In this document: positions 1-64,000 of the stretch, piece by piece
Numbering within the stretch: the first letter of the stretch is position 1
Layout of the letters: each line of letters starts with the position of its first letter
Origin: Methylosinus sp. C49
Lineage (GTDB): Bacteria; Pseudomonadota; Alphaproteobacteria; Rhizobiales; Beijerinckiaceae
DNA length: 64,000 nt
Direction: 5' to 3'
Assembly: GCF_009936375.1 (NCBI RefSeq)
Contig: NZ_AP022332.1
Coordinates: 2,822,501-2,886,500, forward strand
Made by a program: the position numbers and the translations under genes
The notes under the pieces: model-generated
Database searches by the model: none
What the model saw: the letters and a program-made list of their open reading frames with translations, nothing else
Told to the model about the DNA's origin: nothing

Positions 1-793
1 TGCGGTCGCCGAATTTCGCGACGCTGACGACATCCGCCATCACGCGCCGATCCGCCGGCAGGACGAACACGCGCGTGGAAAGATGCCGCAGCATGTCGAG
101 ATGGCGCAGAACATTCGGAATCTCGGCCCAGGGCGCGGCGAGATAGACATGGTCGATCGCTTCCTGGACGATGCGATCCGACAAATCCGCGAGCTCGGCG
201 AGATCGGCATATGTGGCGTAGCCGACGACGACCTCCTCATTGCGGGTCTCGCCCTCGATCTCGCGCGGATGCAACGGATCGCAGAACACGCCGACCGAGA
301 GCGCGCGATGCACGAAAGCGCTCTCCGCCAGCGCCTCGCGAATGCGTCGCAAGATCAGAGCGCGCGCGGCGATCGCGATCGCCGTGCTCGTCCCCGCCCA
401 GGAGAAGAACCAGAGGCGCGAATAGCTCTCCGCCGATTTCGTCGCGGCGGCGATGCAGATCATCAAGGCGAAAGTCGCGAGGAAGGACAGAGTAGCGCGC
501 CGCAGCACATGCCGGCGATCGAGCACGCTCGATGTCCGATAGACCTCGAAAATATGCGCCAATCCGAACTGCAGGGAGGCGGCGAAGAAAATCGCCCAGA
601 TTTGCCACTCCTGCGGCGAGGCCCCCGCCGACTCGCCGGAAAGCCCGGCGCATGCGACCCCCGTGACGATCAAAGCAAAAATGTCGAAGGCGGCAAATCC
701 GGCGGAAAAATTATGGAGCGAAATTCGTTTCGACTTGCGAGTCGATCTGCGGGACCACACGACGTCCCGCGAGTCGCAAAAATCCAACCACAT
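1..793 (-). CDS. Polyprenyl glycosylphosphotransferase, N-terminal part (runs off left edge)
   Basis: Only the first 264 residues lie in the window; the gene continues past base 1. Family members transfer a hexose-1-phosphate from a nucleotide sugar to undecaprenyl phosphate in the inner membrane, which starts exopolysaccharide repeat-unit synthesis. Four hydrophobic segments (about residues 32-52, 65-83, 100-118 and 127-147) precede a soluble Rossmann-like region (about 160-250) with the pattern VGYATYADLAEL ... VYLAAPWAEIP, typical of the CoA-binding-like middle domain of WcaJ-type enzymes. The catalytic sugar-transferase domain would lie outside the window. The start is an ATG at 793; the frame is open further upstream, so the start is tentative. 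The family call rests on topology plus the middle domain. Confidence 0.8.
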   Translation of the reverse strand, partial: MWLDFCDSRDVVWSRRSTRKSKRISLHNFSAGFAAFDIFALIVTGVACAGLSGESAGASPQEWQIWAIFFAASLQFGLAHIFEVYRTSSVLDRRHVLRRATLSFLATFALMICIAAATKSAESYSRLWFFSWAGTSTAIAIAARALILRRIREALAESAFVHRALSVGVFCDPLHPREIEGETRNEEVVVGYATYADLAELADLSDRIVQEAIDHVYLAAPWAEIPNVLRHLDMLRHLSTRVFVLPADRRVMADVVSVAKFGDR

Positions 794-884
794 ACTCGTC
801 AACCCCGAAAATATTCGGAAGTAATCTAGCTTAATTTTCTGTCAATGCAAGTCACGCACATGCTCTGTTTCGAGACAGATGCGT

Positions 885-1979
885 TCAGTCCAACAAGGCG
901 GCGACATGATTGCCGATCGCCAGCGCCGAGGTGAGCCCGGGGCTCTCGATGCCGAACAGGCAGACCAGCCCCGCGAGACCGTGATCGTCCGGGCCGAGAA
1001 TGCGAAAATCCGCCGCGGGCGCGCTCGGCCCGGTCAGCTTGGGCCTTATCCCGGCATAATCGGGAACGAGCCGCTCGGCCGGCAGCTGGGGCCAATAGCG
1101 ACGAATGCGCGCCTCGAAATCGGCGCGGCGCTCGGGGCGGACGCGATAATCGTCGGCGTCGATCCATTCGACATCCGGCCCGAAACGCATGCGGCCGGCG
1201 AGATCCAATGTGACATGGACGCCGAGCCCGCCATCGATAGGAGCGGGATAGATCAGCCGCGTGAAGGGCGCGCGGCCGGAAAAGGCGAAATAGCTGCCCT
1301 TGGCGAGGATAAGCGGCGGTATAGCCGCCGGATCGAGGCCCGCTATGGCGGCGGCGACCGCCTGGGCGCGCAGCCCCGCGGCCACGACCAGAATCTCCGC
1401 CTCCACCGCGCCCGCATTGGCGCCGCCGAAGCGAATGCGCCAGCGCTCGCCGATCCGCTCGGCGCCCAGAACCGGCGTCGCCACAGCGATCGCGCCGCCG
1501 TGATCCTCGATCTCGCCGCGAAGCGACAGCATCAGTCCGGGCGCGTCTATGACGCCGGTCTCGGCGCTGAGCAGCGCCGCCGCGCAGGAGAGCGCCGGCT
1601 CCAGCCGTCGCGCCTCGGCGGCGCTGCAGGGGGAAAGGCCTTCGACGCCATTGGCGCGTCCATTCGCCAGCAGAGCGTCGAGCTTTTCCTCCTCGCCCGG
1701 CTCTGTCGCGACGATCAGCTTGCCGAGCCGGCGATAAGCGACGCCATGGCTCTGCGCGAAAGCAAAGAGCGCGCGCCGGCCTTCGACGCAGAGCCGATGA
1801 CGCAGGCTGCCGGTCGGATAATAGAGCCCGGCGTGGATCACCCCGCTATTGCGGGAGGAGACGCCGCCGCCGATGACGGGGCCGGCCTCGGCGACGATGA
1901 CCTCATGGCCCTGCGAGGCGAGGCTGCGGGCGACCGCGAGCCCGACCACGCCGGCGCCGACGATCAATGCGCGCGCCAT
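885..1979 (-). CDS. FAD-dependent oxidoreductase, L-2-hydroxyglutarate oxidase (LhgO)-like
   Basis: A 364-residue flavoprotein of the DAO fold. It begins with a dinucleotide-binding motif VGAGVVGLAVARSLA (residues 7-21), followed by the SRNSGVIHAGLYYPTGS signature found in L-2-hydroxyglutarate dehydrogenases/oxidases, and ends with GLVCLFGIESPGLTSALAIG, the second FAD-contacting segment. The family oxidises L-2-hydroxyglutarate to 2-oxoglutarate as a metabolite-repair step, passing electrons to oxygen or the quinone pool. The ATG at 1979 has AGGA six bases upstream. It is divergent from ilvD across a 115-base gap. The exact substrate is inferred from the family; another 2-hydroxyacid is possible. 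Confidence 0.8.
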   Translation of the reverse strand: MARALIVGAGVVGLAVARSLASQGHEVIVAEAGPVIGGGVSSRNSGVIHAGLYYPTGSLRHRLCVEGRRALFAFAQSHGVAYRRLGKLIVATEPGEEEKLDALLANGRANGVEGLSPCSAAEARRLEPALSCAAALLSAETGVIDAPGLMLSLRGEIEDHGGAIAVATPVLGAERIGERWRIRFGGANAGAVEAEILVVAAGLRAQAVAAAIAGLDPAAIPPLILAKGSYFAFSGRAPFTRLIYPAPIDGGLGVHVTLDLAGRMRFGPDVEWIDADDYRVRPERRADFEARIRRYWPQLPAERLVPDYAGIRPKLTGPSAPAADFRILGPDDHGLAGLVCLFGIESPGLTSALAIGNHVAALLD

Positions 1980-2094
1980 GGGCTTCCTCTTCGAGACTGG
2001 CGTGGCCGACGCTCACGCTCGGCCGGTTGCGGGGTCTGGCTCCTTGGGATAGTGCATCTGCGACACGCGTTTTGAAAGAAGAAGAGAGCCGCCC

Positions 2095-3939
2095 ATGCCG
2101 CCGTTCCGCTCCCGCACCACCACTCATGGACGCAATATGGCGGGCGCGCGCGGCCTGTGGCGCGCCACCGGCATGAAGGATGATGATTTCGGCAAGCCGA
2201 TCATCGCCGTCGCCAATTCCTTCACCCAATTCGTGCCGGGCCATGTGCATCTGAAAGATCTGGGCCAGCTCGTCGCGCGCGAGATCGAGAAGGCCGGCGG
2301 CGTCGCCAAGGAGTTCGACACGATCGCGGTCGATGACGGCATCGCCATGGGCCATGACGGAATGCTCTATTCCCTGCCCTCGCGCGAGATCATCGCCGAC
2401 AGCGTCGAATATATGTGCAACGCCCATTGCGCCGACGCTCTCGTCTGCATCTCCAATTGCGACAAGATCACCCCCGGCATGCTGATGGCGGCGCTGCGGC
2501 TGAACATCCCCACCATCTTCGTCTCCGGCGGGCCGATGGAGGCGGGCAAGGTCACGCTGCATGGCGAAAGCCACGCCCTCGATCTCGTCGACGCCATGGT
2601 CGCGGCCGGCGACGACAAGGTGAGCGACGCCGACGTCGCCGTCATAGAGCGGTCGGCCTGCCCCACTTGCGGCTCCTGCTCCGGCATGTTCACCGCCAAT
2701 TCGATGAATTGCCTCGCCGAGGCGCTCGGACTCGCTCTGCCCGGCAATGGCACTGTGCTGGCGACGCATGCCGATCGCGAGCGCCTCTTCGTCGAGGCCG
2801 GCCATCTCATCGTCGATCTCGCCCGCCGCTGGTACGAGCAAGACGACGCCAGCGTGCTGCCGCGCTCCATCGCGAAGTTCGAAGCTTTCGAGAACGCAAT
2901 GACGCTCGACATCGCCATGGGCGGCTCCACCAATACCGTGCTGCATATTCTCGCCGCCGCTTATGAGGCGGAAGTCCCCTTTACGATGGCGGATATCGAC
3001 CGCCTGTCGCGGCGCGTGCCGGTTCTGTGCAAGGTCGCGCCCAGCGTGCCGGACATTCACCTCGAGGATGTGCATCGCGCCGGCGGCATCTACGCCATTC
3101 TCGGCGAGCTGGCGCGCGCCGGCCTGCTGCATACCGATTTGCCGACCGTGCATGCGACGACGCTCGGCGAGGCGCTCGCGCGTTGGGATGTGCGCGTCTC
3201 CAATAGCGAGAGCGTCGCGACTTTCTACCGCGCCGCGCCGGGCGGCGTGCCGACGCAAGTGGCCTTCAGCCAGAGCCGCCGCTTCGACGCGCTCGATCTC
3301 GACCGCGAGAAAGGCGCCGTGCGCGACGCGGCCCACGCCTTCTCCAAGGATGGCGGCCTCGCGGTTCTCACCGGCAATCTGGCGCAGGACGGCTGCATCG
3401 TGAAGACGGCGGGCGTCGACGATTCCATCCTGAAATTCGCCGGCCCGGCGCGCGTCTTCGAGAGCCAGGACGCGGCTGTCGATGCGATCCTGAACGGCAA
3501 GATCGTCGCCGGCGATGTGGTGGTGATCCGTTATGAGGGACCGCGCGGCGGCCCGGGCATGCAGGAGATGCTCTATCCGACGAGCTATCTGAAATCGAAA
3601 GGCCTCGGCAAAGCCTGCGCGCTCATCACCGACGGGCGTTTCTCCGGCGGCACATCGGGCCTCTCCATCGGCCATGTCTCGCCGGAGGCGGCCGAGGGCG
3701 GCCTCATCGGCCTGGTGAAGGAAGGCGACAAGATCGAGATCGACATTCCGGCGCGCTCCATCCGCCTCGCCGTTTCCGATGACGAGTTGGCGAAGCGCCG
3801 CGCGGCGGAGGAAGCCCGCGGCAAGGAGGCATGGAAGCCGGCCGAGCGCGCGCGCAAGGTCTCGAAGGCGCTGCGCGCCTATGCGGCCATGACCACCAGC
3901 GCCGCGCGCGGCGCCGTGCGGGAAGTGCCGGAAAGCTGA
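2095..3939 (+). CDS. ilvD: Dihydroxy-acid dehydratase
   Basis: A 614-residue enzyme of normal family length that dehydrates 2,3-dihydroxy-3-methylbutanoate and its isoleucine-pathway homologue to 2-oxo acids. This is the step before transamination by IlvE, which is also in this window at 11993-12880. Iron-sulfur cluster ligands are recognisable as [10 protein letters not shown] (Cys122) and [11 protein letters not shown] (Cys189, 192 and 195), with the conserved start [21 protein letters not shown] purine-rich stretch upstream of the ATG can serve as ribosome site. It converges with the TadG-like gene 25 bases downstream. It is complete and shows no anomaly. Confidence 0.97.
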
Positions 3940-3964
3940 AAGCCGAGGGAGGACGGCGCGCCGC

Positions 3965-5413
3965 TCATTTTGTGAGATGCGCCGCCGTCGTCACCGCCTT
4001 TTGGAACATGATCGTCATCGCATTGCTGATGTCGCCGCCGCCATCCACCTCGAAATACAAATCCGTCGAGGCGCAGCTCTTCAGCGCGTCGCCGACCTGC
4101 GACAGGAACGGCTTGACGGCGGCGTCGAAGAATCCGCCATTGTCCGGCGTCGGATAATAGACGGTGTTGAGCACGGCGATGCGAATGCCGCGATTCTTGA
4201 TCGTCGTGCAATAGGACGTATCGAGCGGCCCGAGGCAGCGGTAGAAGGCGCCGAAGCTGTTCGAATAGCTCTTCTGATAATTGTTGCAGGCGGCGTTGGA
4301 GACGAAGTTTCCGTCGACGAGGCCATCCGTCACCAGCAGCAATACCTTCTGCGGGGAGTCGCCGCTGGCGCTCGTGCCATTGCCAGGATTGGCGATGAGG
4401 CTATTGGCCTGCGTCAGCGCCATGCCGATGTCGGTCATCGCATTGCGCGTGTTGAGCGGACTGCCGCCGATCGTCGCCGACGTCCATGTCGACGCGCTGG
4501 TCGGATAGGTGTAGCTCGCGCCCGCCGGCAGATAATTCTCCTTCTCCATCAGCGGCGGCGTCATCACGTTGATCCCCGCGGCTATGACGCTCACATTGGC
4601 GCTCGTCGCCGCGGTCAACGCCACAAGCTGCGTGAAGCCCATATTGAAGGCATAGGCGGCGAAGCGATAATTCGCGCCATTCGCCGCCATCATCGCCTGA
4701 GCCGTGCTCGCCAGGCTCTTCGCCGACTCTCGCACATTGTCGATGCGCAGAACGATGCCCTGGTTCTTCGCATAGGTGTAGCTGTCGATCGTTCCATAGC
4801 CGGGATATTGGATCGTATATCCCGCCTCCGAGAAGTTGTTCTCATGGCAGGCGAAGGCGCATCCCGTCGCGGCCGTCATCGCATTCACGCCCGCGGTCGT
4901 CGCGGGAAGCTCCATCGACGGCGAATTGTCCAGCACGAGATAAAAATCGATATTACGCGCCGTAGATGCGGTGGTCGCCGCCTTCACCGTGAAGGTCGTC
5001 GTCGTATTGCGATAGAACGAGCCGAAGGCGTTGACGATCTCCGCCGTATAAGAGACGTTGACGGTTCTGATCTTCGAAAAGGTCGAGGTCGCGTCATTGA
5101 CCGTCACCGTCAATTTCGTCGCATCATAGGTCAGCGTCTTGATCTGCTGCGCCTGAGCCGCGAACATATTCGTCGCCGCCGTTTGACCGCTGGTCGCGGT
5201 TTGCAGCATCATCGCGGGCGTCGTCGCCGCCAGCGCCGCGGAATCGGCGATGGCGCCGAGCTGCGTCTGCACTCTGCCGGTCGTCGCATAATCGAGCGCG
5301 CCGCCGGCGGCTATGAGCAGCGGCAGAGCCGCCAAGGCGAAAATAAAGACGACGCTGCCCTTGCGGTCCCCCGCGAAGCCGACGAGAGCGGCCAGAACTC
5401 GAATGCCGAACAT
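3965..5413 (-). CDS. TadG-like secreted/pilus-assembly protein with von Willebrand A domain
   Basis: A 482-residue protein with one N-terminal membrane segment (about residues 20-40) inside a TadE/TadG-like region that continues LDYATTGRVQTQLGAIADSA. A large extracytoplasmic part follows, with a von Willebrand A domain starting near residue 155. The metal-ion adhesion motif D-x-S-x-S is visible as DNSPS at residues 162-166. Such proteins are membrane-anchored and often accompany Flp/Tad pili, but no other tad gene is nearby, so a role in adhesion or surface display is inference. It stands alone, with about 250 bases of apparently non-coding DNA upstream. Confidence 0.85.
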   Translation of the reverse strand: MFGIRVLAALVGFAGDRKGSVVFIFALAALPLLIAAGGALDYATTGRVQTQLGAIADSAALAATTPAMMLQTATSGQTAATNMFAAQAQQIKTLTYDATKLTVTVNDATSTFSKIRTVNVSYTAEIVNAFGSFYRNTTTTFTVKAATTASTARNIDFYLVLDNSPSMELPATTAGVNAMTAATGCAFACHENNFSEAGYTIQYPGYGTIDSYTYAKNQGIVLRIDNVRESAKSLASTAQAMMAANGANYRFAAYAFNMGFTQLVALTAATSANVSVIAAGINVMTPPLMEKENYLPAGASYTYPTSASTWTSATIGGSPLNTRNAMTDIGMALTQANSLIANPGNGTSASGDSPQKVLLLVTDGLVDGNFVSNAACNNYQKSYSNSFGAFYRCLGPLDTSYCTTIKNRGIRIAVLNTVYYPTPDNGGFFDAAVKPFLSQVGDALKSCASTDLYFEVDGGGDISNAMTIMFQKAVTTAAHLTK

Positions 5414-5663
5414 TTACGCATACGCCTCTTCTGGAGAAGGAAGAGTCGTCGCTCGACATCAAACGTCCGACGCCGGAGCGCTCATGCGCCCCTGTCGGCG
5501 GAGCCGTCGAAGGCTGGGCCCTCAGCGTCATGCTCCAGCTCTTGATAATCTCAGTCTCAGCTTATGAGCGAAAGTTCCAAGAAACTATTTCCGCCCCACG
5601 CAGGGCCACGTCCCAATCGGGAACAAAATACCAAAAAATCGGGAAAGATGCCAGGATAGCGGC

Positions 5664-6515
5664 TCATTCCCCGCTCACCCATTCGATCTCATATCCGGCC
5701 CCCGGCCCCTGCGCTAAGCGCTCGGCGAGAAAGGCCGAGATCGCCCGCGCCTCCTCCTCGAAGGTGTAGGGCGGATTGACGACGAGGAGGCCGGTGCTGC
5801 GCAGCTTGGCATCCGCCTCGGCTTCGCCGACCCAGAGATCGAGACGCAGAATTTTCCTCACGCCGCTGGAGCGCAAGGCGCGGATCAGCCAGCGCGATTC
5901 CCCTGCGTCCTTGATCGGACGCCACAGCGCATAAATCCCCGTCGGCCATTTACGATGCGCGTCGAGAAAAGTCTTCAGCATGCGCTCGGTCTCGTCGCGC
6001 TGCTCGAAGGGCGGATCGATCAGCACGAGCCCGCGCCGCTCCTTGGGCGGCGCGAAGGCGCAGAGGCCCACATAGCCGTCGAGGTGAATGGCCTTCACGC
6101 GCTTGTCGCGCGCAAAGCGCGTCTGCAGCGCCTCGAAAGCGTCCGGCCGCAATTCGCAGAAGACGGCGCGATCCTGCGCGCGCATGAAGCGCGTCGCGAT
6201 CTGCGGCGAGCCGGGATAGAGCGCCGGCCGCCCCTCCGCGCCGAGCGGGCCGACGATATCGAGATAGGGCGCGAGCAATTCGCGCAGCCGCGCATCGGCG
6301 CCGGAGAGGTCGGCCAGCCGACCTATGCCGCCGCGCCACTCGCCCGTGCGCTCGGCGGCGTCGGCGGAAAGGTCATAGGCGCCCTCTCCCGCATGTGTGT
6401 CGATGACGCGAAACGGCGTCTCCTTGCGCGTGAGATAGAGGAGAAGCCGCGCCAGCAGCGCATGCTTGAGCACATCGGCGAAATTGCCGGCATGAAACCC
6501 ATGGCGATAATTCAT
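5664..6515 (-). CDS. rlmJ: 23S rRNA (adenine-2030-N6)-methyltransferase
   Basis: A 283-residue enzyme that methylates A2030 of 23S rRNA. The N-terminus NYRHGFHAGNFADVLKHALL is characteristic of RlmJ, and the amino-methyltransferase motif IV appears as LIDPPFEQRDE. The ATG at 6515 follows the RNase T2 stop codon by only three bases, so the two genes are probably cotranscribed from upstream of 7208; both act on RNA, though in different compartments. The length is normal and nothing is missing. Confidence 0.95.
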   Translation of the reverse strand: MNYRHGFHAGNFADVLKHALLARLLLYLTRKETPFRVIDTHAGEGAYDLSADAAERTGEWRGGIGRLADLSGADARLRELLAPYLDIVGPLGAEGRPALYPGSPQIATRFMRAQDRAVFCELRPDAFEALQTRFARDKRVKAIHLDGYVGLCAFAPPKERRGLVLIDPPFEQRDETERMLKTFLDAHRKWPTGIYALWRPIKDAGESRWLIRALRSSGVRKILRLDLWVGEAEADAKLRSTGLLVVNPPYTFEEEARAISAFLAERLAQGPGAGYEIEWVSGE

Positions 6516-6518
6516 CGT

Positions 6519-7208
6519 CTACAAGGGCGCCGGCACGGAGATTTCGCCCGCGCGGCAGGCGCCGCGCGCGATCTCTGGACAGGGGCGGAACTCGCGCAGA
6601 TCGCGCGAGAAGCAGATGCGCACATCCTGCAGCGCGCCCTTGCGGCAAGTGACCGCGAGCATGCCCGGCCGCAGCCGCGGATTGGCGGCGATAAAGGCGC
6701 GCTGAATGTCGAGCGGCGCGAAGCTCTGCGCCTGCCGCGGCCGCTCGAGCGGCGCCGGAATGGTCACGCTCTCCGTCGCGCGGCGCACGTCGAGGAAATA
6801 ATCGGTCGGGCTCTTGCCCGAGCAGCGGCCATGCTTGCGCCATTCGTGCCGCGCCAGCCCCTCGTCGGGGTAGACGCCGGCGACATGCTCGAGCGCCATG
6901 CGCGAGGGCGTCGCGGCGCCGTCGCAGTCGCTCGGAAAGCCATGCTCATATTGCGGCCATAGGCCATGGGTGACGAAGCCTTTGCCGAGGCCGGGCTCGC
7001 ATTGCGCACGATATTCACGACCGCCGCCGCTCTCGCAAAAGGCCGGCGACCAGGAGAGCGTCAGCACGTAGAAATCGAAGCCGCCGGCGCCGCGCGCCGC
7101 CGCCGGATCGATCGCCGCGCTCCGCTCCGGCTCCGCCATGGCGCCGATCGGCGCGAAAAGCGACAGGAGCGCCAGGACGGCGCCGACTTGGGTCGTTTGC
7201 TCGAACAT
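6519..7208 (-). CDS. Ribonuclease T2 family protein, exported
   Basis: A 229-residue exported endoribonuclease. It has a signal peptide (MFEQTTQVGAVLALLSLF, cleavage likely after GAMA near residue 25) and both catalytic signatures of the T2 family: THGLWPQYEHG (His81) and HEWRKHGRC (His121, Glu122, His126). T2 enzymes cleave single-stranded RNA through 2',3'-cyclic intermediates, typically in the periplasm or outside the cell to salvage nutrients. I chose the ATG at 7208 because it has GGAG close upstream and starts directly at the signal peptide; an in-frame upstream start at 7268 would bury the signal peptide. The gene lies just ahead of rlmJ. Confidence 0.93.
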   Translation of the reverse strand: MFEQTTQVGAVLALLSLFAPIGAMAEPERSAAIDPAAARGAGGFDFYVLTLSWSPAFCESGGGREYRAQCEPGLGKGFVTHGLWPQYEHGFPSDCDGAATPSRMALEHVAGVYPDEGLARHEWRKHGRCSGKSPTDYFLDVRRATESVTIPAPLERPRQAQSFAPLDIQRAFIAANPRLRPGMLAVTCRKGALQDVRICFSRDLREFRPCPEIARGACRAGEISVPAPL

Positions 7209-7353
7209 GCGCCCGCTCCGAAAAAGCCCGGATGCGGATTGATGCCGGAGCGCGAGGCGCCGCGTCAAGCGGCGGCTCGGCGAAAGCCGACAGGCGTTGA
7301 CGTAACCTATCTATTCACTAGGATATTGGGACGACGCCACGGAGAAACGCCAC

Positions 7354-7923
7354 ATGCCGAGCGCAATTCACACGCTCTTCGCCGCAATGGCGCTGCTCGG
7401 GCTCGCCGAAGCGGCGCGAACCGAGCCGGCGCCCGCAGCGACAATCGACGGCCAGGACGGCGCGGCGTCCGGGCGTCCCGAAATCAGGAGCATGAAGATG
7501 AGCGAAGAATTGCGCTATCAGATCCGGCTGAACATCAGTGACGACTACGCCGAGCTCGCCCGCACCGATCCGCAGAACGCCGCTCTCGCGCCGATCGCAG
7601 CGATTTTGGCCAAGCATCACGCCGCGCTGAGCAATCAATTCGACGCTTTCGCCCATTATGTCGCCGAGGCGGAGAAGCAGGGCGTCGAACATTTTCCGCT
7701 CTACAAATGGACCAAGGCGACGATCGAGGACCCAGTCAAGAAAGCCAAGCACGTCAAATCCTTCTCCCTTTATGTCGAAGGCGAGGAGGTCTATCCGAAG
7801 GCCGCTGCGGACGCGCTCGAAGCCGATCTCGCGCCCTTCGTCGGCGGCGGCGTCGTGGAGAAGCTTTCCAAGCACGACACCGATCCGGCGCATAATCCGC
7901 AAGCGCCCGCCCATTTGCGATAA
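7354..7923 (+). CDS. Unknown protein, possibly exported
   Basis: A 189-residue protein I cannot assign to a family. With the start at 7354 (GGAGA eight bases upstream) there is a hydrophobic N-terminus, PSAIHTLFAAMALLGLAEAA, that may be a signal peptide. An alternative start, ATG at 7498, also has a good AGGAG seven bases upstream; it would give a cytoplasmic protein starting MSEELRYQIRL. The rest is helical-looking and charged, ending in DPAHNPQAPAHLR. It lies in the same direction as the SGNH-hydrolase gene, about 100 bases ahead of it. Which start is used decides the compartment. Confidence 0.65.
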   Translation: MPSAIHTLFAAMALLGLAEAARTEPAPAATIDGQDGAASGRPEIRSMKMSEELRYQIRLNISDDYAELARTDPQNAALAPIAAILAKHHAALSNQFDAFAHYVAEAEKQGVEHFPLYKWTKATIEDPVKKAKHVKSFSLYVEGEEVYPKAAADALEADLAPFVGGGVVEKLSKHDTDPAHNPQAPAHLR

Positions 7924-8021
7924 TGGCGCGAGCGCAGCCGCGAACGGCGAAGCGATCCGCCCCGCGCGCCTCAGCGCGGCGCCGGATCGCTTTGGCGCCG
8001 GGGCCGCGCTATATTGGCGAT

Positions 8022-9383
8022 ATGCGCAGCCTCTCCCGCACCCTCGGCCTTTTCGCGATTCTTCTCCTCGCGCTGCTCTTTAGCGGCGTGGACAGCGCGC
8101 GGGCGCAGGATGCGGTCGGGGATTTCTTTCAAGGGCTGTTCGGCGGCCGACAGCATCCCCCGCAGGCGCGCCCGGCTGCGCGCGAGACCGGCCGCATGCG
8201 CCGGCTGGTGCCGCATCGCGAATATAGCGCGCCCGCCTATTGGCACGGCCAGAGCAAGGCGGCCAAAAAGGACAAAACGCAAAAGCCCGAGGACCCCAAC
8301 GCCCCGCCGCCCTTCCAGGTGGCGGTGATCGGCGACAGCCTGGGCCAAATGCTGGCCGACGGCTTGGACGAGGCCTATTCGGACCGCGCCGACATTCGCA
8401 TTTTGCACAAGGCCAAGGACAGCACCGGCCTCGTGCGCGAGGATTATTTCGATTGGCCGAAGGCCGCGCGCGAGCTGCTCGCCGGCGGCGACAAGATCGA
8501 CATGGCCGTCATCATGATCGGCTCCAATGATCGTCAGGCCATTCACGAGGGCGCGGAGACGATCGAGACCTTGTCGCCGCGCTGGCGCGAGCGCTACGCC
8601 CAACGGGTGGAGACTGTGCGCGCGGCGTTTCGCGAGAAGAAGATTCCGCTCGTCTGGGTCTCTCTGCCCGTCACCAAGAGCGAGCATTTCGCCGCCGATA
8701 TGGCGAAGCTCAACGACATCTATCGCCAGGCGGCGGCGCAGGACAGCGCGGCTTTCATCGATATTTGGGAGGCCTTCGCCGATGAGCGCAACCAATATCA
8801 GGCCTTCGGCCCGGATATAAACGGGCGCATCGTCAAGCTGCGGTCGGCGGACGGCGTCCATTTCACCGATGTCGGCGCGCGAAAGCTCGCCCATTTCGTC
8901 GAGGGCGAGATCAAGCGGCTCTTCGACGCGCGCCACCCTGCGCCAGACGCCGCGCCGGCGGAAGCCGCCCTGCCCCCGGCCGAGGGAACGCCGCCCGCAG
9001 AGGCCGCCGTCGTCGCCCCGCCGGTCCAGATCATCGCGCCGAGCGGCCCGGCTCCCGCGGTCGCGCCCACTCTGCCGGCGGATCGGCCGGCGATCGGCCA
9101 GACGCAGTCGCTGACGAGCGCCGCCGTCGCGGCGGACGGCGAGTTGGCGCGGCGCGTGAAATCCCCGTCCACGACCGGGGAGGCCCAGGCCGCCGCGGCG
9201 CGCGCGCTGGTCGATCATATCTTCGTCGAGGGCGGCGAGCAGCCGAGCCAGCCCGGCCGCGCCGATGATTTCTCCTGGCCGCGAGGCGGCGCCAAGGTCA
9301 CGCCGGTCTCCACGCCGACTCCTGCGCAGGCTTCGACCCCGGCGCCCGCCGTCGTCCCCTCCGCGGCCGCCGAGACGCGCTGA
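8022..9383 (+). CDS. SGNH/GDSL-like hydrolase with DUF459 domain, exported
   Basis: A 453-residue exported protein. After a signal peptide (MRSLSRTLGLFAILLLALLF, probably cleaved after ARA) comes a basic linker and then an SGNH domain: block I is VIGDSLGQML (nucleophile Ser), block III is IGSNDRQ, and the catalytic Asp-His region is SADGVHFTDVGARKLA. This arrangement matches the DUF459 family of alphaproteobacterial periplasmic esterases, which are often placed near cell-wall or polysaccharide genes. The C-terminal ~130 residues are Ala/Pro-rich and low complexity. I chose the ATG at 8022 because it starts at the signal peptide; an upstream in-frame start at 7923 adds only an Arg/Ala-rich tail. 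The substrate is unknown, with O-acetyl groups on glycans a plausible target. Confidence 0.85.
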   Translation: MRSLSRTLGLFAILLLALLFSGVDSARAQDAVGDFFQGLFGGRQHPPQARPAARETGRMRRLVPHREYSAPAYWHGQSKAAKKDKTQKPEDPNAPPPFQVAVIGDSLGQMLADGLDEAYSDRADIRILHKAKDSTGLVREDYFDWPKAARELLAGGDKIDMAVIMIGSNDRQAIHEGAETIETLSPRWRERYAQRVETVRAAFREKKIPLVWVSLPVTKSEHFAADMAKLNDIYRQAAAQDSAAFIDIWEAFADERNQYQAFGPDINGRIVKLRSADGVHFTDVGARKLAHFVEGEIKRLFDARHPAPDAAPAEAALPPAEGTPPAEAAVVAPPVQIIAPSGPAPAVAPTLPADRPAIGQTQSLTSAAVAADGELARRVKSPSTTGEAQAAAARALVDHIFVEGGEQPSQPGRADDFSWPRGGAKVTPVSTPTPAQASTPAPAVVPSAAAETR

Positions 9384-9542
9384 GCGGGACCGTTCGCTCA
9401 AAACGCGCGGAAACCGTCAATTCCGCATTCAATTCGTCTCGAATGAAGCGCGCCGGCGCCGGCGGCTCGAGGGAACGGCCGCCCCGGCGCTGCATTTTTC
9501 TCCCGCTCGAAAGGCCCGAGGGCCTCGAAGGGAGTATCCATC

Positions 9543-10154
9543 ATGTATTTTCGTCGTTCGTCTCTTTCTGTCGCGCTCGCGCTGGGCTTCGGCTGCGCCG
9601 CGCCCGCCGCGCAGGCTTTCGAAAACCCGTTCGCCTTTCTGTTCAGCGGACGCTCGGCGGCAAGCGCTCCGTCCTCCGCGGACGGCCAGCTCTCCGGCGA
9701 ATATTCCTCGACGCGCTCGGTCGTCGCCGATCCGACCCGCCAGCGGCCGGGCACGATCACTGTCGACACGCAGAATCGCGTTCTCTATCTGTCGATGAAC
9801 GATGGCCAGGCGATCCGCTATGGCGTCGGCGTCGGCCGTCCGGGCTTCACCTGGCGCGGCCATACGCATATCGGCCGCAAGGAGGCCTGGCCGGCCTGGA
9901 CGCCGCCTTCGGCCATGCTGCACCGCCGCCCGGATCTGCCGCGCCATATGAGCGGCGGAGCCAATAATCCGCTCGGCGCACGCGCCATGTATCTCTATTC
10001 GGGCGGCCGCGACACTATGTTCCGCATCCATGGCTCCAACGAGCCCTGGACGATCGGCCATGGCGTCTCTTCCGGCTGCATCCGCATGCTGAATGGCGAC
10101 GTCAGCGACCTCTATAGCCGCGTTAAGGTCGGCACGCAGGTCCGCGTTCTCTGA
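9543..10154 (+). CDS. L,D-transpeptidase (YkuD fold), exported
   Basis: A 203-residue periplasmic enzyme. It has a signal peptide ending PAAQA near residue 25 and a YkuD domain with the catalytic signature HGSNEPWTIGHGVSSGCIRM (His163, Cys179). L,D-transpeptidases make 3-3 peptidoglycan cross-links or attach proteins to peptidoglycan, using a Cys nucleophile that resists most beta-lactams. A second member is encoded at 22911-23444, so this strain has at least two. A strong hairpin followed by a T-rich stretch lies directly downstream. The gene appears to be a single-gene unit. Confidence 0.93.
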   Translation: MYFRRSSLSVALALGFGCAAPAAQAFENPFAFLFSGRSAASAPSSADGQLSGEYSSTRSVVADPTRQRPGTITVDTQNRVLYLSMNDGQAIRYGVGVGRPGFTWRGHTHIGRKEAWPAWTPPSAMLHRRPDLPRHMSGGANNPLGARAMYLYSGGRDTMFRIHGSNEPWTIGHGVSSGCIRMLNGDVSDLYSRVKVGTQVRVL

Positions 10155-10162
10155 ACGAGAAT

Positions 10163-10201
10163 CGCCGGCGGCTCGTCTCACGACGAACGCCGGCGTTATT
10201 T
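10163..10201 (+). terminator. Probable intrinsic terminator after L,D-transpeptidase gene
   Basis: Arms CGCCGGCG at 10163-10170 and 10188-10195 pair perfectly, with an inner TCGT/ACGA stem, and are followed by TTATTTCT. It begins eight bases after the stop codon of the L,D-transpeptidase gene. The small membrane-protein gene converges from the other side, so the hairpin may act for both strands. Confidence 0.7.
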
Positions 10202-10215
10202 CTGGTTCCGCAGCG

Positions 10216-10407
10216 TCAGCCGACGCAATTGGCGTTGGTCAGGCCGGACATGATGATCTGCGCGACGACCCAGACGCCGATCAGCGCCCAGGCGATGCGC
10301 GTCTTCTTCTGCCCATAGAGATAGGCTCCGCCGATCGGCATGGCCAGCAGCAGATAGGGAAGCGCGGAGTTTCCGATATTCTCACAGTACCACAGGGCCG
10401 TGGGCAT
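10216..10407 (-). CDS. Small two-segment membrane protein of unknown function
   Basis: A 63-residue protein made almost entirely of two hydrophobic segments (about residues 14-30 and 37-55) separated by the polar turn GQKKTR, with a C-terminus containing NANC. It has a convincing ribosome site (AGGAAAT directly ahead of the ATG) and starts seven bases after the gltD stop codon, so it is probably cotranscribed with gltD. No family is recognised. Small inner-membrane proteins like this are easily missed; the RBS and codon use support a real gene. Confidence 0.65.
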   Translation of the reverse strand: MPTALWYCENIGNSALPYLLLAMPIGGAYLYGQKKTRIAWALIGVWVVAQIIMSGLTNANCVG

Positions 10408-10413
10408 ATTTCC

Positions 10414-11832
10414 TCACCTCGGTAGATTTGTTTCGCCCATCAGGAAGGCGTCCACCGAGGCGGCGCACTGCCGGCCCTCGCGGATCGCCCATACGACGAG
10501 CGATTGCCCGCGCCGCATGTCTCCGCACGCGAAGACTTTTTCGCGTGACGATCGATAGGATTTGACGTCGGCGGCCACATTGCCGCGCGGGTCCAGTGTG
10601 ACCGCGAGCTTTTCCAGCAGGCCCTCGCGGACCGGCGAGACGAAGCCCATGGCCAGCAGCACGAGATCGGCCTTCAGCGTGAACTCGCTGCCGGGAATGG
10701 CGGCCAGCTTGCCGTCGACGCGCTCGCAGCGCAGGCCTGTGACGGCTCCGTCGGCGCCGATGAACTCGCGCGTCATCACCGCGAACTCGCGCGTCGAGCC
10801 CTCGTCATGGGAAGAGGAGGTGCGCAGCTTCAGCGGCCAGTCCGGCCAGGTGACGAGCTTGGCTTCCTTCTCCGGCGGACGCGGCATGATCTCGAGCTGC
10901 GTCACCGAAAGCGCGCCCTGGCGCACCGAAGTGCCGATGCAGTCCGAGCCCGTGTCGCCGCCGCCGATGACGACGACATGCTTGCCGGAGGCGAGGATCG
11001 GCTCATTGGTGACGAGCGGCTCGCCGGAGACGCGACGGTTCTGCTGCGGCAGGAAATCCATGGCGAAATGCACGCCGCGCAGATCGCGCCCCGGAATGGG
11101 AAGATCGCGGGGCTGCTCGGAGCCGCCTGCGAGAACGACGGCGTCATGCTCGGCGACGAGCTTTTCCGTCTCGAGATCGACGCCGACATGCACATTATAG
11201 TGGAAGGCCACGCCTTCCGCCTCGATCTGCGCCACACGGCGGTCGATGAGGTGCTTCTCCATCTTGAAGTCGGGAATGCCATAGCGCAGCAGGCCGCCGG
11301 CCTTGGCGAACTTCTCATAGACATGCACGTCATGGCCGACGCGCGCCAGCTGCTGGGCGGCGGCGAGGCCGGCGGGGCCGGAGCCGACCACGGCGATGCG
11401 CTTGCCGGTCTTGGTCTTCGGCGGCTCGGCCACGATCCAGCCCGCCTCGAAGCCGCGGTCGACGATCGAACATTCGATCGTCTTGATCGTGACCGGCTGG
11501 TCGACGAGATTCAGCGTGCAGGAGGCCTCGCAGGGCGCGGGGCAGACGCGGCCGGTGAACTCCGGGAAATTATTGGTCGAGTGGAGATTGGCCAGCGCGC
11601 GGCGCCACTCGCCATTATAAACGAGATCATTCCAATCCGGGATCTGATTATTGACCGGGCAGCCATTGTGGCAGAACGGAATGCCGCAATCCATGCAGCG
11701 CGCCGCCTGATTGCGCGTCGCCTCCTCGGAGAGAGGAATGACGAATTCGTCATAATGGCGGATACGGTCAGCGGCCGGCTTATATTTGCGGTCCTGCCGG
11801 TCGACTTCCAGAAACCCAGTGACCTTTCCCAT
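10414..11832 (-). CDS. gltD: Glutamate synthase small (beta) subunit
   Basis: A 472-residue iron-sulfur flavoprotein that takes electrons from NADPH and passes them to the GltB subunit, where glutamine and 2-oxoglutarate become two glutamates. Visible features are an N-terminal Cys-rich cluster region ([13 protein letters not shown]), a FAD-binding [16 protein letters not shown], and a second nucleotide site [13 protein letters not shown]. Family members normally sit next to gltB. Here the upstream neighbour is ilvE and the downstream neighbour a small membrane protein, so gltB must be elsewhere. With urease feeding ammonia into glutamine/glutamate synthesis, the enzyme links to the urea operon metabolically, not by position. 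Confidence 0.95.
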
Positions 11833-11992
11833 GCCTCGCCAACCCCTCGGCCCGTCGCGTCAATGGCGTCTTCGAGGGATTTTTTACCACGAAGACGCGT
11901 AGGACACGAAGCAAATCGTCTCGGATATCGCTTTCTCGACCCGTCGCCGGCGCGCGAATGTCTCTTTAGCGCGCGCTTTTACGCGGCGAAGC

Positions 11993-12880
11993 TCAGGCGG
12001 CGGCCGCTTTCGGATCGACCTCGCGCGTGTAGTCCTCGATCAGCGTGCGCGAGATGGCGCCCGGCGTGAAGCGATAGGGGCCGGCCTCTGCGACCGGAGT
12101 GACCTCGGCGCCCGTGCCGCAGATGAAGCATTCGCTGAACTCCGGCAGCTCCTCCGGCATGATGCGACGCTCGACCACCTCCATCCCGCGACGACGGGCG
12201 AGATCGATGACCGTGCGGCGGGTGATGCCGTCGAGGAAGCAATCGGCGAGAGGCGTATGCAGCACGCCGTCCTTCACGAAGAAGATATTGGCGCCGGTGC
12301 ATTCGGCGACGCGGCCCTGCCAGTCCAGCATTAGAGCGTCGGCGTAGCCGCGACGCTCGGCGCGATGCTTGGAGATGGTGCAGATCATATAGAGGCCCGC
12401 CGCCTTGGCCAGGGAGGGCGCGGTCTGCGGATCGGGCCGGCGATAATCGGCGACGTCGAGACGAATGCCCTTCATCTTGGTGGCGACGTCGAACATGCTC
12501 GGCCAGTCCCACACGGCGATCGCGACATTGATCGTCGAATTCTGCGCGGCGACGGCCATCATCTCGCTGCCGCGCCAAGCCACCGGCCGCACATAGCAGC
12601 TGTCGAAGCCATTGGCCTTCACCACCGCGGCCTTGGCGGCGTCGAGCTCGGCGACGCTATAGGGAATCTCGAAGTCGAGGATTTGCGCAGAACGCTTGAA
12701 GCGCTCGGAATGCTCGGTCGATTTGAAGATCACGCCGCCATAGGCGCGCTCGCCCTCGAACACGCTGGAGCCGTAGTGCAGCCCGTGCGAGAGAACATGG
12801 AGCTTGGCGTCGCGCCAGGGGATGAGCGCGCCATTGAACCAGATGTAGCCGTCGCGCTGGTCGAAGGGCAAAACCGACAT
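11993..12880 (-). CDS. ilvE: Branched-chain amino acid aminotransferase
   Basis: A 295-residue PLP enzyme of fold type IV that makes valine, leucine and isoleucine from their 2-oxo acids. Typical segments are DGYIWFNGALIPWRDAK at the N-terminus, HGLHYGSSVFEGERAYGG, and the C-terminal SECFICGTGAEVTPV. The ATG at 12880 has GGAG upstream and matches the usual family start; an in-frame upstream start at 12970 adds a low-complexity tail and is less likely. It is divergent from the MarR regulator gene with an operator-like inverted repeat between them, so control by that regulator is plausible. Confidence 0.95.
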   Translation of the reverse strand: MSVLPFDQRDGYIWFNGALIPWRDAKLHVLSHGLHYGSSVFEGERAYGGVIFKSTEHSERFKRSAQILDFEIPYSVAELDAAKAAVVKANGFDSCYVRPVAWRGSEMMAVAAQNSTINVAIAVWDWPSMFDVATKMKGIRLDVADYRRPDPQTAPSLAKAAGLYMICTISKHRAERRGYADALMLDWQGRVAECTGANIFFVKDGVLHTPLADCFLDGITRRTVIDLARRRGMEVVERRIMPEELPEFSECFICGTGAEVTPVAEAGPYRFTPGAISRTLIEDYTREVDPKAAAA

Positions 12881-12980
12881 CCGACACTCCGATGAGGTCA
12901 AGGGCGAAAAAGGGGGGCCGTCCCATGCGGCGGCCGGTCTCGAGCCGGCCTTCTCCGAACCACTAGCCATCGGTCAGAAA

Positions 12981-13001
12981 TATGTCAATATAGCTGACGT
13001 A
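12981..13001. promoter_or_regulatory. Inverted repeat in ilvE-marR intergenic region, operator candidate
   Basis: TATGTCA at 12981-12987 and TGACGTA at 12995-13001 form seven-base arms with one mismatch around a seven-base spacer. The site lies in the AT-richer divergent promoter region between ilvE and the MarR gene. MarR dimers bind this kind of short palindrome and commonly autoregulate. That this is the binding site is inference. Confidence 0.4.
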
Positions 13002-13111
13002 TAAGTTCAGGGCGTTCGCGCGGCGCCGAAAGAAGCGTCTCGCCCCGCGAGCGCCCTCTTTGGGCACGGTTCACGGTTTTTCGCTTGCACCGACATATAG
13101 CGGTTCCCGAC

Positions 13112-13678
13112 GTGAAAACATCCATCGAACGCAAGCCATTGCGCCCGGCCTCGGCGCAAACGCTGGTCGGACGCGAGCCCGCGCCCGAGAGCGAGCCCAT
13201 GTTCGATCTCATCGAGCTGTTCTTCTTCGCCTATCGCGATTTCGTCGGCGACGCCGACCGGCTGCTGGAGAATTATCAGTTCGGCCGCGCTCATCACCGC
13301 GTGCTGCATTTCGTCTATCGCCGCCCCGGCCTCGCCATCGCCGCTTTGCTCGATATTCTGAAAATCACCAAGCAGAGCCTCAACCGCGTGCTCAAGCAAT
13401 TGCTCGACGCCGGATTCGTCGAGGCGCGCGAGGGCGCGACCGATCGTCGCCAGCGCCTCCTCTATCCGACGGCCAAGGGCGCGCGTCTCGCCCAGGAGCT
13501 GGCGACGCTGCAATCGGAGCGCTTCCGCCGCGTCTTCGGCGAGCTGCCGCCGGAGGCGCGCGAGGCGACCGTCGATTTTCTGCTGGCCATGGTCAACGCC
13601 CCGGACCGCGAGAAAGTGCGCGCCCATCTGCCGCCGCGCCGGCGTCGGCGGCCGCTCGCCGAAGACGACGCCGCATGA
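13112..13678 (+). CDS. MarR-family transcriptional regulator
   Basis: A winged-helix regulator of about 188 residues. After ELFFFAYRDF and RAHHRVLHFVYRRPG, the recognition helix reads LKITKQSLNRVLKQL, followed by the wing DRRQRLLYPTAKG. There are three possible starts: TTG at 13085, GTG at 13112 and ATG at 13199. I chose GTG because related proteins carry some 25-30 residues before the FAYRDF helix; this is uncertain. Its stop codon overlaps the next gene's ATG (ATGA), so it is translationally coupled to the response regulator and kinase. The ligand is unknown. Confidence 0.9.
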   Translation: MKTSIERKPLRPASAQTLVGREPAPESEPMFDLIELFFFAYRDFVGDADRLLENYQFGRAHHRVLHFVYRRPGLAIAALLDILKITKQSLNRVLKQLLDAGFVEAREGATDRRQRLLYPTAKGARLAQELATLQSERFRRVFGELPPEAREATVDFLLAMVNAPDREKVRAHLPPRRRRRPLAEDDAA

Positions 13679-14454
13679 GCGCGCCGGCGGCGCAGACCGC
13701 GGCCGAGCCCGGCCCGCATATTCTCGTCGTCGACGACGACAGGCGCATACGCTCGCTGCTGTCGCGCTATCTCGCCGCCGAGGGCTATCTGGTCAGCGCC
13801 GCCGCCGACGCCGCCCAGGCGCGCGCGCGGCTCGCGGACATGACCTTCGACCTCATTGTCCTCGACGTGATGATGCCGGGCGAGAGCGGGCCGGAATTCG
13901 CGCGCAAATTGCGCGCCGAGGCGGAGCCGCTGCGCTCCTCCCCCATTCTCATGCTGACCGCGCGCGGCGAGACGGCCGATCGCGTGGCCGGGCTGGAGGC
14001 CGGCGTCGACGATTACCTCGCCAAGCCCTTCGAGCCGCGCGAATTGTCGCTGCGCATCGCCAGCATTCTGCGCCGCGCCGGCCGCGCCACCCGCCCCGCC
14101 CCGGCGACCGCGAGCGTGCGCTTCGGCGCTTTCGGCTTCGATCTCGAAAAGGGCCGATTGCGCGAGCATGATCGAATCGTCCATTTGACGACTCGCGAAG
14201 AGGAGATTCTGCGCGTGCTGGCAATGAATGCGGGCGAGATCGTGTCACGGCAGAGGTTGGCGCAACGCCTCGTCAATGGCAAAGTCGAGAGCGCGGGCGA
14301 GCGCAGCGTCGATGTCGAGGTGGCGCGGCTGCGCCGCAAGCTCGAGAGCGACGCGCAAGGCCCGCGCCATTTGCAGACGATCCGCGGCCGCGGCTACAGG
14401 CTGTGGGCGGACGCCGTCATCGGACCGGACGAGGAATACGGAAAAGCGCAATGA
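13675..14454 (+). CDS. OmpR-family response regulator
   Basis: A 259-residue two-component regulator. The receiver domain begins HILVVDDDRRIRSLL and has the phospho-acceptor Asp64 (IVLDVMMPGE) and the conserved Lys in YLAKPFEPREL. A C-terminal winged-helix DNA-binding domain (about 150-250) ends TIRGRGYRLWA, the OmpR/PhoB signature. It overlaps the MarR gene and the kinase gene by four bases each, so all three should be made from one mRNA. The target genes cannot be read from the sequence. Confidence 0.95.
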   Translation: MSAPAAQTAAEPGPHILVVDDDRRIRSLLSRYLAAEGYLVSAAADAAQARARLADMTFDLIVLDVMMPGESGPEFARKLRAEAEPLRSSPILMLTARGETADRVAGLEAGVDDYLAKPFEPRELSLRIASILRRAGRATRPAPATASVRFGAFGFDLEKGRLREHDRIVHLTTREEEILRVLAMNAGEIVSRQRLAQRLVNGKVESAGERSVDVEVARLRRKLESDAQGPRHLQTIRGRGYRLWADAVIGPDEEYGKAQ

Positions 14455-15818
14455 CCTCAGCCCTCCCCGCCGCGCTCGACGCCCCGCGCCAGCTCTGGCG
14501 GCGCTTCGCCGGCTGGCTGCACGAGCGCATGCCCAAAGGCCTCTACGCCCGCTCGCTGCTGATCGTGATTCTACCGATCGTGCTGCTGCAATCGGCGGTC
14601 GCCTATTTCTTCATGGAGCGGCATTGGCAGGCGGTGACGTCTCGCCTCTCCGCCGCCGTGGCGCGCGACGTCGCCGGGCTGATCGATTTCTACGAGGCCT
14701 TTCCCAAGGACGAGCATCGCGACATCATCCAGCGCATCGCCGGCGAGGATTTGAGCATAGACGTTCATTTCCTGCCCAAGGAGCCGCTGCCGCCGCCCGC
14801 CGCCAAGCCCTTCTTCTCGCTGCTCGACCATACGCTGTCGCGGGAATTGTCGCTGCGCCTGCAACGCCCCTTCTGGATCGACACGGTGGGGCGCTCCAAC
14901 ATAGTGGAAATCAGAGTCGCGCTCGACGATTCGGTGATGCGGCTACTCGCGCATCGCACCCAGGCCTATGCGTCGAACTCGGAAATCTTCTTCATCTGGA
15001 CCGTGATCGCGTCTCTGGTCATCATCGCCATCGCCACCTCCTTCCTGCGCAATCAGATCCGCCCGATTCTGCGCCTCGCCCGCGCGGCGGAGGAGTTCGG
15101 CAAGGGCCGCGAGGTCGCCTTCAGCCCGCGCGGCGCGCGCGAGGTGCGGCAGGCCGGCGCCGCCTTCTTGGAGATGAAGCGCCGCGTCGAGCGCGCCATT
15201 GAGCAGCGCACCACCATGCTCAACGGCGTGTCGCATGATCTGCGCACCATCATCACGCGCTTCAAGCTCTCGCTCGCCCTCATCGGCGAGACGGCGGAGA
15301 CGGCCGAGATGAAAAAGGACGTCGACGAGATGGAGCGCATGGTGGAGGCCTATCTCGCCTTCGCGCGAGGCGATGGCGGCGAGGCGACGGCGGAGACCGA
15401 TGTGACCGCCATTCTGGACGAGCTGAAGACCGATACGGAGCGGCGCGGCCTTCGGGCCGAGACGAGCTTTTTTGGCCGCAGGCAGGTCGCCGTGCGCCCG
15501 GCCGCCTTTCGCCGCTGCCTCGCCAATCTCGTCGGCAACGCCCAACGCTATGCGCAAAACATATCGCTCACCGCCGTCAATGACGGCCATATGCTGACCA
15601 TCCACATTGACGACGATGGCCCGGGCATTCCGGTCGAGCGGCGAGAAGACGCCTTTCGGCCCTTCTACCGGCTGGACGAGTCGCGCAATCAGGACGAGAG
15701 CCATTCGGGTCTCGGCCTCGCCATAGCGCGCGACATCATGCGCTCGCATGGCGGCGAAGTGACGCTCGAGGGCTCGCCGCTCGGCGGCTTGCGCGCGACC
15801 GTCACCTTGCCGGTGTGA
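14451..15818 (+). CDS. Membrane sensor histidine kinase (EnvZ-like), partner of the adjacent regulator
   Basis: A 455-residue inner-membrane kinase. Membrane segments at about residues 33-53 and 179-199 enclose a ~125-residue periplasmic sensor domain, followed by a HAMP-like linker, the phospho-acceptor helix with His262 (GVSHDLRTIITRFKLSL), and an ATPase domain with DDDGPGIP and SGLGLAIARDI. The H-box is unusual: the proline that normally follows HDLRT is isoleucine. The ATG at 14451 overlaps the regulator's stop (ATGA). It probably phosphorylates the preceding OmpR-type regulator; the signal is unknown. Confidence 0.94.
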   Translation: MTSALPAALDAPRQLWRRFAGWLHERMPKGLYARSLLIVILPIVLLQSAVAYFFMERHWQAVTSRLSAAVARDVAGLIDFYEAFPKDEHRDIIQRIAGEDLSIDVHFLPKEPLPPPAAKPFFSLLDHTLSRELSLRLQRPFWIDTVGRSNIVEIRVALDDSVMRLLAHRTQAYASNSEIFFIWTVIASLVIIAIATSFLRNQIRPILRLARAAEEFGKGREVAFSPRGAREVRQAGAAFLEMKRRVERAIEQRTTMLNGVSHDLRTIITRFKLSLALIGETAETAEMKKDVDEMERMVEAYLAFARGDGGEATAETDVTAILDELKTDTERRGLRAETSFFGRRQVAVRPAAFRRCLANLVGNAQRYAQNISLTAVNDGHMLTIHIDDDGPGIPVERREDAFRPFYRLDESRNQDESHSGLGLAIARDIMRSHGGEVTLEGSPLGGLRATVTLPV

Positions 15819-15821
15819 CGG

Positions 15822-16034
15822 TCAGCCCTCCGCCGGACAGGGGATTTCCTTCGTCACGCCTTCCAGAAAGGCCTTCATGCCGCAATTGGCGCGCAGCGGG
15901 CTCGGCTTCTGATTGCCTTCCCAAGTCAGGAAGGTCACGATTCCGCGCGGATTGATGGCGATCACCTTGTATCGCTCGGGTCCGCGGGTCGCGTAGCATT
16001 TGCCTTCTTTTATGTCCTCGGCGGTCAGGGCCAT
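15822..16034 (-). CDS. Small protein of unknown function
   Basis: A 70-residue soluble protein with a mainly beta-strand pattern (KCYATRGPERYKVIAINPRG, then IVTFLTWEG) and two cysteines (NCGMKAF and IPCPAEG). AGGAGA seven bases ahead of the ATG at 16034 is a strong ribosome site and favours this start over one 14 codons upstream. Its stop is three bases from the kinase stop codon, in convergent orientation. No family is recognised. Confidence 0.7.
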   Translation of the reverse strand: MALTAEDIKEGKCYATRGPERYKVIAINPRGIVTFLTWEGNQKPSPLRANCGMKAFLEGVTKEIPCPAEG

Positions 16035-16091
16035 GTTCTGATCTCCTTTCGCAATGTGCCTGACCTCGTCCCGCAAGAGCCGTGCCGAGCC

Positions 16092-16781
16092 TCAATGCGC
16101 ATGATCGTGATCGTCGTGGTCATGATCGTGATCGTCCTCATGCGCCGCGCTCTTCTTGTGCACGACATGCTCGGTGAGGAAATCGCCGGCGGCGATCACC
16201 CCGTCGTCGTCCATCGCATGATCGAGGCCCTTGCGCGTCATCGACAAGACCTTGGCGCCCTGCCCTGCGAGAGCGGCCTTGGTCTCGCGCACGGCCGCGA
16301 GCGGCGAGATCGCGTCGGCGTCGCCATGGATCAGCAGCACGGGCGGCGCGCCATCCGGGCCGATGGACGGCGCCGCGCCATAGGGACCGCCAGCGAAAGC
16401 CACCACCGCCGCCGCCGGCCCCGGCCGCGCGACGCCAGCCAGCAGCGCGAGCGTCGCCCCCTGTGAGAAGCCGACCAGCGCCAGATGCGAGGCCGGCAGC
16501 CGGCGCTGGGCCAGCGCCGCCTCGAGAAAGCGCTCCAGCGCCGCCAGCCCTTTGGCCAGCCCCTCTGGATCAGCGGCGTCGAACCAGCGCTTCACGCCAT
16601 CGGCGCCGGCGGGCGCCTCGGCGGAGAGAAACTCGGCCTTGGGCATGGTCGGCGCCCAATTGAGCGCGTGATCGACCATGGTTTGGCCGTCCGCGCCCTC
16701 CCCATGCAGCATCACGACGAGAAAAGCGGGCTTGCCGCAGGAGAGGGCGGCCAGCGCCGGCCCTTCCACAATGTCGGTCAT
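16092..16781 (-). CDS. Phospholipase/carboxylesterase-family alpha/beta hydrolase with histidine-rich tail
   Basis: A 229-residue serine hydrolase of the short carboxylesterase family. The nucleophile elbow is GFSQG (Ser106), the acid lies in IHGDADAISP (Asp154/156), and the base is His188 in KGLDHAMDD. The protein ends in a 16-residue tail, HEDDHDHDHDDHDHAH (residues 214-229), with seven His and seven Asp, a likely divalent-metal binding extension not expected in the core family. The ATG at 16781 follows GGAGG and is preferred over much longer upstream frames. The substrate is not predictable; carboxyl esters of small lipophilic compounds are usual. Confidence 0.88.
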   Translation of the reverse strand: MTDIVEGPALAALSCGKPAFLVVMLHGEGADGQTMVDHALNWAPTMPKAEFLSAEAPAGADGVKRWFDAADPEGLAKGLAALERFLEAALAQRRLPASHLALVGFSQGATLALLAGVARPGPAAAVVAFAGGPYGAAPSIGPDGAPPVLLIHGDADAISPLAAVRETKAALAGQGAKVLSMTRKGLDHAMDDDGVIAAGDFLTEHVVHKKSAAHEDDHDHDHDDHDHAH

Positions 16782-16949
16782 GGGGTGCGTCCTCCTCGCG
16801 CCGGCGCCCACGCCGGTCATAAAGCGAGGTTCAATAAGCGTGCCGCCGCAAGTCTCGCCATATGGCGCCCAAACTGCTTCTTCATGGCCGCGCCGGAGAC
16901 GGACCGACGCACCGTGAGAACAGACGCAGCAAAGCAACAGGAGGACCGC

Positions 16950-17141
16950 GTGGCGGACTACAAAGTGACGGTCGAGGAGCAGGCGGACGGGAAATGGGCC
17001 TGCTTCCTGCACGTTCCGGGCGAGGAGCCGTATAATCTCGGCAAATCCTTCAAGAACGAGGACCGCGCCGAGGCGTGGCTCACCGTCGGCGAAGCGACGA
17101 CCGCGATCGACATGGCGGTGGCCAAGCTCACCAAGAAGTGA
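16950..17141 (+). CDS. Small acidic/basic protein of unknown function (GTG start)
   Basis: A 63-residue protein starting at GTG with a perfect AGGAGG five bases upstream. It reads ADYKVTVEEQADGKWACF and ends AIDMAVAKLTKK, a short beta-alpha pattern (YNLGKSFKNEDRAEAWL) that resembles small single-domain proteins of the HicB-like shape, without enough to assign a family. It lies in the same direction as, and 112 bases before, another small unknown gene. The RBS and the conserved-looking hydrophobic pattern support a real gene. Confidence 0.65.
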   Translation: MADYKVTVEEQADGKWACFLHVPGEEPYNLGKSFKNEDRAEAWLTVGEATTAIDMAVAKLTKK

Positions 17142-17253
17142 GCCTGCGGGAAGGGCCGCGATGTGCGCCTGTCGGCTATCCGACAGGCGATCCCGGCCCT
17201 TCGTCCATTTTGTCCCGCGCCGCCGAAGCCGCGCGCAGCAAGGAGCGAAAAAA

Positions 17254-17568
17254 ATGGCCGTTGATTTGAAGGGCGATTGGACCGACGCCGACATTGCGAA
17301 GCTGATCGGCTCGGTCGTCGACGACCGCGACTGGCGCCTCGAGGTCAGCACGGACGGAATCGCCTCGCTCGCCGACAAGACGGCGCATCCGACCGACGAC
17401 GCCTATGACAACACGCTCCACTGCTTCCTGGAAACCTGGATGCAGGGAACGGATTTCGTCGGCCCCTCGGCCGCCGGCGACAAGGAACTCGTCGGCAAGA
17501 TCGCCAAGGCGCTGCGCGAGAACTATCCAACGCTCAAGGGCCTCAAATTCGTCTACGTCTCCTTGTGA
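17254..17568 (+). CDS. Unknown 104-residue soluble protein
   Basis: A 104-residue acidic protein beginning AVDLKGDWTDADIAKLIGS and ending LRENYPTLKGLKFVYVSL. AAGGAG lies about nine bases ahead of the ATG at 17254. No signal peptide, membrane segment or known catalytic motif is seen. It may be cotranscribed with the preceding 63-residue gene. A short GTGGC/GCCAC hairpin (17581-17596) lies just after it but lacks a T run. Confidence 0.65.
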   Translation: MAVDLKGDWTDADIAKLIGSVVDDRDWRLEVSTDGIASLADKTAHPTDDAYDNTLHCFLETWMQGTDFVGPSAAGDKELVGKIAKALRENYPTLKGLKFVYVSL

Positions 17569-17615
17569 CGCTCGCGAATTGTGGCGGAAGGGCCACAGCC
17601 TGAGAATGTTTCCGT

Positions 17616-17659
17616 CCTGTTAGCGATCGTGACCAGACTGTCACGGAATCGTTAACAGG
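17616..17659. promoter_or_regulatory. Imperfect inverted repeat upstream of the phytase-like gene
   Basis: CCTGTTAGCGATCGTGA (17616-17632) and TCACGGAATCGTTAACAGG (17641-17659) are imperfect reverse complements separated by eight bases. The inner CTGTCAC resembles a PhoB half-site, which would fit a phosphatase-like product, but the second half-site is poor. The repeat ends about 40 bases before the start codon at 17700. It could be an operator or the 5' hairpin of the mRNA. Confidence 0.4.
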
Positions 17660-17699
17660 CGGCCATAGACCTCCGGCCAAGCTAAAGCCGGGGGATAAA

Positions 17700-20192
17700 A
17701 TGCCTTTTCGTAACTTGTTGCTCGCGTCCATCTCGACGCTGGCGCTGCACGGCGCTGCAATGGCGCAGACCTACCGCACGCCCAATGTCGTCGCCAACGA
17801 CGGCGCCGCCTCCGTCGGCCTGGGTGGCGTGACCTTCACCAATCAAGGTCTCGTCGGAACGGGGCGTCTTCCGGCGGGAACGATCGACTTCCTCGGCGAC
17901 ACGCTCGGCTCCTTCTCGAGCCTCGCCATCGACCCTTATTCCTGGCGGCGCAGCGGCTCGACTTTCGTCGCGACCATGCTCGCTTTGCCCGACCGCGGCC
18001 TCAACGATCCCGCCAATGGAGTCTTCTCCGATTATGCGGGACGGCTGCTGCGCTTCAACATCGCCTTCTCGCCCTATTCGGGCGCGAATCTCCCCGCCTC
18101 CACCAGCTCGCAGAACCAGGTGCAGATATCGCCCGACGGCGGCGTCCTGCTGCGCGACAATCAGGGCAAGACCTTCACCGGCGCCGATTCTGGGTCGGGC
18201 GCCGTCACTCTCTTCGGCCGCCTCGCGCCGAGCCCTGCCGCCGGCATAGGCGCCGGCAAGATATCGCTCGACGCGGAGGGCCTCGCCTTCAAGACCGACC
18301 GCAGCTTCTACGTCAGCGACGAATATGGCCCGTCGATCTTCTATTTCGACGCCAATGGCAATCTCGTCGGCTCGGTCGGCGTTCCCTCTTCGCTGCTGCC
18401 GCGAACCAATGGCGCGATCGACTTCAACTCGACCGTCGCGCCGACGACGGGACGCCGCAACAATCAAGGCCTCGAGGCGGTCTCGGTGAGCCCGGACGGC
18501 AACCGGCTTTTCGCGATCCTGCAGAGCGCGACGATGCAGGACCAGGCCTCTGGACAGCAAACGCGCAACAATACGCGCATCCTGGTCTATGATATTTCGC
18601 TCAATCCGACGCCGGCGGCGCCGATCGAGACCTATGTGCTGCAGCTGCCGACCTACAGGCAGAACGGCGATGGCGGCAGCGCCAATCGCACCGCGGCGCA
18701 GAGCGAGATGGTGGCGCTCAACGACAAGCAGTTCCTCGTGCTGGCGCGCGACGGAACCGGCCAGGGTTCGGCGGGCGGCAATCCGATCATGGTCAAATCC
18801 ATCTATCTCGTCGACATCGGACAGGCGACCAATGTCGCCGGCACGGCCGCCGATACGACGGCGGGCGGCCAGGTCGCGCCCAATGGCGTGCTGAATCCGG
18901 CGATCACGCCGGCGCAGTCTGTCGAGCTCGTGAACATGCTCAACCCGACGCAGCTCGCCCGCTTCGGCCTCAATCTGAACAATGGCGCGCCCGGCCAGTC
19001 GGCGCAATCGCAGCTCACCCTGTCGGAGAAATGGGAGGGCATGGCGCTCGTCCCGACGCTCGTCGAGGGCCGGCCGAACGACTTCTATCTCTTCGTCTCC
19101 AATGACAATGATTTCACCACGACCAATGGCGTGATGCAGGGCCAGAGCTACAACTCCGGCCAGAACAACGACAATATGGTCCTCGTCTATCAGCTCACTT
19201 TGCCGACCGCCGTCGATCCGCTGTTCCTCAAATCCATGCGCGATACGACGCCCCAGGTGCTCGGACGCATCGACGCCGGCGCTCTCGGCCTCGCCTCCAG
19301 CGCCGCCGCGCCGGTCATCGCGCAGCTGCAATCGATTCGACGCGCGCAGAGCGGCGTCTTCGCGGCGCAGGGCCTCTCGACCTGGCTCGGCGGCAATGTC
19401 GATTTCGGCCCCACTTCGTCGCGGCCCGGGCTCGACGGCGACCGCACGCTCTATGGCGGCTCCTTCGGCGTCGATTATGGCTGGAAGGAGATTCGCGTGG
19501 GCGTCGCGGCGACGGTGCGCGCAGGCCAATATGGCGGCGGCGCGCTGGGCTATTTCGACATTTCGCCGACCGTCTCGCCGAGCCTCTACGCCGGCTATTT
19601 CGGCGATCTCTTCTATCTGCACGGAACGGCGACCTTCTCGCCGGACGTCGGCTTCTCGGACATTCGCCGCCTCGGCGCCTATGGGCTCACCGGCGTCGGC
19701 CGCACCAGCGTCGATTCTTACGCGTTCGGCGGCGAGATCGGCGCCAAGCTCAAGCTAGACGCCTTCCAATTCACGCCCTTCTTCGGCGTGACGCAGACCC
19801 ATGCGACCATTCGCGGCTATACGGAGAGCGGCGCCGCCGGCGGCAATGTCGTTTATCCAGAGCACTCGACCTATGCGACGACGCTGCGCTTCGGCGGCGA
19901 GCTCTCGGCCTCTTTTCTCGGCGTCAATCCTTGGGTGCGGGTCGCCTATAATGAGATGCTCGACCGCGATCCCAGACGCGTGAACGTCAGCCTCGCCGGC
20001 GTGCTCAGCCAAATGGCGACGCAAACGATCCTCATTCCGACCTATGATCGCAACTCCGTCACGGTCGGCGTCGGCGCGCAAGGCGATCTCGCGCCGAATA
20101 TCGGCTGGCGCATCGGCTATGACGCCGATGTCGCGACTCGCAATGGGGCCGTCGCCCATTCGGTGACGACGGCCGTGCGCATCGGCTTTTGA
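17700..20192 (+). CDS. Autotransporter with phytase-like esterase passenger
   Basis: An 830-residue surface protein. It has a signal peptide ending GAAMA near residue 22, then a passenger (about 40-510) resembling the 'esterase-like activity of phytase' domain, a beta-propeller-type fold, with ISPDGGVLLRDNQGKTF, LDAEGLAFKTDRSFYVSDE and KWEGMALVP. A C-terminal autotransporter beta-barrel (about 560-830) ends in the aromatic terminus AVRIGF required for outer-membrane insertion. Passengers of this type are linked to phosphate-ester hydrolysis. The combination suggests a cell-surface or released phosphatase/esterase. It is a single-gene unit with an inverted repeat upstream and a shared terminator hairpin downstream. 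Confidence 0.85.
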   Translation: MPFRNLLLASISTLALHGAAMAQTYRTPNVVANDGAASVGLGGVTFTNQGLVGTGRLPAGTIDFLGDTLGSFSSLAIDPYSWRRSGSTFVATMLALPDRGLNDPANGVFSDYAGRLLRFNIAFSPYSGANLPASTSSQNQVQISPDGGVLLRDNQGKTFTGADSGSGAVTLFGRLAPSPAAGIGAGKISLDAEGLAFKTDRSFYVSDEYGPSIFYFDANGNLVGSVGVPSSLLPRTNGAIDFNSTVAPTTGRRNNQGLEAVSVSPDGNRLFAILQSATMQDQASGQQTRNNTRILVYDISLNPTPAAPIETYVLQLPTYRQNGDGGSANRTAAQSEMVALNDKQFLVLARDGTGQGSAGGNPIMVKSIYLVDIGQATNVAGTAADTTAGGQVAPNGVLNPAITPAQSVELVNMLNPTQLARFGLNLNNGAPGQSAQSQLTLSEKWEGMALVPTLVEGRPNDFYLFVSNDNDFTTTNGVMQGQSYNSGQNNDNMVLVYQLTLPTAVDPLFLKSMRDTTPQVLGRIDAGALGLASSAAAPVIAQLQSIRRAQSGVFAAQGLSTWLGGNVDFGPTSSRPGLDGDRTLYGGSFGVDYGWKEIRVGVAATVRAGQYGGGALGYFDISPTVSPSLYAGYFGDLFYLHGTATFSPDVGFSDIRRLGAYGLTGVGRTSVDSYAFGGEIGAKLKLDAFQFTPFFGVTQTHATIRGYTESGAAGGNVVYPEHSTYATTLRFGGELSASFLGVNPWVRVAYNEMLDRDPRRVNVSLAGVLSQMATQTILIPTYDRNSVTVGVGAQGDLAPNIGWRIGYDADVATRNGAVAHSVTTAVRIGF

Positions 20193-20200
20193 TGAAAGCG

Positions 20201-20233
20201 GGACGACGCCGCCGTCAGGCGGTGGCGTCGTCC
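20201..20233. terminator. Bidirectional terminator-like hairpin between convergent genes
   Basis: GGACGACGCC (20201-20210) and GGCGTCGTCC (20224-20233) are perfect reverse complements, with an additional short GCC/GGC pairing in the loop. It lies nine bases after the autotransporter stop codon and overlaps the 3' end of the TetR gene. There is no clear T run on either strand, so the terminating function is an inference from position and stem strength. Confidence 0.55.
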
Positions 20234-21039
20234 TGATGCCGGCGATGGCCTTCGCCCTGGTGATGGCCCTCGGCGTGAGGATGGTCTTCGGCGTGGTGGT
20301 GACGCCGACGCGCCTCCTCATAGTCTTCCTCGAACTCATCGTCGCGGTCGCGCGCATGATGGCGATGACGACGGCGGCCGGTCACTCCACGGAACACCGC
20401 CCGAGCCAAACCGCGCAGCGGCGAGGTCAAGCGGCTCACATCCTCGATCCGCTCGATCACCGCCTCGCTGCGCGAGAGCTCGCGGTCGAGCGCGGCCTTG
20501 GTGCGACAGAGCTCGACGTCGCGATCGTCGAACCAGGTCCCGAGCACGCGCCACCAGGCGATGGCGAGGCCCTGCAGCTTCAACGCGCCGAGCGCGCCTT
20601 CGCTGTCTATGTCGGCGGCCTCCAGCATGAAGCGCATGGAATTGACCGTCTCGCGGTTGAGCGCGGCCGCCGCCAGCGGATCGGTCGAGGCCCATTGCGA
20701 CACCGATTCCAGCGCATTGCGATAGGGCTCCAGCGCCTCGAGACGGCGCAGCAGCACCTCATAGAGCCGCTCCTTGGCGGGCTCCGAGGCGTAGCGGCCG
20801 GAAAAATCCTCCAGCACTTGCCGGTCGATCTTGCGCGAGAAAGCCGCGAGCACGGCGCCTTTGGAGGGAAAGCTGTCGCGGAAATCCGCGAGCGAGACAT
20901 CGGCGTCCTGGGCAATGTCGGAGATGGCGATATCCTCGAAGGCGCGGCGCGCCGCCAGCCGCATCAAGGATTCGACGATACGGTCGCGGACCGAGCCGCT
21001 TCCATTGCCCGTTTCGTTGGTCTTGCCGCTCGTCGCCAT
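20215..21039 (-). CDS. TetR-family regulator with long histidine-rich C-terminal tail
   Basis: A 274-residue protein. The N-terminal helix-turn-helix reads RDRIVESLMRLAARRAFEDI followed by AISDIAQDADVSLADFRDSF, a TetR-type DNA-binding domain. A helical ligand domain (about 70-215) follows. The last ~50 residues are extremely charged, with HRHHARDRDD and RRRHHHAEDHPHAEGHHQG, and contain more than a dozen His, so metal binding (Ni, Cu or Zn) is possible. The ATG at 21039 has GAGGAGG upstream and is preferred over one 13 codons earlier. The adjacent proC and ybjN-like genes run in the same direction. Targets are unknown. Confidence 0.82.
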   Translation of the reverse strand: MATSGKTNETGNGSGSVRDRIVESLMRLAARRAFEDIAISDIAQDADVSLADFRDSFPSKGAVLAAFSRKIDRQVLEDFSGRYASEPAKERLYEVLLRRLEALEPYRNALESVSQWASTDPLAAAALNRETVNSMRFMLEAADIDSEGALGALKLQGLAIAWWRVLGTWFDDRDVELCRTKAALDRELSRSEAVIERIEDVSRLTSPLRGLARAVFRGVTGRRRHRHHARDRDDEFEEDYEEARRRHHHAEDHPHAEGHHQGEGHRRHQDDATA

Positions 21040-21123
21040 CGCCGCCTCCTCACATCGCTCGAAGCCAGCCGCTTCCAAGTTAATTTAGGGTGATTTCGCC
21101 AAATCGGAAGCGCCTCGCGCCGC

Positions 21124-21948
21124 TCAGCCGGACAATTCCCCGGCCCGCCGCTTCGCCGCGGCGACCGCGCGCTCCAGCAGCGGCGCGAGGCCGTCGCCCG
21201 CCATCAGAACCTCGAGCGCAGCGGCGGTGGTGCCGGCGGGCGAAGTGACGTTCTGACGAAGCGTCGCCGGCATCGTATCGGCGCTCTGCCGCAATAATTC
21301 GCCGGCGCCAGAAACGGTTGCGCGGGCGAGCCGCGCCGCCGTCACCTCCGGCAGGCCGGCTTCGATCCCCGCTCGGGTGAGGCATTCGACGAAATAGAAG
21401 ACATAGGCCGGACCGGAGCCGGACACGGAAGTCACGGCGTCGACCAGCGGCTCGCTCTCCACCCAAACCACCTCGCCGACGGCGGCGAGCAGAGCCTCGG
21501 CCAGCGCGTGATTCTCCGCATCGACGGCGGGCGCGGCGAAGGCGCCGGTGATTCCGCGGCCGATGGCGGCCGGCGTGTTGGGCATTGCGCGCACGAAAAG
21601 CCGCGCCTGCGGCAGCCGCGCGGAAAGATCGGCGACGCGCTTGCCGGCGAGAATGGAGACGATGAGCGTGTCTGCGCCGGCTTCTCCCACGATCGTCGGC
21701 GCAACCTGATCCAGCGCCTGCGGCTTGATGGCCAGCAGAAGCGCGCGCGGGGCCTCGCGATGTTCGGGATTGAGGCGAAAGCCGCGTTCCTGCGCGAGCG
21801 AGACGAGCGCCGGCGATGGCTGCGGCTCGACAATGGTCACACCCGCGCCAGAAAGCCCGCGAGCCGCCCAGCCCTGCAGCAGGGCGAAACCCATTTTTCC
21901 GGCCCCGACCAGGGTGATGGAGCGGGGCAGCTCGGCCGCTTCGGCCAT
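21124..21948 (-). CDS. proC: Pyrroline-5-carboxylate reductase
   Basis: A 274-residue enzyme that reduces 1-pyrroline-5-carboxylate to proline with NAD(P)H. It has the N-terminal nucleotide motif VGAGKMGFALLQGW, the segment FVRAMPNTPAAIGRGITG, and the ProC signature VTSPAGTTAAALEVL near the C-terminus. The start is either ATG at 21948 or GTG at 21957, the latter overlapping the stop codon of the upstream gene and better spaced from its AAGGGAG; three residues differ. It is coupled to the YbjN-domain gene. Confidence 0.95.
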   Translation of the reverse strand: MAEAAELPRSITLVGAGKMGFALLQGWAARGLSGAGVTIVEPQPSPALVSLAQERGFRLNPEHREAPRALLLAIKPQALDQVAPTIVGEAGADTLIVSILAGKRVADLSARLPQARLFVRAMPNTPAAIGRGITGAFAAPAVDAENHALAEALLAAVGEVVWVESEPLVDAVTSVSGSGPAYVFYFVECLTRAGIEAGLPEVTAARLARATVSGAGELLRQSADTMPATLRQNVTSPAGTTAAALEVLMAGDGLAPLLERAVAAAKRRAGELSG

Positions 21949-21953
21949 TTGGA

Positions 21954-22457
21954 TCACGCTTCTCCCTTGGTCTCGAAGGTCGCGGTCTCGAGCGCCTCCT
22001 TGGCGCCCTTGCCGGCCCAGAGCACGAACTGGAACGCCTGATAATAGCGCTCGCAAGTCTCCAGCGCATGGTCCAGCAGAGCGGCGCATTGCGGACCGGA
22101 GGGCTGAGCGCCGCCGGTCAGCAGCAGGCCCTGGCGGTGCATGACCACCCCCTCGGTCGGCCAAAGGTCGAAATGGCCGACCCAAAGCTGCTCGTTGATG
22201 GTGCGGATCAGCGCCTGCGCCTCGGTGCGGCGGCGCTCCGGCACCCGCAGATCGAAGGCGCAGCTCACATGGAGCGTCTCGAGCTCCGCCAGCCAGGTGA
22301 AGGCGACATGATAGTCGGTCCAGCCGCCGGCGACAGAGATGGAAATCTCGTCCTCGGCGTCACGATCGAAGCTCCAGTCGTTGGTGGCCGCCAATTGCTC
22401 GACAATGTCGACGGGATGCAGGGGACGGTCGAAGTCTTTGTCAGGTGCGATCAGCAT
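21954..22457 (-). CDS. YbjN-domain protein (bacterial sensory transduction regulator-like)
   Basis: A 167-residue soluble protein with the YbjN pattern: HPVDIVEQLAATNDWSFDRD, AFTWLAELETLHVSCAFDLR and INEQLWVGHFDLWPTEGVVM. This fold resembles type III secretion chaperones. YbjN-type proteins are conserved next to proC in many alphaproteobacteria; their molecular role is poorly known. The stop codon lies within a few bases of the proC start, so the pair is cotranscribed. It is preceded by the largest non-coding gap in the window. Confidence 0.88.
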   Translation of the reverse strand: MLIAPDKDFDRPLHPVDIVEQLAATNDWSFDRDAEDEISISVAGGWTDYHVAFTWLAELETLHVSCAFDLRVPERRRTEAQALIRTINEQLWVGHFDLWPTEGVVMHRQGLLLTGGAQPSGPQCAALLDHALETCERYYQAFQFVLWAGKGAKEALETATFETKGEA

Positions 22458-22910
22458 GAGCGAAACCTAATGTGAGGGTCGGCCAGACGAGGGCGACGGA
22501 CGCTTCTCTCTTCAGAGACGCATACGCTGACTGCGAGCCTCGCGTTCCCATTGCTCGGAAACCGCCGACGATAACGAATCGTCCTGCTCGTTCACTATAC
22601 TCGAAACGATTGAAATGCCGCCGACTCAACTCTTCGTGGGCGCGAACCTCAAGTGCGTTCGTCGATTTGTCGCACAGTGGTGGATTCGTTCCGGCCGGTC
22701 TACAGGCGGCGGGCCGACGTCCACAAGCTGAAGCATTCACGGAACGAAAAACCATGGGACAAGTCTCCGCCGCTCGGCTTGCGCGAAGCTGCGCGATGGC
22801 CTTGGAGCTGTTCCGCTTTCGTCTTTCGAGCGCGTCACCCCTCTGATCCGATCGGATGACGCGCTCTATTCTCTATTGGGGCGTGAGTTCTGATCGATCG
22901 AAACGCGCGA
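22458..22910. other. 453-base non-coding gap with a nested palindrome
   Basis: No credible gene is seen here on either strand: the open frames have no ribosome site and atypical composition, and base composition in 22560-22620 is less GC-rich than the surroundings. Near the right end, GAGCGCGTCA (22828-22837) and TGACGCGCTC (22857-22866) are perfect inverted arms, and between them sits the perfect 12-base palindrome ATCCGATCGGAT (22846-22857). A decayed gene or a small RNA cannot be excluded. Confidence 0.5.
22828..22866. repeat. Nested inverted repeat
   Basis: Ten-base perfect arms (22828-22837 and 22857-22866) enclose a 12-base perfect palindrome at 22846-22857. The inner and outer structures share base 22857, so they would compete partly. 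The site lies downstream of the second L,D-transpeptidase gene (minus strand, ending at 22911), where it could act as a terminator stem, although no T run follows on that strand. Confidence 0.5.
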
Positions 22911-23444
22911 TCAGGGCGTCATGACCACCGGCGTGCCGACGCCGACGCGCTCATAGAGGTCCACGACATCCTCGTTCAGCATGCGAATGCAGCCATAGGA
23001 GGCGGCCGTGCCGACCGAGGCGCGCATCTTATTGGTGGTGCCGTGGATTGCCACCTGGTTGCGGTCGAGCGTCAGGGCGCGGACGCCCATCGGATTATGC
23101 GGCGAGCCGCCATGGATGAAATTGGGTAGCTCGGGATGGTCGTGCTTGACCACCGCCGGCGGAACCCAATCAGGATTCACATATTTCCCGTCGATATGGG
23201 CGTAGCCGGACCATTCCTTGCCGGCCTTGGGCACGGCGACCGGATAGCGAATGGCGGTGCCATCCCCATTGACCAGGAACAGGCTGCGCTGGCGGGCGCT
23301 GATGACCACAGTGCCCGCCTGGACCGGGGCGCTGTAGGAGACGACATTATGCGCCGCGCTCGCCGCCCCCGGCAGAGCGAGGCCGCCGGCGAACGCCGCC
23401 GCAGCCGTGAAACGCGAAATACGCTGACGAAACGAAATGCACAT
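22911..23444 (-). CDS. L,D-transpeptidase (YkuD fold), exported, second copy
   Basis: A 177-residue periplasmic peptidoglycan enzyme. It has a signal peptide ending PGAASA (residue 30), and a YkuD domain with the catalytic signature split as VAIHGTTN (His134) and SYGCIRMLNEDV (Cys152). It is shorter than the copy at 9543-10154 and clearly divergent from it, so the two are not a recent duplication. GGAGAAGG precedes the ATG. It is a single gene, divergent from the methyltransferase gene. Confidence 0.93.
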   Translation of the reverse strand: MCISFRQRISRFTAAAAFAGGLALPGAASAAHNVVSYSAPVQAGTVVISARQRSLFLVNGDGTAIRYPVAVPKAGKEWSGYAHIDGKYVNPDWVPPAVVKHDHPELPNFIHGGSPHNPMGVRALTLDRNQVAIHGTTNKMRASVGTAASYGCIRMLNEDVVDLYERVGVGTPVVMTP

Positions 23445-23679
23445 GACTCACCTTCTCCGAATGGCCGGCGTCGCATTCGAACATGTCGCGCATTCTAGCT
23501 CGGGCCATATTCCGCGCCAGCCATCCCATAGTTGCGGTTACGGTTTAACACTAAGATTTCCTTACCTGTCTCGCTAAAGCGCGACAAATGCCGAGAAATC
23601 CCCGCCTTATTTCGGCCGCCTCGTTTCCGGCGCGCAGGGCGGCGGTTGCGCGGAGCGCGCGTTCGGGGCATGACGGAGC

Positions 23680-24555
23680 ATGGAGAAAGAACAGCGAGCG
23701 CCGGCGATCTTCGATCGCGCTCTGCTGCGTCGCCGGCTGGCGCGGGCCGCGGCGCGCGGCGCGCCAGATTTTCTATTGGCGCGCGCCGCCGATGATCTCG
23801 CCGACCGGCTGGCGGGCATTAAGCGCCCCTTCCCCCGCTCGCTCGATCTCTGCACCCCAGCGACGCATTTCGCGCAGACCATCGTCGCCGGCGGGCGCCC
23901 CGCGCCGCTGCGGGCCGGGCGTTTCTACGAGGCGGGCGTCGATCTCGTCGCCGAGGAGGAGGCGCTGCCCTTCGCGGCCGAGGTTTTCGACCTGATCGTC
24001 TCCGGCTTTGCGCTGCAATGGGTGGACGATCTGCCCGGCGCGCTCGCCCAGGCGCGACGCATGCTGGCGCCGGATGGGCTGTTTCTGGCCTGCTTTCCGG
24101 GAGGCGCGAGCCTCATAGAGCTGCGCGCCGCGCTGGCCCAGGCGGAGGACGAGATTTCCGGCGGCGCCAGTCCGCGCGTCTCGCCTTTCGTCGATCTGCG
24201 CGATCTCGGCGGGCTGCTGCAGCGGGCGGGCTTCGCCCTGCCGGTCACGGATGTCGATTCCTTCACGCTGCGCTATGATTCCATGTTCGCGCTCTGCGCC
24301 GAGCTGCGCGCCATGGGCGCGGCCAATGTGCTGACGCAGCGCTCCCACAAGCCACTGCGGCGCGCCATTCTGCTGCGGGCGGCGGAAATCTACGCGATGC
24401 GCTTTTCCGACGCCGACGGCCGCGTGCGCGCGACGATGGAGCTGGTTTGGCTCTCCGGCTGGGCGCCGCATGAGAGTCAGCAGAAGCCGCTGCAGCCGGG
24501 CTCGGCGCAAATGCGCCTCGCCGATGCGCTGAAGGCGAAGGACAGTTCGGACTAG
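23680..24555 (+). CDS. SAM-dependent methyltransferase-fold protein, NDUFAF5/BioC-like
   Basis: A 291-residue class I methyltransferase-fold protein. The N-terminus IFDRALLRRRLARAA followed by FLLARAADDLADRLAGI matches the bacterial relatives of mitochondrial NDUFAF5, which modifies a complex I subunit (as an arginine hydroxylase in mitochondria) during assembly. Motif I is weak (LDLCTPATHF instead of a glycine-rich loop). Downstream motifs are DLIVSGFALQWVDDLPGALA and LFLACFPGG. BioC-type methyltransferases look similar, but no biotin gene is nearby. The bacterial role is inferred only. Confidence 0.75.
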   Translation: MEKEQRAPAIFDRALLRRRLARAAARGAPDFLLARAADDLADRLAGIKRPFPRSLDLCTPATHFAQTIVAGGRPAPLRAGRFYEAGVDLVAEEEALPFAAEVFDLIVSGFALQWVDDLPGALAQARRMLAPDGLFLACFPGGASLIELRAALAQAEDEISGGASPRVSPFVDLRDLGGLLQRAGFALPVTDVDSFTLRYDSMFALCAELRAMGAANVLTQRSHKPLRRAILLRAAEIYAMRFSDADGRVRATMELVWLSGWAPHESQQKPLQPGSAQMRLADALKAKDSSD

Positions 24556-24606
24556 CCCGAAGGCTCGCAGTCCCAGGGGGCGCTCGAAACCCGAGCTCGC
24601 CGAGCG

Positions 24607-24978
24607 CTAACGCACTCGAACCTCGACCTCGCGGCGGCGGACCGCCTGCTTCTCCCAATGCCGTTCCTCGACGAAGACGAGACGCGCTCTGCCCGTAACG
24701 ACGGCCTCGATACGGAAAATGCGCAGGCTGGGGGCGCCGGCGCGCGGCGGCTCCGACTCGTCGCCCGAAGGGGCGAAACCGCCGTCCACGACCCGCACGA
24801 TGGCTGGATTTTCGCTCGCCTCGCGATCGAAGCGCCAGACATAGCCGGTGGAGGGATTCTCGACGAATTCGATCGTCCGCGTCTCGCCCTTGGTCAGCGA
24901 CAGACGCCCCTCCCCGGCCTGAACCGCAGATAATTCGAGCAAAATCATCGCGATCGCGACAAGAATCGACTTTGTCAT
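24607..24978 (-). CDS. Chagasin-like (I42 family) cysteine-protease inhibitor, exported
   Basis: A 123-residue protein with a signal peptide ([20 protein letters not shown], cleaved near AG) and a mature domain carrying the three loops of inhibitor family I42: NPSTGYVWRF (loop 1), GAPSLRIFRIEAV (loop 2) and EERHWEKQ (loop 3, where RPW is usual and here reads RHW). Chagasin-type inhibitors block papain-like cysteine proteases. The ATG overlaps the stop codon of the glycosyltransferase gene (ATGA), so the two are translationally coupled. A periplasmic location is likely. Confidence 0.85.
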   Translation of the reverse strand: MTKSILVAIAMILLELSAVQAGEGRLSLTKGETRTIEFVENPSTGYVWRFDREASENPAIVRVVDGGFAPSGDESEPPRAGAPSLRIFRIEAVVTGRARLVFVEERHWEKQAVRRREVEVRVR

Positions 24979-26297
24979 CGTAAAGCCTCGACTGCAATTG
25001 CAGCACATCCGATCAGCTCGGCGATCTTCGCCGCAGCCGCGGCGGCGCCATCCTCGCAGCCTATGCGATCGGCGGCCTCGCGGGCCTTCTGCGCATGACG
25101 CGCGTCGGCGAGCAGCGCGCCCAGCTCCTTCGTCAGGCGGTCGGCGGCGCAGCGCTCATAGGGCAGCCGCCGCCCGACGCCGAGACGCGCCACTCGAGCG
25201 GCATTGTCGTGCTGATCGCCGAAGACGGGGACGACGAGTTGCGGCCGCCCGGCGCGCAGCGCCTGCCCACAGGTTCCCGCGCCGCCGTGATGCACGATCG
25301 CCGCAGCCCGCGGGAAGAGCAGCGAATGGCGGATATGGCCGGCGACGAAGAGCTGCGGCGGCAATCCCTCGGCCAGCGCCTCGCGCTCCTCATCGGCAAC
25401 CAGCAGCACGGCGCGGCGCCCGAGCTGCATCGCCGCGCGGCCGGCGGCGCGGTAGAAATCCGAGCGGGCGCGGACGACGAAGCTGCCCAGCGTCACGACG
25501 ATCGGCGGCTCGCCCGCGGCGAGAAACTCCGCCAGCCCCGCCGGCAAATCCTCCGCCGCATCGGTGAAGCGATCGTGGAAAGTGTGGCCGGCGACAAGGA
25601 GATCGGCCGGATGATCGGGCTGCGGCGGCGCCAGCAGCGGGCTGAGCAGGCCGAGCGTCCCCAACGCATAGGGGCTTCCGGTCAAGAGCGCGCGCCCCCG
25701 CCGACGCGGCAGGCCGAGCTCACGCCGCAGCCGCGCGATCGGCCGCCCCTGAAAGGCCAGAAAATGCGTCAGCACGAAGCCGAGCGCCTTATTATAGGCG
25801 AGCCCGAGCCCCGAGCGCGGCCGCGCCAGAAAGCGCGAGCGCGGGCCGAGCGGCGGATCATAAGCGGAGAGCAGAAAGAGCGGCGACACCACGCCGTCGA
25901 ACAGCGGAACGCCGAGCCGCTCCGCCGCGAGCTTGGCCGAGAAGCAGATGCTATGCGCGACGATCGCCGCCGCGCCCTCGCTGGCGGCGGCGACATCCTC
26001 ATAGCTCTCGCGCAGATAGGGAAAGATAAGCTCGCGGAACATGAAGCCGTCCTCGCGCGCGACACGATCGGCGAGCCTGCCGATATCCATGCCGAGCCGA
26101 GCGGCCAGCTCGTCTATATCCGGCCGCATGACGGCGAAGCCGAGCCCCTCGCTCTCGATCCACTCCCGATAAAAGGCGCTGGCGACGAGCACCGGGCGAA
26201 AGCCGAGGCGCTTCAGCGCATGCGCGAGCGCCACATAAGGATTGAGGTCGCCGAGCGAGCCGAAGGTCGCTATGACGATTTTCCGCCCGTCTCCCAT
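24975..26297 (-). CDS. UGT-type glycosyltransferase (GT1 family)
   Basis: A 440-residue GT-B fold enzyme. The N-terminal acceptor domain begins [20 protein letters not shown]. The C-terminal nucleotide-sugar domain has [39 protein letters not shown] and [19 protein letters not shown], the signature of GT1/UGT enzymes acting on lipids, sterols or polyketides (e.g. rhamnosyl- or glucosyltransferases). No membrane segment is evident, though GT1 enzymes often associate with membranes. It is transcribed just ahead of the chagasin-like gene and divergent from rlmN. The acceptor cannot be inferred. Confidence 0.88.
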
Positions 26298-26379
26298 ATC
26301 CGCTTCGTTCCCCTCTCCGCCCCATGGAGTCGGCCGGCACGCATGTTATACTGATTTCTTCCCGAGAAAGAGGACCCAG

Positions 26380-27546
26380 ATGACCGCCGCTTCCGCTTCC
26401 GATCCCAGGCCATCGCTCGCCGGCGCCACGCGCGCCGAGCTGGCAGATGCGCTGCGCGCCATAGAGATACCGGAGCGCGAGATCAGAATGCGGGTCTCGC
26501 AGCTCTGGCATTGGATCTATTTCCGCGGCGCGCGCGAGTTTTCCGAGATGCTCAACATCTCGAAAGTCGTGCGCGCAAAGCTTGCCGAGCGCTTCACGCT
26601 CGCGCTGCCTCAAATCGCGGCGGAGCAGGTCTCCACCGACGGCACGCGCAAATGGCTGCTGCGGCTCGATCCTGTCGACGCCAACGACAAAGGCGCGGAG
26701 ATCGAATGCGTCTATATTCCCGAGAGCGACCGCGGCACCTTATGCGTCTCCAGCCAAGTGGGCTGCACGCTCAATTGCAGCTTCTGCCACACCGGCACGC
26801 AAAAGCTGGTGCGCAATCTCTCGACGCGCGAGATCGTCGCGCAGCTTCTCGTCGCGCGCTCGCGGCTCGGCGATTTTCCCGGCCTCGAGCCGCCCACCGA
26901 CGGGCTCGTGCCCTCGGGGCCGGATGCGCGCGCGGTCTCCAATATCGTCTTCATGGGCATGGGCGAGCCGCTATATAATCTCGAGCAGGTCGAGGATGCG
27001 ATCGAGATCATGTCCGACGGCGACGGACTGTCGCTATCGAAGCGGCGCATTACCGTCTCCACCTCCGGCGTCGTGCCGCAGATCGAGAAGCTCGGCGCCG
27101 AATGCGGGCCTATGCTGGCGATCTCGCTGCACGCCGTGCGCGATCCGCTGCGCAATGAGCTGGTGCCGCTCAACAAGAAATATCCGATCCGCGAATTGCT
27201 CGACGCCTGCCGCGACTATCCCGGCGCCTCCAATGCCCGGCGCATCACCTTCGAATATGTGATGCTGAAGGGCGTCAACGACAGCCCGGCGGAGGCGCGC
27301 GAATTGGTGCGGCTGCTGAAGGGCATTCCGGCCAAGATCAATCTGATCCCCTTCAACCCCTGGCCGGGCGCGCCTTATGAATGCTCCGATTGGGAGACGA
27401 TCGAGCGCTTCTCCGACATCGTGTTCAACGCCGGCTATGCGAGCCCGGTGCGCACGCCTCGCGGCCGCGACATACTCGCGGCCTGCGGTCAGCTGAAGAG
27501 CGAGACCGAGAAGCTGCGCGCAAGGGCGCGGCTCGCGGTGGAGTGA
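26380..27546 (+). CDS. rlmN: Dual-specificity RNA methyltransferase RlmN
   Basis: A 388-residue radical-SAM enzyme that methylates C2 of A2503 in 23S rRNA and A37 in some tRNAs. The radical-SAM cluster motif is C-x3-C-x2-[14 protein letters not shown] with Cys129, 133 and 136. The nucleotide-binding segment [13 protein letters not shown] and the C-terminal region [12 protein letters not shown] with the catalytic Cys are also visible. The ATG at 26380 has AGAGGA six bases upstream. It is a single gene. Confidence 0.96.
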
Positions 27547-27561
27547 GCCGAGCCGGAGCCG

Positions 27562-27816
27562 TCAGCCGAGCAGCCGGCGCAGCGCCTCCGCGCTGTTGAC
27601 GGGGCCATTGGCCGGCGCGCCCTTATTGGCGAGCTTGTCGAGCGTGATGAGGATCTTCGTCAGCTTGTCCTGCATCAGATTGACGTCATTCGCCAATTCG
27701 TTGAAGCGATTCTCCAATAGGATGAGATGCCGGCCGAGCGCCCGCGTGTTGGGCGAGCCGTCCGGGCTGGTCTGAACGCCCTGCGTCTGCATGTCGTATT
27801 GCTGGAAGACTCGCAT
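27562..27816 (-). CDS. Small coiled-coil protein of unknown function
   Basis: An 84-residue soluble protein: RVFQQYDMQTQGVQTSPDG, then the long amphipathic helix LILLENRFNELANDVNLMQD continuing to LDKLANKG, which suggests a dimeric coiled coil. GGAG is eight bases ahead of the ATG. It lies convergent with rlmN and about 110 bases downstream of dsbB on the same strand. No family is recognised. A scaffold or regulatory role cannot be read from the sequence. Confidence 0.65.
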   Translation of the reverse strand: MRVFQQYDMQTQGVQTSPDGSPNTRALGRHLILLENRFNELANDVNLMQDKLTKILITLDKLANKGAPANGPVNSAEALRRLLG

Positions 27817-27929
27817 GGAAATTCTCCGATTGGTCGCGAGCGGGCCGCGCCGCCGATTGAGAATGGTCAATTCTCTATCGGGCAGAGGATGGCGCGAGCC
27901 GGCCTTGCGACAAGGCCGCTCGGAGAATT

Positions 27930-28427
27930 TCAGCGCCCGCCGCGCACGGCGCGAAAGGCGATGGCGGCGAGAGCGGCGGAGATCAGCACATTCCAATTGC
28001 TGAGCGTGAGCGCGAAGATGCGCAGCGCCGGACGATCGCAGCTCACCACTTTCATCTTGTCGAGCGAAGAGCGGAAATCGTCGAAGGAGCCGGCCTTGCT
28101 CAGCGCGCCCGTGCATTCGGAGGGGCCGGGAAAGAGCTTCAGCTCGACGCCGGAATGATAGAGCGCCAGCGCCGTTCCCGCCGCGAACAAAAGCCCGAGC
28201 AGCGCCAGAGCGACGCGCGCGGCGCCCTCCCCGCCCCGCTGCAGCGCTATGGCCGCAAAGGCGGCGAGCGGAATGCCGGCGTAATAGGGAATGCGCTGCT
28301 TCAGGCACAGCTCGCAGGGGGCGAAGCCCATCGCCTCGATGATCCAGGCGCCACCGATGGTGGCGACGGCGACGCCGAGAACGGCCAGCGCCGCGCGTTG
28401 TCGCGTGGAGAGCAGCGCCGCTATCAC
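27930..28427 (-). CDS. dsbB: Disulfide bond formation protein B
   Basis: A 165-residue inner-membrane quinone reductase that reoxidises DsbA. It has four hydrophobic segments, the first periplasmic Cys pair in APCELCLKQ (Cys38, Cys41) and the second pair Cys105 (PSECTG) and Cys130 (VVSCDRP). The start is GTG at 28427 and overlaps the stop codon of the YqaA-like gene (GTGA), so the two are coupled. The domain is complete; a DsbA partner is not in this window. Confidence 0.92.
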   Translation of the reverse strand: MIAALLSTRQRAALAVLGVAVATIGGAWIIEAMGFAPCELCLKQRIPYYAGIPLAAFAAIALQRGGEGAARVALALLGLLFAAGTALALYHSGVELKLFPGPSECTGALSKAGSFDDFRSSLDKMKVVSCDRPALRIFALTLSNWNVLISAALAAIAFRAVRGGR

Positions 28428-29005
28428 AGGAATTTCGCCGCGACGACGAAGCCGACGACGACGATCGCCGCCATGCCGCCGATGAACAGGCCGAAATGCG
28501 CCTCCAGCTTGTCGCGCAGAAAATCGCCGAAATGATTGATGGCGGCGGCGAGGATGAAGAAGCGCAGGCCGCGCGTCACCAGCGAGAGCGCGAGAAACAG
28601 GCCGAAATTATAATCCATCAGCCCAGAGACGATGGTGACGAGCTTATAGGGAATGGGCGTCAGCCCCTTCACCAGAATGAAGAGCGCGCCCCATTGCGCG
28701 TAGAATGCGCGCAGCGCCTCCATTTTGGCGGCGTAGCCATAGAGATCGATGAGCCAGAGGCCGATCGTGTCGTAGAACAGCGCGCCTATGGCGTAGCCGA
28801 GCGCGCCGCCGGCCACGGAGGCCACGGTGCAGATGCCGGCATAGAGCCAGGAGCGCTTGGGCTCGGCCAGCGACATGGGCAGGAGAATCACATCCGGCGG
28901 AACCGGGAAGAAGGAGCTTTCCGCAAAAGCTATGGCGCCGAGCGCGAAAGGCGCATGCCGGCTGCCGGCGAGCGACATGGTCCAGTCGTAGAGCTTTTTG
29001 ATCAT
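28424..29005 (-). CDS. YqaA/DedA-family inner-membrane protein
   Basis: A 193-residue membrane protein with the SNARE-associated (DedA) pattern: ESSFFPVPPDVILLPMSLA at the N-terminus, GALGYAIGALFYDTIG, then FILVKGLTPIPYKLVTIVSG with the conserved Gly/Pro re-entrant turn. DedA-type proteins are undecaprenyl-phosphate or lipid flippase candidates in some bacteria; for YqaA itself the role is unclear. The ATG at 29005 is preferred over one 25 codons upstream because the latter adds a polar, Arg-rich stretch. It overlaps dsbB at its 3' end. Confidence 0.88.
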   Translation of the reverse strand: MIKKLYDWTMSLAGSRHAPFALGAIAFAESSFFPVPPDVILLPMSLAEPKRSWLYAGICTVASVAGGALGYAIGALFYDTIGLWLIDLYGYAAKMEALRAFYAQWGALFILVKGLTPIPYKLVTIVSGLMDYNFGLFLALSLVTRGLRFFILAAAINHFGDFLRDKLEAHFGLFIGGMAAIVVVGFVVAAKFL

Positions 29006-29106
29006 TTTCCAACCGGTTCTAAGGGCGAAGCGCCCCTCGCTTACCATCTCGCGGCGCCGGAGGCGAGGCTGGCCGCGCATCGGCCGTGCGAAACGCGCAA
29101 GCTCGC

Positions 29107-29134
29107 CTTGACGGAGGCTTCGGCCCGGCTAATA
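29107..29134 (+). promoter_or_regulatory. Probable promoter of tRNA-Leu
   Basis: TTGACG (29107-29112) and TAATAT (29129-29134) are separated by 16 bases and lie about 33 bases before the mature tRNA 5' end. These are good matches to -35 and -10 elements of a housekeeping promoter. Confidence 0.6.
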
Positions 29135-29166
29135 TCCGCGCCGCGACGCCGGCCCCGCCGGCCCGC

Positions 29167-29251
29167 GCCCCTGTGGCGGAATTGGTAGACGCGCTCGACT
29201 CAAAATCGAGTTCCGCAAGGAGTGCTGGTTCGACTCCGGCCAGGGGCACCA
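29167..29251 (+). tRNA. tRNA-Leu (anticodon CAA)
   Basis: An 85-base class II tRNA. The acceptor GCCCCTG pairs with CAGGGGC. The anticodon stem CTCGA/TCGAG encloses the loop CTCAAAA, giving anticodon CAA (reads UUG). The long variable arm TTCCGCAAGGAGT is typical of leucine tRNA, the T loop reads GGTTCGACTCC, and the 3' ACCA is encoded. Confidence 0.96.
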
Positions 29252-29291
29252 ATAGCCTAATAATTCAAGTAGATAGAACCGCGCCCGCATC

Positions 29292-29504
29292 TCAATAATG
29301 CGGCGGCGGTCGCTCCGGCGCGTCGCGGTGGCCGAGCGTCTGGAACTCCTCGCGCAGGCGGGCGATCTGCCGCTCCAACGTGTCGATCCGTCGCCATTGC
29401 GAGGCGATGACGTCGTTCAGCTCGGCGACGGTCTTGTCCTGATGCGCGAGCGCCGTCTCCAAGGCGACGAGACGAGAGGACAAATCCGAAAGCTCACCGC
29501 TCAT
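29292..29504 (-). CDS. slyX: SlyX family protein
   Basis: A 70-residue coiled-coil protein that starts SGELSDLSSRLVALETALAH, continues VIASQWRRIDTLERQIARL and ends PERPPPHY, the conserved SlyX terminus. The function of SlyX is unknown; in enterobacteria it lies next to slyD. The ATG at 29504 has GGAG five bases upstream. It lies just after tRNA-Leu and downstream of the response-regulator gene on the same strand. Confidence 0.88.
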   Translation of the reverse strand: MSGELSDLSSRLVALETALAHQDKTVAELNDVIASQWRRIDTLERQIARLREEFQTLGHRDAPERPPPHY

Positions 29505-29605
29505 GAGGGCTCCATTGCGCCGCGCGTCCCATCGGCCGGCGCGCGCATCCAAGCTTCGATCGCGCGGAAAGACAAGAGCTCCGTTCCGCCGCGGCCCTCG
29601 TCACC

Positions 29606-30523
29606 TCAATCCGCCGCCAACGCCTTCAGCGTCTGCAGCGCCACGGAGGTCGCGGAGGAGCGGCTGTCGACGCCGAGCTTCACGAAAATGCGCTCCAAAT
29701 GCTTATGCACCGTGCGAGGCGAGATGCAGAGAATCTCGGCTATGTCGTGATTCGACTTGCCGCGCGCGAGCCAGCTCAGCACCTCCGCCTCGCGCAGCGT
29801 CAGCGCGAATTTCTGGGCCAGAAGCGCCTCGTCGCTGACGCTCTGCGGCTCGGTCAGGCGAAACAGCAGCTCGTCGCCGCCGATCTCGCAGAGAAAGGAG
29901 ATGGCGACCGGCCCCGCCGCCGCGGACGCATCATGGTCGCGGCGTTCGGCCGCTTCGCGCAACAACGCCGCAAAAGCCTCCGGCGGCTGCGAGCGCAAAA
30001 TCTCGAAGGGGCCGAGACGCGCCGCGAGAAGATCGGCCGCCTGCGGCGTGCACCAGAGCAGGCGTCCGTCGCGATCCGTGGCCAGGAGATGGCGCCCCGT
30101 CGCGTCCAGCGCCACGCGTGCGCCGAAGGCGGCCTTGGCGTTGGAGACGTGAATGCGAATGCGGGCGACGAGCTCCTCTATGATGACCGGCTTCACCACA
30201 TAATCGACGCCGCCCGCCTCGAGCCCCATGAGCACATGGCTCGTGTCCTTGAGTCCGGTGAGGAAGATCACCGGCAGATGCGCGAAGCGCGGATTCTGCT
30301 TTATGCGCCGGCAGGTCGCAAAACCGTCGAGGCCGGACATCACCGCGTCGAGCACGACGACATTCGGCGCCACGCGCTCGAGCAGGGCCAGCGCCGCCTC
30401 GCCATTGGTGGCGGCGAGCGCGGTGAAATCGGCGCGCTCCAGCGCCTCGACGAGCAGGCTCAGCTCGTCGCGATTATCGTCGACGACAAGCGCCGTGTCG
30501 CGCTGGCGCAGATCAGCCGACAT
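29606..30523 (-). CDS. Response regulator with LuxR-type DNA-binding domain, partner of permease-kinase
   Basis: A 305-residue regulator. The N-terminal receiver domain has DDNRDELSLL and phospho-acceptor Asp59 (NVVVLDAVMSGLDG), with the conserved Lys in YVVKPVIIEEL. A central region (about 125-235) looks like a PAS-type sensor, and the C-terminal helix-turn-helix (LREAEVLSWLARGKSNHDIA, then LCISPRTVHKHLERIFVKLG) is of the LuxR/NarL type. The start lies inside the 3' end of the permease-kinase gene (11-base overlap), so the two proteins are made together and form a cognate pair. It probably controls the divergent porin-urt-ure operon; that is inference. Confidence 0.92.
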   Translation of the reverse strand: MSADLRQRDTALVVDDNRDELSLLVEALERADFTALAATNGEAALALLERVAPNVVVLDAVMSGLDGFATCRRIKQNPRFAHLPVIFLTGLKDTSHVLMGLEAGGVDYVVKPVIIEELVARIRIHVSNAKAAFGARVALDATGRHLLATDRDGRLLWCTPQAADLLAARLGPFEILRSQPPEAFAALLREAAERRDHDASAAAGPVAISFLCEIGGDELLFRLTEPQSVSDEALLAQKFALTLREAEVLSWLARGKSNHDIAEILCISPRTVHKHLERIFVKLGVDSRSSATSVALQTLKALAAD

Positions 30524-33500
30524 GCTCGACCTCCTGCGTCAATGCGGCCTCGAGCGTCTGCGCCAGCTCCTCGAACTCGAAATTCTGCGCCATGGCGCGC
30601 AATTGGGCGATCGCGGCAGCGCGCTCCGGCGCCGCGGCCTCTATCTCGCGCAGCGCCGCCTCTATGCCGCGGCTATGGCCGACGCGGCAGAGATGCAGCA
30701 GCTTCTCGACGCTCTCGCGCGGCAAAGCGAGCGCTGCCGGCGCGAAAGGCTCCGCTCCGGGCGTGGCGCGCGCCGCGACATAGAACCAATCGAGCCCAAG
30801 CAGATTGCCGATGCGATCCAGCATTTCGGAAAATTCGATCGGCTTCACCAGAAAATCATCATGCGGCGAATCGGGGCCGCGCCGTTCCATCAGCTCATGG
30901 GCGTTGGCGGAGACCATCATGATCGGCGTCTCCGGCCCGAGCGCGTCGCGCAGACGTCGCGCCGCCTCCCAGCCGTCCATGCCCGGCATTGCGATATCGA
31001 GCATGACGAGATCGGGATTGCGCTCGATGGCGAGCGCCACGCAATCAGCGCCATTGGAAGCCGTCAGCACGTCGAAGCCGAGCCCGCCCAGCGATTGGCG
31101 CATCACATCGATATGCGTCGCCGTGTCGTCGGCGACGAGTATGGTTTTGCGCGCCCCGGCATAGCCGCGAATCTGTGGCGGCTGCTGCCCCTCCTCCGGC
31201 GACGTCGCGGCGGTGAGATAAAGACGCACGACAAAGCGGCTGCCGCGCCCGACCTCGCTCTCGACGCGCATCTCGCCGCCGATGATCTGCGTCAGCAGCT
31301 TGGTGATGGTGAGGCCGAGGCCAGTGCCGGGAATGGCGGAAACCGCCGCCATGCGGCCGCGCTCGAAGGGCGCGAAAATGCGCTGCATATCCTCCGGCAT
31401 GATGCCGATCCCCGTGTCCTCGACGATGAATTCCGCAATGTCGTTGCGATAGGAGACCTTCAGCCCGGCATGGCCGCGCTCGGTGAATTTCACGGCGTTG
31501 GAGACGAGATTGATGAGGATTTGCCGCAGGCGCTTCCTGTCGGTGCGCACATAGCGCGGCAGATCTGGGCTGCGCTCATAGCGGAAGGCGACGCCTTTGG
31601 CCGCCGCCTGCAGGCGAAACATGTCGACGAGCTGGTCCAGCGTCTCGTCGATGCGGAAGATGTCGCGCGCCACATCGAGCGAGCCGGTCTCGATCTTGGC
31701 GACGTCGAGCAATCCGTCGATGAGATTGGTGATGTGCTCCGTGCTGCGGCGGATGACGCGCACCGCGTCCTGCGGGCGATCGGTGGCGTCGCGCTCCAGC
31801 AATTGCGCATAGCCGTTGATGGCGTTGAGCGGCGTGCGTATCTCGTGATTGAGCCCCGCTATGAAACGCGTCTTGGCGATATTGGCCGCCTCCGCCGCCT
31901 CCTTGGCGCGTTGCAGCTCGGCGTCGGTGCGCTCGTGAGCGGTGATCTCCTCCTGCAGAATTTCCGTCTGGCGGCGCGTCTCCTCTTCCGCCACGCGGCG
32001 GCTCTCCTGCGCGAGCACCAATGTCCAGGCGGCGACGCCCATGACGAGCAAGAGGCCGACGAAGACGATCTCCAGCGTCGTGCGAATGATCGGCCGCGCC
32101 GACGGGCCGACGACGGCGGCGTATTGGAAATAGATCGCGCCGAGGATCGCCGCGCTCGTCACTGCGAGCAGACCGAGCACGACGAGAAAACGGCCGGCGC
32201 GCGTCGAGAAGAAGGGCAGCGAGAATCTCGGCAAAAGAGCGGAGAAAAGCGCGCGCGCCTGCGCGGCGAGCCGCGCCTGCGGCTTGCAGGCGTCCTTGCA
32301 GCGCATGTCCAGCGAGCAGCACAGCGAGCAGATCGCCGCGCCATAGGCCGGGCAGGACGCCATGTCATGCGGCTCGAACTCGTTCTCGCAGATCATGCAG
32401 CGCATGGGCTCGCGGAAGACGGTCTGCGGGCGCGCGATATAATAGCGCCCGCCGGTGGCGTAGGCGATGAGCGGCGCGAGCGAGAAAGCGACGACGAAGC
32501 CGATGAGCGCCGACAGCGGCTGCAGAGTGTCGCCGAGCAGACCATAGAGCGCCGCCGTCGAGACGATGAGCGAGCCGAGCATGGCGCCGCAGCCGACAGG
32601 ATTGACGTCATAGAGATAGGCGCGGCGAAACTCGATCTGCGGCGGGCTCAGCCCGAGCGGCTTGTCGACGACGAGATCGGCGGTCAGAGCGCCGATCCAG
32701 GCGACCGCGAAATTGGAATAGAAGGCCAGAATGCTGTCGATGACATGGCTGACGCCGAACTCCATCAACAATAGCGCCAGAGTGACGTTGAACACCAGCC
32801 AGACGACGCGGCCGGGATGGTTGTGCGTGATGCGCGAGAAGAAGTTGGACCAGGCGATGGAGCCGGCGTAGGCGTTGGTGACATTGATCTTCGTCTGGCA
32901 GACGACGACGAAGAGCCCGGTGAGCGCCAGCGCGAGGCCGGGCGAATGGACGAGGCTCGAGAAGGCAAGATAATAGATCTCGCTCGGCTGCGCCGCGCGC
33001 TCGGGCGAGACGCCGAGCGACAAGGCTTGATAGGCGAGAAACGAGCCGGCCGCGAGTTTGGCGACGCCGATCAAAACCCAGCCCGGCCCGGCCGCGAAGA
33101 GCGCGAAGCGCCAGCTGCGCGCGCCGATGCGCGCAGTCGTCGGCAGAAAGCGCAGATAATCCACCTGCTCGCCGATCTGCGGCAGCAGCGACAGCAGGAT
33201 CGAGGCGGAAAGGCCGAAGAGCCTCAGATCGAAGGAGCCGTCCAGCGCGCCGGCGGCGCCGGGAAAGGACATCCAGCCGGAGATCGCCGGCGCCCCGACC
33301 ACGATCGAGTAGGCGAAAGGCGCGATTTGCAGCACCAGCCAGATCGGCTGCGTCCACAGCTGATAGCGGCTGATGAAGCGAATGCCGAGCGCGGCGATGG
33401 GCAATATTGCGAGCGAAGAAATTGCGTAAGCGAGGCCGAGCGGAACGCCGAGGCACATTTGCAGCGCATCGGCCATGATCGTCGCCTCAATGGCGAAGAG

Positions 33501-33884
33501 GATGAAAGTGAAGCAGGCGTAGATCAGCGAGGTGACGGTGGAGCCGATGTAGCCGAAGCCGGCGCCGCGCGTCAGCAGATCCATGTCGACGCCATATTTG
33601 GCCGCGTAATGGCCGATCGGCAGGCTGGCGAGAAAGATCAGCGCGCCGACGGCGAGGATCGCCGCCATTGCGTTGGTGAAGCCGAACATCAGCGTGACGC
33701 CGCCGCCCAGCGCCTCGCAGGCGAGAAAGGAAATCGCCCCGAGCGCTGTGTTGGCGACTCGCCAAGGCGTGAAGCGGCGCGCCGCTTCCGCCGTGTAGCG
33801 CAGCGAATAATCCTCGAGCGTCTGGTCCGCGACGAACTTGTTGTAGGTCCGACGGACCGGGAAAATTCGCTGCTGCTCGCGCAT
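30513..33884 (-). CDS. NCS1-type permease fused to hybrid sensor histidine kinase
   Basis: A 1123-residue fusion. Residues ~40-480 form an NCS1 nucleobase/cation-symporter-type domain with about twelve membrane segments (e.g. WRVANTALGAISFLACEALG, RGAGFGYIGS, INVTNAYAGSIAWSNF). A cysteine cluster follows (Cys496, 499, 511, 519, 522, 523, 529 and 533). Two further membrane segments (about 565-587 and 605-625) lead to a histidine-kinase core with His680 (GLNHEIRTPLNAINGY), ATPase motifs NLVSNAVKF, EDTGIGIMPED and PGTGLGLTI, and a receiver with Asp963 (VMLDIAMPG). The C-terminal ~90 residues are helical, Hpt-like in length but without a clear His motif. The ATG at 33884 has a weak ribosome site. 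It is transcribed with a small secreted protein and a response regulator, divergent from the urea operon. A transporter-like sensor for urea or a related nitrogen compound is inferred. Confidence 0.9.
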   Translation of the reverse strand: MREQQRIFPVRRTYNKFVADQTLEDYSLRYTAEAARRFTPWRVANTALGAISFLACEALGGGVTLMFGFTNAMAAILAVGALIFLASLPIGHYAAKYGVDMDLLTRGAGFGYIGSTVTSLIYACFTFILFAIEATIMADALQMCLGVPLGLAYAISSLAILPIAALGIRFISRYQLWTQPIWLVLQIAPFAYSIVVGAPAISGWMSFPGAAGALDGSFDLRLFGLSASILLSLLPQIGEQVDYLRFLPTTARIGARSWRFALFAAGPGWVLIGVAKLAAGSFLAYQALSLGVSPERAAQPSEIYYLAFSSLVHSPGLALALTGLFVVVCQTKINVTNAYAGSIAWSNFFSRITHNHPGRVVWLVFNVTLALLLMEFGVSHVIDSILAFYSNFAVAWIGALTADLVVDKPLGLSPPQIEFRRAYLYDVNPVGCGAMLGSLIVSTAALYGLLGDTLQPLSALIGFVVAFSLAPLIAYATGGRYYIARPQTVFREPMRCMICENEFEPHDMASCPAYGAAICSLCCSLDMRCKDACKPQARLAAQARALFSALLPRFSLPFFSTRAGRFLVVLGLLAVTSAAILGAIYFQYAAVVGPSARPIIRTTLEIVFVGLLLVMGVAAWTLVLAQESRRVAEEETRRQTEILQEEITAHERTDAELQRAKEAAEAANIAKTRFIAGLNHEIRTPLNAINGYAQLLERDATDRPQDAVRVIRRSTEHITNLIDGLLDVAKIETGSLDVARDIFRIDETLDQLVDMFRLQAAAKGVAFRYERSPDLPRYVRTDRKRLRQILINLVSNAVKFTERGHAGLKVSYRNDIAEFIVEDTGIGIMPEDMQRIFAPFERGRMAAVSAIPGTGLGLTITKLLTQIIGGEMRVESEVGRGSRFVVRLYLTAATSPEEGQQPPQIRGYAGARKTILVADDTATHIDVMRQSLGGLGFDVLTASNGADCVALAIERNPDLVMLDIAMPGMDGWEAARRLRDALGPETPIMMVSANAHELMERRGPDSPHDDFLVKPIEFSEMLDRIGNLLGLDWFYVAARATPGAEPFAPAALALPRESVEKLLHLCRVGHSRGIEAALREIEAAAPERAAAIAQLRAMAQNFEFEELAQTLEAALTQEVEHVG

Positions 33885-33913
33885 GCTCACTTTACGTTGG
33901 GGCGTCGCCCGCG

Positions 33914-34252
33914 TCAGACCGGCCGAGGCTCGCCCGCCGGTCGCCAGCCCTGCGCCTCGAGACAGTCTAGCATGGGCTTGCTCAGGATCGTCGTCGAAGG
34001 CGGCGGCGACACCAGCGTCGGCCGCTCGGACTCGCCGAGCTTCTTCACGCAGGCGTCTGTGGCTTTCTTCAGGCCGCCCATATCGCCGCCGATGTTCCAC
34101 CACATGTCGACGGCGTAGCGCTGCTCGGCGATCGGCGCCGCCGCCTGCGCCTTATGGCTTTTCGACGAAGCGTTCGCCTGTCCGACCGCGACGACGAGCG
34201 CGAGCGCTCCCGCGGTCAATCCAAAAATATCCAATGCCGTGGTCTTGCGCAT
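33914..34252 (-). CDS. Small exported protein of unknown function ahead of the permease-kinase
   Basis: A 112-residue protein with a signal peptide (hydrophobic LDIFGLTAGALALVVAVGQ, cleavage near NASS). The mature part reads YAVDMWWNIGGDMGGLKKAT, continues with DACVKKLGE, and ends MLDCLEAQGWRP with two cysteines that could form a disulfide. GGGGGAGTGAGG precedes the ATG at 34252. The gap to the permease-kinase is only 29 bases, so the two are probably one operon. It could be a periplasmic accessory of the sensor. No family is recognised. Confidence 0.75.
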   Translation of the reverse strand: MRKTTALDIFGLTAGALALVVAVGQANASSKSHKAQAAAPIAEQRYAVDMWWNIGGDMGGLKKATDACVKKLGESERPTLVSPPPSTTILSKPMLDCLEAQGWRPAGEPRPV

Positions 34253-34312
34253 TCGCCTCACTCCCCCGGGCCGGCGAATCCCCTGCCGGCTCTCATGCCC
34301 TATTCGACGACT

Positions 34313-34328
34313 TGGCGCGAACGGAGCA
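34313..34328 (+). promoter_or_regulatory. Candidate sigma-54 promoter for porin-urt-ure operon
   Basis: TGGCGCGAACGGAGCA matches the sigma-54 consensus at nine of twelve defined bases and keeps the invariant GG-N10-GC spacing. It lies 100 bases before the porin start, directly left of a perfect inverted repeat. Sigma-54 with NtrC commonly drives urea-transport operons. No NtrC site was identified, so this is a candidate only. Confidence 0.35.
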
Positions 34329-34347
34329 ATACGCATTTCAGCGTATT
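34328..34347. promoter_or_regulatory. Perfect seven-base inverted repeat upstream of porin gene
   Basis: AATACGC (34328-34334) and GCGTATT (34341-34347) are perfect reverse complements around a six-base spacer. The site sits between the divergent small secreted protein/permease-kinase operon and the porin-urt-ure operon. It is a plausible binding site for the LuxR-type regulator encoded next door, whose family binds such short palindromes. Confidence 0.45.
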
Positions 34348-34428
34348 CCTACCTAGGGGTTGGCGCGACTAGTCCTTGACGTGACGAAACCGGCGCGAAT
34401 CGCCGGGGGGACGACACGAGGGGGACAG

Positions 34429-35622
34429 ATGAACCAATCCCACGAAGCACTTACGGCGCGAAGGACGGCGCGCCGTCGGTCCAAGCTCGCGGCCAAGGCC
34501 GCGCCGACGCTCGCCTTGGCGGTCTGTTGTCTGATGGGGGATCAGGCGGCGCAGGCCCGTGTGGTGGTTCCGTTCGGCGACGATCAATGGGTCAGCGTCG
34601 GCTTCGGCCTGCGTCCCTTCTTCAGCGATGTGACGCGCAACCACGCAGCGGGAACCAATCCCGACCGCGTCGACCTCGAGAGCTTCCGCATCTTCTCCTC
34701 GGCGTCCTTCAATCAATATCTGAAGGCGACCTTCAACACGGAAGTCTCCAGCAACAATACGATCCAGGTGCTCGACGGCTATGGCCAGTTCGAGCCGCTG
34801 GACGAGATCAACGTCTGGGGCGGCCGCATGCTGCCGCCGAGCGACCGCGCCAATCTCGACGGTCCCTATTATCTGCTCGGCTGGTCATATCCCGGCGTCG
34901 TCTCGCGCTATCCCGGCAAGGTCTCCGGCCGCATGGACGGCGGCACGGTCTGGGGCAAGCTGTTCGAGAAACGCCTCACCTATTCATTCGGCGTCTATGA
35001 CGGCCACAATCAAATCATCGGCGCATCCAACCAATCCGGCAACCCGCTGTTCGCCGGCCGCCTCAATCTCAATCTGCTCGATCCCGATCCCGATCCCGCT
35101 TATTACACCAGCAGCACCTATTTCGGCGGCGCAGATGTGCTGGCGATCGGCGTCGCGGCGCAATATCAGCAGGACGGCGTCGGCAATCAGCTCCAGCGCG
35201 CCGACTTCACCGCCTGGAACGTCGACGTTCTCTTCGAGAAGAAGCTCGGCGAGTTCGGCGCGGCGACCTTCGAGGGCGCCTATTACCGCTACTACACACA
35301 TGGCGTGAACGACGTCGCCACCAATTTCAACAACGCCCGCTCGACCGATCTCGTCGGCGGCATTCGCCCCGGCGAAGCCTATATGGTCGGCGCCGGCTAT
35401 CTCATCCCTTACGTGATCGGATGGGGCCGCTTCCAGCCTTACTTCCGCTACCAATCCTTCCGCGACACGCTCGCCGCGACATGGGAGCGTCAATACGACA
35501 TGGGCGTCTCCTATGTGATCGACGGACACAATCTGCGCATCACGGCCAATTACGCGATCAACCAATTCACCGCGCGCAAGGACATCGACAAGTTCATCCT
35601 CGGCGTTCAGATCCAGTTCTGA
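34429..35622 (+). CDS. Outer-membrane porin preceding urea transporter
   Basis: A 397-residue outer-membrane protein. A long signal peptide (KLAAKAAPTLALAVCCLMGD, cleavage near AQA) is followed by alternating beta-strand patterns (e.g. WVSVGFGLRPFFSDVTRN, LKATFNTEVSSNN, YMVGAGYLIPYVIG) and a C-terminal aromatic end KFILGVQIQF. This is a porin-like beta-barrel, related in pattern to the porins that accompany amide and urea uptake genes in methylotrophs. GAGGGGG precedes the ATG at 34429. It ends 36 bases before urtA, so it probably gives the urea transporter its outer-membrane entry. Confidence 0.85.
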   Translation: MNQSHEALTARRTARRRSKLAAKAAPTLALAVCCLMGDQAAQARVVVPFGDDQWVSVGFGLRPFFSDVTRNHAAGTNPDRVDLESFRIFSSASFNQYLKATFNTEVSSNNTIQVLDGYGQFEPLDEINVWGGRMLPPSDRANLDGPYYLLGWSYPGVVSRYPGKVSGRMDGGTVWGKLFEKRLTYSFGVYDGHNQIIGASNQSGNPLFAGRLNLNLLDPDPDPAYYTSSTYFGGADVLAIGVAAQYQQDGVGNQLQRADFTAWNVDVLFEKKLGEFGAATFEGAYYRYYTHGVNDVATNFNNARSTDLVGGIRPGEAYMVGAGYLIPYVIGWGRFQPYFRYQSFRDTLAATWERQYDMGVSYVIDGHNLRITANYAINQFTARKDIDKFILGVQIQF

Positions 35623-35658
35623 GCGCGGCGCGACCTATCCGACCTGGGAGAGAGACGA

Positions 35659-36933
35659 ATGAAACGTAGAGTTCTGGTGAAGAGCCTCGGCATGCTCGCC
35701 GCAGGCGCGTTGCTCGCGTCGACCGCGCTCGTGCCGGCGCGCGCGGAGGATAAAGGGCCGATCAAGGTCGGCATTCTGCATTCTCTCTCCGGCACCATGG
35801 CCATCAGCGAGACCGTTCTGAAGGACACGGCGTTGATGGCGATCGAGGAGATCAACGCCAAGGGCGGCGTGCTCGGCCGCAAGCTCGAGCCCGTCGTCAT
35901 CGATCCGGCCTCCAACTGGCCGCTCTTCGCCGAAAAGGCGCGCCAACTGCTCGCTACCGACAAGGTCGCCGTCGTCTTCGGCTGCTGGACCTCGGTGTCG
36001 CGCAAATCTGTGCTGCCAGTGTTCAAGGAGCTGAACGGCCTCTTGTTCTATCCGGTGCAATATGAGGGCGAGGAGCTCGAGAAGAACGTCTTCTACACGG
36101 GCGCGGCGCCGAACCAGCAGGCCATTCCCGCGGTCGAATATCTGATGAGCAAGGCCGGCGGCGGCGCCAAGCGCTTCGTGCTGCTCGGCACCGATTACGT
36201 CTATCCGCGCACGACCAATAAGATCCTGCGCGCCTTCCTCCATTCCAAGGGCGTCGCCGACGCCGACATAATGGAGGAATACACGCCCTTCGGTCACAGC
36301 GATTATCAGACGATCGTCGCCAACATCAAGAAATTCGCCTCTGGCGGCAAGACGGCGGTGGTCTCGACGATCAATGGCGACTCCAACGTGCCCTTCTACA
36401 AGGAGCTGGGCAACGCCGGGCTCAAGGCGACGGAAGTTCCGGTCGTCGCTTTCTCGGTCGGCGAGGAGGAGTTGCGCGGCGTCGACGCCAAGCCGCTCGT
36501 CGGCCATCTCGCCGCGTGGAATTATTTCATGTCGCTGAAGAACCCCGCCAATACGGAGTTCAAGAAGAAATGGGCCGCCTACGCCAAAGCGCATGGCGTC
36601 GCCAACGCCGACAAGCCGCTGACCAATGATCCGATGGAGGCCACCTACATCGGCGTCAATCTGTGGAAGCAGGCGGTCGAGAAGGCCAAGACCACCGACG
36701 TCGATAAGGTGATCGCCGCCGTCGGCGGTCAGAAGCTCGAGGCTCCATCGGGCTTCACCGCAGAGATGGATGCGAAGAACCACCATCTCCACAAGCCGGT
36801 GTTCATCGGCGAAGTGAAGGCGGACGGCCAGTTCAATGTCGTGTGGAAGACGCCCGGCCCGGTGCGCGCGCAGCCCTGGAGCCCCTTCATTCCCGGCAAT
36901 GACAAGAAAAAGGACGAGCCGGACACGCATTGA
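35659..36933 (+). CDS. urtA: Urea ABC transporter substrate-binding protein
   Basis: A 424-residue periplasmic receptor. The signal peptide ends in ARA (about residue 29), and the mature protein begins GPIKVGILHSLSGTMAISET, which is diagnostic for UrtA/FmdD-type urea and short-amide receptors. GGAKRFVLLGTDYVYPRTTN and AAWNYFMSLKNPANTEF are further family segments. It binds urea at high affinity and delivers it to UrtBC. A strong hairpin lies between it and urtB, consistent with urtA being the most abundant product of the operon. Confidence 0.95.
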   Translation: MKRRVLVKSLGMLAAGALLASTALVPARAEDKGPIKVGILHSLSGTMAISETVLKDTALMAIEEINAKGGVLGRKLEPVVIDPASNWPLFAEKARQLLATDKVAVVFGCWTSVSRKSVLPVFKELNGLLFYPVQYEGEELEKNVFYTGAAPNQQAIPAVEYLMSKAGGGAKRFVLLGTDYVYPRTTNKILRAFLHSKGVADADIMEEYTPFGHSDYQTIVANIKKFASGGKTAVVSTINGDSNVPFYKELGNAGLKATEVPVVAFSVGEEELRGVDAKPLVGHLAAWNYFMSLKNPANTEFKKKWAAYAKAHGVANADKPLTNDPMEATYIGVNLWKQAVEKAKTTDVDKVIAAVGGQKLEAPSGFTAEMDAKNHHLHKPVFIGEVKADGQFNVVWKTPGPVRAQPWSPFIPGNDKKKDEPDTH

Positions 36934-36943
36934 CGAATAAAAG

Positions 36944-36970
36944 CGGGCGGCCCGGCGATCGGGCCGCCCG
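36944..36970 (+). terminator. Strong hairpin between urtA and urtB (attenuator or mRNA-stability element)
   Basis: CGGGCGGCCCG (36944-36954) and CGGGCCGCCCG (36960-36970) are perfect eleven-base arms with the loop GCGAT. No T run follows, and the downstream genes continue in the same direction. It therefore more likely protects urtA mRNA or partially terminates than acts as a full terminator. Confidence 0.6.
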
Positions 36971-36997
36971 ATGCGGCTTGAAATGGAGCGTTGAAAC

Positions 36998-38575
36998 TTG
37001 CGTATGCTCAGACTTATCGTCGGACTGCTGCTGGCGATATCCGTCGCGCCGGCCATGGCGCTCGACCGCGAGACCATCGCCCAGCTAACCGGCGGCGATC
37101 CCGACGAGCAGCACAGGGCGCTCGACGCCGCCGCCGCGCGCGGCGATCTCTCCGCCATCCCCTTTCTGCGCGATCTCCTCGCCGACCGCGTGAAGCTCTC
37201 CGGCGACAAGGCGTTCATCGTCGATGGCGACAAGGCCGTGGACGCGCTGGAGCGCACGCCCGCCGAGCTTCCCGCCGACGCCGAGGACGCCTCGACCAGC
37301 AATAGCCTGCGTCTCGCGATAGAGGAGACGATCGCGCTGATCGAGCTCGCCTCGCCCGATCACGGCGCCCGCCTAGATGCGGTGAAGCGGCTGCAGAGCG
37401 CCGATCTCGACGACGCCCGCGTCTCGCTGCTCGCCAAAGCAGAACAAAAGGAACGCGACGCCGGCGTGCGCGACGCGCTGCGCCAAATGCGCGCGCTCGG
37501 TGAATTGCAGAGCGCCGATCGCATGCAGCGCCTTGCCGCCGCGCAGGCGCTGCGCACCGCCATCTCCGGCCGCGTGCGCGAGGCGCTGAAGACGCGCCTC
37601 GCCACCGAGGAAGACGGCGAGGTGCGCGTCGCGCTGACGCGCTCGCTGCGCAATGTCGAGTCGAGCCTCGCCATCGGCGAGAATCTCGGCGTCGTCTTCT
37701 CCGGCCTCAGCCTCGGCAGCATATTGCTGCTCGCCGCGCTCGGTCTCGCCATCACTTACGGGCTGATGGGCGTCATCAATATGGCGCATGGCGAGATGAT
37801 GATGATCGGCGCCTATGCGACCTATGTCGTGCAAAATTTCTTCCGCGCGCATCTGCCCGATTATTTCCAATGGTATCTCGCCGCCGCCGCGCCGGTCGCC
37901 TTCCTCGTCGCCGCTCTCGTCGGCGTCGCAATAGAACGCACAGTGATCCGCTTTCTCTATGGCCGCGCGCTGGAGACATTGCTCGCCACCTGGGGCGTCA
38001 GCCTCATATTGATGCAGGGAGTGCGCAGCCTGTTCGGCGCGCAGAATGTGCAGGTGGAAAACCCCGCCTGGATGTCCGGCCGCGTCTTCGTCACCGATAA
38101 TCTCGAGCTGCCCTATAATCGCATCGTCATACTGATCTTCTCGGTCGGCGTGCTGCTGCTGGTCTCCTTCCTGCTGGCGCGAACGCGCCTCGGCCTCTTC
38201 GTGCGCGCGGTCACGCAGAATCGCGGAATGGCGCGCTGCGTCGGCGTCGATTCCGCCCGCATCGACACAATGGCCTTCGCGCTCGGCTCCGGCCTCGCCG
38301 GCCTCGCGGGCGTCGCGCTATCGCAGGTCGGCAATGTGGGGCCGGATCTCGGCCAACATTATATCGTCGACAGCTTCATGGCGGTGGTGCTCGGCGGCGT
38401 CGGCCAGCTCGCGGGCGCCGTCTACGCCGCGCTCGGATTGGGCGTCGCCGGCAAGATTCTCGAGAATATGGCCGGCGCCGTGCTCGCGGAGATCGCTCTG
38501 CTGATCTTCATCGTCGTCTTCATACAAAAGCGTCCGCAGGGCCTGTTCGCGCTCGGCGGCCGGCAGGCCGATTGA
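36998..38575 (+). CDS. urtB: Urea ABC transporter permease UrtB
   Basis: A 525-residue permease. A signal-like N-terminus and a soluble helical domain of about 200 residues (LDRETIAQLTGGDPDEQHRA and following) are typical of UrtB. A LivH-type permease domain follows, with GLSLGSILLLAALGLAITYG, GVINMAHGEMMMIGAYATYV and GLAGVALSQVGNVGP. TTG at 36998 is nine bases after GGAG, whereas ATG at 37004 would be 15 bases away, so the TTG start is preferred. It pairs with UrtC as the membrane channel for urea. Confidence 0.95.
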   Translation: MRMLRLIVGLLLAISVAPAMALDRETIAQLTGGDPDEQHRALDAAAARGDLSAIPFLRDLLADRVKLSGDKAFIVDGDKAVDALERTPAELPADAEDASTSNSLRLAIEETIALIELASPDHGARLDAVKRLQSADLDDARVSLLAKAEQKERDAGVRDALRQMRALGELQSADRMQRLAAAQALRTAISGRVREALKTRLATEEDGEVRVALTRSLRNVESSLAIGENLGVVFSGLSLGSILLLAALGLAITYGLMGVINMAHGEMMMIGAYATYVVQNFFRAHLPDYFQWYLAAAAPVAFLVAALVGVAIERTVIRFLYGRALETLLATWGVSLILMQGVRSLFGAQNVQVENPAWMSGRVFVTDNLELPYNRIVILIFSVGVLLLVSFLLARTRLGLFVRAVTQNRGMARCVGVDSARIDTMAFALGSGLAGLAGVALSQVGNVGPDLGQHYIVDSFMAVVLGGVGQLAGAVYAALGLGVAGKILENMAGAVLAEIALLIFIVVFIQKRPQGLFALGGRQAD

Positions 38576-38584
38576 GTTAAAGAC

Positions 38585-39706
38585 ATGCTCTACATCCCGC
38601 CTGCCCCATCGCTCTCCACGCGGCTCTTCGGCCTCGGCGGCTGGCTCGGCTTCGCAGCCGCCGCGCTCGCGATCTTCATCGCCGCGCCGCTCGCCAATCT
38701 CGTCGCGCCGGAGGGCTCCCTCCTCCATCTCTCCGACGCCTCGGTCGCGCTCATCGGCAAGCTTTTCTGCTACGCCATGCTGGCGCTCGCCATGGATCTC
38801 GTCTGGGGATATGCCGGAATCCTCAGCCTCGGCCATGGCATTTTCTTCGCGCTCGGCGGCTACGCCTTCGGCATGTATCTGATGCGCCAGATCGGTCAGG
38901 ACGGCAGCTATCATTCCGATCTGCCGGATTTCATGGTCTTCCTCGATTGGAAGGCCTATCCCTGGTTCTGGTCCTTCACCGATCATTTCGCCTATTCTGC
39001 CGCGCTCGCCATTCTCGCGCCGGCGACGCTCGCCTTCGTCTTCGGCTATTTCGCCTTTCGCTCGCGCATCAAAGGCGTCTACTTCTCCATCATCACCCAG
39101 GCGCTCACCTATGCGATGATGCTGCTCTTCTTCCGCAACGAGACCGGCTTCGGCGGCAACAACGGCTTCACCGATTTCAAGCGCATATTGGATTATCCGC
39201 TGGCGACGCCGGGAACGCGCATGATCCTCTTTACGCTGACCGGGGCCTTTCTTCTCGCGCTCATTCTCGTCTCGCGCTTTCTCGTCTCCAGCAAATTCGG
39301 CCGCGTGCTCACGGCGATCCGCGAGGCGGAGAGCCGCGTGATGTTCTGCGGCTATGACACGCTCTCCTACAAGCTCGCGATCTGGACCTTCTCGGCCGCG
39401 ATCTGCGGACTCGCCGGCGCGCTCTATGTGCCGCAGGTCGGCATCATCAATCCGAGCGAAATGTCGCCGGCCGCCTCGATCGAGATCGCCATATGGGCGG
39501 CGGTCGGCGGGCGCGGCACGCTGATCGGCCCGCTCATCGGCGCCTTTCTCGTCAATGGCGCGAAGAGCTTCTTCACCGCCGCCATTCCCGAATATTGGCT
39601 GTTCTTCTTAGGACTCCTCTTCGTGCTCGTCACTCTGCTGCTGCCCAAAGGCGTCATCGGCCTCTTCGACACGCTGGCCTCCTTCCGCAAGGAGCGCACG
39701 CGATGA
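38585..39706 (+). CDS. urtC: Urea ABC transporter permease UrtC
   Basis: A 373-residue LivM-type permease with about ten membrane segments. Family segments are GYAGILSLGHGIFFALGGYA, IKGVYFSIITQALTYAMMLL and VGGRGTLIGPLIGAFLVNG. It forms the second half of the urea channel with UrtB. It overlaps urtD by four bases (ATGA) and follows urtB after nine bases, as part of the continuous 13-gene operon. Confidence 0.95.
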   Translation: MLYIPPAPSLSTRLFGLGGWLGFAAAALAIFIAAPLANLVAPEGSLLHLSDASVALIGKLFCYAMLALAMDLVWGYAGILSLGHGIFFALGGYAFGMYLMRQIGQDGSYHSDLPDFMVFLDWKAYPWFWSFTDHFAYSAALAILAPATLAFVFGYFAFRSRIKGVYFSIITQALTYAMMLLFFRNETGFGGNNGFTDFKRILDYPLATPGTRMILFTLTGAFLLALILVSRFLVSSKFGRVLTAIREAESRVMFCGYDTLSYKLAIWTFSAAICGLAGALYVPQVGIINPSEMSPAASIEIAIWAAVGGRGTLIGPLIGAFLVNGAKSFFTAAIPEYWLFFLGLLFVLVTLLLPKGVIGLFDTLASFRKERTR

Positions 39707-40464
39707 TCGGCGAGCCGGATATCTCCAGCGGCGTCGCGCTCTATCTCGACGATGTGCAGGTCACGTTCGACGGCTATCGCGCGCTGCGCGGTCTCTCTCT
39801 GTCGATCGACACGGGCGAGCTGCGTTGCATCATCGGCCCCAATGGCGCCGGCAAGACGACGATGATGGACGTCATCACCGGCAAGACGCGGCCGGATGTG
39901 GGAACCGTCTATTTCGGACGCACGCTCGATCTCACCAAAATGAACGAGCCGCAGATCGCCGCCGCCGGCATCGGCCGCAAATTCCAGAAGCCGACCGTCT
40001 TCGAGCATTTGACCGTGTTCGAGAATCTCGAGCTCGCCATAAAGGCCGACAAGAGCGTGCGCGCCTCGCTGTTTCGCCGCATCAGCGGCGAGCAGATCGA
40101 CCGCATCGGCGAATTGCTGGAGACAGTGGAGCTCGCCGACAAGGCCAAGGAGCGCGCCGGCCTGCTCTCGCATGGGCAGAAGCAATGGCTGGAGATCGGC
40201 ATGCTGCTCGCGCAGCGCCCGCTGCTGCTGCTGCTCGATGAGCCGGTCGCCGGCATGACCGATCACGAGACGAAGCGCACGGCCGAGCTGCTGCTGACGC
40301 TCGCGGGAAAGCATTCGATCATGGTGGTGGAGCACGATATGGAGTTCGTCGGCGCCATAGCGCGCAAGGTGACGGTGCTGCACGAAGGCGCCGTGCTCGC
40401 CGAAGGCCCGCTCAGCGAGGTGCAGAGCGACGAGCGCGTCATCGAAGTCTATCTGGGGCGCTAG
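39703..40464 (+). CDS. urtD: Urea ABC transporter ATP-binding protein UrtD
   Basis: A 253-residue LivG-type ATPase. Walker A reads IIGPNGAGKTTMMDVITG, the signature region is LSHGQKQWLEIGMLL (an LSHGQ variant of LSGGQ, common in this subfamily), and Walker B is LLLLLDEPVAGMTDHE. It powers urea import with UrtE. The start is chosen at 39703 because it overlaps the urtC stop (ATGA). Confidence 0.96.
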   Translation: MIGEPDISSGVALYLDDVQVTFDGYRALRGLSLSIDTGELRCIIGPNGAGKTTMMDVITGKTRPDVGTVYFGRTLDLTKMNEPQIAAAGIGRKFQKPTVFEHLTVFENLELAIKADKSVRASLFRRISGEQIDRIGELLETVELADKAKERAGLLSHGQKQWLEIGMLLAQRPLLLLLDEPVAGMTDHETKRTAELLLTLAGKHSIMVVEHDMEFVGAIARKVTVLHEGAVLAEGPLSEVQSDERVIEVYLGR

Positions 40465-40468
40465 GAAC

Positions 40469-41167
40469 ATGCTCGAAATCAGCGGCCTCCATCAATATTA
40501 CGGCAGCAGCCATATTCTGCGCGATGTCTCCTTCACCGCGCCCAAAGGCGCCTGCACCGTGCTGCTCGGGCGCAATGGCGTCGGCAAGACGACGCTGCTG
40601 CGCAGCATAATGGGCGTCACGCCGATCCGCGGCGGCGGCATTCACTTCAATGGCCAGGATATCTCCAAGCTGTCGCCCAATCAGCGCGCCGCGCGCGGCG
40701 TCGCCTATGTGCCGCAGGGCCGCGAGATTTTCTCTCGTCTCACCGTGGAGGAAAATCTGCTGATGGGCATGGCGGTGAAGCCGGCGCGCAAAGCCGCCAG
40801 AGTGCCGAGCGAAATCTATGAGATGTTTCCCGTGCTGAAGGAGATGCTACGGCGCCGCGGCGGCGACCTCTCGGGGGGCCAGCAGCAGCAGCTCGCCATC
40901 GCCCGCGCGCTGGTCTCCGATCCCAAGCTCATCATTCTCGACGAGCCGACGGAAGGCATTCAGCCCTCCATCATCAAGCTCATCGGCGAGGTGATAAAGA
41001 GCTTGAGCCGGCGCGGCGATCTCGCCATTCTGCTCGTCGAGCAATATTATGACTTCGGCCGCGAGCTGGCGGATCATTACATGGTCATGTCGCGCGGTCA
41101 GATCGTCAAGCGAGGTCTCGGAGCCGATATGGACAAGGACAACATCAGGGATTTCGTGGCGTTGTGA
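40469..41167 (+). CDS. urtE: Urea ABC transporter ATP-binding protein UrtE
   Basis: A 232-residue LivF-type ATPase: Walker A GRNGVGKTTLLRSIMG, signature LSGGQQQQLAIARALVS, Walker B LIILDEPTEGIQPSI. GTEGIQ-type endings of Walker B are characteristic of UrtE. Its stop codon overlaps the GTG start of ureD (GTGA), which ties the transporter and urease genes into one transcription unit. Confidence 0.96.
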   Translation: MLEISGLHQYYGSSHILRDVSFTAPKGACTVLLGRNGVGKTTLLRSIMGVTPIRGGGIHFNGQDISKLSPNQRAARGVAYVPQGREIFSRLTVEENLLMGMAVKPARKAARVPSEIYEMFPVLKEMLRRRGGDLSGGQQQQLAIARALVSDPKLIILDEPTEGIQPSIIKLIGEVIKSLSRRGDLAILLVEQYYDFGRELADHYMVMSRGQIVKRGLGADMDKDNIRDFVAL

Positions 41168-41976
41168 ACGGTCCTCAACGCGCGAGGGGCCGAATAGAAT
41201 TGCGCTATGCGCAAGTTCAGGGAGCGAGCCGGTTGCGACATTTGGCGCAGGAGGCGCCGCTGAGGGCGCTGTTTCCCGCCGTCGAGCCTCATGAGGCGCC
41301 CGAGGCGACGATCGTCAACACCGGCGGCGGAGTCGTCGGCGGCGATCACTATGCGCTGGACATAGAGATCGAGGCCGGCGCCGCCTTGACGGTCACGACG
41401 CCGGCCGCCGAGAAAATCTATCGCTCCGCCGGCGCGGACGCCGAGATCGTCACGCATCTTCGTTGCGGTGCCGATGCGCAACTCGAATGGCTGCCGCAGG
41501 AGACGATCCTCTTCGACGGCGCGCGGCTGCGCCGACGCATCGACATAGAGCTCGCGCCGAGCGCGCGCTTTCTCGGCGTCGAGATCATCCTTTTCGGCCG
41601 CCGCGCGAGCGGAGAATGGCTGAGCCATGGCGCCTTGCGCGACGCCTGGATGCTACGCATCGACGGCAAGCCAGTTTGGGCCGACGCAATCGGCCTCGAG
41701 GGCGACATGACCGCGCATCGCGAAGATCGCTTCGGGCTCGGCGACGCCGCAGGCTATGCGACGGTTGTCGTCGCCGGGCCAACGGTCGCGGATTTGCTGC
41801 CGCTGGCGCGCGACTGCGCGGCCGGCGCCGCAAGCCTCGTCAATGGCATCCTGCTACTGCGCTTTCTCGAGGATGATGCGTCACGGCTGCGCCACATGCT
41901 CGTAGAGGCGCTGGCGGCTCTACGGCCGCTCGCCACCGGCGGCCGCGGCGGCGCGCCACGCCTGTGGCTCAATTGA
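41164..41976 (+). CDS. ureD: Urease accessory protein UreD
   Basis: A 270-residue accessory protein that binds apo-urease together with UreF and UreG during nickel insertion. Family segments are [36 protein letters not shown] and [18 protein letters not shown]. It starts at GTG 41164, overlapping the urtE stop codon. It precedes the structural genes, the usual order in alphaproteobacteria. Confidence 0.95.
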
Positions 41977-41992
41977 AGAGGGAGGACGCGGA

Positions 41993-42295
41993 ATGCATCT
42001 GACGCCGCGCGAAAAAGACAAGCTGCTCGTCGCCGTGGCGGCGATGGTGGCGCGCCGGCGCCTCGAGCGCGGCGCCAAGCTCAACTATCCAGAGGCGGTC
42101 GCGCTCATCACCGATTTCGTCGTCGAAGGCGCGCGCGACGGACGTTCGGTGGCGGAGCTGCGCACGCAGGGCGCCAGCGTGTTGACGCGCGATCAGGTGA
42201 TGGAGGGAGTGGCCGAGATGATCGAGGCGGTGCAGGTCGAGGCGACCTTCCCGGATGGCGTGAAGCTCGTCACCGTTCACGAGCCGATCCGATGA
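41993..42295 (+). CDS. ureA: Urease gamma subunit
   Basis: A 100-residue subunit of the (UreABC)3 enzyme, which hydrolyses urea to ammonia and carbamate. It begins [20 protein letters not shown] and includes [20 protein letters not shown], both diagnostic. Length is exactly that expected. Its stop codon overlaps the ureB start (ATGA). Confidence 0.97.
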
Positions 42296-42615
42296 TACCA
42301 GGCGAGATCATTCCCGCCGAGGGTGAGATCACCCTCAACGAAGGGCGCACGACCCTCTCGCTCACCGTCGCCAACACCGGCGATCGGCCAATTCAGGTCG
42401 GCTCGCATTATCATTTCGGCGAGACCAATAGCGCGCTGCAATTCGATCGCGCCAAGGCGCGCGGCATGCGGCTCGACATTCCCGCCGGCTCGGCGGTGCG
42501 CTTCGAGCCGGGACAAACGCGCATCGTCACGCTCGTTGCTTACGGTGGCGAGCGCGCCGTCTATGGATTCAACGGCGCGGTGATGGGACCGCTGGAGGCG
42601 CGCGATGGCGAATAA
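42292..42615 (+). CDS. ureB: Urease beta subunit
   Basis: A 107-residue subunit. It begins [18 protein letters not shown] and contains [18 protein letters not shown], the family signature. It is separate from the gamma subunit, as in most bacteria (not fused). It overlaps ureC by eleven bases. Confidence 0.97.
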
Positions 42616-44317
42616 GATTTCCCGGCGCGCCTACGCCGGAATGTTCGGACCGACAGTCGGCGACCGCATTCGCCTCGCCGATACGGAGCTGCTGATCGAG
42701 ATCGAGCGCGACTACACGATTTACGGCGAAGAGGTGAAATTCGGCGGCGGCAAGGTCATCCGTGACGGCATGGGCCAGAGCCAACGCTCCAACGCGGAAG
42801 GGGCGGTCGACACCGTCATCACCAACGCGGTGATCCTCGATCATTGGGGCATCGTCAAAGCCGATATCGGCATCGTCAATGGCCGCATCGCGCGCATCGG
42901 CAAGGCGGGAAATCCCGATGTGCAGCCCGGCGTCGATATCATCATCGGGCCGGGCACGGAGATCATCGCCGGCGAAGGCCGCATCGTCACCGCGGGCGGC
43001 ATCGACACGCATATTCATTTCATCTGCCCGCAGCAGTGCGAAGAGGCGCTGGCGAGCGGCGTCACGACGATGCTCGGCGGCGGCACAGGACCGGCCGAAG
43101 GCACGAAGGCCACGACCTGCACGCCCGGCCCTTGGCATTTGAGGCGCATGCTGCAGGCCGCCGAGGGGCTGCCGGTCAATCTCGGCTTCTTCGGCAAGGG
43201 CAACGCCAGCCGGCCACGCGCGCTCGTCGAGATGATCGAGGCCGGCGCCATCGGCCTCAAGCTGCATGAGGATTGGGGCTCGAGCCCGGCGGCGATCGAT
43301 TGCGCGCTGACCGTCGCCGACGAATTTGACGTGCAGGTCACGCTGCACAGCGACACGCTGAATGAGAGCGGCTTCGTCGAGGCGACGATCGCCGCCTTCA
43401 AGGGCCGCACCATTCACGCTTTTCATACGGAAGGCGCTGGCGGCGGCCATGCGCCGGATATCATCAAGGTGGCGGGCGAGCCCAATGTGCTCCCCTCCTC
43501 CACCAATCCGACGCGGCCCTATACGATCAACACACTCGACGAGCATCTCGACATGCTGCTCGTCTGCCATCATCTCGACCCGAAGATTCCCGAGGACATC
43601 GCCTTCGCCGAGAGCCGCATTCGCAAGGAAACGATCGCGGCGGAGGATATTCTCCACGATCTCGGCGCGCTCTCCATGTATTCCTCCGACAGCCAGGCGA
43701 TGGGGCGCGTCGGCGAGGTGATCATCCGCTGCTGGCAGACGGCCGACAAGATGCGCCGCCAGCGCGGCAAGCTCGCCGGCGACGGCGCCGGCAACGATAA
43801 TTTCCGCGCCCGCCGCTATGTGGCGAAATATACGATCAACCCCGCCATAGCGCACGGAATCGCCGATCTCGTCGGCTCGATCGAGCCGGGCAAGCTCGCC
43901 GATCTCGTGCTGTGGTCGCCGGCCTTCTTCGGCGTGAAGCCCGATCTCATATTGAAGGGCGGCAGCATTGCGATGGCGGCGATGGGCGATCCCAACGCCT
44001 CCATTCCGACGCCGCAGCCCGTGCGTTATCGGCCTATGTTCGCCGGCTTCGGCCGCAGCCTCACGCAGAGCTGCGTGACCTTCGTCAGCCGCGCCGCGCG
44101 GGAGGCCTCCATCGCGCAGAAATACGGGCTCGAGCGGCCGCTGCATGTCGTGACCAACACACGCGGCGGCATTTCCAAGCGCAGCATGATCCTCAATGAC
44201 GCGACGCCCAAGATAGAGGTCGACGCCCAGACGTACGAAGTGCGCGCCGACGGCGAGCTGCTGACCTGCGAGCCGGCCACAGTGCTGCCGATGGCGCAGC
44301 GTTATTTCCTGTTCTGA
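42605..44317 (+). CDS. ureC: Urease alpha (catalytic) subunit
   Basis: A 570-residue nickel enzyme. The dinuclear nickel site is seen as HIH (His136, His138), the carbamylated Lys219 (GLKLHEDWG), His248 ([12 protein letters not shown]) and His274 ([12 protein letters not shown]). The mobile flap carries MLLVCHHLD (Cys321, His322), and the C-terminus ends [10 protein letters not shown]. All catalytic residues are present and the length is canonical, so it should be active once matured by UreDEFG. Confidence 0.98.
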
Positions 44318-44327
44318 GGAGACAAAG

Positions 44328-44834
44328 ATGCGTGCGGCGCATAGGCTTCCCGCCGGAAGCTGGGACAAGGGTCTCGAACGCGGAACGGCGACGCTGGATT
44401 GGGACGAGCGTCATCGCCGACGCCGCAGCCTGACCAGCGATCAGGGCGAGGCTTTCCTGCTCGATCTCGCGGAGGCCGCGCGGCTCGGCGAGGGCGATGG
44501 GCTCGCGCTCGAGGACGGCTCGGTGATCCGCGTCGTCGCAAAACCAGAGCCGGTTCTGGTGATAGAAGCGGGAACAGCCGGCCTCGCGCGCCTCGCCTAT
44601 CATCTCGGCAATCGCCATCTCGCCATTCAGATTTTCGTGGATCGGCTCGTCATTCGAAACGATTCCGTCATCGCCGACATGGTCAAAGGCTTGGGAGGGA
44701 TCGTCACGCGGCGCAATCTGCCCTTCGATGCGGAAAATGGCGCCTATGGCGGGCATTCCGCGCATGGCCACGATCATCATAATCACGATCATCATCGCAA
44801 TGACCATCACGCGCATGACCATGGAAATGGCTGA
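44328..44834 (+). CDS. ureE: Urease nickel metallochaperone UreE
   Basis: A 168-residue protein with the N-terminal peptide-binding domain (TLDWDERHRRRRSLTSDQGE) and a metal-binding domain containing RLAYHLGNRHLAIQIF, whose His is the conserved nickel ligand. It has a C-terminal His-rich tail ([20 protein letters not shown]) that can hold several nickel ions. It delivers nickel to UreG. It is one of four His-rich proteins in this window. Confidence 0.95.
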   Translation: MRAAHRLPAGSWDKGLERGTATLDWDERHRRRRSLTSDQGEAFLLDLAEAARLGEGDGLALEDGSVIRVVAKPEPVLVIEAGTAGLARLAYHLGNRHLAIQIFVDRLVIRNDSVIADMVKGLGGIVTRRNLPFDAENGAYGGHSAHGHDHHNHDHHRNDHHAHDHGNG

Positions 44835-45507
44835 GCCGCGTGACTGGCTGCTGTCGCTGCTGACATTCATGTCGCCGTCCTATCCTGTCGGCGGCTTCGC
44901 CTTCAGCCACGGATTGGAGTGGGCCGTGGAAACGGGCGACGTCAGCGACCGCGGCGACCTCGAAGCCTATATCGGCGCAGCGCTGGAAGTGGGCGGCGGC
45001 TGGTGCGATCTCGTCTTTCTCGCCGCCGCGTGGCGCGCCGCGCGCGCCAATGACGCGGGCGCGCTGGACGCGATCGCCGATCTTTCCGCCGCCTGGCGCT
45101 CGAGCGCGGAGACGGCGCTGGAGTCGCGCCATCAAGGCGCGGCCTTCGCTCGCGCGACATGCGCTGCTTTTCCCGGCTCTCCGCTCGATGCGCTCGCCGC
45201 GCGGCGCGATGGCGAGATCGCCTTTCCCGTCGCTGTCAGCGCGGCGGTCGTGGACGCGCCGCTGGACGCTGCTCTGCGCGCCTACGCTCACGCCTTCGCC
45301 GCCAATCTCGTTTCGGCCGGCGTGCGGCTCATTCCGCTCGGCCAGACCGATGGGCTGCTGGCGCTCGCCTCGCTCGCGCCCACCATCATGCGCGCGGCGC
45401 GCGCCGCAGAGACGACTCCGCTCGATAGGCTCGCCACCTCCGCCCTGCGCATAGACATCGCGTCCATGCGCCATGAAACACAATATACGAGGCTGTTCCG
45501 CTCATGA
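44821..45507 (+). CDS. ureF: Urease accessory protein UreF
   Basis: A 228-residue helical accessory protein. It starts in the ureE 3' end (14-base overlap) and shows [20 protein letters not shown], the UreF signature, plus [20 protein letters not shown]. It acts as activator of UreG GTP hydrolysis in the urease maturation complex. The ATG at 44827 is an alternative two codons later. Confidence 0.94.
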
Positions 45508-46142
45508 CCGCGCCCCATTCTCCTCACGGTCCGCTGCGCGTCGGCGTCGGCGGCCCAGTCGGCTCCGGCAAGACGGCGCTGATGGACCGGCTGTGCAAAG
45601 CGCTGCGCGACAAATATCGCCTCGCCGCGATCACCAATGACATTTACACGAAGGAGGACGCGGAATTTCTCACGCGTTCCGGCGCGCTCGCGCCAGAACG
45701 CATCATCGGCGTCGAGACGGGCGGCTGCCCGCATACGGCGATCCGCGAGGACGCCTCCGCCAATCTCGCCGCCGTCGCCGAGATGAATCGCAAATTTCCT
45801 GATCTCGATCTCATTCTCATCGAGAGCGGCGGCGACAATCTCGCGGCGACCTTCAGCCCCGAGCTCGCCGATATCACGATCTATGTGATCGACGTCTCGG
45901 CCGGCGACAAGATTCCGCGCAAAGGCGGCCCAGGAATCACGCGCTCCGATCTTCTCGTCATCAATAAAATCGATCTCGCGCCTCTGGTCGGCGCCTCGCT
46001 CGAGGTGATGGATCGCGATGCCCGCCGCATGCGCGGCGAGCGGCCCTTCGTCTTCGCCAATCTGAAGGAGAATATCGGGCTCGACACGATCGCCGGCTTT
46101 ATCGAGCGAATGGGCGGCCTCAACCGCGCCGAAGCGCGATGA
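45504..46142 (+). CDS. ureG: Urease accessory GTPase UreG
   Basis: A 212-residue SIMIBI GTPase. The P-loop is [17 protein letters not shown], followed by [19 protein letters not shown], the metal-binding CPH motif in [15 protein letters not shown], and the guanine-specificity motif [13 protein letters not shown]. It carries nickel to the apo-urease complex with UreDF. It overlaps ureF by four bases and is the last gene of the operon. Confidence 0.97.
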
Positions 46143-46152
46143 GCCCGCGGCC

Positions 46153-47322
46153 TCACGCCTGCGCCACGAAGACCTGATTGCGGCCGCTGGATTTCGCGGC
46201 GTAGAGCGCCTTGTCGGCGACCTCCTTCAGCGCGGAGAGATCGCTCGTCTCCTGGCCGGAGAGCGCGATGCCGACGCTGACGGAGGACAATCCGTCGCCG
46301 AGCGCCGCGGCTGCGGAAACATAGGCCGAACGAATGCGCTCGGCCACAGCGATCGCCCGCGCGCTGTCGACCCGCGTCAGCAGCAGCGCGAATTCATCGC
46401 CGCCGATGCGCGCGAGAAAATCCTCATTGCGAATGCTCTTGGCCGCCACTTCGCCGAAAGTGGTCAGCGCGCGGTCGCCCATCGAATGGCCGAAGCTGTC
46501 ATTGATCGCCTTCAGTCGATCGAGATCGAAAATGAGCAGCGCCGAATCGCCCTGGCCGCGCGAGCTGCGGATCACCGCATCGGCATTGTGATCGAAACTG
46601 CGCCGATTAGAGAGGCCGGTCAGCGGATCGGTCGCCGCCATGAATTTTTGCCGCGCGACCGCCCGCTCCTTGGTCACGGCCAGCAGAGCAAAGCCCATCA
46701 GCAGCCCATAGCTCACGGATTCCAGCGCGACGGAGATGAAGAAGGGCTTCGGATCGAAAGGAGCGCCGCGCGCCATCATCATGACGACGATGACCGCGAC
46801 CACCGCCCCGAAGCAGGCATGCGCGGCGGCGAGCGCGATCGTCGCCTGCTGCGTGCGCGTTCTGTGGCGACGCAACGAGGAGAATTCGTCGGCGAGCAGA
46901 AAAGCATAGACCGCCGATATGGCGCAGCGGTCGACGATGCGGACCGAATCGACGCTCAGGGAAAAGAAGAGCAGCCAGATGACGCCGCCGGCGAGCACGA
47001 GCCGCATGTCCACAGGACGGCCGCTGAACACGCGCGACCCGCCCCAGACGAGGCCGACGCCCCAGAGCGTGAGCGCATTGCCGAGGCCGATCGCGAGCAG
47101 CGGATAGGGTTCACGCAAGGACAGCAGAGCAATGCCCACGCTGATCATGAGCTGCGCCGAGCACCACCAGCGATATTCGACGGCCTCGGGATCCTCGCGC
47201 CAGACGAGATAGAGAAAAGCGCCGAGGACCGCGAATACAGCCGAATTCATCAGCAGCAAGGTCGGGAGACAATCCGCCATGGTCACACGATCCGGATGAG
47301 ACTTTCCGACCGACTCCGCCAT
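46153..47322 (-). CDS. Membrane diguanylate cyclase (GGDEF)
   Basis: A 389-residue protein. Six or seven hydrophobic segments in residues 20-215 form a membrane sensor, followed by a GGDEF domain: TDPLTGLSNRRSFD, LLIFDLDRLKAINDSFGHSM and ARIGGDEFALLL (307-311). The inhibitory I-site RxxD (RNED, 298-301) is five residues before GGDEF. It should make cyclic di-GMP from GTP with product inhibition. It converges with ureG. The start could also be ATG at 47280. Confidence 0.94.
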   Translation of the reverse strand: MAESVGKSHPDRVTMADCLPTLLLMNSAVFAVLGAFLYLVWREDPEAVEYRWWCSAQLMISVGIALLSLREPYPLLAIGLGNALTLWGVGLVWGGSRVFSGRPVDMRLVLAGGVIWLLFFSLSVDSVRIVDRCAISAVYAFLLADEFSSLRRHRTRTQQATIALAAAHACFGAVVAVIVVMMMARGAPFDPKPFFISVALESVSYGLLMGFALLAVTKERAVARQKFMAATDPLTGLSNRRSFDHNADAVIRSSRGQGDSALLIFDLDRLKAINDSFGHSMGDRALTTFGEVAAKSIRNEDFLARIGGDEFALLLTRVDSARAIAVAERIRSAYVSAAAALGDGLSSVSVGIALSGQETSDLSALKEVADKALYAAKSSGRNQVFVAQA

Positions 47323-47389
47323 GCGAGTGGAGAACGCATATGAGCGAGGCGGCCGAAAAGCGAGCGCTGTTGAAACGGACTGCGCGAAA

Positions 47390-47464
47390 TGGAGCGGGCG
47401 ATGGGAATCGAACCCACGACATACAGCTTGGGAAGCTGTCGTTCTACCACTGAACTACGCCCGC
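47390..47464 (-). tRNA. tRNA-Gly (anticodon CCC)
   Basis: A 75-base tRNA on the minus strand. The acceptor GCGGGCG pairs with CGCCCGC, the D loop contains AGTGGTAGAA, the anticodon stem ACAGC/GCTGT encloses TTCCCAA (anticodon CCC, reads GGG), and the T arm is GGGTTCGATTCCC. Discriminator T and CCA are encoded. Confidence 0.96.
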
Positions 47465-47486
47465 GTGCCGCCTGAAGACAGCTATT

Positions 47487-47515
47487 CCTATAAGGTTTTT
47501 CAGCTCTGTGGGCAA
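47487..47515 (-). promoter_or_regulatory. Probable promoter of tRNA-Gly
   Basis: On the minus strand TTGCCC (47515-47510) and TATAGG (47492-47487) are spaced by 17 bases and lie about 22 bases before the tRNA 5' end. This is a good housekeeping promoter match. Confidence 0.55.
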
Positions 47516-47526
47516 GGTGGGACAAT

Positions 47527-48015
47527 TTATCCCGCGGTGAAAAAAGAAGCGCCGTCCGCGCGCTCTTTCGCCGCGAGTTCGGCGAGAATCCGGGCCGCCG
47601 CCGCCGCCGCGCCGGCTTGCGCCGCAGACGATAGGGGCGCGCCCGGAGCGAAGCTCTCTCCCTCTATCGTGAACAAAACGCAAACAGGCGGAAGCGTGCC
47701 GAGCGTCCACGCCAGGCCTATGGCCTCTGCGAGGCCGAAGCCGTGGCTCGAGCAGCCGCAGTCGAGCGACAGCGGCGCCCCCTCGGCGGCGAGATCGAAG
47801 CGCCGCACCGTCCCGGCCGGCGCGCTGGAAAGGGATGCATCGACGATGATCGCCTCCACGGCGCCCTCCAGCGCCGCGAGAATGGCGCCCGCCTCTCCGC
47901 GGCATTCCACAATGTCCAGCGCAGCCGATTCGCGCAACAGAGCCGCGACGCACGGCCCGGCGCCGTCATCGCCGCGATCGGGATTGCCGACGCCCAAGAG
48001 GATGCGACGCCCCAA
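47527..48015 (-). CDS. NiFe-hydrogenase maturation protease
   Basis: A 162-residue endopeptidase of the HyaD/HycI family. It starts RRILLGVGNPDRGDDGAGP, the nickel-sensing signature with conserved Asp, and has IIVDASLSSAPAGTV with the second Asp and CSSHGFGLAEAIGL with the third ligand (His). It removes the C-terminal peptide of the hydrogenase large subunit after nickel insertion. It lies two bases after the alpha-subunit gene and closes the operon. Confidence 0.93.
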   Translation of the reverse strand: MGRRILLGVGNPDRGDDGAGPCVAALLRESAALDIVECRGEAGAILAALEGAVEAIIVDASLSSAPAGTVRRFDLAAEGAPLSLDCGCSSHGFGLAEAIGLAWTLGTLPPVCVLFTIEGESFAPGAPLSSAAQAGAAAAAARILAELAAKERADGASFFTAG

Positions 48016-48017
48016 GC

Positions 48018-49310
48018 TCAGCCCCGATCGATTTCGAGCCGCAGAAAATGCGTCGAGCAGGAGATGCAGGGATCGTGATTGCGGACCGTCTGCTCGCAGC
48101 GGTGGCGAAGCTCGTCCTCCGGCAGATGCACAAAGGCGCCGGTGAGGCGCTTCAGATCCTCTTCGATCATCGCTTGATTCTGCGAGGTCGGCGGGGTGAT
48201 GATCGCATCGGCGATCGTTCCATCCGCCTCGAGCCGATAGCGGTGATAGAGCATGCCGCGCGGCGCCTCCGTCGCCGCATGGCCGACGCCTGCGCGCGGC
48301 GCGATCGCAATGCAGGACGCATCCGGCTCCTCATAGCGCGCGATGATGCGTAGCGCTTCGTCCAGCGCAAAAATGGTCTCGATCGCGCGCACGATGATGC
48401 TGCGATAGGGATTGACGCAGACGGACTCGAGCCTCGCCTCGCGCGCCGCCTCCTTCGCCAGCGGCGACAGCACATCGGCGTTGAGCGCGTAGCGGGCGAG
48501 CGGGCCGACCAGATAGGGAGCGTCGCAATGGCGCATGCGCGCATGCAGCGCCGTCGAGCGCTGGACGTGAAACTCCTCGAAATGCGTCTCGAAATCGCGC
48601 GCGGCGATGTCGAGCCCGCGGCTCGACACGATGCGGCCCTCGTTGAAGGGATATTCATCCGCATGCCGCAGCGACACGAAAACGTAATCGCGCGCGCAAT
48701 CTGGAAAGTCGAATCCGGCGACGAAGCGCGCGACCTGAAGCGCCTGTTCCAGCGCGCGCTCCAGCCGCTCCGCCAGCGCGCGCAGATCGCGCTTGCGCGG
48801 CGCGCGATAAAAGCCGCCGACGCGCACATTGATCGGATGAATCTCGCGCCCGCCGACCAGCGTCATGATCTCATTGCCGACCTTTTTGATCGCGAGCCCG
48901 CGCCGCACGATATCGCCATGGTCGCGCGCCATGTCGACGCCGCCGGCGTAACCCAGAAAGTCCGGCATATGCAGCATATGCACATGCAGCATGTGGCTCT
49001 CGATCCACTCGCCGCAATAGAGCAGACGCCGCAAATCGCGCAGCGGTCCCGTCACGCGGACGCCGAGCGCATCCTCCATCGCATGCACGGCGCTCATCTG
49101 ATAGGCGACCGGACAAATGCCGCAAATGCGCGCGGCTATGTCCGGCGCCTCGGTGAAGGCGCGCCCGCGCATCAGCGCCTCGAAAAAGCGCGGCGGCTCG
49201 AAAATCGTCAGCGCGGCGCTCTTCACCTCGCCGTCGCGCAGCACGATCTCGAGCCCGCCCTCGCCTTCCACCCGCGCCAGCGCGCCGACCGAAATGGTTC
49301 TACTCGTCAT
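48018..49310 (-). CDS. NiFe hydrogenase large (alpha) subunit, group 3b type
   Basis: A 430-residue catalytic subunit. Nickel-iron ligands are in [10 protein letters not shown] (Cys63, Cys66) and the C-terminal DPCISCSTH (Cys415, Cys418). His421 is the expected cleavage point, after which nine residues (FLRLEIDRG) would be removed by the adjacent protease. The length and partner set (beta, gamma, delta) match NADP(H)-linked group 3b ('sulfhydrogenase') enzymes, cytoplasmic and reversible. The ATG at 49310 overlaps the small-subunit 3' end. Group assignment would need a phylogeny. Confidence 0.93.
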
Positions 49311-50094
49311 GGCGCTCGCTCTCCTCGCGGAAGGCCTCCGCCTGCGCATTGAATGTGCGATAGACGCGCCGCAACGCGTCCTCATCCATGCCGAGCGCCG
49401 CGAGCTGCGCGCTCAGCGATGGCGCATTGGGCGTTTCGGCGGGACCGAAGCAGCCGTAGCAGCCGCGATCATATGAAGGACACAGCGCGCCGCAGCCGGC
49501 ATGAGTGACGGGGCCGAGACAGGGCGTCCCCCGCGCCACCATCACGCAGACATTGCCCTTCAGCTTGCATTGCAGACAGACGCTATGCGACGGGGTCGTA
49601 GGCTTGCGGCGGGCGAGAAAGCTCGAGATCACCTCGATCAGCTGGACCTTGTCGATCGGACAGCCGCGCAGCTCGAAATCGACCTTCACATGATCGGAGA
49701 TCGGCGTCGATGTCGCGAGCGTATGGATATAATCCGGCCGCGCATAGACGATCGACGCATAGTCGCGCACATCGGCGAAATTGCGCAGCGCCTGTATGCC
49801 GCCCGATGTCGCGCAGGCGCCGATGGTGATGAGGGCACGCGAGCGGCGCCGCACATCCTGTATGCGCTCGGCGTCATGCGGCGTGGTGACCGAGCCCTCG
49901 ACGAGCGAGAGATCGTAATTGCCACGGATCGGCGCGCGCGTCGCCTCCGGAAAATAGGCGATATCGAGCGCCTGCGCGACGGCGAGCAGCTCGTCCTCGC
50001 AATCGAGCAGGCTGAGCTGACAGCCGTCGCAAGAGGCAAATTTCCATACAGCCAGCCGCGGCGCAGACGGCGTCCGATGTCCTTGCCCGCTCAT
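49300..50094 (-). CDS. NiFe hydrogenase small (delta) subunit
   Basis: A 264-residue iron-sulfur subunit without a Tat signal, consistent with a cytoplasmic enzyme. Cluster ligands begin with [14 protein letters not shown], then [10 protein letters not shown], and a Cys-rich end [31 protein letters not shown] and YGCFGP. It relays electrons from the NiFe site to the flavin module. The ATG at 50094 lies a few bases after the stop codon of the gamma-subunit gene. Confidence 0.94.
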
Positions 50095-50096
50095 GC

Positions 50097-50939
50097 TCAG
50101 ATTTCCTTCTTCGCGATGAGGCCGCGCAATTGCGAATAGGGAAACACCGGCCCGTCGCGACAGATGAAGACCGGCCCGAATTGGCAATGGCCGCAAAAGC
50201 CGATCGCGCATTTCATATTGCGCTCCATGGAGAGATAGACGCGCTCTTGCGCGACGCCCCTCTCGAGCAGCGCATTGGCGACGAAGCGCATCATGATCTC
50301 CGGTCCGCAGAGCATGGCGAGCGCATTGGCGGCGTCGAATTGCGCGCGCGACAGCAGCGTCGTCACCACGCCGACATTGCCGCGCCAATCGCCGCGCGCA
50401 TGATCGACCGTCGCCTCCACCTCTATATCGAGCCGCCCGCGCCAGGCTTCGAGCTCGTCGCGAAAGAGAATATCCGCCGGGCTGCGCGCGCCGAACAAAA
50501 GAAGGATGCGGCCGTATTTCTCGCGCTCGGCGAAGAGGCGATAGAGCGCCGGCCGCAGCGGCGCGAGGCCGAGTCCGCCGGCGACGACGATCACATCGCG
50601 CCCCTCCGCCTCCGCCATCGGCCAGCCGCGTCCGAAGGGTCCGCGCAGGCCGATCGGCTCGCCCACATGCAGCTCAGTCAGCGCGCGCGAGACGGCGCCG
50701 ACGGCGCGGATCGTGTGAATGAGCCGCGCGCTATCGGCCGGATCGCCGCTGACGCTGATCGCCGCCTCGCCGACGCCGAAAGCGGTGAGCATGTTGAATT
50801 GCCCCGGCGCGAAATCGAAAGCGCCGCCCTCTATCTCGAGAGTCACGACATCCTCGATCTCGCGCTTTCGCTTCACGACGCGCGCGACACGCGGAATCAT
50901 GGGGGCGGCGATGCTCGCCGCGGAAAATGCATCAGTCAT
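50097..50939 (-). CDS. Hydrogenase gamma subunit (FAD/NAD(P)-binding, 2Fe-2S)
   Basis: A 280-residue ferredoxin-reductase-type subunit. It has an FAD domain ([19 protein letters not shown]), an NAD(P) domain ([19 protein letters not shown]) and a C-terminal 2Fe-2S motif [20 protein letters not shown]. It exchanges electrons between NAD(P)H and the hydrogenase clusters. The ATG at 50939 lies within the stop region of the CNBD gene, so the two are coupled; another ATG nine bases upstream is possible. Confidence 0.93.
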
Positions 50940-51396
50940 GGGCGCCATAAATGTCGATCATCTGCATTCGCGCGGCCTGCAATCGCTCGACCAGCGGCGG
51001 CATGAAACGCTTCATCATCTCATAGCCGAGCCGTGGATCGGCCTCGCTCTTGCGGCGCAGGCAGGCGGCGTCGACGGCGATGGCGCGGACGAGATCGATC
51101 GCGCGCGCATCATATGTCCAGCGATAGGGCGGCACGAGCCAGGAGAGGCCGCAGAGATCGCCCTCATGCAGCGTCTGCACGGTGACGGCGCCGCGCGCCG
51201 GATCGCGCAGCTCTATGGCGACGCTTCCATTGCGCAGCAGAAAGAACCAATCGGCGCTGTCGCCTTCATGAAAAAGATATTGGCCCGGATCGAAGCGCAT
51301 ATTCTTGGCGCAGCCGGAGACGAGCGCGACGAATCCTGCATCCATGCCGGCAAAAAAGCGATGCTCTTTGACGATATGCTCGATGCTCTCGATCAT
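50932..51396 (-). CDS. Cyclic-nucleotide-binding-domain protein within the hydrogenase operon
   Basis: A 154-residue protein made of a single cAMP-type beta-roll: FDPGQYLFHEGDSADWFFLL, GSVAIELRDPARGAVTVQTL and HEGDLCGLSWLVPPYRW. No helix-turn-helix follows, so it is not a Crp/Fnr transcription factor. It sits between the beta and gamma subunit genes with ATGA overlaps on both sides, so it is made in step with the enzyme. It may be a regulatory or structural part of the complex. Conserved Arg ligands for cyclic nucleotides are not clear. Confidence 0.88.
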   Translation of the reverse strand: MIESIEHIVKEHRFFAGMDAGFVALVSGCAKNMRFDPGQYLFHEGDSADWFFLLRNGSVAIELRDPARGAVTVQTLHEGDLCGLSWLVPPYRWTYDARAIDLVRAIAVDAACLRRKSEADPRLGYEMMKRFMPPLVERLQAARMQMIDIYGAHD

Positions 51397-52529
51397 GTCG
51401 CGCCTTTCTGCGCGTCGCTCTCGCGAATGGCGCGCGCCTCCTCGGTCAAGTCTATGCCGACGGGACACCAGACGATGCAGCGTCCGCAGCCGACGCAGCC
51501 GGAGCTTCCGAATTGGTCGTACCAAGTGGAGAGCTTATGCGTCATCCATTGGCGATAGCGCGATTTGACGCTCTGCCGCACGCTGCCGCCGTGAATATAG
51601 GAAAAATCCAGCGTGAAGCAGGAATCCCAGCGCCGCGAGCGCTCGCTCTCGAGGCCTGTGAGATCGCTCGCATCCTCGACGCTGGTGCAAAAGCAGGTGG
51701 GGCAGACCATTGTGCAATTGGTGCAGGCGAGGCAGCGCGCCGCGACATCGTCCCAGCGCGGATGCTCGAGATTGCGCGCGAGCAATTCCCGCACATCGCC
51801 GGCCTCGAGACTGCGGCCCATGTTCTCGGCCGTATGCGCGAGAATAGCCTCCGCTTCCTCTGTCTCGCTCGCGCTCGCCGCGCGATGTGGCAGAGAGTCG
51901 AGAAGCGCCCTCCCCGCATCCGTGCCGATCTCGACGAGAAAGGAGCTTCCGGCGACGATCTCGGTGAGCGCAATGTCGAAGCCCATGGTCGCCTTCGGCC
52001 CCGTATCCATCGAGACGCAAAAGCAGGCGCCGCCGGCGACGCCGCAATTCACCGCGACGATGAAGACGTCCTCGCGCCTCGCACGATAATGCGGATCGGC
52101 GTAAGCGCCGCCGAGGAACACGCGGTCTTGAATGGCGATGGCGTGCAGCTCGCAGGAGCGCGCGCCGATGAAGGCGAATTTCTCGACGCGAGCCGGCTCG
52201 GCCTCGACGCGCAGCTCATCGCCCTCACGCCGCGCGCGCCACAGGCGCAGCACGGGCGGGTGCAGCAGCTTTTTCCAGGATTGCGGGCCGACGACATAGC
52301 CGAACAAGGCTTCGTCATTGCGGCGCGTCAGCCGATAATGGCCGCCGTCCTGCTCATCGCCGACGCCGCGCGGCAGATCGTCCAGCGTGGCGATCTCGTC
52401 ATAGACGATCGCCTCGTCGCGCACGGTCGGGCCAATGAGCGCATAGCCCTGCCCGCGCAGAGCCTCGAGCAAAGCCTCGAGGCCGGCGGCGTCGACGATG
52501 GAACGGGCCTCGGCCATGCCTTTGTCCAT
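51393..52529 (-). CDS. Hydrogenase beta subunit (two 4Fe-4S clusters)
   Basis: A 378-residue iron-sulfur subunit. Its C-terminal half carries two 4Fe-4S motifs, CLACTNCTMVCPTCFC and CVGCGRCIVWCPVGIDL. The N-terminal region has family segments KFAFIGARSCELHAIAIQDR and VNCGVAGGACFCVSMDTGP. It matches the beta subunit of cytoplasmic 3b hydrogenases and anaerobic sulfite-reductase A-type proteins. The ATG at 52529 is preferred; a TTG seven codons earlier is possible. It is the first gene of the six-gene operon. Confidence 0.92.
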   Translation of the reverse strand: MDKGMAEARSIVDAAGLEALLEALRGQGYALIGPTVRDEAIVYDEIATLDDLPRGVGDEQDGGHYRLTRRNDEALFGYVVGPQSWKKLLHPPVLRLWRARREGDELRVEAEPARVEKFAFIGARSCELHAIAIQDRVFLGGAYADPHYRARREDVFIVAVNCGVAGGACFCVSMDTGPKATMGFDIALTEIVAGSSFLVEIGTDAGRALLDSLPHRAASASETEEAEAILAHTAENMGRSLEAGDVRELLARNLEHPRWDDVAARCLACTNCTMVCPTCFCTSVEDASDLTGLESERSRRWDSCFTLDFSYIHGGSVRQSVKSRYRQWMTHKLSTWYDQFGSSGCVGCGRCIVWCPVGIDLTEEARAIRESDAQKGAT

Positions 52530-52602
52530 TGTCTCGAATCTAGCGTTCAAAATGACGAACGGCGTGCGAGCGTCGCGGATGATAACGACGGCGCCGCCGC
52601 TT

Positions 52603-52616
52603 TTGATCTCATCGAA
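52603..52616 (-). promoter_or_regulatory. Weak FNR/CRP-like site upstream of the hydrogenase operon
   Basis: The plus strand reads TTGATCTCATCGAA, matching seven of ten defined bases of an FNR/FixK box, about 75 bases before the beta-subunit start. One half-site is perfect, the other poor. It is plausible for a hydrogenase induced by low oxygen, but not strong. Confidence 0.25.
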
Positions 52617-52665
52617 TTATTGCAGTTTCCCGACAAAAATCGACGCGACGCGCTGTCGCGCCGCA

Positions 52666-53022
52666 TCAGACGAGAATCATGACGATCGCAATGGCGACTG
52701 TGCAGATATTTTCCGTCGGCGCATAAGCCATGCATCGGCTCGGGTTCAGCGGATCATAGCTTATTTCGACTTCGTCGTTCGCTTCGGCGCCAATACGTAC
52801 TTGACCGAAGGTTTGCTGGACGTCGGAAACATATCGGCGATCGGATATGACGTACGCGACCTCGATCTTATCTTCTATGATCTCACCAGGCAGCGTCTGA
52901 CGTTCCACAATCGTTCCCGTCACACGCCCCCAATGTCTGTAGCGGAGGAGATTGAATGCCGCCAGGACCAGCAGCAGACATCCCGGGATCACAAAAATGT
53001 GATGAACGCTCTGGAACGACAT
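52666..53022 (-). CDS. DUF3592-type membrane protein
   Basis: A 118-residue protein. It has an N-terminal membrane segment (IFVIPGCLLLVLAAFNLL), a beta-rich domain (GRVTGTIVERQTLPGEI, then VAYVISDRRYVSDV and VEISYDPLNPSRCMAY), and a second membrane segment at the end (ICTVAIAIVMILV). This is the layout of DUF3592 proteins, whose function is unknown. GGAG six bases ahead of the ATG supports the start. It may be cotranscribed with dcd, which ends 32 bases upstream. Confidence 0.8.
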   Translation of the reverse strand: MSFQSVHHIFVIPGCLLLVLAAFNLLRYRHWGRVTGTIVERQTLPGEIIEDKIEVAYVISDRRYVSDVQQTFGQVRIGAEANDEVEISYDPLNPSRCMAYAPTENICTVAIAIVMILV

Positions 53023-53054
53023 CTTAGTCTCCGATCAGCCGCTCTCGGACGCGC

Positions 53055-54155
53055 TCACGGCGCCTTGAAATGCTTGGAGAGCTTCAGCTCCTGTCCCTGA
53101 TAATTCGAGACGCCGCCTTGGCCATAGAGAATCTTCGGCTCGGCGGCCATTCGCTCATAGACGAGCCGGCCGATGACCTGCCCGTCCTCTAAAATAAAGG
53201 GCACGTCATGGCTGCGCACTTCCAGCACGGCGCGGCTGCCGGGCAGGCCCTGCGCGCCATAGCCGAAGCCGGGGTCGAAAAAGCCGGCGTAATGCACGCG
53301 GAACTCGCCCATTGCGGGGTCGATGGCCATCATCTCCGCCGAAAGATGCGAGGGAATGCGGATGCGCTCACGCGAGGCGAGAATGTAGAACTCGTTCGGA
53401 TCGAGGATGAGCTTGCCGCGACGCGGCGCGAGACGCTCCCAATAATCCTCTATGGCGTAATGGTCGACGCGATCGACATCGATCACATCCGTATGCTTTT
53501 GCGCGCGATAGCCCACGACGTCGCCGAGCCCGTCCAGCGCGACGCGCAGGATCACGCCGTCGCGCAGCGTCAGCTCGCCATCGGCGAGCGGCGCGCGCGA
53601 ATGCTCGGCCGCGAGCGCGGCGTCGGAGAGCGTCGCTTCGCCGACGACCGCGCGTCGACGCAGGCGCAGCTGATCGAGCCGCGAACCCTGCCGCGCCCGC
53701 ACGCTGAAGCTGCGCGGCGAGACCTCGGCATAGAGCCGCCCGCGATAGCCGGCCGCGACATGATCGAAAATCTCGGTGTCGTCGGTGATGAGGCGGGTGA
53801 AAATATCGAGCCGCCCGGTCGAGCTCTTGGGATTGGCGACGCCGGAGATATCCTCCGGCAGATGCAGGCTCTCGAGCAGCGGAATCACATAGACGCAGCC
53901 ACGCTCGAGCACCGCGCCAGCGCCGCGCAGGTCGATCTCGTCATAGGTCAGCTCGGCGAGCAGCGCCTCGACGCTGCGGCGCTTGCCGGGCAGAAAGCTG
54001 GCGCGGACGCGATAGGCCGTCGGGCCGAGGCGCAGATCGAGGCTCGCCGGCTGGTGCTGGCCCTCCTCGATCGGCAGCGTCGCGACAATCGCGCCGGAAG
54101 CCGCCAATTCTCGGATCTGCTCGCAGGAGAGCACGCCATGGACGGCGGACGCCAT
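53055..54155 (-). CDS. dcd: 2'-deoxycytidine 5'-triphosphate deaminase, long alphaproteobacterial form
   Basis: A 366-residue enzyme that deaminates dCTP to dUTP for thymidylate synthesis. The length is about twice that of the E. coli enzyme (193), as is usual in alphaproteobacteria, where two Dcd-like halves are joined. Family segments are QHQPASLDLRLGPTAYRV, SGVANPKSSTGRLDIFTRLI and HYAGFFDPGFGYGAQGLPGS. The ATG at 54155 has AGGAG six bases upstream. It is divergent from metZ across the riboswitch region. Confidence 0.93.
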   Translation of the reverse strand: MASAVHGVLSCEQIRELAASGAIVATLPIEEGQHQPASLDLRLGPTAYRVRASFLPGKRRSVEALLAELTYDEIDLRGAGAVLERGCVYVIPLLESLHLPEDISGVANPKSSTGRLDIFTRLITDDTEIFDHVAAGYRGRLYAEVSPRSFSVRARQGSRLDQLRLRRRAVVGEATLSDAALAAEHSRAPLADGELTLRDGVILRVALDGLGDVVGYRAQKHTDVIDVDRVDHYAIEDYWERLAPRRGKLILDPNEFYILASRERIRIPSHLSAEMMAIDPAMGEFRVHYAGFFDPGFGYGAQGLPGSRAVLEVRSHDVPFILEDGQVIGRLVYERMAAEPKILYGQGGVSNYQGQELKLSKHFKAP

Positions 54156-54168
54156 CGAAACTCCTATC

Positions 54169-54206
54169 ACAACGGTTCGGTCGTCTTACAACGGTTCGGT
54201 CGTCAT
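54169..54206. repeat. Tandem 19-base duplication upstream of dcd
   Basis: ACAACGGTTCGGTCGTCTT (54169-54187) is followed directly by ACAACGGTTCGGTCGTCAT (54188-54206), identical at 18 of 19 positions. It begins 13 bases upstream of the dcd start codon, in its leader or promoter. It could be a recent slippage duplication or a doubled regulator site. Confidence 0.7.
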
Positions 54207-54263
54207 GGGACCTTACACGCCCGACGCCATCGTGTTCTAGTGGCGATCAAATCGGCGCGCCGC

Positions 54264-54315
54264 AAGGATGCGGCAGAGTGTTGACTTGACCGCATCCTTC
54301 GGTTCATTCTGTTAA
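54264..54315 (+). promoter_or_regulatory. metZ promoter with overlapping inverted repeat
   Basis: AAGGATGCGG (54264-54273) and CCGCATCCTT (54290-54299) are perfect ten-base inverted arms. The loop holds TTGACT (54281-54286), a -35 candidate with TCATTC 17 bases on; alternatively TTGACC (54286-54291) with TGTTAA at 54310. Either places the transcript start within a few bases of the riboswitch at 54321. A repressor bound to the arms would block the -35 region. Confidence 0.5.
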
Positions 54316-54320
54316 ACGAA

Positions 54321-54380
54321 CGCGTGGTTCTTTGAGCCGGCCGGCTTGCCGCCACGTAAAACAAGGCGCTAAAAGGCCGG
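54321..54380 (+). ncRNA. SAM-II riboswitch
   Basis: The stem CGTGG (54323-54327) pairs with CCACG (54352-54356), with TTCTTTGAGCCGGCCGGCTT inside and the conserved AAAACAA and GCTAAAAG (54368-54375) following. This matches the SAM-II (metA) aptamer of alphaproteobacteria, a pseudoknot that binds S-adenosylmethionine and usually hides the ribosome site. It lies 67 bases ahead of the metZ start codon, exactly the gene class SAM-II controls. Confidence 0.92.
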
Positions 54381-54446
54381 GTTTCCTCGTGAAATCCGCT
54401 TTTTGTCGCCGTGGCGCGCCCCGCGCGCCGCAGGGGAGACCTCGAG

Positions 54447-55640
54447 TTGAGCGACGACGAGAAGAAACTGCGCCCCGCGACACGGCTCGTGCATGGCGGG
54501 GGGCTGCGCTCGCAATTCGGCGAGCTGTCAGAGGCGATGTTCCTCACGCAGAGCTTCGCCTATCCGACGATGGAGGCCGCCGAGGCGCGCTTCAAGGGCG
54601 AGGACCCGGGCTTCATCTATTCGCGCTTCTCCAATCCGACCGTCGCGATGTTCGAGCAGCGCATGTGCCTGCTCGAGGGCGCCGAGGCGGCGCGCGCCAC
54701 GGCGAGCGGAATGGCCGCCGTCACCGCCGCGCTGCTGGCGCAGTTGCGCGCCGGCGATCATATTGTCGCGGCGCGGGCGCTGTTCGGCTCCTGTCTCTAT
54801 GTGGTGGAGGATCTGCTGCCGCGATTCGGCGTCGCCTCGACCTTGGTCGAAGGGGCCGATCTTTCGCAATGGAAGGCCGCCGTCCGCGAGGAGACCAAGC
54901 TCTTCTTCCTCGAGAGCCCGACCAATCCCGGGCTCGAGGTCTATGACATTCGCGCCATCGCCGAGATCGCCCATGAGGCGGGCGCGCGGCTCGTGGTCGA
55001 CAATGTCTTCGCCACGCCTCTGCTGCAAAAGCCCTTCGAATTGGGCGCCGATGTCGTCGTCTATTCGGCGACCAAGCATATTGACGGCCAGGGTCGGTGC
55101 CTGGGCGGCGTCATTTTGGCGTCGCAGGCGCTGATCGAGGAGAATATCCATAATTTCCTGCGCCAGACGGGGCCGGCTCTGTCGCCCTTCAACGCCTGGA
55201 CCATGCTGAAGGCGCTTGAGACTCTGCCGCTGCGCATCGCGCAGCAGACGGCCAGCGCGGCGCGGATCGCCGATTTCCTCGCCGAACAGAAGGAGATCGC
55301 CCGCGTCCTCTATCCTTTCCGCGCCGATCATCCGCAGGCGGAACTGGCGCGGCGGCAGATGACGGGCGGCGGCACGCTGGTGACATTCGATGTCGCCGGC
55401 GGCAAGGCGGCGGCCTTCCGCCTCGCCAACGCGCTGAAGATCGTCAAGATTTCCAATAATCTCGGCGACGCCAAGAGCCTCGTCACCCATCCGGCGACGA
55501 CGACGCATCAGCGGCTGACGCCAGAGGCGCGGGCGCTCATCGGCGTCGGCGATGGGCTGCTGCGCCTCTCGGTCGGGCTCGAGGATACGGATGATCTCCT
55601 CGACGATCTGGCGCGCGGCCTCGCCGCCGCGCGCGGCTGA
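54447..55640 (+). CDS. metZ: O-succinylhomoserine sulfhydrylase
   Basis: A 397-residue PLP enzyme of the Cys/Met metabolism family that makes homocysteine directly from O-succinylhomoserine and sulfide. The PLP lysine is Lys210 in VVYSATKHIDGQG. Other segments are FIYSRFSNPTVAMFEQR and LGDAKSLVTHPATTTHQRL. The start is TTG at 54447, seven bases after GGGGAGA; GTG at 54411 is in frame but badly spaced. The TTG start plus SAM-II upstream suggests translation control by methionine status. Confidence 0.95.
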   Translation: MSDDEKKLRPATRLVHGGGLRSQFGELSEAMFLTQSFAYPTMEAAEARFKGEDPGFIYSRFSNPTVAMFEQRMCLLEGAEAARATASGMAAVTAALLAQLRAGDHIVAARALFGSCLYVVEDLLPRFGVASTLVEGADLSQWKAAVREETKLFFLESPTNPGLEVYDIRAIAEIAHEAGARLVVDNVFATPLLQKPFELGADVVVYSATKHIDGQGRCLGGVILASQALIEENIHNFLRQTGPALSPFNAWTMLKALETLPLRIAQQTASAARIADFLAEQKEIARVLYPFRADHPQAELARRQMTGGGTLVTFDVAGGKAAAFRLANALKIVKISNNLGDAKSLVTHPATTTHQRLTPEARALIGVGDGLLRLSVGLEDTDDLLDDLARGLAAARG

Positions 55641-55646
55641 GCGCGG

Positions 55647-55889
55647 TCAGAACTGACCGAATTTCGCGCGGCGCTCGAGGTCGATGAGTCGGCCGCTGCG
55701 CCGCGCGGCGATCACGGGCGCCGGGGACGGCTCGGGCTCCTGCTCGGCTTGCGGGATCGCGACCGGGACGACGATCGCCCCGCGCGTCTCGAACACGCCG
55801 AAGGCGCGGCGCTCGCCGGCGAGCGTGCGCAAAAACTCACGAAAGAATGCGCCCACCCCAGCGCGATTGCTCATTGAAAGTCGAAACAC
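55647..55889 (-). CDS. Small protein of unknown function
   Basis: An 80-residue basic protein, SNRAGVGAFFREFLRTLAGE, continuing with RRAFGVFETRGAIVVPVAIP and ending RRSGRLIDLERRAKFGQF, with a proline/glutamate-rich linker. GAGGGG lies six bases ahead of the GTG at 55889; an ATG five codons later is possible. It converges with metZ, stops six bases apart. No family is recognised. Confidence 0.6.
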   Translation of the reverse strand: MFRLSMSNRAGVGAFFREFLRTLAGERRAFGVFETRGAIVVPVAIPQAEQEPEPSPAPVIAARRSGRLIDLERRAKFGQF

Positions 55890-55983
55890 TTTTTCCCCTC
55901 CCCGCGCCGCTTTGGCGACGCATCGTCTTTTCGAAGCGATGATCGGCGCCCGCTATCGCGGACGGTCGAATTCGGTTGGAAAA

Positions 55984-56364
55984 TCAGATGGAGAGAGGCG
56001 GCGCCCGTGCGCGCCGCGCATGATCCGCCGCAAAGACCACGGGGCGCGCGACCGACGCCCGCCATTGGGCCGCGGCCCAATCGGACGAGAGGACGCCGGA
56101 GACCTCCGGTCGCGCCGCCAACGGTCCCGCGCCACCGCAACAAAGAACGCAGAGATCACACGCTCCGAGGCCGGCGTCGGCATGGCCGATCGGAGCGGCC
56201 GAGGTCGCGTCAGAGGCTTCGGTGAGAGAGGTTTGGACGGCGAGCGTCGCGCAAATCTGCGCCGGGCCGAGCGCGGAATGGGCGAGCCCTGCCGTCGCGG
56301 GCGCGAGGGCCTGAATGGCCAGCGCCAACGAAAACAGCAATATGCCCGCCAAATTCCGACGCAT
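55984..56364 (-). CDS. DUF2946-like exported cysteine protein, downstream of the TonB receptor
   Basis: A 126-residue protein with a signal peptide (MRRNLAGILLFSLALAIQAL, cleavage near the Ala/Thr-rich ATAGLA). It contains the Cys-rich motif CDLCVLCCGGAG (C-x2-C-x2-CC), the feature of DUF2946 proteins that are often found beside copper and TonB receptor genes. GGAG precedes the ATG at 56364. It is transcribed in the same direction as, and 123 bases after, the receptor. A paralogue lies upstream of the receptor at 59132-59500. Confidence 0.78.
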   Translation of the reverse strand: MRRNLAGILLFSLALAIQALAPATAGLAHSALGPAQICATLAVQTSLTEASDATSAAPIGHADAGLGACDLCVLCCGGAGPLAARPEVSGVLSSDWAAAQWRASVARPVVFAADHARRARAPPLSI

Positions 56365-56486
56365 GAAAGCTCCTGCCTGCGACGATACGCGAGTCTGTCG
56401 CAATTCACCCCGCGGGGCAAGAGAGCGGACAGCGGGGAATGTGATGCGCCGCAGCATCCCCTCCCCCGCCATCATCGCGCATTCGG

Positions 56487-58943
56487 CTATTTCGCGCCCA
56501 GCTTCACATCGGAGAACATGCCCGAAGCCGGACCGCCGAAGTCGTATTTCAGGCCGAGGAAATAGGTCCGCTGCGGATAGGGGTTTGGATTGACGTAATA
56601 CTTCCACCGGCCGATGTTGTCGATGCCGGCGTTGAGCGTCCATTCCTTGCTGATCTTATAGGTCGCCTTGGCGTCGAAGACGAGATATTCGCTGTCCACG
56701 CTGCCATAATTATTATGGTTGAAGTCAGAGTTATTGAGGCTGACGAATGCCGCGGAGCCGTAACGCATGCCGGCGGCAATCGAAAACTCTTCGGTCGGCG
56801 CATAGGAGGCGACGGCGCGGATGCGAATACGCGGAATGCGCGGATATTGCATCCCCTGCACCCAGGGCTGCTGATAGTCGGACACGATCTTGGCGTCGGT
56901 GAAGGTCACGCTGCCGTTGAAGTCGAGCCCCTTCCAAACAATGTCCTTCAGCACGACGGCGCCTTCCACGCCGCGGAAGATCGCCTTGCCGACATTGGAG
57001 TTCTGCGACACGGAGACGCCGGTGGTGAAGTCGGTCTGCGAGAGGATCGCGTTCCAGCGATGGTCCATGAACAGCGAGATGCGCGGCCGCGCCTCGCCGA
57101 TGATGCCGTCGAACACGTCCTGCGTCACATATTCGCCGGTCAGATCATAGGAGGTGCCGCTCTCCGGCTGCAGCGTCGGATTGCTGATCGAGACGGAGTT
57201 GGGACCCGAGATGTTCTGGAACAGCTCGAGCACGGTGGGGAAGCGATAATAGCGTCCGACCGAGCCGCGCAGCGTGAGATCGGGGAAGACCTGATATTCG
57301 ATCGCGGCCTTGGGCGAGAAGGTCGGCTTGAAAACCGCCGGCAGCGTCGGCGGCGTGACCAGCACGGGCGGCCAGCCGGCGATGCCCGGCGCATAGCTCT
57401 GGCCGAGCGTGTTATTGACGCCGCCGAAGGCGCTCCAGAATTCCTGGCGGCCGCCCAATGTCAGCTTCCATTTGGGCGCGAGCCACCAGACATCTTGCAG
57501 ATAGAGCGCCTTGGTCTCGGTCTTGCCGAGGTTTATCGCCTGGATGGAATTGTAATAGTTGTCGGTGAAGAGATTGGTGTTGGTCTGCGTCTGGGCCAGC
57601 GAGTAAATGTCCCAATGCGCGCCGACCGAGACTTCGTGCCGGCCGAAATCCGTCCATTCGGGACGCCAGACGCCGCGAATGTCGAGCGTATGCCAGAAGC
57701 TGCCGGTCTGATTGACGTTCGAGCCCCGCGGATTGATCGAATAGGAGGTTCCGGCGGCGTTGGGCAGCCAGCCATAGGCGCGCGCCGTATTATTGTAGTC
57801 GCGCAGATAATTGTAAGAGGTTCCAGAGATATCGAAGTCGAAGACGCCCTTGGTGTCCGACTTCAGGGACAGCGCCTGCATCAGATGGGAGGCGTTGCCA
57901 TGGCTCGGATTGACGGTGAAGGGAAAAACGGCGTTGCCGACCTGCACATTGCCGTTCTGCGTGTTGTAGATCGGCACGCCATTGGCGTCGCGTATGTAGG
58001 TCGTCGGAAAAGTGTCGTCGATCAGCGACCAGAAGCCGAGCTGATAAGTGGCGTGGATTTTGGGCGCGAGCTCGTAGTCGAGCTTGATCTTGCCCATATG
58101 CTGCTGAGAATGATCGGCCTGATTGGCGCCGCCGACGAAGCGGGGATTGCCCGCCTGATCGACATCGGCATAGCCGCCGAAAATCGGCGTTCCGCTCACC
58201 TTTCCCGTCTTGACGTTGCCGCCCGGGAAAGTCTGCGACTGGCCCTGCGCGTCGAGCCGATCATAGCTGACCCAGAAGGAGAGATCGTTGATCTTGTGGC
58301 CGACGAGAAGATTCATGTCGCCGGCGAGATTGGTCTCCTTGGAGCCGTAGAGCGAATAGGGCTGCAGGCCGGCGTTGCCGGAGAAGTGAACCTCGAAATT
58401 CTCCGGCATGCGCGTCGTGATCGTCATCACGCCGCCCATGGAGTTGCCGGGATAGAGCGCCGAGAAAGGCCCGTAGATGAGGTCGATACGATCGATCTCG
58501 CCGGGCGACACCATGCCCCAGCGCGGCGCGGTGCTGAATGTGTTGCCGAACAGATTGGAGAGCAGAATATTATCGGCGTAGACGAGGTTCTGCGCCCCCG
58601 CGATCGGCGAGTTCACGCGCGTCTGCAATATGCCGTTGCGATCGCCGATGAAGCGCTCGCGCACCAGCACGCTCGGCAGATATTTCATCGTCTCGGCCGT
58701 GGTCATCACATTGACCGTGCGATCGATGTCGGCGCGGGTGACGCTCTCCACCACGGCGGGGATGTTCTCGGGAATGGCGCGACGGACCGGGGCCGCCGCC
58801 GGAGCCGGCGCATGTCCCTCGGCGCCGTTCGGGGCGCCGGCGATATCGATGCCGGGAAGCGCCTCCTGCGCCTGCGCCGCAGCAGCGAGCGAGAAAGCCA
58901 GCGCCCAGGCGGAGACGCCGCGCAGCAGATGGTGATGAATCAT
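56487..58943 (-). CDS. TonB-dependent outer-membrane receptor
   Basis: An 818-residue outer-membrane transporter. It has a signal peptide (AWALAFSLAAAAQAQ), an N-terminal plug (about residues 55-175: IPAVVESVTRADIDRTVNVM, IDLIYGPFSALYPGNSMGGV), and a 22-strand barrel with the RGSVGRYYRFPTVLELFQNI segment. It imports a metal chelate, siderophore or similar ligand with energy from TonB-ExbBD. The C-terminus is unusual: the last strand RTYFLGLKYDFGG is followed by about 14 more residues, so the protein does not end in the usual aromatic residue. DUF2946-like genes lie on both sides, pointing to copper; the ligand is inferred, not shown. Confidence 0.92.
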   Translation of the reverse strand: MIHHHLLRGVSAWALAFSLAAAAQAQEALPGIDIAGAPNGAEGHAPAPAAAPVRRAIPENIPAVVESVTRADIDRTVNVMTTAETMKYLPSVLVRERFIGDRNGILQTRVNSPIAGAQNLVYADNILLSNLFGNTFSTAPRWGMVSPGEIDRIDLIYGPFSALYPGNSMGGVMTITTRMPENFEVHFSGNAGLQPYSLYGSKETNLAGDMNLLVGHKINDLSFWVSYDRLDAQGQSQTFPGGNVKTGKVSGTPIFGGYADVDQAGNPRFVGGANQADHSQQHMGKIKLDYELAPKIHATYQLGFWSLIDDTFPTTYIRDANGVPIYNTQNGNVQVGNAVFPFTVNPSHGNASHLMQALSLKSDTKGVFDFDISGTSYNYLRDYNNTARAYGWLPNAAGTSYSINPRGSNVNQTGSFWHTLDIRGVWRPEWTDFGRHEVSVGAHWDIYSLAQTQTNTNLFTDNYYNSIQAINLGKTETKALYLQDVWWLAPKWKLTLGGRQEFWSAFGGVNNTLGQSYAPGIAGWPPVLVTPPTLPAVFKPTFSPKAAIEYQVFPDLTLRGSVGRYYRFPTVLELFQNISGPNSVSISNPTLQPESGTSYDLTGEYVTQDVFDGIIGEARPRISLFMDHRWNAILSQTDFTTGVSVSQNSNVGKAIFRGVEGAVVLKDIVWKGLDFNGSVTFTDAKIVSDYQQPWVQGMQYPRIPRIRIRAVASYAPTEEFSIAAGMRYGSAAFVSLNNSDFNHNNYGSVDSEYLVFDAKATYKISKEWTLNAGIDNIGRWKYYVNPNPYPQRTYFLGLKYDFGGPASGMFSDVKLGAK

Positions 58944-59131
58944 TTTTTTTCCTCCTGCGCCTTCGGACGGGCGCTTTCGGACATATCGCGGCCGCGGCCT
59001 CTCGAGGGCCGGCGCGCGCAGTCTCGACGATGACGGGATTGTGAAGGCGAGCGTTCCAACGAAGCGCCATGCGCCTCGGCGAAACGCCTCACGGGCTCAC
59101 GCCGTCGGCCAAAGGGCCGCAGCGTTTCGCT

Positions 59132-59500
59132 TCAGAAAAAGCCGGGAGGCGCGCGGGCGCGCTGCGCCTGGGGGAGACCGAAGCCGAGCCCGATGCGCGC
59201 GCCGAATGTCCAATTCGCCTCGGCGACGCTGCGCCGGCCGAGCCCATGACCCGCGACGGAGAAGAGAAGGAAAGGCGAGAAGCCGGCGAGGCAGCTCTGG
59301 CAGGCGATGCAGGCGCCGGCGTCCCTGTGGCCGCCACTCGGCGCGCGGCGATCGCCGGCTCCGTCGACCGCGGCGCAATACGCGGACTCCCCGCGTCCAT
59401 GCGCGGTCGCCGGGGGAACGCCGAGCGCATAGGCGGCGCTCAGCGCCTGAAGCGCCAAGGCGACGGCCGCCAGCAAGCCACTGAGAGAAAATCGACGCAT
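59132..59500 (-). CDS. DUF2946-like exported cysteine protein, upstream of the TonB receptor
   Basis: A 122-residue protein with a signal peptide (RRFSLSGLLAAVALALQALS, cleavage after AYA) and the Cys motif GACIACQSCLAGF (C-x2-C-x2-C). It resembles the protein at 55984-56364 in size, N-terminal Arg-Arg signal, and Cys motif, suggesting a duplicated pair flanking the receptor. The ATG at 59500 is preferred over an upstream TTG. It is 188 bases ahead of the receptor gene and in the same direction. Confidence 0.75.
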   Translation of the reverse strand: MRRFSLSGLLAAVALALQALSAAYALGVPPATAHGRGESAYCAAVDGAGDRRAPSGGHRDAGACIACQSCLAGFSPFLLFSVAGHGLGRRSVAEANWTFGARIGLGFGLPQAQRARAPPGFF

Positions 59501-59723
59501 CGCCACCAATCGCCGCCGGGAAAGACTTTTTCCCGTAGCCGAAGCTACGCGCAGCCAAAGGCGTGGGCAATCGAGCCGATACGCCGCCGAGGAGCTTTTC
59601 CTTGACCCGTGTCAATTATGTCACAGATTTTGCTACGCGGAGAGGCTCGGCGCCGGCTTTCACCAGTGGGCGGCGACGCATTCCACATTTCCCTTCGGCG
59701 CGATGCGTCCTAGAGTAGGCCCC

Positions 59724-60116
59724 ATGTATATAGCCATCACAAGAGACATTCAGGTCACTGCTCTGCCGGACTTTCTCCACGAGCAGTCGGACCCCGCCAA
59801 CGATCGCTTCGTCTGGTCCTACACGATCGAGATCGCCAATCTCGGCAAGGAGCGTGTCCAACTCCTGTCACGTCACTGGATCATCATCGACGCGTACGGG
59901 CGCAAGGAAGAAGTGAAGGGGCCGGGAGTGGTCGGCGAGCAGCCGGTTCTCGAGCCCGGCGAGACGTTCCGCTACGCCTCCGGCTGTCCGCTCGCGACGC
60001 CCTCGGGACTGATGAAGGGAAGCTACACGATGATCACCACCGACGGCGAGACCTTCGACATAGAGGTGCCGGCTTTCTCGCTGGACAGCCCGCTCTCCAA
60101 GCCGACGCTGAACTGA
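59724..60116 (+). CDS. apaG: Co2+/Mg2+ efflux protein ApaG
   Basis: A 130-residue beta-sandwich protein. It starts YIAITRDIQVTALPDFL and has FVWSYTIEIANLGKERVQLL, VGEQPVLEPGETFRYASGCP and MKGSYTMITTDGETFDIEVP, all typical of ApaG. The family is associated with cobalt/magnesium resistance, and its exact activity is uncertain. The ATG at 59724 gives the normal length; one seven codons earlier is also in frame. It lies nine bases before argE. Confidence 0.95.
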   Translation: MYIAITRDIQVTALPDFLHEQSDPANDRFVWSYTIEIANLGKERVQLLSRHWIIIDAYGRKEEVKGPGVVGEQPVLEPGETFRYASGCPLATPSGLMKGSYTMITTDGETFDIEVPAFSLDSPLSKPTLN

Positions 60117-60125
60117 GCGCGACGC

Positions 60126-61298
60126 ATGTCAGAGGACATTTCGACGATCGAGCGCGCGATCGAGCTGACCGGGCGGCTCGTCGCTTTCGACACGGAGAGC
60201 TCCAAATCCAATCTGGCGCTCATCGATTTCGTCGAATCCTATCTGCGCGCGCAGGATGTGCCCTGCATTCGCGCGCCCAACGCGACGGGCGACAAGGCGG
60301 CGATCTTCGCGACGATCGGCCCGCCGATCGCCGGGGGCGTGGTGCTTTCCGGCCATACGGATGTGGTGCCGGTGACGGGCCAGAGCTGGACGGCCGATCC
60401 CTTCACCCTGCGTCGCGAGGGCGACCGGCTGCTCGGGCGCGGCGCCGTCGACATGAAGGGCTTCGGAGCCGTCTGCCTCGCTATGATTCCCGAGTTCAAG
60501 GCGGCGGGGCTGACGCGGCCGATCCACATCTTCCTCAGCTATGACGAGGAGACGACCTGCCTCGGCCCGCTCGATCTCCTGGGGCGCCTCGGCTACGACC
60601 TGCCGCGTCCGGCCGCCGCCGTCATCGGCGAGCCGACTTCCATGCAGGTCGCCGACGCGCATAAGAGCGTGACGACCTTCGTCACCAGGGTCCGCGGCTA
60701 TGAGATTCATTCCGCCAATCTGCATCGCGGCGTCAGCGCGGTGCATGTCGCTCTGCTGCTCGGCGCGGAGCTGCTGCGAATCGGCGAGGAACTGGCCGCG
60801 GCGGGCGACCCCACCGGGCGCTTCGACCCGCCCTACTCCACTCTGCATATCGGCGTGATAGAGGGCGGCACGGCGCGCAACATCGTCGCCAAGGACTGCG
60901 TCTTCCATTGGGAGGTGCGCGGCGTGCCGGGAACCGACGCGGCCCGAATCGTCGAGGAGAGGCTTTCCGCCTATTCGGCGGAGCTGACGCAGAAGTTTTT
61001 TGCTCCCTTCCCGGGAACGGGAATAGAGACGCGAATGGAGGTGGCCGTTCCGGGCCTCGCGCCGCAGCCGGGCTCACCGGCGGAGACTCTGGCGCTACGG
61101 CTCGCCCGCGCCAATCGCACCATCGCGGTCCCCTACGCCTCAGAGGCCGGACACTTCCAGCAGACCGGCATTCCCAGCGTCATTTGCGGGCCCGGCCGCA
61201 TAGACGAGGCGCATCAGCCGGACGAATATATAGAAGTCGGCGAGCTCGCGGCCTGCGTCGACTTCATGCGCGGGCTCGCCCGCGAGCTCGGCGCCTGA
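60126..61298 (+). CDS. argE: Acetylornithine deacetylase
   Basis: A 390-residue M20-type metallohydrolase that makes ornithine from N-acetylornithine. The zinc site is seen in SGHTDVVPVTGQ (His77, Asp79), GRGAVDMKGF (Asp109) and SYDEETTCLGP (Glu). Other family segments are FRDKSVTTFVTRVRG-type lid residues around 180-200. It follows apaG after nine bases, so they are probably cotranscribed. The gene is complete, but ArgE and succinyl-diaminopimelate desuccinylase (DapE) are similar and the substrate is inferred from length and the SGHTDVVPVTG pattern. Confidence 0.9.
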   Translation: MSEDISTIERAIELTGRLVAFDTESSKSNLALIDFVESYLRAQDVPCIRAPNATGDKAAIFATIGPPIAGGVVLSGHTDVVPVTGQSWTADPFTLRREGDRLLGRGAVDMKGFGAVCLAMIPEFKAAGLTRPIHIFLSYDEETTCLGPLDLLGRLGYDLPRPAAAVIGEPTSMQVADAHKSVTTFVTRVRGYEIHSANLHRGVSAVHVALLLGAELLRIGEELAAAGDPTGRFDPPYSTLHIGVIEGGTARNIVAKDCVFHWEVRGVPGTDAARIVEERLSAYSAELTQKFFAPFPGTGIETRMEVAVPGLAPQPGSPAETLALRLARANRTIAVPYASEAGHFQQTGIPSVICGPGRIDEAHQPDEYIEVGELAACVDFMRGLARELGA

Positions 61299-61321
61299 GA
61301 GCGCCGAGCGGGCTCGGGCCT

Positions 61322-61729
61322 TTAGTAGCAGGCCCAGACCCAATGGCCGACCCAGCGCCAGCACGGCCCGACGCCATAATTATACCAGCGCCCATGCCAG
61401 TAACGGCCTCGCCCACCGTGGCCATAGGCGGGGCCGCCGTGCCAGCCGCCGCCGTGCCAGCCGCCGCCATGCCAACCGCCACCGCCATGGCCGCCCCCAT
61501 GCCAGCCGCCGTGACCGCCTCCGTGCCAGCCGCCGCCGTGGCCGCCCCCATGCCAGCCGTCGCCGCCATGGCCGCCTCCGTGCCAGCCGCCGCCGCCATG
61601 GCCGCCTCCGTGCCAGCCGCCGCCATGGCCACCACCATGACCGCCGCCGCCGTGATGCTGAGCAAACGCTTCCGACGGCAGCGCGAGCGCGGCGCCCAGC
61701 GCGACGACCAGCGATAATTTCTTGAACAT
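61322..61729 (-). CDS. Exported Gly/His/Trp-rich repeat protein
   Basis: A 135-residue protein. A signal peptide (MFKKLSLVVALGAALALPSE, cleavage after AFA) is followed by a low-complexity stretch of about 80 residues built from units such as GGGHGGGWHG, and a conserved-looking C-terminal part GRGRYWHGRWYNYGVGPC ending WVWACY with two cysteines. GGAG lies seven bases ahead of the ATG. More than 20 His suggest metal binding. The C-terminal motif resembles small exported proteins of unknown function found in rhizobia. It converges with argE. Confidence 0.75.
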   Translation of the reverse strand: MFKKLSLVVALGAALALPSEAFAQHHGGGGHGGGHGGGWHGGGHGGGGWHGGGHGGDGWHGGGHGGGWHGGGHGGWHGGGHGGGGWHGGGWHGGGWHGGPAYGHGGRGRYWHGRWYNYGVGPCWRWVGHWVWACY

Positions 61730-61984
61730 CGGAATTCTCCTCACTTCGCTGCGAAGCGCGCGGAGCCCCTCCGCCCCGATGCTTCCAAGAGCGACATAAT
61801 CCCCCGCCGAGGCCGCCGACTGTGAGTTGTCGCACAGACCTAGCCCAATTCCTACCGCCGAAGGCGCCGCAGCGCGGCGCCGGCCGCCATTGATTTCGGG
61901 ATAAGGCCGGCTATAGTCCGCGCCCGTTGCAAGGCGGCTTCCTGCCGGCACGAAGGCGCGCGCGCCGCTTCTAAGAGATCGAAC

Positions 61985-62467
61985 ATGAAATTGATCCAGA
62001 CCGCCCAAGCTCAGACGGCCCCTGCTCAGACCGACGCTCCTGCGGCGCCTCCCGCTCCGCCCGTCCCCGCCGCTCCCCTCGCGCCGACGGCTACCTCGGC
62101 GCCGCCCGTCCCGCCCAGCACGACAGTGCAGACGGCGCCGGATTCGGGCGCGCCCCCGGCGGCTCCGGCTCCCGACATGATCACGCAGCTCGTGCCGCTG
62201 CTGTTCGTCACGCTGATCGTCTATTTCATCGTGCTGCGTCCGCAAGCGCGCCGCACGAAAGAGCAGAAGGACTCGCTCAAGAATGTGCGGCGCGGCGACA
62301 CGGTCGTCACCAGCGGCGGGCTGATCGGCAAGGTCACTAAGACCATCGACGACGCCGAGGTCGAGGTCGAGATCGCGCAGAACATCCGCGTGCGCGTGCT
62401 GCGCTCCGCCATCGCCGAGGTGCGCGCCAAGGGCGAGCCGGTGAAGGATCAGGCGGCCTCGCGCTAG
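61985..62467 (+). CDS. yajC: Sec translocon accessory subunit YajC
   Basis: A 160-residue inner-membrane protein: a Pro/Ala-rich N-terminal extension of about 55 residues, one membrane segment (ITQLVPLLFVTLIVYFIVLR), then the conserved KDSLKNVRRGDTVVTSGGLI and GKVTKTIDDAEVEVEIAQNI. It works with SecDF in protein translocation. The N-terminal extension is longer than in enterobacteria. It precedes secD after a hairpin and T-rich tract. Confidence 0.94.
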   Translation: MKLIQTAQAQTAPAQTDAPAAPPAPPVPAAPLAPTATSAPPVPPSTTVQTAPDSGAPPAAPAPDMITQLVPLLFVTLIVYFIVLRPQARRTKEQKDSLKNVRRGDTVVTSGGLIGKVTKTIDDAEVEVEIAQNIRVRVLRSAIAEVRAKGEPVKDQAASR

Positions 62468-62494
62468 CCGCTGCTCGGAACGCGACGCCTCGCA

Positions 62495-62532
62495 TCCCGG
62501 CCGCCGCGCCCGGCGCCGGGACCTTTCTTTTA
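62495..62532 (+). terminator. Terminator-like hairpin between yajC and secD (possible attenuator)
   Basis: TCCCGGC (62495-62501) and GCCGGGA (62515-62521) form perfect arms around a GC-rich loop that can pair internally (GCCG/CGGC), followed by CCTTTCTTTT. It sits between two genes normally cotranscribed, so partial termination is the likelier use. Confidence 0.6.
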
Positions 62533-62558
62533 GGACCGCCCCACAGGACCGACGATCC

Positions 62559-64000
62559 ATGCTGCGCTTCGCCACCTGGAAGATCATCGCCATTCTGGCG
62601 CTGACGCTCGCCGCCGTTCTCGTCGTCGTCCCCAGCATGCTCGCGCCGGCGAGCGTCAAGGCGCTCGAAAACGCCCTGCCCTCCTGGGCGCAGCCCCGCA
62701 CCATCGTGCTCGGCCTCGATCTGCAGGGCGGCTCCTATGTGATGCTCGAGGTGGACAAGGCCTCGGTGCTGCACACGCAGGTGACCAATCTGCGCGACGA
62801 TGTGCGCCGCATTCTGCGCGAGGAGAAGGTCGCCATCACCGGCGGCATAGGCGCGCAGGCGCGCGGCGTGCAGCTGCGCATCCCCGACGCCGCCGAGCGC
62901 GCCAAGGTGCTGCCGAAGTTCCGCAATCTGGCGCAGGGCTTCGGCGCGAAAATCGGCGGCGCGCCGCCGCTGGAAGTGCGCGATTCGGGCGATGGCCTCG
63001 TGCAGATCGTCGTCACCGACTCCGGCGTGACCGACAAGGTCCGCCACGCCGTCGATCAGTCGATCGAGGTGATCCGCCGCCGCGTCGATGCGCTGGGCAC
63101 GCGCGAGGCCAGCATTCAGCGCGAGGGCGACGATCGCATCATCGTCCAAGTGCCGGGCCTGCAGGACCCGGAGCAGCTCAAGACCATCCTCGGTCAGACC
63201 GCCAAGCTGGAATTCCGCCTCGTCGCCGAGCCGGGCCAGAGCCCTTCGGAGCTGGAGGAGCTCGAGCAGGCCGATCAATCCGGCAAGATCGCCATCGAGA
63301 AGCAGGTCATGGTGCAGGGCGAGGATCTGACCGACGCCCAGCCCGGCTTCGACCAGCAGCGCGGCGGCGAGCCGGTGGTCAATTTCCGCTTCAATATTCG
63401 CGGCGCGCAGAAATTCGGCGAGGTCACATCCAAGAATGTCGGCCGGCTCTTCGCCATCGTGCTCGACAATAAGGTGATTTCGGCGCCGCGCATCCTGCAG
63501 CCGATCACCGGCGGCTCCGGCCAGATATCCGGCCATTTCACCGTCGAGCAGGCCAACAACCTCTCGATCCTGCTGCGCGCCGGCGCCCTGCCCGCCAAGC
63601 TCGACATCATCGAGGAACGCACAGTCGGCCCCGGCCTCGGCCAGGATTCGATCGACGCCGGCAAACGCGCGGCCTATGTCGGCGCCGGCCTCGTCGTCGT
63701 CTATATGCTCATCACCTATGGCGTGTTCGGAATCTTCGCCAATCTGGCGCTCTTCGTCCATATCGCCTTCATCTTCGCCGGCCTCGTGCTGCTCGGCTCG
63801 ACGCTGACATTGCCGGGCATCGCCGGCATTGTGCTGACGATCGGCATGGCGGTCGACTCCAACGTGCTGATCTATGAGCGTATTCGCGAGGAGCAGCATG
63901 GCGGCCGCTCGATCCTCGCCGCGCTGGACGCGGGCTTCAACCGCGCCTTCGCGACCATCGTCGACTCCAATGTCACAATGTTCGTCGCCGCGGCGATCCT
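62559..64000 (+). CDS. secD: Protein translocase subunit SecD (truncated at right edge)
   Basis: The first 480 residues are in the window. An N-terminal membrane segment (IIAILALTLAAVLVVVPSML) is followed by the periplasmic domain with RTIVLGLDLQGGSYVMLEVD, QSIEVIRRRVDALGTREASI and the P1 region EPVVNFRFNIRGAQKFGEVT, then membrane segments with IVLTIGMAVDSNVLIYERIR. SecD drives late steps of translocation using the proton gradient. The start at 62559 is the only ATG near the N-terminus of the family. Its C-terminus and probably secF lie beyond the window. Confidence 0.96.
   Translation, partial: MLRFATWKIIAILALTLAAVLVVVPSMLAPASVKALENALPSWAQPRTIVLGLDLQGGSYVMLEVDKASVLHTQVTNLRDDVRRILREEKVAITGGIGAQARGVQLRIPDAAERAKVLPKFRNLAQGFGAKIGGAPPLEVRDSGDGLVQIVVTDSGVTDKVRHAVDQSIEVIRRRVDALGTREASIQREGDDRIIVQVPGLQDPEQLKTILGQTAKLEFRLVAEPGQSPSELEELEQADQSGKIAIEKQVMVQGEDLTDAQPGFDQQRGGEPVVNFRFNIRGAQKFGEVTSKNVGRLFAIVLDNKVISAPRILQPITGGSGQISGHFTVEQANNLSILLRAGALPAKLDIIEERTVGPGLGQDSIDAGKRAAYVGAGLVVVYMLITYGVFGIFANLALFVHIAFIFAGLVLLGSTLTLPGIAGIVLTIGMAVDSNVLIYERIREEQHGGRSILAALDAGFNRAFATIVDSNVTMFVAAAI

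Follow-up and report, generated by a model that had tools for sequence, protein, structure and literature searches.

Results

The small gene and its locus

The window, i.e. the whole stretch of 64,000 nucleotides from Methylosinus sp. C49 analysed here, contains on its minus strand the gene gltD for the small subunit of glutamate synthase (GOGAT) at 10414..11832 (TIGR01317, 689.9 bits against a cut-off of 447.7). It is followed on the same strand by a small gene at 10216..10407, which encodes a protein of 63 residues with two predicted transmembrane (TM) segments and no family name. Six nucleotides separate the stop codon of gltD from the ATG of the small gene. A ribosome binding site, GAGGTGAGGAAAT (10408..10420, minus strand), is composed of the end of gltD (codon AGG, stop codon TGA) and this 6-nt gap, and a strong hairpin which may mark the end of the transcript is located 20 nt 3' of the small-gene stop codon (10163..10195, minus strand, dG -26.0). 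The upstream neighbor of gltD (11993-12970, minus strand) encodes a class IV aminotransferase (PF01063), and the convergent neighbor downstream of the small gene (9543-10154, plus strand) encodes an L,D-transpeptidase domain (PF03734). Of the first 14 loci inspected, 12 had a match to this gene of the YkuD type, which is convergent with the pair of gltD and the small gene (two of these 12 duplicate others; L010 and L011 were without a match).

The 63-residue open frame behind gltD is a real gene, as seen from the frame itself, its homologues and its substitution pattern. For nine Methylosinus pairs, dN/dS values computed according to Nei-Gojobori ranged from 0.12 to 0.48 and indicate purifying selection (window gene versus L029: dN 0.046, dS 0.375); the two highest values, 0.42 and 0.48, both stem from pairs including L030. 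Purifying selection, a conserved start and the ribosome site together identify the frame as protein-coding.

Distribution across genomes

Searching with the 63-residue protein as a single sequence retrieved relatives in 11 of 149 genomes of the family, which belong to two of 43 genera. Named relatives are those of Methylosinus sporium DSM 17706 (94% identity) and Methylosinus sp. Ce-a6 (86%), and a Methylocystaceae metagenome bin contains a relative with 71% identity. A profile built from 11 aligned members was used for wider counts in genome samples that overlap with each other. With this profile, a homologue was detected in all 10 Methylosinus genomes and in all 39 genomes of the second genus (g18), which is probably Methylocystis. 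Among the relatives, 17 of 299 genomes and two of 124 genera had a match (10 + 7 genomes, from the same two genera), and in the order sample 2 of 397 genomes, again from these genera. In the phylum sample 4 of 398 genomes were hit, two in the known genera and two by short matches outside of them (E 0.006 and 0.009); the latter span 27-33 positions, one with an in-frame stop codon, and were rejected as chance matches, as was a weak second match in G572 (E 0.006, 39 positions). Neither the viral contigs searched with the small protein nor the plasmids searched by tblastn contained a match.

gltD was present in 60 of 60 family genomes sampled, which cover 43 genera. As 41 of these genera keep gltD without having the small protein, GOGAT itself does not need it. 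In the family sample, the gltD genes of g18 are the closest to that of the window outside Methylosinus (82 and 85% identity in two genomes), and those of 56 genomes from other genera share at most 80% identity with it. The possibility that a divergent version resides behind gltD in other genera was rejected: at 26 non-carrier loci, namely the best gltD matches among the 56 non-carrier genomes, the small protein had no tblastn match with an E of 1e-4 or lower, and the open frames of at least 35 residues which begin 200 nt or less from the gltD stop codon include no look-alike. Two non-carrier loci (L077 and L083) encode a strongly hydrophobic protein of ~260 residues directly 3' of gltD, which is unlike the small protein. 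Because all sampled genomes of both genera are carriers and the 26 non-carrier loci are devoid of a relative, the small protein seems to be fixed in these two related genera, and it is not found elsewhere in our samples.

Pairing with gltD

The sequence-only reading had described the small protein, without naming its strand, as tied to gltD and had proposed to inspect the conservation of the pair. This tie was borne out: in 49 of 49 carrier genomes (10 + 39, one locus each; the carriers are related, so these counts are not independent) the small gene lies directly 3' of gltD on the same strand. Gaps of 3-8 nt occur in 44 of the 49 genomes, and four have gaps of 20-22 nt; the latter correspond to the g18 loci L021, L038, L041 and L042, in which the ribosome site is placed outside the gltD coding sequence. 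A measured gap of 560 in G585 (L034) is an artefact, because gltD is broken in this assembly.

gltB is not part of this fixed pair. In the window's genome, the match to the GOGAT large subunit lies ~283 kb away from gltD (G000:C1:2548400-2549515 versus G000:C1:2832917-2834332), and the corresponding distances are ~384 kb in G146, ~710 kb in G556 and ~27 kb in G128; in G017, G114 and G573 gltB is only a few kb from gltD. gltD keeps the small gene next to it also where gltB is located elsewhere, as in this genome, G146 and G556.

Ribosome binding site

A good ribosome site seven bases after gltD had been claimed from the sequence of the window, and the site is indeed a strong, extended Shine-Dalgarno sequence (CCGAGGTGAGGAAAT-ATG) which overlaps the gltD stop codon, with the ATG starting at the seventh base. 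In 47 of 49 genomes, the 16 nt preceding the ATG contain AGGTGA, which in 23 of them is extended by GG; AGGTAAG and GAGG take its place in the remaining two genomes. In most carriers, the AGG of the ribosome site is the last gltD codon. AGG is a rare codon (2 of 228 arginine codons across seven further window genes), and the single AGG among the 36 arginine codons of the window's gltD is the final one. Among the 48 carriers whose gltD is intact, 44 have AGG as the final gltD codon (35 of 39 after merging near-identical loci), versus 3 of 26 non-carrier loci, 15 of which end in CGC. Since the carriers are related, no probability was put on this contrast. In the four genomes whose gltD stop codon lies further upstream, AGGTGAGG or AGGTGACG is kept before the small gene. 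Across genomes, this conservation is strong evidence for initiation at the ATG of the small gene. Because the ribosome site is partly made of the last codons of gltD, it is reasonable to infer that ribosomes leaving gltD re-initiate on the small gene, i.e. that the small gene is probably translationally coupled to gltD.

Probable transcript end

A 76-nt fold behind the stop codon of the small gene has a predicted energy of -37.4 kcal/mol (z -4.0, with 0 of 200 shuffles as good). The T-run behind the hairpin in the window is weak and broken, and the hairpin is absent from the list of the terminator scan. Many g18 loci exhibit a G+C-rich stem which starts ~25 nt or less from the stop codon and is flanked 5' by an A-run and 3' by a T-run. 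In a strict count, for which the best hairpin had to lie within 75 nt of the stop codon at -10 kcal/mol or better with at least four T in the next eight positions, 17 of 37 distinct loci passed, the window locus having exactly four T; this is a raw count without shuffle control and is blind to terminators whose T-run is inside the stem. The consensus scan of positions 9500-13100 yielded two promoter-like sites (0.8 in shuffles, sd 0.9), neither of them just before gltD, and three terminator-like sites (2.7 in shuffles), none of them after the small gene. As the gap to gltD is short (3-8 nt in 44 of 49 genomes) and a hairpin, or a stem with a T-run, follows the small gene, the two genes are probably transcribed together, with the transcript ending behind the small gene. 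The small gene thus looks like the last and, given that its ribosome site uses the final AGG codon of gltD, probably coupled cistron of the gltD transcript.

Features of the protein

The small protein is predicted to be a membrane protein with two TM helices, in agreement with its earlier description as a 63-residue membrane protein with two hydrophobic segments. The best 17-residue Kyte-Doolittle windows cover residues 14-30 (mean 1.38, moderate) and 38-54 (mean 2.07, strong), and a positively charged loop (GQKKTR in the window protein) lies between them. An AlphaFold2 model with low confidence (four sequences; mean pLDDT 70.7, pTM 0.46) places helices at residues 3-13, 16-32 and 36-61. W6-Y7-C8 is situated close to the N terminus and C61 close to the C terminus; the motif W-[YF]-C and exactly two cysteines are conserved in 49 of 49 genomes. 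Invariant in the 37 distinct proteins (L001-L053) are M1, W6, C8, L21, G27, G32, L42, I43, W46 and C61, and Y31, which together with G32 stands ahead of the basic loop, is nearly invariant. In all 37 distinct proteins, the loop contains more lysines and arginines than both termini together. Applying the well-established positive-inside rule by such counting, both ends and both cysteines are predicted to reside in the periplasm, leaving ~6-7 residues in the cytoplasm. Since both cysteines would then face the periplasm, a disulfide between C8 and C61 across the hairpin would be likely.

Family and literature searches

The window protein alone had no NCBIfam family above threshold, and searches of Pfam and PHROGs with the 11 aligned members gave sub-threshold matches only. 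Residues 22-54 of the window protein matched PF01773 (Nucleos_tra2_N) with E 0.048; we rejected membership, as the score of 14.6 bits is well below the gathering cut-off of 27 and at chance level, and only 3 of the 11 members matched this family at E up to 1. Among PDB sequences, 31 matches were obtained with a best E of 0.41, 30 of which are antibody light-chain or variable-region entries, and a PDB fold search starting from the low-confidence model gave nothing significant (best E 7.8).

The gene has apparently been unstudied so far. A literature search joining Methylosinus, Methylocystis and small membrane protein found no paper, one joining gltD, glutamate synthase and small membrane protein found just a general E. 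coli review, and a broader search contained nothing relevant among the matches listed (best 15 of 77). For BN69_3585, the locus tag numbered after gltD in Methylocystis SC2 and presumed to be the homologue of the small gene, no paper naming the tag was found.

Discussion

We propose, with a probability of about 0.45, that the gene encodes a lineage-specific small membrane protein which forms a two-helix hairpin, is produced from the last cistron of the gltD transcript and most likely acts as an accessory or modulator matched to GOGAT. According to this proposal, ribosomes finishing gltD would re-initiate on the small gene, and the product would insert as a hairpin into the inner (or intracytoplasmic) membrane with its ends in the periplasm and its short basic loop in the cytoplasm. 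The disulfide between C8 and C61 would pin the hairpin, which could then pack against another membrane protein as accessory or modulator subunit. With its amount tied to that of GltD, the small protein might thereby match a step at the membrane, e.g. ammonium or amino-acid transport, to GOGAT capacity. The sequence-only reading had named two roles which small membrane proteins of this kind can have, recruiting nitrogen-assimilation enzymes to the membrane and modulating transporters; for the small protein, both are conjectural.

Small regulatory membrane proteins such as KdpF, AcrZ and MgtR, to which YohP is reportedly to be added, likewise are very small, have one or two TM helices and presumably influence metabolism or a larger partner in the membrane, as proposed here. 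No sequence relation was found between them and the 63-residue protein, which differs from them in its two invariant, probably periplasmic cysteines and in that the gene upstream of it encodes a soluble enzyme. The glutamine synthetase inactivating factors of cyanobacteria are small, soluble proteins which act on glutamine synthetase. They share with the protein described here a connection to the GS/GOGAT pathway, whereas the latter is predicted in the membrane and its gene adjoins gltD. We are hence dealing with a lineage-specific protein of an ordinary general kind with an unusually tight tie to gltD.

An unlikely, yet serious competitor of the modulator proposal is that the protein performs a job unrelated to nitrogen, e.g. 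in the intracytoplasmic membranes, and was placed behind a strongly and constitutively expressed gltD, so that the tie to gltD may merely reflect a convenient promoter. Its restriction to two genera among the genomes sampled would fit this explanation, as would the 41 of 43 sampled genera which run GOGAT without it. The two GOGAT subunits of Methylocystis SC2 are well detected, at amounts which hardly change with the ammonium level (PMC9600857), and this also agrees with a hitch-hiking gene; a cistron behind gltD would therefore be made steadily, provided that the operon is the same there. Against it stands the pair, which is kept in all 49 genomes even though gltB and gltD have parted in several.

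We consider it improbable that the protein serves as a membrane anchor which binds GltD or GltBD via its conserved basic cytoplasmic loop. The small gene staying next to gltD where gltB sits elsewhere, the matched production which one transcript would make likely, and a loop that is basic in 37 of 37 distinct proteins and preceded by the invariant G32 and the nearly invariant Y31 would suit an anchor. The ~6-7 residues facing the cytoplasm in the predicted topology argue mildly against tethering, and several of the best-conserved residues (W-[YF]-C and the C-terminal cysteine) are on the side opposite to the loop. An anchor is less likely than a membrane modulator, given how small a part of the protein is exposed to the cytoplasm; as the predicted topology leaves little surface for the soluble GltD, it is no less plausible that the protein acts laterally on a partner in the membrane than that it holds GltD.

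More speculative still, and doubtful at present, is the idea that the disulfide-pinned hairpin serves the glutamate synthase of type II methanotrophs as a third subunit or a regulator on the membrane side. It would then couple GOGAT or the electron supply of GltD to a membrane process, with the last codon of gltD preserved as part of the ribosome site of its partner. Finally, there is a negligible probability that the frame is an artefact or open by chance alone in GC-rich DNA: the window contains many spurious frames, but genome comparison in practice refutes this explanation by selection and by a start, a ribosome site, cysteines and a pairing with gltD that are conserved across the 49 genomes.

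In methanotrophs, ammonia competes with methane for methane monooxygenase, as stated in PMC9600857. If the link to GOGAT or to transport is true, the small protein would add a membrane component to nitrogen assimilation, known to date from two methanotroph genera only. Even without a link to nitrogen, it represents a clean case of a small gene which is absent from the Pfam, NCBIfam and PHROGs collections searched and for which the last codons of the preceding enzyme gene, gltD, supply the ribosome site.

Follow-up and report, generated by a model that had tools for sequence, protein, structure and literature searches.

The window, a stretch of 64,000 nucleotides from Methylosinus sp. C49, carries a hybrid histidine kinase with a predicted NCS1-type membrane domain, a LuxR-type response regulator gene and a small gene on one strand, and an operon of urea uptake and hydrolysis genes on the other (Table 1). 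Between the two strands' first genes lies a palindrome, 76 bases from the start codon of the small gene and 82 bases from that of the porin-like gene.

Table 1. Genes, protein segments and the candidate operator at the locus
Feature	Position	Strand	Remarks
LuxR-type response regulator	29606..30523	-	receiver and LuxR-type HTH (Pfam)
Hybrid histidine kinase, N-terminal NCS1-type membrane domain	30513..33884	-	1123 aa
HisKA (His680), HATPase_c, receiver (Asp963)	30810..31877	-	Pfam
Two further long helices ahead of the kinase	31968..32201	-	residues 562-639, predicted model
Eight-cysteine module	32286..32399	-	residues 496-533
NCS1-type domain	32430..33884	-	residues 1-485; invariant Glu133, Lys332
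Small protein	33914..34252	-	112 aa; N-terminus looks like a signal peptide by eye; no match to any family
Palindrome ATACGC-N6-GCGTAT, candidate operator	34329..34346	.	looser than the family consensus
Porin-like outer-membrane protein	34429..35622	+	opens the divergent operon
urtA, urea ABC substrate-binding protein	35659..36933	+	TIGR03407
urtB	36998..38575	+	NCBIfam cut-off passed
urtC	38585..39706	+	Pfam BPD_transp_2, general permease family; Pfam the sole test
urtD	39601..40464	+	NCBIfam cut-off passed
urtE	40469..41167	+	NCBIfam cut-off passed
ureD	41164..41976	+	Pfam
ureA	41993..42295	+	NCBIfam cut-off passed
ureB	42292..42615	+	NCBIfam cut-off passed
ureC	42605..44317	+	NCBIfam cut-off passed
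ureE	44328..44834	+	weak match under cut-offs; fits by position
ureF	44728..45507	+	no match at 1e-20; called by position
ureG	45504..46142	+	NCBIfam cut-off passed

A preliminary description of this DNA had named the divergent operon porin-urtABCDE-ureDABCEFG, and that order holds, with the qualifications that Table 1 gives for ureE, ureF and urtC. The porin-like protein stays below the cut-off of its best match, the porin model ExtI (107 of 150 bits), while UrtA is also above its NCBIfam cut-off. The linked enzyme is urease here, whereas it is usually formamidase in the relatives.

The gene layout on the other strand is also as described. The kinase and regulator genes overlap by 11 bases by their ORF coordinates, and the small gene stops 29 bases before the kinase start. 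Numbered from the ATG at 33884 (the frame ends at 30513), the kinase core has its His680 and the receiver its Asp963. HisKA, HATPase_c and the receiver are all above their Pfam cut-offs, and with the receiver-LuxR partner they make up the parts of a two-component system. The receiver is the C-terminal end, and Pfam gave no Hpt match in the fusion. The two extra membrane segments claimed past the NCS1-type domain correspond to the long helices of the predicted model.

The small protein had been described as secreted; its gene and spacing stand, and its secretion comes from an N-terminus judged by eye only. The gene was found at 5 of the 103 loci searched, all five in Methylosinus, the genus of the window. 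We thus reject it as part of a conserved unit.

Identity of the membrane domain

The N-terminal domain escapes Pfam. PF02133, the NCS1 family, gave no match in the fusion kinase at E<=1, none across its own genome at E<=0.001 and none in the kinase family members (0/21) at E<=10, and Pfam, NCBIfam and PDB sequence searches with the domain gave no useful match. However, a profile-profile comparison by hhalign with 24 NCS1 proteins reached 99.2% (E 1.6e-19, 393 columns), against 0.2-1.3% for the SSS, UrtB, UrtC and reversed controls. A lone permease (G270:C40) is a bridging sequence, as it matches residues 23-485 of the fusion's domain at 30% and PF02133 at 3.6e-9. The predicted model of the fusion (pLDDT 88.6) has CodB (1.3e-10) and Mhp1 (4.1e-10) as its top PDB fold matches. 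Since the profile comparison, the bridging permease and the predicted fold agree despite the Pfam miss, the domain is, by sequence profile and model, NCS1-type with a predicted LeuT-type fold, and the claimed fusion of such a domain to a kinase is upheld.

The substrate and cation sites differ from those of Mhp1 in every aligned relative (61/61; row set A2 omits L090 and many same-genus loci). Mhp1 Ser312 and Thr313, which we take to be hydroxyl ligands of the Na2 site, are replaced by Lys332 and Ile333, so that the fusion family lacks this hydroxyl pair. These columns are variable across 26 NCS1 rows too, with Lys in none of them. The position of Mhp1 Gln121 is Glu133, and that of Trp117, presumably the substrate-stacking residue, is Phe or Leu. 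Both Glu133 and Lys332 are also found in lone actinobacterial homologues and therefore do not set the fusion apart. Past the domain, all eight cysteines of the module are kept in 61/61 aligned relatives, and the module is presumably a metal binder.

Neighbours of the kinase and a shared palindrome

Relatives of the kinase are widespread in Proteobacteria, at no fewer than 582 places in species-representative genomes. The 80 loci surveyed are the best-scoring 80 of the 582, so this sample is biased to close relatives. A urea-type ABC binding-protein gene lies divergently upstream at 67 of the 71 loci with at least 3 kb of upstream DNA, and a similar LuxR-type regulator follows the kinase at 76 of the 80. 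FmdA (formamidase) occurs at 54/80 loci, an AmiE-like protein at 22 and ureA or ureC at 7. Near 47 of 50 kinases of a second sample there is a binding protein or an enzyme of the urea/amide kind; this sample comprised 51 places hand-picked for genus spread and odd architectures, less the lone permease L282, and its species may overlap with those of the 80. The placement of the fusion relative to urea genes, which the preliminary description would have had random if its reading failed, is thus far from random.

A family palindrome, TACGTCA-N2-TGACGTA, was found de novo in the kinase upstream regions, in a search that omits 22 same-genus loci, L048, L049 and one too-short region. It lies upstream of the kinase on the operon side at 75 of the 80 loci: 71 on the binding-protein side, at a median of about 131 bases from the estimated binding-protein start, and four (L090, L109, L121 and L122), where no binding protein was detected, inside the 700 bases upstream. 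The palindrome is also present at 21 of 22 loci; most of the regions behind the two counts also built the matrix. Two held-out records have the palindrome as well. It is absent at L050 (with only 216 bases upstream), L051, L060, L063 and L114. In the second sample, 17 of 50 loci have no above-threshold palindrome in the tested upstream range, and nine of these 17 have urease genes with no urtA detected. Where the operon is displaced, the palindrome usually moves with it.

Matrices were also trained on one operon type and scored on the other. With a matrix from formamidase-type loci, the scores of 12 of the 13 urea-type loci exceed that of every negative, with five displaced operons omitted. 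The reverse matrix, from 18 urea-type loci, scored the formamidase-type loci at a median of 21, 55 of the 56 above 10, and gave negatives up to 11.9, these being scored at one end per locus and not in every case the upstream end. In kinase-less genomes, 30/30 urtA loci taken at their correct upstream ends fell below threshold (three of them shortened, with some 700 upstream bases at L222); this comparison covers the urtA type only, not the formamidase type. Within Methylosinus, the palindrome occurs in 6/6 kinase genomes, every copy at a kinase locus, and in 0/4 kinase-less ones, which also have no close urtA, so this comparison is not independent. The laboratory strain Methylosinus trichosporium OB3b (L029) shows the arrangement in full, and one Methylosinus genome (G008) has two copies, one urea-type and one formamidase-type. 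The exact palindrome read backwards has 0-3 copies per genome, so it is the position of the copies that counts, not their number. A second motif, GGCAC-N-ATGGC, was rejected as binding-protein coding sequence in most copies checked, and sigma-54-like sites occur in only 7/80 upstream regions.

Proposed signal and its alternatives

At the level of sequence, the palindrome links the kinase and its regulator with the upstream region of the operon, and it suggests that the kinase system switches on the urea/amide genes. We propose the LuxR-type regulator as the candidate binder of the palindrome. The fusion and the regulator are probably a two-component system that senses urea or short-chain amides and controls the operon for their uptake. 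As most partners are short-chain-amide operons, with formamidase or aliphatic amidase, the ligand class is likely urea and small amides.

Mechanistically, the sensor would be a repurposed NCS1-type transporter domain on a histidine kinase. Urea in the window, or formamide and other small amides in most relatives, would bind the NCS1 pocket, and the ligand-induced change would reach the kinase by way of the cysteine module and the two extra helices. The kinase would then phosphorylate the regulator, whose dimer on the palindrome would activate porin-urt-ure transcription.

The signal may instead be ammonium, nitrogen status, pH or transport flux, with the urea/amide genes as output only, which we consider unlikely. 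On the kinase tree the operon type changes five times against a shuffled mean of 20 (a quick method without L023, the label being the binding-protein type, with 8 of 84 rows unlabelled), and the pocket residues that switch between urea and formamide cargo are conservative changes only, Leu277 the best. The few changes and the lack of a clear pocket change are as expected for one ligand class, while identical pocket residues with both operons are also compatible with a signal from a common product, for example ammonium. Two kinases (L051 and L232) adjoin chemotaxis genes instead of urea genes, and high ammonia represses a Methylophilus fmd operon (PMC10781810), so nitrogen status acts too. Against a non-substrate signal, the sensor domain is NCS1-type and not Amt, and the genes that recur beside it serve the uptake and hydrolysis of specific substrates.

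The preliminary description had the sensor report urea or a precursor. Its urea link gains from the survey and the palindrome, while its allantoin, hydantoin or purine signal does not, as nothing among the neighbours identified, in a survey not targeted at such genes, pointed that way. A fusion that signals an NCS1-type urea precursor (hydantoin, allantoin or a nucleobase) agrees with the predicted fold, whose nearest matches are the cytosine transporter CodB and the hydantoin transporter Mhp1, and is hardly probable given the replaced Trp117 and Gln121 positions and the usual formamidase and amidase neighbours; we know of no purine breakdown product among the substrates of these enzymes. It is also very unlikely that the palindrome belongs to another urea-gene regulator and the kinase pair acts elsewhere. 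The binding of the regulator to the palindrome is indeed a proposal from sequence, but the site's failure to reach threshold in kinase-less genomes and its distribution within Methylosinus, with the dependence given above, argue against such a regulator.

Returning to sensing of urea and small amides, a fuller picture can be drawn, which we hold with somewhat less than even confidence. An NCS1-type transporter may have turned into a urea/short-chain-amide receptor, with an invariant Lys in place of a cation-site ligand and an invariant Glu in the substrate site, and a zinc-like cysteine module and two added helices may couple it to the kinase. One receptor family and one palindrome would then control both the urea and the formamide economies in Proteobacteria and on many Klebsiella plasmids.

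Relation to known systems

Among the matches listed in the open-licence PMC literature, neither an NCS1-kinase nor a regulator of these operons was found. The present finding puts forward a specific sensor, regulator and DNA site as candidates for urea/short-chain-amide operons. AmiC/AmiR likewise makes an amidase and ABC operon respond to amides, but by a binding protein and an antiterminator without a membrane kinase, and it serves acetamidase operons; amiC and amiR were not found at a chromosomal amiE-fmdA-fmdB-urtABCDE cluster (PMC13209695). For fmdCABDEF of Methylophilus methylotrophus, whose expression is induced by the substrates, the passages considered name a putative positive regulator within the operon and neither a transporter-kinase nor a membrane sensor.

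Ks-Amt5 resembles the fusion in that an uptake transporter does the sensing for the kinase fused to it, but has an Amt domain and ammonium as ligand; its regulator is described as yet to be identified (PMC5764959). Mhp1 and CodB, the nearest folds with profile homology to the fusion's domain, have no kinase.

The closest in architecture are CbrA and CrbS, SLC5-STAC histidine kinases in which a transporter domain is likewise fused to a histidine kinase. The fusion of the window is NCS1-type and not SLC5 (hhalign 0.2% against 10 SSS proteins), has the eight-cysteine module and is partnered with different operons; no STAC was among its Pfam matches at E<=1, in a profile search without fold comparison. 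CbrA binds a small peptide encoded upstream, CbrX, and its lysine K196 occupies the Na2 site (PMC13022988). Lys332 is likened to K196 through the Mhp1 Ser312 alignment and not by helix correspondence. With the fusion, the small group of transporter-type sensor kinases such as CbrA gains an NCS1 branch. Together the two raise the question of whether transporter-type sensors repeatedly carry a lysine at the sodium site, a residue that the lone homologues share as well.

The kinase unit and its gene neighbourhood

The three-gene unit stands as the preliminary description gave it, with the coordinates, the overlap, the gap and the kinase residues His680 and Asp963 all reproduced. Kinase, receiver and LuxR-type domains stand out clearly in a domain search of the kinase and regulator. 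On the divergent side lie a porin-like gene, urtABCDE and ureDABCEFG; of their products, UrtC is assigned through a general permease family alone, the UreE match falls under the cut-off and UreF has no match at 1e-20. A same-genus Methylosinus genome carries a kinase copy with 80% identity (contig G004:C2).

Kinase unit and palindrome in the window
Feature	Position	Remark
Regulator gene	29606-30523	11-base overlap with kinase gene
Hybrid kinase gene	30513-33884	
Small gene	33914-34252	ends 29 bases ahead of kinase start
Palindrome	34329-34346	between small gene and porin

Of 100 genomes searched, 24 match the transporter-like domain; this count takes in the genome of the window, one weak match and one truncated at a contig end. 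The domain is also matched in 72 of 397 genomes sampled from the phylum, weak ones counted, and at no fewer than 582 places in GTDB species genomes. Among 72,556 plasmid records, 529 contain it; Klebsiella accounts for 342 of these, and the one Klebsiella copy inspected (L201) faces urtABCDE and an annotated formamidase gene. A non-hybrid transporter-kinase with a separate receiver-kinase protein lies near FmdA at L273:1601-5411 and L274:1513-5462.

Neighbourhoods were compared mainly in the best 80 named loci of the at least 582, 71 of which have at least 3 kb upstream. The proposed link to urea is upheld and widens to short-chain amides, as 67 of those 71 have a divergent gene for a urea-type binding protein upstream of the kinase (within 600 bases in 60) and the formamidase FmdA occurs in 54 of the 80 (782 bits for one member). 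An AmiE-like gene is found in 22/80 and ureA or ureC in 7/80. A purine derivative, also put forward as the signal, gained no support. The regulator follows the kinase in 76 loci, and the remaining four are short contigs.

The exceptions with no divergent upstream binding-protein gene are L051, L060, L114 and L121; L114 has urt-type genes after the regulator in the same direction, and in L060 an amidase of family PF01425 is encoded some 3 kb upstream. A second sample comprised 50 loci, of which 34 carry the binding protein, 42 carry an enzyme for urea or amides and 47 carry at least one of the two; neither was found in L232, L271 and L276. Urease genes are present in 11 of the 16 loci lacking the binding protein.

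Chemotaxis genes adjoin two kinases that have neither urea genes nor the palindrome, namely CheA, MCP and CheR in L051 (2303-8416) and an MCP-type frame in L232 (6414-7490). Separately, the window's own genome holds a 775-aa frame (L194, G000:C1 near 1318833-1319948) made up of a half that by eye resembles the signalling part of a chemoreceptor and a UrtA-type binding domain sharing 48% identity with UrtA of the window. Seven further genomes of the genus also have long frames that match UrtA-type sequence.

A palindrome between kinase and operon

We enumerated spaced 4+4 words across 80 upstream regions with five shuffles as control. TACG-N8-CGTA occurs in 44 regions, while the best word of any kind in the shuffles reaches at most 25, and the refined matrix has the consensus TACGTCA-N2-TGACGTA. 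Of the 80 named loci, 75 have a site upstream of the kinase. In 71 of these it is on the binding-protein side, at a median of 131 bases from the estimated binding-protein start, and in the other four it is within 700 bases upstream with the binding protein not detected. The relatives' loci have it in 21 of 22, and block-shuffled loci yield 4 sites in 1.57 Mb.

Most of the regions scored had also gone into building the matrix, so the independent tests weigh most. S. meliloti and Klebsiella, both outside the training, have one clear site each (24.6 against a next best of 7.1, and 26.1 against 9.6). The urtA loci of kinase-less genomes have none in 30, with best scores of 9.2 upstream and 10.6 anywhere at a threshold of 14. 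A matrix trained only on formamidase-type regions scores 12 of 13 urea-type regions higher than any negative. The second sample has the site in 31 of 34 loci with the binding protein and 2 of 16 without.

Within the genus, all 6 genomes with the kinase contain the exact pattern and none of the 4 kinase-less ones does, those four also having no close urtA; the two sites of G008 fall one at each of its two kinase loci. Where the operon is displaced, the site is displaced too (L043, L045, L115, L119, L127, L252, L254, L262 and S. meliloti), but in the contrary case L257 it stays close to the kinase with the binding protein 1.2 kb off. L035 has a second palindrome about 8461 bases upstream of its kinase, shortly upstream of a separate porin gene whose product has 46% identity to the window's porin.

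The transporter-like domain

The description of this domain as an NCS1 transporter holds by profile, bridging permease and predicted fold and fails by Pfam, whose NCS1 models match 0 of 21 family members. The family profile aligns with 24 NCS1 proteins at 99.2% probability (E 1.6e-19, 393 columns), against 0.2-1.3% for the SSS, UrtB, UrtC and reversed-alignment controls. A lone permease shares 30% identity with residues 23-485 and matches PF02133 at 3.6e-9. The predicted structure (pLDDT 88.6) has CodB and Mhp1 as its nearest PDB entries. Judged from profiles and the model, the domain is NCS1-type but not placed in PF02133.

Across 61 aligned relatives, the Na2-site residues Ser312 and Thr313 of Mhp1 become Lys332 and Ile333. 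Of its other residues compared, Gln121 becomes Glu133, Trp117 is Phe in 47 and Leu in 14, and Asn318 is kept as Asn337. Lysine is absent from the Lys332 column in all 26 NCS1 rows, and both Na2-site columns vary among them. Eight cysteines C-terminal to the domain are invariant in all 61, and two long helices are predicted between this module and the kinase. The lone homologues L199:6881-8608 and L200:7860-9581, both actinobacterial and lacking a kinase, keep Lys332 and Glu133 and have the cysteine module only in part, 1/8 and 5/8, respectively.

Proposed ligand class and known systems

A tree built by a quick method had 84 rows, of which 76 carried their binding-protein type as a label. The operon type changes 5 times on it against a shuffled mean of 20, and none of 200 shuffles is as low. 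The urea-type operons form several separate groups among the formamidase-type ones, and no clear shift at the pocket positions accompanies the changes. Urea and formamide seem to share a single type of receptor. This fits a published fmd operon that is co-induced by both and repressed by high ammonia, as described in the part of the source at hand (PMC10781810). The sensor system is real, conserved and directly testable; its ligand and mechanism we infer.

Among the papers listed from the open-licence PMC literature, none deals with the kinase. In Ectopseudomonas guguanensis G3, the arrangement is known from annotation, as urtABCDE operon III with HK and LuxR genes and with fmdA in the adjoining locus-tag range (PMC13296017, in excerpt). 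Excerpts on a veronii strain give an amiE-fmdA-fmdB-urtABCDE cluster plus a plasmid acetamidase operon (PMC13209695). In CbrA, an SLC5-type transporter-kinase, the Na2 site is likewise occupied by lysine according to the passages available (PMC13022988), the same residue as at our Ser312-equivalent position.
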